Shown: one piece after another, positions 1 to 20,464 of the stretch | Numbering within the stretch: the first letter of the stretch is position 1 | Layout: the number at the start of each line of letters is the position of its first letter | DNA from: a virus | Strand: one strand, 5' to 3' | IMG/VR virus record: IMGVR_UViG_3300049629_000066 | Span: 1 to 20,464 of that record | DNA: 20,464 bases | Translations under genes and position numbers: made by a program | The notes under the pieces: model-generated | The model's database searches: none | Told to the model about the DNA's origin: nothing | The model's input: only the letters and a program-made list of their open reading frames with translations

Positions 1-2
1 AA

Positions 3-341
3 CAAGTTTGGCACAAGGTTGAGTCAAGAGGGAAAACGGGCATAGAACAAGTGACAGCGGTGGGTTTCGGTGTTACACTTGTTCGCAGAGCGGTTTTCGA
101 TACATTGCCTCGTCCGTGGCACGACATTATCTGGACGGATTTTGGCAATGTTATCGGGGAAGACGTCACGTTTTGCGTGCGGTGCATGGAAAACGACATT
201 CCCGTGTTTGTTGACCACGATCTGTCCATGATGATCGGACACACTGGGGCGCGGACATTTGGATGGGATGACGTAAAATATGGCACTAGCAACGTACAGC
301 GACCTAAAAACCAGCGTCGCAAACTATCTCGCAAGAAGTGA
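3..341 (+). CDS. Glycosyltransferase-like protein, C-terminal part (5' end outside window)
   Basis: The reading frame is open through the left edge, so only the C-terminal ~112 residues are seen. An internal GTG at 51 is possible but need not be the start. The visible part has the pattern W-x-D-F-x-N-V-I-G-E-D-V-T-F-C-x-R followed by I-P-V-F-V-D-H-D-L-S-M-M-I-G-H-x-G. The GED-x-x-F-C-x-R and late IGH-x-G motifs recur in GT-A-fold (family 2-like) proteins encoded near phage head genes. The role would be transfer of a sugar to a virion or host surface component, but the donor-binding N-terminus is missing and no substrate can be named. The end overlaps the adaptor gene by 62 bases. The basic tail (PKNQRRKLSRKK) lies wholly in this overlap. 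Family call is moderate. Confidence 0.5.
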   Translation, partial: QVWHKVESRGKTGIEQVTAVGFGVTLVRRAVFDTLPRPWHDIIWTDFGNVIGEDVTFCVRCMENDIPVFVDHDLSMMIGHTGARTFGWDDVKYGTSNVQRPKNQRRKLSRKK

Positions 342-900
342 CCTGACCAGTCAGATTCCTGACTTTATCCAGTTTGCTGAGATTCGCCTGCGCCGTGAGC
401 TACGCATCCGGCAAATGCTACTGTCGACCACGCTAACCACGACTGGCGGCACATCAACGGTCAATCTTCCGAGCGACTTTCTTGAACTCAAGAACATCTA
501 TATCGATGGCGATCCTACTTGGACGCTGACTTATCTAACACCGTCTACTCTTGAGCGCAACGGTCGTACATACGAACAGAACAAGCCAAACTACTACACG
601 ATTCTGTCGAGTACGATTAAGTTTGGTGCCACGCCTGACACGACCTACTCTGTGCCTCTTCTGTACTACGCTGCGCCTGCGTTTCTGAGTGACAGCAATA
701 CGTCTAACGTCTTTCTTGCTAACTGCCCTGACCTTCTGTTGTATGGAAGTCTTGCAGAGGCCGAGCCGTATCTGATGAATGATGCTCGTCTTGCGACTTG
801 GCAGGCGATGTATGACCGTGGTCTGTTGGGTCTGCGCGAGTCGGATGATCGGGGTGAGTTCAGTGCTTCTCCGCTAACGATGTCGGTGACTGCGCGATGA
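280..900 (+). CDS. Head-to-tail adaptor protein (SU10/gp4-type)
   Basis: This 206-residue protein begins MALATYSDLKTSVANYL and continues with an amphipathic region ending IPDFIQFAEIRLRRELRIR. That N-terminal helix pattern is typical of phage adaptor proteins that form the dodecameric ring under the portal (SU10 adaptor family, functionally like P22 gp4 or T7 gp11). A beta-rich middle contains NLPSDFLELKNIYIDG, and the C-terminal helices include PDLLLYGSLAEAEPYLM, also characteristic. The next gene encodes the tail nozzle, the expected partner. The stop codon overlaps the next start (ATGA at 897-900), suggesting translational coupling. No strong Shine-Dalgarno sequence precedes the start, which lies inside the preceding gene. 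Length fits the family. Confidence 0.8.
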   Translation: MALATYSDLKTSVANYLARSDLTSQIPDFIQFAEIRLRRELRIRQMLLSTTLTTTGGTSTVNLPSDFLELKNIYIDGDPTWTLTYLTPSTLERNGRTYEQNKPNYYTILSSTIKFGATPDTTYSVPLLYYAAPAFLSDSNTSNVFLANCPDLLLYGSLAEAEPYLMNDARLATWQAMYDRGLLGLRESDDRGEFSASPLTMSVTAR

Positions 901-2315
901 AGATTCTGTTCGATCAGTGGACGCCTGATAGACCTGGGGTTGCTTCTAACCTCTCAGAGGCTAAGAACGTCATTCCGACAAATGTCGGTTATCTACCATT
1001 GGAAGAAGCAGAAGACATCAGTAACGCAGCAGATCAAAATTTGTATGTATCAATACCTGTAAAGTTTGCTGGTACGCAATATTTATTTGCTGCTGGTTCA
1101 ACGAAATTATACTTATTCAATGACACGACAATTAACCTCGATAACAGGTCGAGGATTGTCTCTGCATATACGTCAACAGACTTTTGGGATCATGCTTTAT
1201 TCGGCAATGTGCTGATAATGTCAAACGGCAAGGACATTCTCCAAGGGTTTACTCTTGGATCATCTGCTGCTTTCAACAACCTAGACGCTGCTGCGCCTGC
1301 TGCTAAGTACGTGACGGTTGTGCGTGACTTTGTTGTGGCTGCTGGCACCACAGCAGATCCAAATAAAGTCTTTTGGTCTGATGTAAACGACGAGACGAAC
1401 TGGACGCCTGGTACAGGTTCTCAGTCTGATAGCCAGTTCATTCCCGATGGTGGCGACATCATGGGGATTACAGGCGGTGAGTTTGGCATTGTCTTGCTAG
1501 AGCGCAGCATTTACCGCATGACGTATATCGGTGCGCCCCTGTACTTCCAGTTCGACAACATAACTCGTAGTCTTGGCTGCATGAGTCGCGGTAGCATTGT
1601 GCAGTCTGGTGGCTTTACGTACTTCTTGTCTGATGACGGGTTTTATGTATGCGATGGGCAGACTGTCAAACCGATTGGGAATGATCGGGTAGACAAGTGG
1701 TTTTTTGATAACGTAGCGCCTACGGTTCTTCAGAATATCTCTGCTGCGATTGACCCGGTTAACAAAGTCGTGATCTGGGGTTTCGAGAATACCTTTGCTC
1801 AGACATACTTGCTCATTTACAACTGGGCAGCAGATAAGTGGTCGTATGCTCAAACAACAGCGGATTACGTTTCAACGCTTGCAAGCGTTCCGGTATCAGT
1901 TGAAGGGCTTGATCTGTATTCTGCCTCACTTGACGCACTTCCAGCCTCACTCGATTCACGCCTGTGGGCTGGTGGTCAGATTGTTCTCGGTGGTGTCAGG
2001 GACGCAAAGATTGTCACGTTCAGCGGTACACCGTTGACTGCCGTTCTTACGACAGGTGACATAGAACAACCTGTTAATACAATGTTGAGGCTTGCGAGGC
2101 CACTCATTGCGAATGGTTCTGCAACGGTATCTGTCGCTAGTAGGTTTAGGTTGGATGGTGATTTGAACTACTCAACCGCTGTTGCTGCATCGAGTGAGAA
2201 CAGAATTCCACTGCGTTCTGTTGGTCGTTACCATCGAATTTCGTTGACGCCGACAGGCAACTGGACAAACGCAACTGGTGTAGAGGTTGAGATAGTCCCA
2301 GCAGGGGGTCGGTGA
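897..2315 (+). CDS. Tail nozzle / packaged-DNA stabilisation protein (gp10-like)
   Basis: The 472-residue protein has a beta-propeller-like composition with repeated short beta segments, including VWSD/FWSDVNDETNWTPG, DGGDIMGITGG, IVLLERSIYRMTYIG and GSIVQSGGFTYFLSDDGFYVCDG. This set is what I know from phage stabilisation/nozzle proteins (P22 gp10, functionally T7 gp12). These form a hexameric ring below the adaptor and close the channel on packaged DNA. P22 gp10 has the same length (472), and the position immediately after the adaptor matches P22 order (4-10). The start is the ATG overlapping the adaptor stop. The end overlaps the next gene as TGATG. The protein is a virion component and should be expressed late. 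Confidence 0.8.
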   Translation: MKILFDQWTPDRPGVASNLSEAKNVIPTNVGYLPLEEAEDISNAADQNLYVSIPVKFAGTQYLFAAGSTKLYLFNDTTINLDNRSRIVSAYTSTDFWDHALFGNVLIMSNGKDILQGFTLGSSAAFNNLDAAAPAAKYVTVVRDFVVAAGTTADPNKVFWSDVNDETNWTPGTGSQSDSQFIPDGGDIMGITGGEFGIVLLERSIYRMTYIGAPLYFQFDNITRSLGCMSRGSIVQSGGFTYFLSDDGFYVCDGQTVKPIGNDRVDKWFFDNVAPTVLQNISAAIDPVNKVVIWGFENTFAQTYLLIYNWAADKWSYAQTTADYVSTLASVPVSVEGLDLYSASLDALPASLDSRLWAGGQIVLGGVRDAKIVTFSGTPLTAVLTTGDIEQPVNTMLRLARPLIANGSATVSVASRFRLDGDLNYSTAVAASSENRIPLRSVGRYHRISLTPTGNWTNATGVEVEIVPAGGR

Positions 2316-3094
2316 TGTTTCGCAGACTACCTCAGCAGGGTGGTACACCTCGGGACATTGCAGAGATCGTCAATCGGACTCTCGACGGTAAGATCAATTC
2401 TGTAGGCACCATTACTCTTGCTACGGGTGGCGCTTCTACAACCACTCTGTATGATCCCAGAATCAGCGAGGAAAGCATTATTCTGTTTGTAGCTGCCTCT
2501 GCTGCTGCCAACACAGATAACGTGCCATTTGGGGCTTTTCAAGACACCACAGACCAGTCTGCTGCAAGCACCACAACTGCTTATGCGATCACACTAGACA
2601 CGACAGACTTCAGCAACGGTGTAAGTGTTGTTAGCAACTCGCGCATCACGTTTGCAACGGGTGGCATTTATAACATCCAGTTCTCGATCCAGTTTGCTAA
2701 CGATGACGTTCAAATTCAAGATGTTGATGTGTGGTTTAGAAAAAACGGTACAGACATTGCTGGGTCTAACTCGAAGTTCTCGGTTCCCAATAAGCATGGA
2801 TCTATTAAAGGACACTTGATTGCATCATTGAACTTTTACACTCAAGTCGTTGCTGGCGACTACGTTGAAATAATGTGGGCAACGACTAACACTGCTGTGA
2901 TTCTTGAACAGCTTCCTACCCAGACAAGCCCGACTCGGCCATCTACTCCAAGTGTGATTGTCACTGCTAACAAGGTAGACGAGTCATCAACCTCGGATGT
3001 GTACGCATCGAACCAGATTCAGGGTCAATGCACCGTCAACCATTTTGCTAACTCAACTGCTAACAAAACCTACAAATATGTCGTCCTGGGCTAA
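2315..3094 (+). CDS. Virion jelly-roll protein (C1q/TNF-like insert), needle position
   Basis: I start this 259-residue protein at the ATG at 2315, six bases after a GGGGG ribosome-binding stretch. A GTG one codon upstream is less well placed. The first ~70 residues (RDIAEIVNRTLDGKINSVG, then TITLATGGASTTTLYD) and the last ~30 (CTVNHFANSTANKTYKYVVLG) together resemble a short phage virion family of about 110-130 residues. Between them sits a domain of roughly 145 residues with FQDTTDQ, VSVVSNSRITFATGGIYNIQFS, VWFRKNG and GDYVEIMW, a pattern of C1q/TNF-like jelly rolls in phage tail proteins. P22 places its needle gene (26) here, and Sf6-type needle knobs have a TNF-like fold. No long coiled coil is visible, so needle function is inference. 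It could instead be a decoration or fibre protein. Confidence 0.6.
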   Translation: MFRRLPQQGGTPRDIAEIVNRTLDGKINSVGTITLATGGASTTTLYDPRISEESIILFVAASAAANTDNVPFGAFQDTTDQSAASTTTAYAITLDTTDFSNGVSVVSNSRITFATGGIYNIQFSIQFANDDVQIQDVDVWFRKNGTDIAGSNSKFSVPNKHGSIKGHLIASLNFYTQVVAGDYVEIMWATTNTAVILEQLPTQTSPTRPSTPSVIVTANKVDESSTSDVYASNQIQGQCTVNHFANSTANKTYKYVVLG

Positions 3095-3473
3095 AACATA
3101 CGTACAACCTGAACAGCTTGCTTCTGTATGGGAGTGGGTGCGTCCTAAACTTGTTGAGATCGCGCAAGTATCGCCGGAACCTTGGTTGCCGGAAGATGTC
3201 TACGTTGAATGTAAGGAGCGCCGTGCAGCATTGTGGCTGGCTGTAGAAGATGGTAAGCCTGTAGCGTTTGCTGTCATGCAGCCAGAGCGGACTGCAATGC
3301 ACTTGTGGGCTGGCTGGGCAGAGTGGAATCTGGACGGTGCTATGGAGCTTGCCAAGCAGATTGCAAAAGAGTCTGGTGCTAAGAAACTAACCTTTTCATC
3401 ATTACGTCCTGGCTGGGAGCAGGTAGCTCCTGAGCAGGGTTTTAAGCCCGTCAAGTGGGCAGCAGAGGTGTGA
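3078..3473 (+). CDS. GNAT-fold-like small phage protein
   Basis: The likely start is ATG 3078 (MSSWAKTYVQPEQLASVWEW), giving 131 residues and a 17-base overlap with the previous gene. The frame extends further upstream only in the shadow of that gene. The pattern LWLAVEDGKPVAFAVMQPE, then a helix (DGAMELAKQIAKESGAKKL) and a terminal PGWEQVAPEQGFKPVKW recalls a degenerate GNAT acetyltransferase fold. T7 gp13, encoded just before the T7 internal proteins, is also GNAT-like, and P22 has a small accessory gene (14) at this place. A role in assembling or loading ejection proteins is therefore plausible. No acetyl-CoA-binding motif is convincing, and enzymatic activity should not be assumed. Confidence 0.5.
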   Translation: MSSWAKTYVQPEQLASVWEWVRPKLVEIAQVSPEPWLPEDVYVECKERRAALWLAVEDGKPVAFAVMQPERTAMHLWAGWAEWNLDGAMELAKQIAKESGAKKLTFSSLRPGWEQVAPEQGFKPVKWAAEV

Positions 3474-3474
3474 C

Positions 3475-4332
3475 ATGAGTGGCCCATCTTCATCTACCGT
3501 TACGTCCGCGCCTGGAGCGCTTACCCCATCTGGTGGGGCATCAAACCTTTACCAGCTTGCCGCTAATCGACTAGAAACTTTGTATGGCGAGGGTGATCCT
3601 GGGGTGTATCAAGGTGATCGATATGTTAAGCCAAGTGCAGAAACAAAAGCTGCACTTCTCAGTGCATACAACACTGCCACTGGCACTAACAAACTTCTGA
3701 CAGAAGCTGTTTCGCAGCAAGAAAAAACGATTGGCGGTGACTATCTAGGCTTGAACCCGTTTTTCACCGGGGCGTTTGCTGCGGCCAAAACGCCTATAGA
3801 GGAAGCATTTCAACAACAAATTCAGAACATCACCTCACAAGCCTCGCGTGCTGGTAGATATGGATCTGGTGCAGCGCAACAGCTTCAGGAACGTGCTGCA
3901 ACTGGGTTAGCGAGGGAACTTTCCAACATCGGTGGAACTTTGGCGTTTAGAGGTTACGAGTCTGAGCGTGGGCGTCAAGAAGCTGCATCTGCCCTTGCTC
4001 CTTCGTTGTCTCAAGCTAGGTATGCCGATGCAGAAAAAGCGTTGCGAGTCGGTCAGATTCAAGAAGGCTACACTCAAGCTGAAAACCTTGGGAAAATGCA
4101 GAAATTCCAAGAAGAAGAGATGGCACCGTATATACGGCTACAGACCTTCCTATCAGGTATGTCTGGTATCCCAACAGGTCAGACCGTATCGACTGAGTAC
4201 ACATCAGATCCAACCTTGCAGTCTCTTGGTGCTGCACTAGCTGGCGGTGCTGTGTTGGGGTCGGATGGCAGTCTGAACATCCCTGCTGCTGTTGCGTCTG
4301 GTCTGCTGACGTATCTTGGCATTAAGAAGTAG
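3475..4332 (+). CDS. Putative DNA-ejection / internal virion protein 1
   Basis: This 285-residue protein starts at ATG 3475, preceded by GAGGTG. It is alanine-, glutamine- and serine-rich. The central segment includes ITSQASRAGRYGSGAAQQL and SNIGGTLAFRGYESERGRQ, followed by a helical region rich in Tyr-Ala-Asp-Ala repeats. This arrangement is common in phage proteins annotated as DNA transfer or ejection proteins. The C-terminus carries an Ala/Gly-rich stretch (LGAALAGGAVLG) and ends LLTYLGIKK, compatible with membrane insertion. Position and size correspond to P22 gp7 (229 residues), the first of three ejection proteins. The expected role is release from the capsid with the DNA to help form a conduit through the host envelope. 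The assignment rests on synteny and composition. Confidence 0.5.
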   Translation: MSGPSSSTVTSAPGALTPSGGASNLYQLAANRLETLYGEGDPGVYQGDRYVKPSAETKAALLSAYNTATGTNKLLTEAVSQQEKTIGGDYLGLNPFFTGAFAAAKTPIEEAFQQQIQNITSQASRAGRYGSGAAQQLQERAATGLARELSNIGGTLAFRGYESERGRQEAASALAPSLSQARYADAEKALRVGQIQEGYTQAENLGKMQKFQEEEMAPYIRLQTFLSGMSGIPTGQTVSTEYTSDPTLQSLGAALAGGAVLGSDGSLNIPAAVASGLLTYLGIKK

Positions 4333-4340
4333 GTGACATC

Positions 4341-5867
4341 ATGGCCGTATCAGCGTCACAACTGCAAGAACTGCTAAAAGAAGCGTTTCCGTCTGACCCA
4401 GCGCAAATGCAGGTGACGGACATCATGGTTCCGTCAGGTCGAATTAGATATGTCGACGAAATCATTGGTCAAGGTGAAAGTGGGCCTATGTATGGTTCTC
4501 GTCCAGAACCTGAGATGGTTTTGGGTGGATACTACAGCCCTGCTCTAGGTCGGCAACTTACTGCCGCAGAGACGCAACACTTAATACCAATCCAATCCTA
4601 TGTAGACGGCTATGGACAGGTAACGACAGGGCTTGTTTATCCTGGTGAAAAAGCAATCAAACTTTTCAATGAGCTTGGGTACACAGGCTCGCAGATGTCT
4701 GGACAGGCTACACCAGGTGGGTTTGAGGTATACCCACTTCCGGGGACTATCCCTACAGACCAAGGTGATCGTACAAATATCGCTATTAGTTATGGTGCAA
4801 GCGGTGCGCCTGAAGCTCGTGCATATCAATCGTCTACGCTTACAGGGAGTGCGAGTTTAGACAAGATTGTTGACCAACTCGCTAAAACAGCAAACGCAGC
4901 GCTTTTAACATACGTAGGTGGTTTAGCGCTTGGCCCTGCTGGTGCTGGGTTATTGGCAAACCCTGCTCTAGCTGGTGCCGCAGCTGGAGTAGGTCAAGCT
5001 GCTATAAAAGGTGGTGATACTAGAGATCTTTTAATAAGCGGGTTAGGTGGTGCGTTGATGGCACCTGGCGCTGATGCTGCCGCAGTTGCTGCAAGCGATC
5101 TTGCTGCGATAGAGGCGTCTATGGGGACGCCTAGCCTCTTAGGGTCGTCTAACATCCTAGATTCTATCAATCAGGCTGGAATCTACACGCCTGGGGTAGA
5201 ACCTAGCCTTTCAATGACTCCACCTCCTGTTATCAGCGAGCCTGTATTGGTTCCTGGTGATACTGCTCTAACAGGAACTCTTGCCCAGCCTCCGCTTACT
5301 GTTGAGAACATTGCCGGTCAGTTGACGCCAGAAGCACAGGCGCTCATGTTAAGCCCTACGCTACCTGTTACGCCTCTAGTTGTTGAAACTCCTGCTGGCG
5401 TGTTATCGCCTGACACAGCAAACATTATTAACACGACCGCTGTTGAAGGGTCGATGACTCCTGTTACCACTGGCGATCCGACAAAAGCGGCGCTGTATAG
5501 CAATGAAGGATATGGGCCTCTTTCAGACCTAACGGTAACTGGAGCGCCTATTACATCGTCTCCAATCACATCACTTGGCCCTGCTGCTACACTTAAAGAC
5601 GTTACTGACTATCTGACTGGTGGGGCATTTGCTGGAAATGTAACTGATGCGCTAAAAGAAGCATTCAAAGCTGCAACAGGTAGCGGTCAACAGCAAGGTA
5701 GCGGTTCTAATTTTCTTGGGCCTATCATCGGCGGTCTGTTGTCACGATCTCCAACAGCAGCGCCTTCCGCATCTGTTACGCCTGGTAGACCCGTAGACAT
5801 TACCAGCCCCATTCAGTCATTACTCGCACCTAAACTCGTTCAACAGCGCCCAGTAACGCTGCTGTGA
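4341..5867 (+). CDS. Putative DNA-ejection / internal virion protein 2
   Basis: The 508-residue product starts at ATG 4341, six bases after AGGTGA. A tyrosine- and glycine-rich N-terminal part (GGYYSPALGRQLTAAETQ) is followed at about residues 185-245 by a strongly hydrophobic Ala/Gly segment (VGGLALGPAGAGLLANPALA). This could insert in a membrane after ejection. The remaining half is low-complexity, rich in Pro, Thr, Val and Ala, and ends with a short conserved-looking tail. Size and place match P22 gp20 (471 residues). No enzymatic motif was seen. Acting as an ejectosome subunit is inference from position, hydrophobicity and neighbours. Confidence 0.5.
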   Translation: MAVSASQLQELLKEAFPSDPAQMQVTDIMVPSGRIRYVDEIIGQGESGPMYGSRPEPEMVLGGYYSPALGRQLTAAETQHLIPIQSYVDGYGQVTTGLVYPGEKAIKLFNELGYTGSQMSGQATPGGFEVYPLPGTIPTDQGDRTNIAISYGASGAPEARAYQSSTLTGSASLDKIVDQLAKTANAALLTYVGGLALGPAGAGLLANPALAGAAAGVGQAAIKGGDTRDLLISGLGGALMAPGADAAAVAASDLAAIEASMGTPSLLGSSNILDSINQAGIYTPGVEPSLSMTPPPVISEPVLVPGDTALTGTLAQPPLTVENIAGQLTPEAQALMLSPTLPVTPLVVETPAGVLSPDTANIINTTAVEGSMTPVTTGDPTKAALYSNEGYGPLSDLTVTGAPITSSPITSLGPAATLKDVTDYLTGGAFAGNVTDALKEAFKAATGSGQQQGSGSNFLGPIIGGLLSRSPTAAPSASVTPGRPVDITSPIQSLLAPKLVQQRPVTLL

Positions 5868-5875
5868 GGTGAATC

Positions 5876-7048
5876 ATGGATATTGCATCTCTGTTGTTTC
5901 CGCAAGCACCCTCTTACGCATCTGGTCTGTTGGGTGAGGAAGAGGCTAAACGTCTACAGGGTCAGGCTAGGCAAGCAGGTCTGTTGAACCTCGGTCTAGG
6001 TCTGTTGGCTGCTGGTGGGCCTGCTGCTGTACGTCCTGGTTTGGGACAAGGGTTGATACAAGGTCTATCTGCTGGCCAGCAGGCATACCAGAACGTATAT
6101 AGCCAGCGTCTGCAAGAGATGGAGATGGCTCGCAAGATTGCAGAGCAGCGCCAACAGCAGCAAATGCAGCAGATGATGCAGCAACTTGCGCCTAAAGCAT
6201 TGTCAGGCGACCCAGAGGCTATGAGTCAGCTTGCTCAGTTCTTGCCGCCGGAACAGTTGTCAAAATTCACAACCGCAGCTAAAACAGCTCAGGAAATGCG
6301 TACTCCTGCTAAGCCAGAGTACAGAGAGGTTGGTGGTGCGTTGTATGAGATGGTGCCTGGTCAACCTCCAAAGCCTGTAGTTAGCCCAACGGGGAAACTA
6401 AGTGGCGACTTTGCAAACGTAGCGATGGGGTTGTATGGAACTTCAAACGTTTCAGAATTGCCACCAGACGCTTTCCAAAACATCCAGCGCGAAATCTTAA
6501 AATTCAAAGAAGCAGGTCGAATGATTATTGACATGACTTCTGGAGAAAAAGGCTTTAAGAATGAGATGGATCTGCGAAAAGAGTGGACTGGATCTCCTGA
6601 GTACAAAGCCTACGTTGACATGAAGTCTGCGTGGGATTCTGTGCAAACTGGGCTTCAACAAAACACGCCAATTGGTGATGTCGCAGCAGCCACAAAAATT
6701 ATGAAACTGCTAGACCCTGGTTCGGTCGTGCGTGAGTCTGAGCTTGCAATCGCAATGCAGGCAACCGGAGCAATGGATCGGCTTGCCAATTACGCAAGTA
6801 GCATTATGAAAGGGACAAAGCTGACAGGGGCGCAGAAAGAAGAGTTCGGACAATTAGCAGATCAACTTTATAACGCATCAGCGCAGGTCTACAATAACAA
6901 GCGAGAAGAGTATGTCTCGATAGCAGAAGATTTTAAGCTGAACCCTCAGCGCATTGCTGGCAAACCTGCTCAGGTTCGACAGGGCAAAACTCCTGCAAAT
7001 CTCGCAGATATGGCTCGTGAAGAATTGAAACGTCGCGGGAGGCAATGA
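5876..7048 (+). CDS. Putative internal virion protein 3, Gln-rich coiled coil
   Basis: This 390-residue protein starts at ATG 5876 after GAGGTGA. The N-terminus (MDIASLLFPQAPSYASGLL) leads to an Ala/Gly/Leu-rich stretch (LLNLGLGLLAAGGPAAV) and then to GLIQGLSAGQQAYQNVYSQ. At about residues 85-115 comes a glutamine- and methionine-rich helix predicted as coiled coil. The C-terminal half is charged and helical (DPGSVVRESELAIAMQATG, AQVYNNKREEYVSIAEDF). The DPGSVVRESE motif is frequent in phage virion proteins next to ejection genes. P22 has three ejection proteins, so this would be an extra fourth component. Its stop overlaps the next start region (ATGATG). Confidence 0.5.
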   Translation: MDIASLLFPQAPSYASGLLGEEEAKRLQGQARQAGLLNLGLGLLAAGGPAAVRPGLGQGLIQGLSAGQQAYQNVYSQRLQEMEMARKIAEQRQQQQMQQMMQQLAPKALSGDPEAMSQLAQFLPPEQLSKFTTAAKTAQEMRTPAKPEYREVGGALYEMVPGQPPKPVVSPTGKLSGDFANVAMGLYGTSNVSELPPDAFQNIQREILKFKEAGRMIIDMTSGEKGFKNEMDLRKEWTGSPEYKAYVDMKSAWDSVQTGLQQNTPIGDVAAATKIMKLLDPGSVVRESELAIAMQATGAMDRLANYASSIMKGTKLTGAQKEEFGQLADQLYNASAQVYNNKREEYVSIAEDFKLNPQRIAGKPAQVRQGKTPANLADMAREELKRRGRQ

Positions 7049-9000
7049 TGGACTTGTCTAAACTATCAGATGCCGATTTAGAGGCTATTGCAGCCGGTAG
7101 AATCAAAGATGTGTCGACGGAAGGTCTACGCATCATTACCGGCCAGAAAACGCCCCTAGAAGCCGCTGGACGCGCTGTAACCGAGACAGCAAAGAGTGTG
7201 GCTGAGGCTGTCACCCCTGAGCGCCCTCAAGAACTCATGCAGCAGATTGGCAGGCAAGTCGGTCTGACTGGTCGCGCTGCTGTTACAGGTACTCTCGGCC
7301 TGCCGACGATGGCTTCCGATGCGCTGATTTCTCTTATCAATAAGATTGGTGGTCAGAACATCCAATTGCCATCTCAAGCGCAACAACAGTTATTGACTCA
7401 GGCTGGATTGCCTGAACCCGCTACCGCTCAAGAGCGTGTTGTGTCTGATATTGCTGGAGCAGGGTTCGGCGTGTTGGGTGGGTATGGTCTGGGTCGTGCG
7501 CTGCCAGGCTCTCTTGTAACTCCACCATCACCAACGCAAGCAATTGAGCGATTTGCACCGTCTGCTGCTGGTGGTCAGGCTGCCAAAGAACTGTTGACGC
7601 AATCACCGTCATTCCAGATTGGTAGTGGTGCTGCCGCTGCTACCGCTGCTGGGTTGGGTCGTGAGGAGGGTGCTGGGCCTATCGAGCAGATAGCATTAGG
7701 CATGGGTGCAGGCGTCCTAGCGCCTTCTGTAGGCTCTGCTGCTACCTTAGCTGCACAAAGGGCTGCAACTGGCGGTAGAGAGCTTGTAAGACCGTTTACC
7801 GAGTCTGGTAGGGAAGTGATCGTCGGAAACGTATTACGCCAACTTGCTCGTGAGCCTGAGACTGCGATTCAGCGAATGGAAGGCTATCAACCGCAGGTTC
7901 CTGGGTATCAGCCTACTACTGCTCAAGCCTCGCGTGACATTGGCCTAGCTGGTGCTGTTCCAATGGTGCGTGGTCTGGATGAAACCGGACGATTCCCTGC
8001 CCAACAAATCCAAGCGAATCAGGCTCGGATGGCTGTCCTTGATAGGCTTGCAAAAGATGAACAAGCGCTTGCCGCTGCTTTCGCAAAACGAGAAGAAGTA
8101 ACAGGCCCGCTGCGAGAAGCAGCATTTGATCGTTACACGGGGACTCCAGAAGATTTTGCTAGTCGCGTCCAATCGGTTAGGGATCAGATTGTGAGCGTGT
8201 TGCAGTCACCTGAAGGGAAGCGTCTTCCAGTCAAAGAAGCCATGACATTTGCGCTTCGGCAACTAGACGATGATGTTACCGACCCGAGGACGTTGTACGC
8301 AATCAAGCAGAACATTCAAGATGCTGCATTTGGAAAGTACGATAAAGAAAAGGGTGTGATGAAACTTGCAAAAGGTGAGTTGCAAGGCATCGCCAAAGCG
8401 ATTGACGATCAGATTGAACCTGTTGCTCCTGGTTACAAAGACTATCTCCGCAAATACTCTGCTGCCACAAAAGGCATTCAGAGCATGGAAGAAGCGCAAG
8501 CCTTTAGGACTACGGTGCAAGGCACTGCCCCGATTGTGCTTGATGAGTCAACGCAATACATGATTTCTCAACCTAGCTTTGTTCGTGCACTGCGTAATAT
8601 CGGAGATGACACAAAGTTATCAAAGACTCAGATTGCATTGTTGCAGCGTGTTGGGAAAGACTTGGACGAAGGAGCTATAACTCGTCTGACAGCAGAACCT
8701 GGGTCTAATACTTTCAAGAATATGTCGATTGCTAACTTTATTGGCGCGTCTATTGGCAAACAAATGTTCGGTGAAGTTCCTGCCGCTATGAGGCAAGGTG
8801 CGCTTGCTTTTAACTGGCTATTTTCAGGGCCAGACGACAAAATTAGAGAGATTATTGTTGATGCAATGCTTGATCCAAAGCTCGCTGCCAGGATGATGCG
8901 CCGAGCAAACAACGCAGAACTTATTCCGATCTCACAAGAACTTCAGCGTCGAGCAATGAGGCTAGGTTATGGATCGGTATTCGGATTGAACCCGGAGTAA
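7048..9000 (+). CDS. Putative large DNA-ejection / internal virion protein 4
   Basis: I choose ATG 7048 (650 residues) over ATG 7045 because the GGGAGG ribosome-binding sequence at 7037-7042 is correctly spaced only to 7048. It also makes a TGATG junction with the previous gene. The N-terminal ~100 residues contain DLSKLSDADLEAIAAGRI, a short motif repeatedly found at the start of large phage internal proteins. A hydrophobic Ala/Gly region follows at about residues 90-240, then an alpha-helical domain with many charged residues. The C-terminus includes FSGPDDKIREIIVDAMLDP and ends GYGSVFGLNPE. Size and place match P22 gp16 (609 residues), needed for DNA entry. I saw no peptidoglycan hydrolase motif. 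The role is inferred. Confidence 0.5.
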   Translation: MDLSKLSDADLEAIAAGRIKDVSTEGLRIITGQKTPLEAAGRAVTETAKSVAEAVTPERPQELMQQIGRQVGLTGRAAVTGTLGLPTMASDALISLINKIGGQNIQLPSQAQQQLLTQAGLPEPATAQERVVSDIAGAGFGVLGGYGLGRALPGSLVTPPSPTQAIERFAPSAAGGQAAKELLTQSPSFQIGSGAAAATAAGLGREEGAGPIEQIALGMGAGVLAPSVGSAATLAAQRAATGGRELVRPFTESGREVIVGNVLRQLAREPETAIQRMEGYQPQVPGYQPTTAQASRDIGLAGAVPMVRGLDETGRFPAQQIQANQARMAVLDRLAKDEQALAAAFAKREEVTGPLREAAFDRYTGTPEDFASRVQSVRDQIVSVLQSPEGKRLPVKEAMTFALRQLDDDVTDPRTLYAIKQNIQDAAFGKYDKEKGVMKLAKGELQGIAKAIDDQIEPVAPGYKDYLRKYSAATKGIQSMEEAQAFRTTVQGTAPIVLDESTQYMISQPSFVRALRNIGDDTKLSKTQIALLQRVGKDLDEGAITRLTAEPGSNTFKNMSIANFIGASIGKQMFGEVPAAMRQGALAFNWLFSGPDDKIREIIVDAMLDPKLAARMMRRANNAELIPISQELQRRAMRLGYGSVFGLNPE

Positions 9001-9003
9001 ATC

Positions 9004-12000
9004 ATGTCAAAGACCAAGATCAGCGAGTTTTCCACTACCCCAGGCAACAATACCGACATCAACGGTATCAATATCGCAGAGGGGTGTGCGCCTAGTGGTA
9101 TCAACAATGCCATTCGGGAGTTGATGAGTGATCTGAAAGAATGGCAATCCGGTGCAATGGATGTTTATGTCATTCCACAAGGCACTGTTGCTGCGCCTGG
9201 CATCCAACTGTACGGTGATCTTGATACAGGTCTATATGGTTTTGCTGCTAATCAACTCGGTGTTGCTGTAGGTGGTGCTTCTGCTGGATATTTCTCGTCT
9301 GCTGGGTGGGTTGGTAATGTTGTTGCGACAACGGTAGACCTAACGAATATCGAAGTAACCAATATCAAAGCGAAGGATGGCACTACCTCGGTTTCGCTTG
9401 CAGACTCTACTGGTATTGCGACGTTCAGCAAGGCAACTGTTATTGAGACAACCGATAACACCAACGCTGCCTTACGAATCACCCAGCTTGGAACTGGAAA
9501 TGCTCTGCTTGTTGAAGATGCTACAAACCCTGATACAACACCGACTGTTATTGATCAGTTTGGAAACGTAATCTTAGGAACCACAGCGCGAACAACGCCA
9601 ATCACAAGCAAAATCGAAATTCATGGAACTGCTAGTGAATTATCTGGGTTGTCGCCATCACTTGGATTTTACCATTGGTCTGCAACAGCCAGCCTTTCAT
9701 CTACGTTGACGTTTAGACACTACCCGTCTGGAACCGTTGGTACATTAGCTGCAAACACATCGGGAGATGTGCTAGGTCGTATTGTGTTTTTGTCTTACGA
9801 CGGAACTAATTCGTTTGGTGCGGTAATTAGAGGCGTATCTGGCACTGGCGGCACGGCACCGTCTATTACGTATGATGCGTCTGGTGGTCATAACTTTACC
9901 AATGGCCCGATTGATGTTGAAACCCTAGAGGTTACAAACATCAAAGCCAGAGACGGTACTGCTGCTGCATCTATCGCTGACTCGACTGGTGTAATTACTG
10001 TAACGAAAGACGTTATTGTTAACGGAGTAACGCTTGGCAAGGGTCTTGGATCTGTCCTGACGAATACCGCTCTGGGTAGAAGCGCCCTCGCTGCTAACAT
10101 GGTCGGTGATCTGAATACAGCAGTCGGCAATCTCAGCTTGACTAGCAACACTGGTGGAACTGGGAATACTGCTGTAGGCCATGTAGCAATGACTAGTCAC
10201 CAAGGCGGTTCGTTGAACACCGCTGTAGGTGCTGGCTCACTGACTGCAAACCTGAATGGCAACAACAATACTGCAATTGGTCAGAGTGCGCTTGGAACGG
10301 CTACAGGCAGCAACAATACGGCTGTTGGTAGTGCTGCCGGTTCGTTAATTACAAACGGCAACAAGAACACGATTATCGGCAATTACGACGGTAATCAAGG
10401 CGGTCTGGATATCCGTACCGCAAGTAACTACATCGTTCTTTCTGACGGTGATGGCAACCCGCGTGCTTATTGGAACGGTGCTAACGCTACGTTTGGCGGT
10501 TCACTGACTGCAACCACTATCACCGGCACTCAGGTAAACAGCGACAACCTACGTCTTGATGGCAACACATTGTCGTCTACGGACACAAACGGAAACATTG
10601 TTGTTACACCCAACGGTACTGGTATTACCACGTTCAGCAATTATCTAAAAACCGGAAACCTTGAAGTTGGTCAGGTTGCATTAGGCACGAACCTAATTAA
10701 AGCCACGAATACAAACGGTGGCATCTATCTGCAAACAAATGGAACTGGTCTGATCTTTGCAGACGCTGCAAGCATTATTGCTGGCAATGCAAGTGCTACA
10801 ACCAAGATTACAACTAACGGTGCCAGCGATCTTGTACTTGATACGAATGATGGTTCTAACTCCGGCAGTATTACGATTGAAGACGGTGTTAACGGCAACA
10901 TCATCATTGCGCCCAACGGCACTGGTCAGGTGCAGATTACTAACGCTGCATTGGATCTGACCACCATCGAAGTAACCAACATAAAGGCAAAGGATGGCAC
11001 TGCGTCTATCACCCTTGCTGACTCTACTGGAAATGTAACGGTTTCCCCTGCGTTTGCTGTAAATGGCAACACAACACTTGGCAACGCCTCCACCGACACT
11101 GTGACGGTGAACGGGTATATGGGGGTGGGGGGTTCTACCGATTCCTCGATGGGCGTGTACTTGCGAAACAATGCGCTTACGGGCACATCACAGCGAGGTT
11201 TTTACTCATCTATTACTGGAACATCGGCGGCTACATCGGCAGTAGATGCCTTCCTTGCTGACCCTAAAACAGCAGCCGCGTCTTATACGGTAACCAACGT
11301 GCGGGGTTTTCTCGCTGCTGACGCCACCAAAGGCGCAGGCTCCACTATCACCAATCAGCACGGCGTCTATGTTGCCGATCAAACCCAAGGCACCAACAAC
11401 TACGGCATCACCTCGCTGGTTTCCTCTGGCACAAACAAGTGGAACATCTATGCCAGTGGTACTGCTGCAAACTATTTTGCTGGGAATGTGGGGATAGGTG
11501 ATGCTGTAAGCGGAAGTTTGTGGACTTCTATGCGGGCATTGAATGTTGGCAGGCGTGGTAATTCCGTTTTTGGCTCTGTTAGTGACGATGAAATCAACAT
11601 TGGCGCAAACGTCATTAACACAGGCTCAGGTACTTATATTTACGGAGAAAACGACACTGCTTCTCTTTATCGCCAAGTAGCAGCACAACACGTTTGGTAC
11701 ACAGGTGCTGCTGGGACTGCTGGCGCAGCTTTGACATTAACTGAGCGTGCTAGGTTAACCCAATCAGAAGCCGTCTTCAACGACCCCGGCAACGACTACG
11801 ACTTCCGCGTCGAATCCGACACCAACACGCACGCGCTGTTTGTGCAGGGCAGTGATGGGTTTGTGGGGATTGGGGCGAGTGCGCCTGACTACAAAACCAC
11901 AATCGTTGAATCAAACACGGGGGCGGCGTCTACTCTACTTGCCGTGCATAACAGCGGCACAGCCGCCAACACTGAGGCCCGAATCGCGCTTGCCGGTGGA

Positions 12001-12456
12001 AACGGTTTGACAACCCGCCACGCCTATATTGGGGCTATTAACGGAGGTTCTTCCGGGGGTAATCCGCACAGCCTTGTCTTTGCGACCAATGCGGCAAGTG
12101 CCTCTCCAACCGAGCGCCTCCGTATCACCTCCGCAGGCAACGTCTCCATCGGCGGCACAGCAGACCGCGCAACTACCGTTGGTACAAAAGCACTCAACAT
12201 TTTCGACGGCACAGCCCCTGTCGGTACACTCGCCAACGGTATCTCGCTTTACTCATCCAGTGGTGAAGCCTATGTGATGGACGCAGCGGGTAATGCGACG
12301 TTGTTCTCACCGCACGATGCCGAGACGAACGAGTGGATCTTCAAGTCCAAGCACACACCTACTGGTAAAGTTCTTAAGATCGACGTGGAGAAAATGCTTA
12401 GATTTATCAACGACCACTTTGGCTTGGATGCCATCCACGAATTTACCGAGGAATGA
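9004..12456 (+). CDS. Tail fibre / receptor-binding protein, repeat-rich and mosaic
   Basis: This 1150-residue protein starts at ATG 9004, with CGGAG six bases upstream. The N-terminus (MSKTKISEFSTTPGNNTDI) and the following NAIRELMSDLKEW segment match virion-attachment regions of many environmental phage fibres. The shaft contains three copies of an EVTNIKA(K/R)DGT...LADSTG unit and a block of YadA-head-like NTA(V/I)G repeats around residues 353-460. Downstream come fibre modules such as VGIG, PTERLRITSAGNVSIGGT and a C-terminal cap with LFSPHDAETNEWIF and TGKVLKIDVEKMLRFI. The product should be an elongated trimer that binds the host surface. No pectate-lyase or sialidase motif is seen, so it is a fibre rather than an obvious enzymatic tailspike. 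Codon choice changes along the last third, suggesting module exchange. Confidence 0.8.
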   Translation: MSKTKISEFSTTPGNNTDINGINIAEGCAPSGINNAIRELMSDLKEWQSGAMDVYVIPQGTVAAPGIQLYGDLDTGLYGFAANQLGVAVGGASAGYFSSAGWVGNVVATTVDLTNIEVTNIKAKDGTTSVSLADSTGIATFSKATVIETTDNTNAALRITQLGTGNALLVEDATNPDTTPTVIDQFGNVILGTTARTTPITSKIEIHGTASELSGLSPSLGFYHWSATASLSSTLTFRHYPSGTVGTLAANTSGDVLGRIVFLSYDGTNSFGAVIRGVSGTGGTAPSITYDASGGHNFTNGPIDVETLEVTNIKARDGTAAASIADSTGVITVTKDVIVNGVTLGKGLGSVLTNTALGRSALAANMVGDLNTAVGNLSLTSNTGGTGNTAVGHVAMTSHQGGSLNTAVGAGSLTANLNGNNNTAIGQSALGTATGSNNTAVGSAAGSLITNGNKNTIIGNYDGNQGGLDIRTASNYIVLSDGDGNPRAYWNGANATFGGSLTATTITGTQVNSDNLRLDGNTLSSTDTNGNIVVTPNGTGITTFSNYLKTGNLEVGQVALGTNLIKATNTNGGIYLQTNGTGLIFADAASIIAGNASATTKITTNGASDLVLDTNDGSNSGSITIEDGVNGNIIIAPNGTGQVQITNAALDLTTIEVTNIKAKDGTASITLADSTGNVTVSPAFAVNGNTTLGNASTDTVTVNGYMGVGGSTDSSMGVYLRNNALTGTSQRGFYSSITGTSAATSAVDAFLADPKTAAASYTVTNVRGFLAADATKGAGSTITNQHGVYVADQTQGTNNYGITSLVSSGTNKWNIYASGTAANYFAGNVGIGDAVSGSLWTSMRALNVGRRGNSVFGSVSDDEINIGANVINTGSGTYIYGENDTASLYRQVAAQHVWYTGAAGTAGAALTLTERARLTQSEAVFNDPGNDYDFRVESDTNTHALFVQGSDGFVGIGASAPDYKTTIVESNTGAASTLLAVHNSGTAANTEARIALAGGNGLTTRHAYIGAINGGSSGGNPHSLVFATNAASASPTERLRITSAGNVSIGGTADRATTVGTKALNIFDGTAPVGTLANGISLYSSSGEAYVMDAAGNATLFSPHDAETNEWIFKSKHTPTGKVLKIDVEKMLRFINDHFGLDAIHEFTEE
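9331..11046 (+). repeat. Three dispersed copies of an EVTNIKA-type fibre repeat
   Basis: Copies lie at about 9331-9441, 9907-10020 and 10951-11046. Each encodes (D/E)(L/V)T-x-(I/L)EVTNIKA(K/R)DGT, then (S/A)-x-(S/T)-x(A/L)DSTG and a short beta strand. The nucleotide copies are diverged, so these are old protein-level repeats rather than recent duplications. They probably mark repeated beta structural units, or docking points between fibre modules. Confidence 0.7.
10063..10383 (+). repeat. YadA-head-like NTAVG repeats inside the fibre
   Basis: Seven NTA(L/V/I)G or NTIIG units occur about every 14-20 residues, each followed by a short SAL/SLT-type strand. This is the left-handed beta-roll signature of trimeric autotransporter head domains, also common in phage fibres. 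It indicates a trimeric beta-roll segment. Confidence 0.75.
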
Positions 12457-12458
12457 AC

Positions 12459-12761
12459 ATGAACATCACTTGGCAAGTCCAAAACATGACCCGTGATCTT
12501 AGTAACGGGTTTGTGATTAACGTCGCTTGGGGATGCACTGCTTCCCAAGACTCGGCGTCTGCTTTCTATGGCGGCACGACGGTCTACACGCAGGAGACTG
12601 AGAGCTTCATCCCCTACGAGGATCTGACCGAAGAGATCGTGCTGGGCTGGGTCTACGAGGCGCTGGGCGACCAGAAGGCTGAGATCGAGGCGAGCCTGAC
12701 GGCTAAGGTCGAGAAGCAACTGAATCCTGTAACCGCTAATGGAATGCCCTGGAGTGCATGA
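12459..12761 (+). CDS. Small tail-fibre-associated protein (DUF7936-like)
   Basis: GAGG at 12448-12451 is seven bases from ATG 12459 but only one base from ATG 12453, so I place the start at 12459 (100 residues). The upstream ATG overlaps the fibre stop. The protein starts MNITWQVQNMTRDLSNGF, has a beta-rich first half with VINVAWGCTA, and then SFIPYEDLTEEIVLGWV followed by a charged helix. This FxPYEDLTEExVLGWV pattern matches a small family often encoded directly after phage fibre genes (I recall DUF7936). A fibre-tip or fibre-assembly accessory role is likely but unproven. The stop overlaps the next start. Confidence 0.6.
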   Translation: MNITWQVQNMTRDLSNGFVINVAWGCTASQDSASAFYGGTTVYTQETESFIPYEDLTEEIVLGWVYEALGDQKAEIEASLTAKVEKQLNPVTANGMPWSA

Positions 12762-12913
12762 TGGAACTCGAAGCCCGTTTTTCTGCTCACGAAGAAGTTT
12801 GCGCTGTTCGATATGAAGGGATCAACGCACGACTGAAACGGTTAGAGACTATTCTGCTAGGGTCTGCTGGCGCTATCATCCTGCTGTTGCTGGGGCTTGT
12901 TCTAAAGGTGTGA
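12758..12913 (+). CDS. 51-aa membrane protein, XhlA-like
   Basis: This gene is too short for ordinary ORF cut-offs. ATG ATG at 12758 overlaps the preceding stop, and the stop is two bases before the next gene. Residues 1-30 form a charged amphipathic helix (EGINARLKRLETILLG). One transmembrane segment follows at about residues 31-49 (LLGSAGAIILLLLGLVL), ending in Lys-Val. A charged helix followed by IL-x-G-x-AGAI is the layout of XhlA/hemolysin-type small phage lysis proteins. It lies at the head of the lysis cassette, so a holin-accessory role is plausible. Confidence 0.6.
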   Translation: MMELEARFSAHEEVCAVRYEGINARLKRLETILLGSAGAIILLLLGLVLKV

Positions 12914-12914
12914 A

Positions 12915-13403
12915 ATGATTGAAGTCGCTGTCGCATTGGCCACTGCTCAGGCGGCAGTCGAGGGCATTAAAAAGGCCATATCAATTGGCAAAGAGGCGCA
13001 TGAATGTCTGGGCGAGTTCATGCAGCTCTTTGACACGCAGGAACAACTCAACCGCGCATCTAACGAAGAACGCAAGGCTAAGTCAGACAAGCCTCAACAG
13101 TCTGTAATGTCAGAGGCTCTCGAAACGGTTATCGCTGCTCGCAAAGTCCAGCAGATGACGAATGAGCTTCGAGAGTTTCTAATCTGGTCTGGTCAGGGTG
13201 ATGTATGGGATCAGATCCAGTCTGAACACAACGCTATCGTCCAGCGTAGACGCGCAGCAGAGTTGGCTGCTCAACGCGAGGCTGAAAGGCGAGAGAAGCA
13301 AAAGCGCGAACGTGCATTGATTGCGATGGTCATAGGTACTGGCGGCATCATTCTTTACCATCTGGTCAACTACATCATCGAGGCATGGCCGAATGGAAAG
13401 TAA
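12915..13403 (+). CDS. 162-aa coiled-coil protein with C-terminal membrane anchor
   Basis: The start is ATG 12915, two bases after the previous stop. The N-terminus (MIEVAVALATAQAAVEGIKKA) is helical and alanine-rich and recurs in phage proteins encoded between fibre and endolysin. The middle is charged, with a long Arg/Glu/Ala helix (about residues 105-136) likely to be coiled coil. A single transmembrane segment at about 138-157 (ALIAMVIGTGGIILYHLV) precedes a short polar tail. Spanins usually have N-terminal anchors, so this is not a classical Rz. It may be a lysis regulator or virion protein. The function is not known to me. Confidence 0.6.
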   Translation: MIEVAVALATAQAAVEGIKKAISIGKEAHECLGEFMQLFDTQEQLNRASNEERKAKSDKPQQSVMSEALETVIAARKVQQMTNELREFLIWSGQGDVWDQIQSEHNAIVQRRRAAELAAQREAERREKQKRERALIAMVIGTGGIILYHLVNYIIEAWPNGK

Positions 13404-13512
13404 ACCAGAAAATGATGAAGATGAAAGCGTGCAGGATGCTGGAGCATTAGCAGTCATCCTTGCAATCTGTATGGCTGTCATTGTGTGGATGCTGTATCTG
13501 TTGGGGCAATAA
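13393..13512 (+). CDS. 39-aa single-span membrane protein
   Basis: A very short frame starts at ATG 13393, overlaps the preceding gene by 11 bases and ends one base before the next ATG. The first 16 residues are highly acidic (MESKPENDEDESVQDAG). The rest is one transmembrane helix (ALAVILAICMAVIVWMLYL) ending GQ. Tight packing between two membrane-protein genes supports it being real. By position it could be an antiholin or a small holin. No family is recognised. Confidence 0.5.
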   Translation: MESKPENDEDESVQDAGALAVILAICMAVIVWMLYLLGQ

Positions 13513-13513
13513 C

Positions 13514-13804
13514 ATGAAAGACTTAACCGCAGAACAGATAGAGGTCAGAGTGTGGGCGATCATTGCTCTATCGCTCACGTTTATTCTGGTTGTCTCTGTC
13601 GTGTCGATCATTCTCGGGGTTCTATTTGTAGAACACGATATGGAGAACATCAGCCCTATCGATGACAAATTTCTATCGATTTTGAAAGATGTCATGATGT
13701 TGTCTATTGGTGCCGTCGGCGGTATTGCTGGTCGCCAGGGTGCTAAAGCTGCGGCAACATTTCTAAGGAGTAAAAACGATGATTCCACTCGGGCCTCTGC
13801 TTGA
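13514..13804 (+). CDS. Putative holin-like protein, two transmembrane segments
   Basis: I start at ATG 13514 (MKDLTAEQIEVRVWAIIAL), giving 96 residues. Upstream codons in the same frame fall in the 39-aa gene. Transmembrane segments are at about residues 13-38 (IIALSLTFILVVSVVSIILG) and 53-73 (LSIGAVGGIAG), with an acidic loop between them (VEHDMENISPIDDKF). The tail is basic and polar (RQGAKAAATFLRSKNDD). I recall similar two-span proteins next to GTA-type holins and endolysins. A pinholin/holin or antiholin role is inferred. It overlaps the next gene by 26 bases. Confidence 0.55.
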   Translation: MKDLTAEQIEVRVWAIIALSLTFILVVSVVSIILGVLFVEHDMENISPIDDKFLSILKDVMMLSIGAVGGIAGRQGAKAAATFLRSKNDDSTRASA

Positions 13805-14186
13805 AGTCGGTAGCAAGATCCTTGACCGTGTGTTGCCTGACCAAGCAGCAGCAGACAAGGCCAAGGCAGAGCTTGCAAAACTCCACCAAGACGGTGAGTT
13901 AGCCAAGATCGCCAACGAGACTAAGCTATTCGAGATTGAGCAAAACAACCTCACAGAGCGATTAAAAGCAGACATGGGTAGTGACTCATGGCTGTCAAAA
14001 AATATACGCCCTATGACGCTTATATTCATTCTGGCAGGCTATTTCACGTTTGCCATGATGTCTGCGTTTGGTAAGGATACAAACCAGAACTATGTCGAGC
14101 TATTGGGTCAGTGGGGCATGCTCATTATGTCGTTCTACTTTGGTGGTCGGACTCTTGAGAAAATCATTGACATGAGGAAGCGATGA
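13779..14186 (+). CDS. Holin, GTA 3TM holin family
   Basis: The 135-residue protein starts at ATG 13779, with AAGGAG at 13765-13770 eight bases upstream. The N-terminal segment GPLLEVGSKILDRVLPDQ, a long charged helix, then DSWLSKNIRPMTLIFILAGYF are hallmarks of the 'holin of 3TMs, for gene-transfer release' family (GTA_holin_3TM). Hydrophobic helices are visible at about residues 79-97 and 107-123. Holins permeabilise the inner membrane and let the endolysin reach peptidoglycan. The endolysin follows directly with an ATGA overlap, which fits. This is the best-supported holin of the cassette. Confidence 0.85.
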   Translation: MIPLGPLLEVGSKILDRVLPDQAAADKAKAELAKLHQDGELAKIANETKLFEIEQNNLTERLKADMGSDSWLSKNIRPMTLIFILAGYFTFAMMSAFGKDTNQNYVELLGQWGMLIMSFYFGGRTLEKIIDMRKR

Positions 14187-14716
14187 ACAAGAACTGGGAC
14201 TTTGCTTTCAAGAAAATGATTGCTCACGAGGGCGGTTTCACTGATGACGAGCGTGATCCTGGCAATCAACTACCAGACGGTCGCAAGGGCTGTACCAACC
14301 TCGGTGTCACGCAAAAGTCGTGGGAGGGTCATCTAGGCCGGCAGGTCACTCACGACGAAATGAAGGCTCTCACGCCGGAGCTGGTGAACGGGTTCTATAA
14401 GAGACGCTACTGGGACGCTGTTAAGGCTGACGATCTGCCTGCCGGTGTCGACTATGTAGTGTTTGATACGTGTGTCAACAGTGGGCCTGGGAGGGCCGCA
14501 AAGCTCCTGCAAGAGGCTGTCGGTGCTAACCCTGATGGTGCTATAGGTCGGATGACATTGCAGGCTGTAGCGGCTCAACCTGTAGACCAGTTGATAAAGG
14601 ACTTGTGTGCGCGTCGTCTAGCGTATATGAAGTCCCTCCCGGCCTGGTCGACGTATGGCCGTGGCTGGGAGAGACGAGTGGTCGAAACAGAGCAAGCTGC
14701 TCTATCGCTCGTTTAA
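14183..14716 (+). CDS. Endolysin, glycoside hydrolase family 108
   Basis: The 177-residue protein starts at ATG 14183, five bases after GAGG and overlapping the holin stop. The motif I-A-H-E-G-G at residues 13-18 places the expected catalytic Glu at 16. It is followed by GFTDDERDPGN and TNLGVTQKSWE. YVVFDTCVNSGPGRAAKLLQ and DGAIGRMTLQAV are typical of the C-terminal peptidoglycan-binding part (PG_binding_3) of GH108 lysozymes (ZliS type). Length fits the family. No signal peptide or SAR anchor is visible, so export should depend on the upstream holin. The last 15 bases overlap convergently with the end of the recombination operon. Confidence 0.9.
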   Translation: MNKNWDFAFKKMIAHEGGFTDDERDPGNQLPDGRKGCTNLGVTQKSWEGHLGRQVTHDEMKALTPELVNGFYKRRYWDAVKADDLPAGVDYVVFDTCVNSGPGRAAKLLQEAVGANPDGAIGRMTLQAVAAQPVDQLIKDLCARRLAYMKSLPAWSTYGRGWERRVVETEQAALSLV

Positions 14717-14974
14717 TCGGTCTGCAACAAGTTGAGCATACCCTGCAATATCGAGCCATGAATCCGCGTAGTTCGGATCACCATTGACGATTCTTGCAAT
14801 CTTGTGGGCAATCATCTCAAGTGCTTCACGTTGATCTGGCATCAACTCCATGTCTGATCTGCTCTCAAAGATGATGTGCTTTAACGCTTGAGATATTGCT
14901 GCATGACCGATGAACGAGCCGTATCGCTTGCCCCGCTCGTCTAGGATGGCGGATACATCAGAAGGGGATGTCAT
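14702..14974 (-). CDS. DUF6378 family phage protein
   Basis: The start ATG at 14974 (MTSPSDVSAILDERG) has AAGGG nine bases upstream. ATG 14983 would have that sequence touching it, so 14974 (90 residues) is preferred. The pattern ILDERGKRYGSFIGHAAISQ, then QREALEMIAHKIARI and NGDPNYADSWLDIAGYAQL is the DUF6378 signature, common in phages. This all-helical family carries acidic and histidine residues like nucleotide pyrophosphohydrolases, but I know no proven activity. It is the last gene of the leftward operon. Its final 15 bases overlap the endolysin on the other strand. Confidence 0.8.
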   Translation of the reverse strand: MTSPSDVSAILDERGKRYGSFIGHAAISQALKHIIFESRSDMELMPDQREALEMIAHKIARIVNGDPNYADSWLDIAGYAQLVADRLNER

Positions 14975-15164
14975 TCTTATCATCCCTTGGCCTCGGTTCC
15001 ATCAAGCTAGCCCAACCGTCCCAGTTGACCGGGATTGTGTCGATCTTTAGGGCCAGCTTTCCACTCTTGGTTTCCATTACCGTACCGATCTTTGCCCACC
15101 GGGTCTTCTCTTGACCGTCTTTCTGGTACGTGCCGATTGCTGCTGAGAGTTCATACTTAACCAT
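14958..15164 (-). CDS. 68-aa protein with SSB-like acidic C-terminal tip
   Basis: The ATG at 15164 forms a TGATG junction with the YqaJ-like gene, and GGAG lies five bases upstream. A GTG one codon earlier is less well spaced. The protein starts MVKYELSAAIGTYQKDGQEK and has a small beta-rich core (RWAKIGTVMETKSGKLALKI, VNWDGWASL). It ends RPRDDKNDIPF, strongly resembling the DDDIPF tip by which bacterial SSB recruits repair proteins. It is far too short for a complete SSB. It lies among Erf and exonuclease genes, so a role in single-strand DNA handling or recruitment of host SSB partners is plausible. Similar unannotated ORFs are common in phages. Confidence 0.6.
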   Translation of the reverse strand: MVKYELSAAIGTYQKDGQEKTRWAKIGTVMETKSGKLALKIDTIPVNWDGWASLMEPRPRDDKNDIPF

Positions 15165-15811
15165 CACTGCTCCAGTTTGTTGATTGCTGTTTGTACGTCT
15201 ACTAAGAATGCTTTGACCTTTGTTTCGAGTGCGTCTATCTCCTTCTGATCTGGTTCAAATCTAACCACAAACAACTGTAGCTTTTCTGGCAGGCGTGGGT
15301 CGAACGACACAAAGTCAACCCATTTCTTACCTGTACAGGCGAGCTGTGCCAACATCTGCGGCTTGTGTTTTGTCGGGACTACACCTTCTAGCCTCCAATC
15401 AAGATGTGTCGAAGTGTTGGGGCACTTGATCTCGATGAGGCCATCTTTCACAAACCCATCGGGTGAAGCTCCGAACCACTCGATTGATGGGTGCCGGATG
15501 AATCCGACATCATCCACCCAGTCGTGCTCTGCTTGATACGCAGCCTTTGCCAGCGGTTCCGTATCCGTACCCCACTGCATAACGGCGTTGGTGTATGACT
15601 CCTGCTTTTCTCCGGTTAGTCTCTCTGCTACCAGTTGAACCAGATAGTTTCGCCTGGTGGCTGTATCTTTCCCGGCGATAGCGTCACTTACCCTGCTTGC
15701 TGTTACGTGGCCTAGACGCTGCTGGAACCATTGGCTTGTACGCTGAGACGAATCCAGCGTAGGGGACTGGATGAGCTGGTTGGTTGTAGAAGCGACGTTT
15801 GTGAAGTTCAT
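15164..15811 (-). CDS. YqaJ-like viral recombinase (lambda Exo-type nuclease)
   Basis: The 215-residue protein starts at ATG 15811, four to five bases after GGAAAG. It carries the YqaJ family layout: SQWFQQRLGHVTASRVSDAI (residues 26-45), QWGTDTEPLAKAAY with Glu85, ASPDGF with Asp118, and LIEIKCP with Glu127 and Lys129. The last two are the PD-(D/E)XK catalytic triad. KPQMLAQLACTG follows, as expected. Enzymes of this family degrade one DNA strand to leave single-stranded tails for an annealing protein, here Erf in the same operon. The first ~20 residues lie in the overlap with an 81-aa ORF and look non-conserved. Confidence 0.9.
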   Translation of the reverse strand: MNFTNVASTTNQLIQSPTLDSSQRTSQWFQQRLGHVTASRVSDAIAGKDTATRRNYLVQLVAERLTGEKQESYTNAVMQWGTDTEPLAKAAYQAEHDWVDDVGFIRHPSIEWFGASPDGFVKDGLIEIKCPNTSTHLDWRLEGVVPTKHKPQMLAQLACTGKKWVDFVSFDPRLPEKLQLFVVRFEPDQKEIDALETKVKAFLVDVQTAINKLEQ

Positions 15812-15929
15812 ATTCTTTCCAAAACAGGTGTGGGAAGTTTCGTTTTACGTCACTGATTGCTTTTTCCAACTCTGGATTCGGGCGGTCGTACTGCTTTGTT
15901 GGCCTTACTTTCTTCAATTGCTCGAACAT
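15684..15929 (-). CDS. 81-aa hypothetical protein overlapping YqaJ-like gene
   Basis: The preferred start is ATG 15929 (MFEQLKKVRPTKQYDRPNPE), six bases after AAAGGAA, a good ribosome-binding site. The sequence looks protein-like (SDVKRNFPHLFWKEYELHKR). It overlaps the upstream winged-helix gene by 80 bases and the YqaJ-like gene by 128 bases, unusually long even for a phage. Either both frames are used, or the YqaJ-like protein starts later than its only upstream ATG suggests. No family is recognised. The product is basic and soluble, with a Ser/Pro/Arg/Lys-rich tail. Confidence 0.5.
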   Translation of the reverse strand: MFEQLKKVRPTKQYDRPNPELEKAISDVKRNFPHLFWKEYELHKRRFYNQPAHPVPYAGFVSAYKPMVPAASRPRNSKQGK

Positions 15930-16215
15930 GGTCAATTCCTTTCTGTGTGATTTTCCAGACACGTTGCGCTCGGTGTGAGCCTTTCCTAAAACCGTCAATC
16001 TCTACGAGTTTCTGTCTCAACAGCCATGCAGCTCGTGGAGTGATCGACTGATACAGGATGTGAGGTAGTTTCTCTGATACCTCATACGCATTCATTGGGC
16101 CTGCCATCAACTCTTTCAGAATCATCAGATGGATCTGTTTGGGGCGCTCAACATGGACAGGCACCTTACTTGTGTCAGGGTCTGTTGTACGGAACGGCCA
16201 GGGGTGGGTGAACAT
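15850..16215 (-). CDS. Winged-helix DNA-binding protein
   Basis: The start is ATG 16215, overlapping the Erf stop as TGATG, with GGAGG seven bases upstream. The 121-residue protein has a proline-rich N-terminus (PWPFRTTDPDTSKVPVHVER). A winged-helix domain follows: IHLMILKELMAGPMNAYEVS (helix 1-turn), ITPRAAWLLRQKLVEIDG (recognition helix) and HRAQRVWKITQKGIDHV (wing). The layout resembles MarR/PadR-like or replication-associated phage HTH proteins. It may regulate the operon or help load recombination factors. The partner site is unknown. Confidence 0.65.
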   Translation of the reverse strand: MFTHPWPFRTTDPDTSKVPVHVERPKQIHLMILKELMAGPMNAYEVSEKLPHILYQSITPRAAWLLRQKLVEIDGFRKGSHRAQRVWKITQKGIDHVRAIEESKANKAVRPPESRVGKSNQ

Positions 16216-16748
16216 CACTTGACCTCCATTAGTTTTGATTTCATTGCGTCTTTCATTGCTTCAATCTGCTCGTGTGCTCCGTGGGCCTGAAATGCGGCCT
16301 TGTAAGCGGTTTTCAGCGCATCCATAGAGGTTGATGCCTCCATTGCTGCTAACGAGGCTTGCAGGCTGATCTGAGGCTTTCTAGCGGCATTGCCATCGTC
16401 ATCTTCAGCCGCCACTCCAGTAGTCGACATGAGCGAGTACCTTCTAGCATAGGTAAGAGCCGATCCGTAGCCTTGGGCATCGTGTTTGCTGGCAGGCACG
16501 TGCAGCTTTCCACCGCTGATCTGCTCGCCTGACTCGTGTATCAAGATCGTCTCAACGATTACACCAGTCTCACACTCGTGTGTGCGCTGCATTAGTGCGA
16601 TACCGTTGGCGTTAAGTCCATCAATCACTGCCTCTACACAAGCCGCCAGGTCTGCGTAGCGCGACTTAAAGTGCGGGTTTGTTGACGATTTGAGTGCTGG
16701 GCCGAATGCTTTCTGCGCTTTCACCAACGCTGCTGAAATCTTGTCCAT
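16215..16748 (-). CDS. erf: Erf-family single-strand DNA annealing protein
   Basis: I choose ATG 16748 (MDKISAALVKAQKAFGPAL) because GGAAAGG lies eight bases upstream. The frame extends 20 codons further without conserved sequence. The 177-residue product has the ERF core: NPHFKSRYADLAACVEAVID, then an IALMQ strand, and QGYGSALTYARRYSLMSTTG with the acidic AAEDDDGN tail. Erf proteins anneal complementary single strands and promote phage recombination and genome circularisation. P22 Erf is 204 residues. The YqaJ-like nuclease downstream provides the substrate, giving a Red-like pair. The 5' end overlaps a short GTG-started ORF. Confidence 0.9.
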   Translation of the reverse strand: MDKISAALVKAQKAFGPALKSSTNPHFKSRYADLAACVEAVIDGLNANGIALMQRTHECETGVIVETILIHESGEQISGGKLHVPASKHDAQGYGSALTYARRYSLMSTTGVAAEDDDGNAARKPQISLQASLAAMEASTSMDALKTAYKAAFQAHGAHEQIEAMKDAMKSKLMEVK

Positions 16749-16884
16749 TCTTAAAACCTTTCCATTTCTGTTGATAACTCTGTTGTTCGGAGGGTGGCAC
16801 CCAGCCATGCCGCCTCCATGTTTCCATCACGTTTGTTGCTGCTGCTGGAATCCAAACGAAATCCGGGTTCAAAATAGATCCCAC
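16666..16884 (-). CDS. 72-aa small phage protein with GTG start
   Basis: The GTG at 16884 has GGGAG six bases upstream, a strong site. The first 45 residues (GSILNPDFVWIPAAATNVME, then TWRRHGWVPPSEQ) are not shared with Erf and look protein-like. They recall short phage ORFs with an F-x-Y/W-x-P-A-x(3)-T-x-V-x(2)-TW-R-x-GW-x-PPS pattern. The last 27 residues overlap the Erf start region. No function is known. The gene is internal to the recombination operon. Confidence 0.5.
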   Translation of the reverse strand: MGSILNPDFVWIPAAATNVMETWRRHGWVPPSEQQSYQQKWKGFKNGQDFSSVGESAESIRPSTQIVNKPAL

Positions 16885-16979
16885 AAGAAACTCCCGATAG
16901 TTGACTCGCTACCAACCGACATGTCTACTAGGGTTATCCCTAACATCACGCCAAGAATTACAAGCATTACGTATTTCAT
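16869..16979 (-). CDS. 36-aa single-span membrane peptide
   Basis: The ATG at 16979 overlaps the upstream stop as ATGA, and the frame ends 16 bases inside the next gene. The peptide begins MKYVMLVILGVMLGITLVD, one transmembrane helix, followed by a short polar tail (MSVGSESTIGSFLWDLF). GAGG ten bases upstream is a weak site, so translational coupling is likely. It fills what would otherwise be an unexplained gap in a tightly packed operon. No family is recognised. Confidence 0.45.
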   Translation of the reverse strand: MKYVMLVILGVMLGITLVDMSVGSESTIGSFLWDLF

Positions 16980-17263
16980 TTGTAGGCTACCTCGCTCCAG
17001 AATTTGTACTCATCGAGCAGCATCGGCAGGATCTCGTCACGCAGGTCAAACGTCTTGCCTGCAAGCACAGACCTGAAGGCTCGGTCGTACAACTCGATTG
17101 CTTCATCAGATCCACCGCAGACAACATCAAAAATTGAGTGGATGGTTTCGATGTCTGTTGACCGCAACCAGGTGCGTACTTCGTACTCCTGACGCTCTTG
17201 CTCGCGGTCTTGCTGCTCCCAACCGCACAGTTGTTCTTCGCTTAGGTCTTCTGCAATCCACAT
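16976..17263 (-). CDS. 95-aa acidic hypothetical protein, first gene of leftward operon
   Basis: The start is ATG 17263, seven bases after GGAG. The protein is acidic and helical: MWIAEDLSEEQLCGWEQQDR, then charged helices around TWLRSTDIETIHSIFDVVCG and LRDEILPMLLDEYKFWSEV. As the first gene behind the divergent control region it will be the earliest product of this operon. Such phage leader proteins often act on host functions, but nothing in the sequence shows it. I do not recognise a family. Confidence 0.6.
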   Translation of the reverse strand: MWIAEDLSEEQLCGWEQQDREQERQEYEVRTWLRSTDIETIHSIFDVVCGGSDEAIELYDRAFRSVLAGKTFDLRDEILPMLLDEYKFWSEVAYK

Positions 17264-17333
17264 GTTTATCTCCGTTTAGTTGTGCTACAGGAGTGACTCT
17301 ACTCTTCTGCAAAAGTAATGCAACGAAAATATA

Positions 17334-17342
17334 TTTATAGCA
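17334..17342 (-). promoter_or_regulatory. Candidate extended -10 promoter for the leftward operon
   Basis: Read on the - strand the sequence is TGC-TATAAA, an extended -10 (TG-n-TATAAA). The matching -35 about 17-18 bases upstream (TTGGTC or TGGTCT) is weak and lies inside the CTATAGAC repeats. A TTGACA (17383-17378, - strand) followed after 18 bases by TCTATA is an alternative. The first start codon lies about 70 bases downstream. Confidence 0.45.
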
Positions 17343-17352
17343 GAATGACAAC

Positions 17353-17373
17353 CTATAGACCAAAACTATAGAC
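17353..17373. promoter_or_regulatory. Candidate operator: CTATAGAC direct repeat
   Basis: Two exact CTATAGAC copies, at 17353-17360 and 17366-17373, are 13 bases apart. They cover the -35 regions of both divergent candidate promoters and are flanked by inverted TGACA (17346) and TGTCA (17378). The YdaS/Cro-like protein encoded 40 bases away is the natural candidate ligand. Confidence 0.45.
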
Positions 17374-17396
17374 GTAGTGTCAAGGATGTGTATACT
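17369..17396 (+). promoter_or_regulatory. Candidate promoter for the rightward early operon
   Basis: TAGACG at 17369-17374 (-35, 4 of 6 matches) and TATACT at 17391-17396 (-10, 5 of 6) are 16 bases apart. The AAGGAGG ribosome-binding site of the YdaS/Cro-like gene follows directly, so the leader would be very short. The -35 overlaps the second CTATAGAC repeat, so repressor binding would block it. Confidence 0.45.
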
Positions 17397-17413
17397 GTGC
17401 CAAGGAGGTATCT

Positions 17414-17638
17414 ATGACACCAGATCAAGCTCTAAAGTTAGCAGCAGCAATGATGGGCGGCACTCAACAACTGTGCGACAAGCTCAACGTATCTCGGCAG
17501 GCGATGTACGGGTGGAAAAAGCAGATCCCACTCAAGCGGGCATTGCAGATCGAGGACATCACTGGAATCCCATTCACTAAATTGAGGCCCGACTATGCCG
17601 ATCAGTCTCACACCGAAAAGCAAAGCCCTGCTAGTTGA
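17414..17638 (+). CDS. Cro/YdaS-like helix-turn-helix repressor
   Basis: The ATG at 17414 follows a perfect AAGGAGG. The 74-residue protein has the YdaS/Cro layout: ALKLAAAMMGGTQQLCDKLN, the recognition helix VSRQAMYGWKKQ, then IPLKRALQIEDITGIPFTKL. Such proteins bind short operators and repress the early promoters of lambdoid phages. Although the Pfam name calls YdaS an antitoxin, the phage role is Cro-like. It heads the rightward block and faces the recombination operon, so it may control both. No CI-type partner is encoded in the window. The C-terminal 15 residues overlap the next gene. Confidence 0.8.
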   Translation: MTPDQALKLAAAMMGGTQQLCDKLNVSRQAMYGWKKQIPLKRALQIEDITGIPFTKLRPDYADQSHTEKQSPAS

Positions 17639-17906
17639 AAGAGGCTATCAAGTGGCGCTTGTCGAGACGTACAACGCTTTCACTAAGCGAAAGCACGACC
17701 TGTTCGGATGTATCGACCTGCTGGCAATCGGCAACGGCGAGACGGTAGCTGTGCAAGTCACTTCTAAAGACAACCTTTCGTCTCGCAGGCACAAGATTGA
17801 AGAAGCCGAGGCGTATCCTGAGATGCTTAGATCAGGCTGGCGCATTGTCTTGCATGGTTGGTACAAAGACGGAAACAGATGGCAGTTAAAGGAGGTGGAG
17901 CTGTGA
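17595..17906 (+). CDS. Small PD-(D/E)XK-like phage protein
   Basis: The 103-residue protein starts at ATG 17595, seven bases after GAGG, and overlaps the repressor gene by 44 bases. It contains SLTPKSKALLVERGYQVALV, then HDLFGCIDLLAIGNGETVAVQ, VTSKDNLSSRRHKI and LHGWYKDGNRWQLKEV. The D-L-F-G-x-x-D-L-L-A followed by A-V-Q-x-T-S resembles the core of VRR-NUC/Holliday-resolvase-like PD-(D/E)XK folds. Here the usual E-x-K is Q-V-T, so the active site may be altered or inactive. The family is very common next to ninB in phages and is normally annotated hypothetical. Confidence 0.65.
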   Translation: MPISLTPKSKALLVERGYQVALVETYNAFTKRKHDLFGCIDLLAIGNGETVAVQVTSKDNLSSRRHKIEEAEAYPEMLRSGWRIVLHGWYKDGNRWQLKEVEL

Positions 17907-18289
17907 TCTTTGAACTCAAGTCAGAAGCCCATCGTAAGACTGCTTTAGAAGCCCTTAGAGCCGCGAAAATAGGCTGGGTGGTACGCATAGAGCCAGCCAA
18001 CAGAACAAACGCTCAAAACGCCTTCTACTGGGCCTTGCTTCAATCTATTAGCGAGCAGGTGATGCCTAGTGGAAAATCTCACTCTCGGGACACTTGGCAT
18101 ATCTACTTCAAGACGCTGTTTCTACCGGGTCGGATGATCGAGCTACCAAACGGTGAGTTGATAGAACAAGAACCATCGACAACAGGGTTGAACAAGGAAC
18201 AGTTCTCGGAATTTGTGGAGAAGGTGACAGCATGGGCGACGGATCACTCTGTGACGCATGTGGCAAGCGACACGACAATGCTCGCATGA
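17903..18289 (+). CDS. ninB: NinB recombination protein
   Basis: I start at GTG 17903, overlapping the preceding stop as GTGA, with GGAGG at 17891-17895 seven bases upstream. The frame runs further upstream only inside the previous gene. The 128-residue product shows the NinB/Orf layout: FELKSEAHRKTALEALRAA, then RTNAQNAFYWALLQSISEQV, and PSTTGLNKEQFSEFVEKVTA. Lambda NinB (Orf, 146 residues) binds single-strand DNA and SSB and supports Red recombination in place of host RecFOR. With Erf and the YqaJ-like nuclease on the other strand, it completes a recombination toolkit. Confidence 0.85.
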   Translation: MIFELKSEAHRKTALEALRAAKIGWVVRIEPANRTNAQNAFYWALLQSISEQVMPSGKSHSRDTWHIYFKTLFLPGRMIELPNGELIEQEPSTTGLNKEQFSEFVEKVTAWATDHSVTHVASDTTMLA

Positions 18290-18480
18290 TTGATGGTATG
18301 TGGCTGCATTCTGAGGAATACAGACGGGCGTGTGAGGCTAGATACCTGCTAACCAAGAGTGTCAGATGGCGGCAGGCTTATCTGGAGAAGGTAGAAGAAA
18401 AACGAGGAAACAACGCGAAACGTCAACTGATGGACGACATCAATGTACAGATCGAAAAAGCTATTGAAAGCCGTAAGTGA
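18232..18480 (+). CDS. Small phage protein, DUF7696-like
   Basis: The start ATG 18232 gives 82 residues, with AAGG seven bases upstream, but overlaps ninB by 58 bases. ATG 18286, overlapping the ninB stop, is an alternative that would remove the N-terminal C-D-A-C-G-K knuckle. The main part, HSEEYRRACEARYLLTKSVR followed by R-x-A-Y-L-E-K-V-E-E-K-R-G and a basic helix, matches a small phage family I know as DUF7696-like. It might be a minimal zinc knuckle plus helical DNA-binding tail. The function is unknown. Confidence 0.55.
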   Translation: MGDGSLCDACGKRHDNARMIDGMWLHSEEYRRACEARYLLTKSVRWRQAYLEKVEEKRGNNAKRQLMDDINVQIEKAIESRK

Positions 18481-18727
18481 GTTGTCCTGCCAGCACTGCG
18501 GGGCAGAAGGTATGACCCAGGCGGCGCATGCTAACTGGGGTATCTACGGTAAGGGCATTGGGCAGAAGGCGCACGATTGCTTTGTTGCTGCTCTCTGTAT
18601 CCGTTGCCATGCCGAGCTGGATCAAGGAAAAAACCTTACTTCAGACGAGCGGCAGCAGATGTGGGAGGCTGCTTTTAGAAAAACTCTTTTAGCGTTATTT
18701 GAGACTGGGAGATTGACTTGCAAGTGA
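18443..18727 (+). CDS. YbcO/DUF1364-like HNH-type nuclease
   Basis: The 94-residue frame starts at ATG 18443 and overlaps the previous gene by 38 bases. C-Q-H-C at 16-19, A-A-H-A-N at 27-31, then CIRCHAELD at 52-60 give the two Cys pairs and the His residues of a compact HNH/beta-beta-alpha zinc fold. GKGIGQKAHDCFVAALC is typical of the YbcO/DUF1364 family of lambdoid nin regions. These small nucleases probably process recombination intermediates. Its place after ninB supports this. The last 10 bases overlap thyX. Confidence 0.75.
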   Translation: MYRSKKLLKAVSELSCQHCGAEGMTQAAHANWGIYGKGIGQKAHDCFVAALCIRCHAELDQGKNLTSDERQQMWEAAFRKTLLALFETGRLTCK

Positions 18728-19347
18728 AGCTACAGTGGGCCACGCCGGACATAGATCAGCAGATTCTGTACATGGCTAGGGTGTCCAATCCAGACAACCA
18801 GCGGTCAGAAAATACTCGGCTGATTGCGTATCTCATGGAACACGGTCACGTTTCGCCGTTCGAGATGGCTAACGTATGTATCGAGATTGAGACAACGCGA
18901 GACATCGGCAGGCAGATCCTGAGACACAGATCGTTCAGCTTCCAAGAGTTCAGCCAACGCTATCAAGACGCTGGCAAGCTCGGAACTATTGTCAACCGAG
19001 AGTGTCGACTGCAAGACACAAAGAACAGACAAAACAGCCTTGAAACAGCAGATGACAAGCTGAGGATGGAGTGGGAGAGTCTGCAACACAGAGTTGAACG
19101 TACAGCGGTTAACGCATATCGCCAGGCGTTAGACATGGGTATTGCAAAAGAGCAAGCTCGTGCGTTGCTGCCAGAGGGTCTGACTCTCTCGCGTATGTAC
19201 ATGAACGGCAACATGCGTAGTTGGATCTTCTACCTAAAACAGAGGCTTGACCCTACTACACAAAAAGAACACCGAGAGATAGCAGAGCAGGTGTTACAGG
19301 TTTTACGAGGGGTTGCACCTATCACGATGGATGCTTTTTTCAAGTAG
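18718..19347 (+). CDS. thyX: FAD-dependent thymidylate synthase ThyX
   Basis: The product converts dUMP to dTMP using methylene-tetrahydrofolate and FADH2, supplying dTTP for phage replication. I use TTG 18718 (209 residues) because GGGAG at 18707-18711 is six bases upstream. GTG 18724 is the alternative. The diagnostic RHRX7S motif is complete (Arg69-His70-Arg71, Ser79, in RHRSFSFQEFSQRY). HVSPFEMANVCIEIET and SRMYMNGNMRSWIFYLKQRL are further family signatures. The protein looks full length for a compact ThyX. No intron or frame break is present. A hairpin begins two bases after the stop. Confidence 0.95.
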   Translation: MQVKLQWATPDIDQQILYMARVSNPDNQRSENTRLIAYLMEHGHVSPFEMANVCIEIETTRDIGRQILRHRSFSFQEFSQRYQDAGKLGTIVNRECRLQDTKNRQNSLETADDKLRMEWESLQHRVERTAVNAYRQALDMGIAKEQARALLPEGLTLSRMYMNGNMRSWIFYLKQRLDPTTQKEHREIAEQVLQVLRGVAPITMDAFFK

Positions 19348-19348
19348 T

Positions 19349-19384
19349 GCGGGGAAAAGGTCGTTATAGAGTCGTTTTTCCCGC
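19349..19384 (+). other. Hairpin directly after thyX
   Basis: Arms GCGGGGAAAA (19349-19358) and TTTTTCCCGC (19375-19384) pair over ten positions with one G-U, around a 16-base loop. It lacks a following U-run, so it is not a standard intrinsic terminator. It may stabilise the thyX mRNA 3' end or mark the boundary of an inserted HNH module. Confidence 0.55.
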
Positions 19385-19416
19385 AAATAGGTGTAAACCC
19401 TAATACACAAGGCTAG

Positions 19417-19445
19417 TTGAATCATGTAGTGTCGTGTTGTAGACT
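19417..19445 (+). promoter_or_regulatory. Candidate promoter upstream of HNH leader
   Basis: TTGAAT (19417-19422) and TAGACT (19440-19445) are separated by exactly 17 bases. Transcription would begin near 19452, at the foot of the first hairpin of the structured leader. Matches are only 4 of 6 at each box, so confidence is low. Confidence 0.3.
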
Positions 19446-19450
19446 GTTGT

Positions 19451-19572
19451 TGCGCCGTGAGAAGCGCAAAAGGGGCATCGCAAGCAGTCTCCAGCGGGGA
19501 CGGCCTCAGATGCCGTAAGTTCACTGCAACGGTGGGCAGCCCCCGGTAATTCTCACACTGGGGTCGTCCACC
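19451..19572 (+). ncRNA. Candidate structured RNA upstream of HNH gene
   Basis: This non-coding stretch looks more GC-rich than its neighbours and folds into several short stems. They are TGCGC/GCGCA (19451-19455 with 19464-19468), GGCATC/GATGCC (19474-19479 with 19509-19514) enclosing GTCTCC/GGGGAC (19487-19492 with 19496-19501), and GGTGG/CCACC (19531-19535 with 19568-19572) enclosing CCCCGG/CTGGGG (19541-19546 with 19558-19563). ACGGC/GCCGT (19500-19504 with 19512-19516) competes with the second stem, so two folds may alternate. No ORF of useful length crosses it. It could be a leader RNA, a mobile-element RNA or a processed ncRNA. I do not recognise the class. Confidence 0.45.
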
Positions 19573-19585
19573 ACTGGGGATTGTC

Positions 19586-20107
19586 TTGCGTAAACGAAAA
19601 GCAGAGGGCAGCTACTCTGAAATGCTGCGTGACCCACGATGGCAACGAGCGCGTCTAGAAACGATGCAGCGGGCGCGTTTTGCTTGCGAGCGTTGTGGCG
19701 ATAAAGAAACTACGCTGAACGTGCATCACAAGAACTACAAGCGCGATCATGCGCCATGGGAGTACGACTTAAGCAACTTTGTTTGCTTGTGCCGTGACTG
19801 CCATGAGGAAATCCATGCACAAAAAGAAATGATTAACACCCTACTGCCGTATGTAAGCGCAGACATTCAAGAATTTATGTCTGGGTTAGCCGCAGCTTCA
19901 GAAAACAGGAGGTATATCGGATCATTACATCCAAGAAAATTTACCTATAACTTTTCGTTCAATATGGGTGTTTTGTTTCATGTTCTAGAAATTCATACGA
20001 ATGAGTTTTTTATTGAAAAACTGAGTCATCTTTTGGAAAACAAAGATTTTTCTGATGACTTGATTAGGTTAATGAAAACTTATTTGGAGCACGAAGATGA
20101 GCATTAA
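19586..20107 (+). CDS. Free-standing HNH endonuclease
   Basis: The start is TTG 19586 (RKRKAEGSYSEMLRDPRWQ), about six bases after GGGG. ATG 19622 would cut the conserved N-terminal part. The HNH domain has C34-x2-C37, the H47-H48 pair in LNVHHKNYKR, WEYDLSNFVCLC, C69-x2-C72 and H73/H77. This zinc-finger HNH is typical of mobile phage endonucleases that nick or cut DNA. Residues ~95-173 form an unrecognised C-terminal extension written in clearly more AT-rich codons, possibly a DNA-recognition domain. It sits between thyX and the replication gene, so it may be a homing-type intruder rather than a replication factor. Confidence 0.85.
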   Translation: MRKRKAEGSYSEMLRDPRWQRARLETMQRARFACERCGDKETTLNVHHKNYKRDHAPWEYDLSNFVCLCRDCHEEIHAQKEMINTLLPYVSADIQEFMSGLAAASENRRYIGSLHPRKFTYNFSFNMGVLFHVLEIHTNEFFIEKLSHLLENKDFSDDLIRLMKTYLEHEDEH

Positions 20108-20464
20108 ACTCATGTGCTCTGCATTTGAAGCAGACATTCCTGCGACACAAAAGCTAGTGTTATTAGCCTTGTGTGATAACGCAAACGACCAAGGCCAATG
20201 CTTTCCGAGCATATCCCTGCTTGAACGCAAGTGTTCATTGTCTGACCGTGCGGTTCAATCGTCTGTCAGTTGGTTAGAAAAGCACGGGTATCTGAGCCGA
20301 CAGATGAGGACTGGACGGGCTACTTTGTACGTCATAACCCCCGAAGCAGGTTCACCCCCGAACGACGTTCACCCCCGAACAATATTCACCCCACCCCCGA
20401 ACGACGTTCACCCCACCCCCGAACGTGGTTCACCCTTAACCATAAGAGAACCATCAAGTAACCG
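20097..20464 (+). CDS. Helix-turn-helix replication initiator (O-like), truncated by window edge
   Basis: The ATG at 20097 overlaps the HNH stop by 11 bases and has GGAG seven bases upstream. The frame is open to the right edge (122 codons). The N-terminal domain starts MSIKLMCSAFEADIPATQKL and contains NDQGQCFPSISLLERKC, SDRAVQSSVSWLEKHGYL and ATLYVITPE. This is the winged-helix HTH_36 pattern of phage replication initiators functioning like lambda O. A Pro-rich linker (GSPPNDVHPRTIFTPPPNDV) follows, encoded by tandem iterons. Such proteins bind their intragenic origin and recruit a helicase loader or helicase. Confidence 0.8.
   Translation, partial: MSIKLMCSAFEADIPATQKLVLLALCDNANDQGQCFPSISLLERKCSLSDRAVQSSVSWLEKHGYLSRQMRTGRATLYVITPEAGSPPNDVHPRTIFTPPPNDVHPTPERGSPLTIREPSSN
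20349..20435 (+). repeat. Iteron array inside initiator gene, probable replication origin
   Basis: GTTCACCCCCGAAC-type units begin at 20350, 20367, 20384 (ATTC variant), 20406 and 20428. Spacing is therefore 17, 17, 22 and 22 bases, the longer units carrying an extra ACCCC-type block. Each full unit is itself a short palindrome (GTTC...GAAC). The last unit is incomplete and runs into an A/T-richer stretch. Lambda places iterons in gene O in the same way. Confidence 0.7.

Follow-up and report, generated by a model that had tools for sequence, protein, structure and literature searches.

What is the protein that this virus encodes where the phages SU10 and P22 encode their tail needle, and how did it come to have a jelly-roll domain in its middle? 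The window, i.e., the whole stretch of 20,464 nucleotides that was analysed (IMG/VR virus record IMGVR_UViG_3300049629_000066), contains at this place an intact ORF (ATG at 2315, stop at 3092-3094, 259 codons), whose product we call P0001. A preliminary description of the locus had proposed that the two ends of the protein are the halves of one small virion protein family, that a C1q/TNF-like domain lies between them, and that the whole might be a needle or plug which evolved by domain insertion. Here, we report that P0001 is a member of a tail-protein family (~104 residues in its short form, and present in many phages that are apparently short-tailed) with an inserted knob, and that the designation of needle holds by gene position only, as judged from sequence comparison and predicted models.

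Results

The gene and its neighbours

The gene order in the window is adaptor, nozzle, P0001, GNAT and ejection protein (Table 1). The ATG of P0001 overlaps the stop codon of the nozzle gene in the motif TGATG, and an in-frame GTG at 2312 is a possible alternative start. P0001 has no Pfam or PHROG family match at E 1, and PDB sequence searches gave chance-level or implausible matches only, the best being neuroplastin (0.0041). The GNAT assignment comes from a Pfam Acetyltransf_1 match (0.011, below the cut-off) obtained with an upstream-extended ORF. Farther along the window, an ORF at 18718-19347 (209 aa) has a motif that we take to resemble that of flavin-dependent thymidylate synthases.

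Table 1. Features around the P0001 gene (window coordinates)
Feature	Position	Strand	Evidence
SU10-type adaptor protein, 206 aa	280..900	+	Pfam SU10_adaptor E 3.8e-39; profile vs SU10 gp11 E 2.4e-36
Nozzle / head-closure protein, SU10 gp17-like by sequence, 472 aa	897..2315	+	phrog_3287 1.6e-73
P0001, long-form protein, 259 aa: short tail-protein scaffold with inserted C1q/TNF domain	2315..3094	+	
Scaffold N-terminal half, residues 1-69	2315..2521	+	short-family profile i-E 2.8e-15; model
Inserted C1q/TNF-type jelly roll, residues ~70-226	2522..2992	+	columns 71-225 empty in 52/52 short representatives
Scaffold C-terminal half, residues 227-259	2993..3091	+	short-family profile i-E 6.8e-6 (residues 216-259); model
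GNAT-like acetyltransferase gene, conserved neighbour, overlapping the end of the P0001 gene	3078..3473	+	ATG at 3078
First DNA ejection protein	3475..4332	+	phrog_4287 DNA ejection protein 1.2e-9

The two ends of P0001 are one short family

Relatives were gathered from viral contigs by six scans with the best 80 loci kept per scan, and removal of loci with identical flanks reduced 330 family hits to 278. A tblastn search of P0001 against 50,697 phage records returned 15 records of three kinds: four match over the full length, nine match the middle only (within residues 99-221), and two, from phage C72C1 and Methylophilales phage Venkman, match a portion of the N-terminal region only. The proteins of these two phages have 103 and 104 residues (that of Venkman is gp48) and align to both ends of P0001, and the gene directly upstream is annotated as a virion structural protein or stabilization protein.

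A profile was then built from 52 short proteins and not a single long one. Searched against 14,034 ORFs, it matches P0001 twice, in residues 1-69 (i-E 2.8e-15) and in residues 216-259 (i-E 6.8e-6), and the remaining complete long forms, too, are matched twice. In the larger set (20,489 ORFs; best 80 matches per scan; loci with identical flanks removed), 90 long forms reach 250 residues, and 89 of them show both stretches; the sole exception, L082, is a gene cut by a contig end. In the alignment, the 52 short proteins fill 96-100% of columns 1-69, bar column 36 (one extra residue of the long form), and 98-100% of columns 227-259; columns 70 and 226 are occupied in about 40% of them and columns 71-225 in none. 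The search also works from the other side: the short protein L170, used as query in the phage collection, independently recovers the C-terminal 55 residues of a long form (E 9e-3). The proposal that the ends are two halves of one family is thus confirmed, each end being matched separately, and the proposed position of the insertion between the halves stands, with corrected limits: the insert is ~157 residues long rather than ~145, and the C-terminal half begins at ~227 rather than 215. A single continuous domain with unmatched ends is ruled out by the two-stretch profile match, by the empty columns and by the predicted model described below.

Over the ends, none of the 59 thinned short representatives compared is more than 43% identical to P0001 itself; the closest pair in the family, short L361 and long L374, shares 77 of 107 scaffold residues (72%). 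GNAT proteins are 78-83% identical in three compared pairs (shorts L346 and L338 against longs L374 and L393), whereas the GNAT of L361 is merely 35-37% identical to those of L374 and L393, and in the three pairs of a short locus with L393 the best alignment of the nozzle proteins spans only 230-246 residues at 54-60% identity. Because of that low GNAT identity and the partial nozzle alignments, the neighbour genes of short/long pairs are not equally close. Even so, the scaffold and neighbour identities indicate that fairly close relatives with and without the insert share one locus. Among 60 short members scanned, at most two weakly match any single Pfam or PHROG family, and none matches an apt NCBIfam model or a cement-type family.

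Several observations concern the records themselves. The long-form gene at 5001-5780 of MW202481 (L001) is intact and has no CDS annotation in the record, and three long-form records come from Manatee Spring. A scan of genome contigs, made with single proteins that reach close relatives only, gave no long form among the matches listed. The one match kept, L337, is a C1q-type relative (34% identity) that matches residues 32-221; its ORF, of 642 residues, lies on a contig of a Sediminibacterium MAG and is possibly derived from a prophage.

Predicted structures of the short and long forms

AlphaFold2 single-chain models were obtained for the short protein L186 (pLDDT 88.8, pTM 0.71) and for P0001 (pLDDT 88.2, pTM 0.69). 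The short model has helices at 11-22 and 61-69 and strands at 29-33, 38-44, 53-58, 71-76, 79-86 and 93-99. The P0001 model keeps the N-terminal helix and the six strands, i.e., helix 12-23 and strands 30-34, 40-46 and 55-60 in the N-terminal half and strands 230-235, 238-246 and 252-258 in the C-terminal half, with the jelly-roll strands (72-220) placed between strands 3 and 4. In the short model this site is a connection occupied just by the short helix. The structural boundaries of the insert agree with those seen in sequence. Please note that the P0001 model is less confident at the N terminus (blocks 62-75 over the first 30 residues) and in residues 221-230 (68).

Residues 68-224 of the P0001 model match C1q/TNF structures. 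BxpB is the best match (VIA Z 16.8, rmsd 2.2, 134 aligned), and others include Caprin-2 C1q (Z 16.1), the central spike knob of phage phi812 (9eul; Z 16.0) and a chain of the cyanophage A4 portal-tail complex (9k09_A; Z 15.5). Among the matches listed (50 rows) the VIA Z values are 14.3-16.8 and C1q, TNF and BclA/ExsF-type members are included; Foldseek likewise matches the jelly roll to the C1q/TNF fold. The C1q/TNF-like domain of the preliminary description is therefore supported at the level of the predicted fold, while the Pfam C1q/TNF models find nothing in P0001 at E 1 and reach the relative L001 with TNF at just 0.14.

Since the C1q domain fills the VIA and Foldseek lists of P0001, the scaffold was compared through the short model only. 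The short scaffold resembles the last domains of tailspikes: Klebsiella K64-1 S2-4 depolymerase (VIA Z 7.7), K1 lyase (7.0), Pam1 tailspike (6.9, 31% identity over 64) and Sf6 tailspike (6.1), with R-pyocin fibres at about 5; these Z values are moderate (all under 8), and the list also contains unrelated proteins with values up to 4.9. Foldseek points to the tailspike C-terminal fold for residues 28-100 of the short protein with probability 1.0 and a best E of 1.5e-3, no PDB match reaching E 0.001. Pfam K1-lyase_C matches one of the 60 short members (0.0018). The nearest BFVD models belong to uncharacterised phage proteins (111 and 100 aa), the next is a 267-aa protein over 263 columns, and several lower rows bear the name of the K1-lyase C-terminal domain. 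On the predicted models, the scaffold would consist of a short N-terminal helix and a six-stranded domain resembling that which ends several tailspikes and fibres.

A conserved place behind the nozzle gene

Where enough sequence is available upstream, the family gene is the next one after the nozzle gene in 91/91 long and 168/177 short loci, and it is followed immediately by a GNAT gene in 77/81 long and 136/162 short loci (best 80 matches per scan in both counts); as many of the loci are closely related, neither count consists of independent cases. A previous count of 159 short loci had nine exceptions, and in each of these the nozzle gene was found 119-1245 bases upstream. The conservation of the GNAT gene beside the family gene in a tail module is an observation in itself; P22 gp14, which has the corresponding place in P22, was rejected as a relative of it (hhalign probability 0.2%).

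Against SU10 gp17, the nozzle profile gives E 1.9e-4 and, in hhalign, E 7.1e-5 at a probability of 63% across 401 columns. The nozzle is also matched at 7e-5 by phrog_578, head closure Hc3, a name that P22 gp10 bears; P22 gp10 and gp4 themselves gave no match to the nozzle and adaptor of the window in direct comparison and were set aside as relatives. In SU10 the needle gp18 is encoded directly after the nozzle gp17, and in P22 the needle 26 is encoded directly after 10. The gene order of a needle locus, as had been described, is therefore present; compared directly, adaptor and nozzle match SU10 and not P22. Venkman, one of the short-form phages, was observed by its authors to be short-tailed and yet was classed by them with siphoviruses, its tail structures perhaps being lost (PMC8163748, in the accessible text).

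Is the product a needle? The short profile scores E 62 and 60 against P22 gp26 and SU10 gp18 (hmmsearch --max), with hhalign probabilities below 1%, and homology to either needle is rejected. The single-chain models lack a coiled-coil shaft; each has a single helix of 12 residues close to the N terminus. A needle in the sense of P22 or Sf6 is consequently not what we find: gp26/gp18 similarity and shaft are both missing, and the knob is internal, in contrast to the C-terminal knob of Sf6. As sequence similarity and shaft both fail, we do not file P0001 as a P22- or SU10-type needle, and judging from the profiles and the predicted models the family protein may not be a needle at all.

C1q modules in other proteins

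In 30 of 33 thinned other carriers the C1q module is at or near the C-terminus (proteins of 188-353 residues, stop to stop), and in the remaining three, which are larger, it is internal. In L300 and L309 the module lies within an ORF of very large size (1109 and 950 residues from one stop to the next). The locus L008 encodes a C1q-module protein between genes annotated as head-to-tail connecting protein and major capsid protein. In phiAC-1, gp44 (L005 3308-4357) has an apparent Phage_cement_2 match (E 7.8e-5) together with a C1q match (0.045), both below the Pfam cut-offs, and is possibly a capsid decoration protein bearing the same C1q module, as far as these sequence matches go. These head-type contexts mean that a C1q domain alone does not imply a tail tip. 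The record of Limnohabitans phage DC33 (L004, PQ492659) says Inoviridae, yet the genome is 39 kb and its C1q-type protein resembles those of records filed as Caudoviricetes; the classification looks doubtful.

History of the insertion

In a maximum-likelihood tree of the scaffold ends (80 rows, 102 columns; bootstrap not fully settled), the 28 thinned long forms are one clade (100/96). They are so again (99/92) in a tree with nearer relatives and with the halves aligned separately (87 rows, 110 columns), in which the fork uniting the long clade with the nearest five short rows is weak (88/33) and the next fork outward, to ten short rows, has 98/83. Both trees have few columns and are unrooted, with midpoint drawing. 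Because the long forms are a single clade among short ones, one insertion is the simplest reading of their history, and the evolution by domain insertion that had been suggested is supported by sequence, predicted structure and phylogeny alike.

The insert seems to have had a more mobile history than the scaffold. Within the 28 long forms, the two parts of the protein disagree: the grouping seen in the scaffold is rejected by the insert data (p 2e-8), and that seen in the insert by the scaffold data (p 0.001). Both groupings were chosen after the trees had been viewed, and their support is 94/83 for the scaffold and 100/100 for the insert. For instance, L006 and L080 are 62% identical in the scaffold and 46% in the insert, whereas L006 and L399 are 55% identical in the scaffold and 69% in the insert. 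This conflict between the insert tree and the scaffold tree suggests that the insert was later exchanged among long-form phages as a cassette while the scaffold was kept. In a tree with 32 jelly rolls of other proteins (thinned from 84), the 28 inserts do not form one group; three changes are seen, at least two of them forced by supported branches. The monophyly of the inserts against other carriers is not rejected (p-AU 0.065, 53 of 60 rows; L005, L302, L337, L321 and L310 and the inserts L408 and L380 were dropped), and for this reason the sequences suggest, rather than show, exchange with outside carriers. A different domain at the same loop was not seen among the 332 family hits (best 80 matches per scan). 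In the literature searched, with its thin coverage of subscription papers, we did not find the insertion described.

Discussion

A nozzle cap as the preferred reading

We have moderate confidence in the view that P0001 is a short scaffold with a once-inserted C1q jelly roll that forms a trimeric nozzle cap with a distal knob. For the family as a whole, a plug or cap at the nozzle is our best-supported guess, drawn from gene position and sequence; the literature searched gave no virion proteomics or cryo-EM of the family. By analogy with tailspike tips and C1q/TNF domains, the family protein would be a trimer. The N-terminal part would dock in the mouth of the nozzle that the upstream gene encodes and cap the tail channel, the C1q trimer would be the distal knob that is first to touch the host envelope, and contact with the host may help to release the cap; the short form would be the same cap minus the knob. 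With a TNF-like knob on its needle, P22 still infects its host and potassium release is slower (PMC3741392, in the text accessible to us), and, by analogy, the role of the C1q knob may lie in the tuning of release and not in setting host range. A wider proposal is offered tentatively: an undescribed but widespread family of shaftless trimeric caps would replace the needle in SU10-like short-tailed phages, and one loop in the tailspike-type domain of these caps would be a fixed socket in which a knob was inserted once and swapped repeatedly. If this is true, the first-contact knob could be exchanged by recombination without rebuilding the plug.

Another reading puts the family protein at the side of the nozzle or adaptor as a peripheral trimeric fibre or receptor-binding cap, with C1q as the adhesin. 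The scaffold resembles the tip domains of tailspikes and fibres, the insert is apparently exchanged, and a C1q-fold chain belongs to the cyanophage A4 portal-tail complex 9k09; furthermore, the C1q-like genes of other phages have been described as coding for putative receptor-binding proteins and as lying in variable islands, and phages whose core genomes are 96-99.7% identical differ in them (PMC7468147, as far as its accessible text goes). Against this, the gene is exactly at the SU10/P22 needle position and the predicted models are without a fibre shaft, and we consider the fibre reading possible but on balance unlikely. It is more doubtful still, and in our view improbable, that a decoration protein of head or neck is by chance encoded in the tail module. 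The C1q-module gene of L008, between head-to-tail connecting and major capsid protein genes, and the sub-threshold cement-type match beside the C1q module of phiAC-1 gp44 are the points in its favour, whereas no short member has a cement-type match and the gene stays after the nozzle gene in nearly all loci.

With respect to origin, the short proteins might be a long ancestor minus its C1q domain. A loss would also be a single change, the trees are unrooted with midpoint drawing, and the nearest sister fork is the weak one; the long forms, however, make up a single clade next to several groups of short ones, and since short forms account for most of the sequence diversity sampled, we regard one ancient loss as very improbable. 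Even further down the scale, to the point of being negligible, is a chance or convergent likeness of the P0001 ends to the short family. The C-terminal half is indeed of ~33 residues only and the identity of P0001 to the thinned short representatives is modest, but chance is ruled out by the independent E-values of the two ends, the 72% identity of the closest pair, the common gene neighbours and the same predicted strands. We thus retain one insertion into a short scaffold, and the nozzle cap as its most plausible place in the virion.

The case is of interest as a natural insertion of a complete, probably trimeric domain into the loop of another, with insert-free near relatives at the same locus, which makes it a clean case for the study of how knobs are acquired at the tips of phage tails. 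It also draws attention to an uncharacterised family whose genes occupy the needle position in many phages, and it suggests that C1q modules, known as variable parts of phage genomes (from the accessible part of PMC7468147), move here within a fixed scaffold.

Comparison with known systems

The nearest system by gene order is SU10 (Kuravirus), in which gp18 follows the nozzle gene directly, as the family gene does, and of which the adaptor and nozzle are related to those of the window. SU10 gp18 is a three-chain needle gripped by the propeller loops of the nozzle, with a coiled coil and a beta-prism tip (PMC9509320, in the portion available to us); it differs from the family in being 322 aa long, in lacking sequence similarity to it, and in that the family models are shaftless. 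Like P0001, the needle of Sf6/HS1 is encoded at the needle locus and has a TNF-like jelly-roll knob, but its knob is C-terminal on a coiled coil and that of P0001 is inside a beta domain; according to its authors, the Sf6/HS1 knob arrived recently and has relatives beyond the group (both from the accessible text of PMC3741392). PDB sequence searches with E up to 10 did not match the Sf6 knob. The C-terminal domains of tailspikes (Pam1, Sf6, Klebsiella K64-1 S2-4; Pfam K1-lyase_C) have a beta-domain fold that the predicted scaffold may share, whereas the family protein is free-standing, of ~100 aa, with an N-terminal helix, and hosts an inserted domain. The variable-island C1q-like proteins, as far as they are described in the accessible PMC7468147 text, are a further example of variable C1q genes. 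Cyanophage A4 9k09_A and the phi812 central spike knob (9eul) carry the C1q/TNF fold on phage tail parts, like P0001, but in 9k09_A the matched part is C-terminal (228-372 of 372 residues) and not in the loop of a tailspike-type domain.
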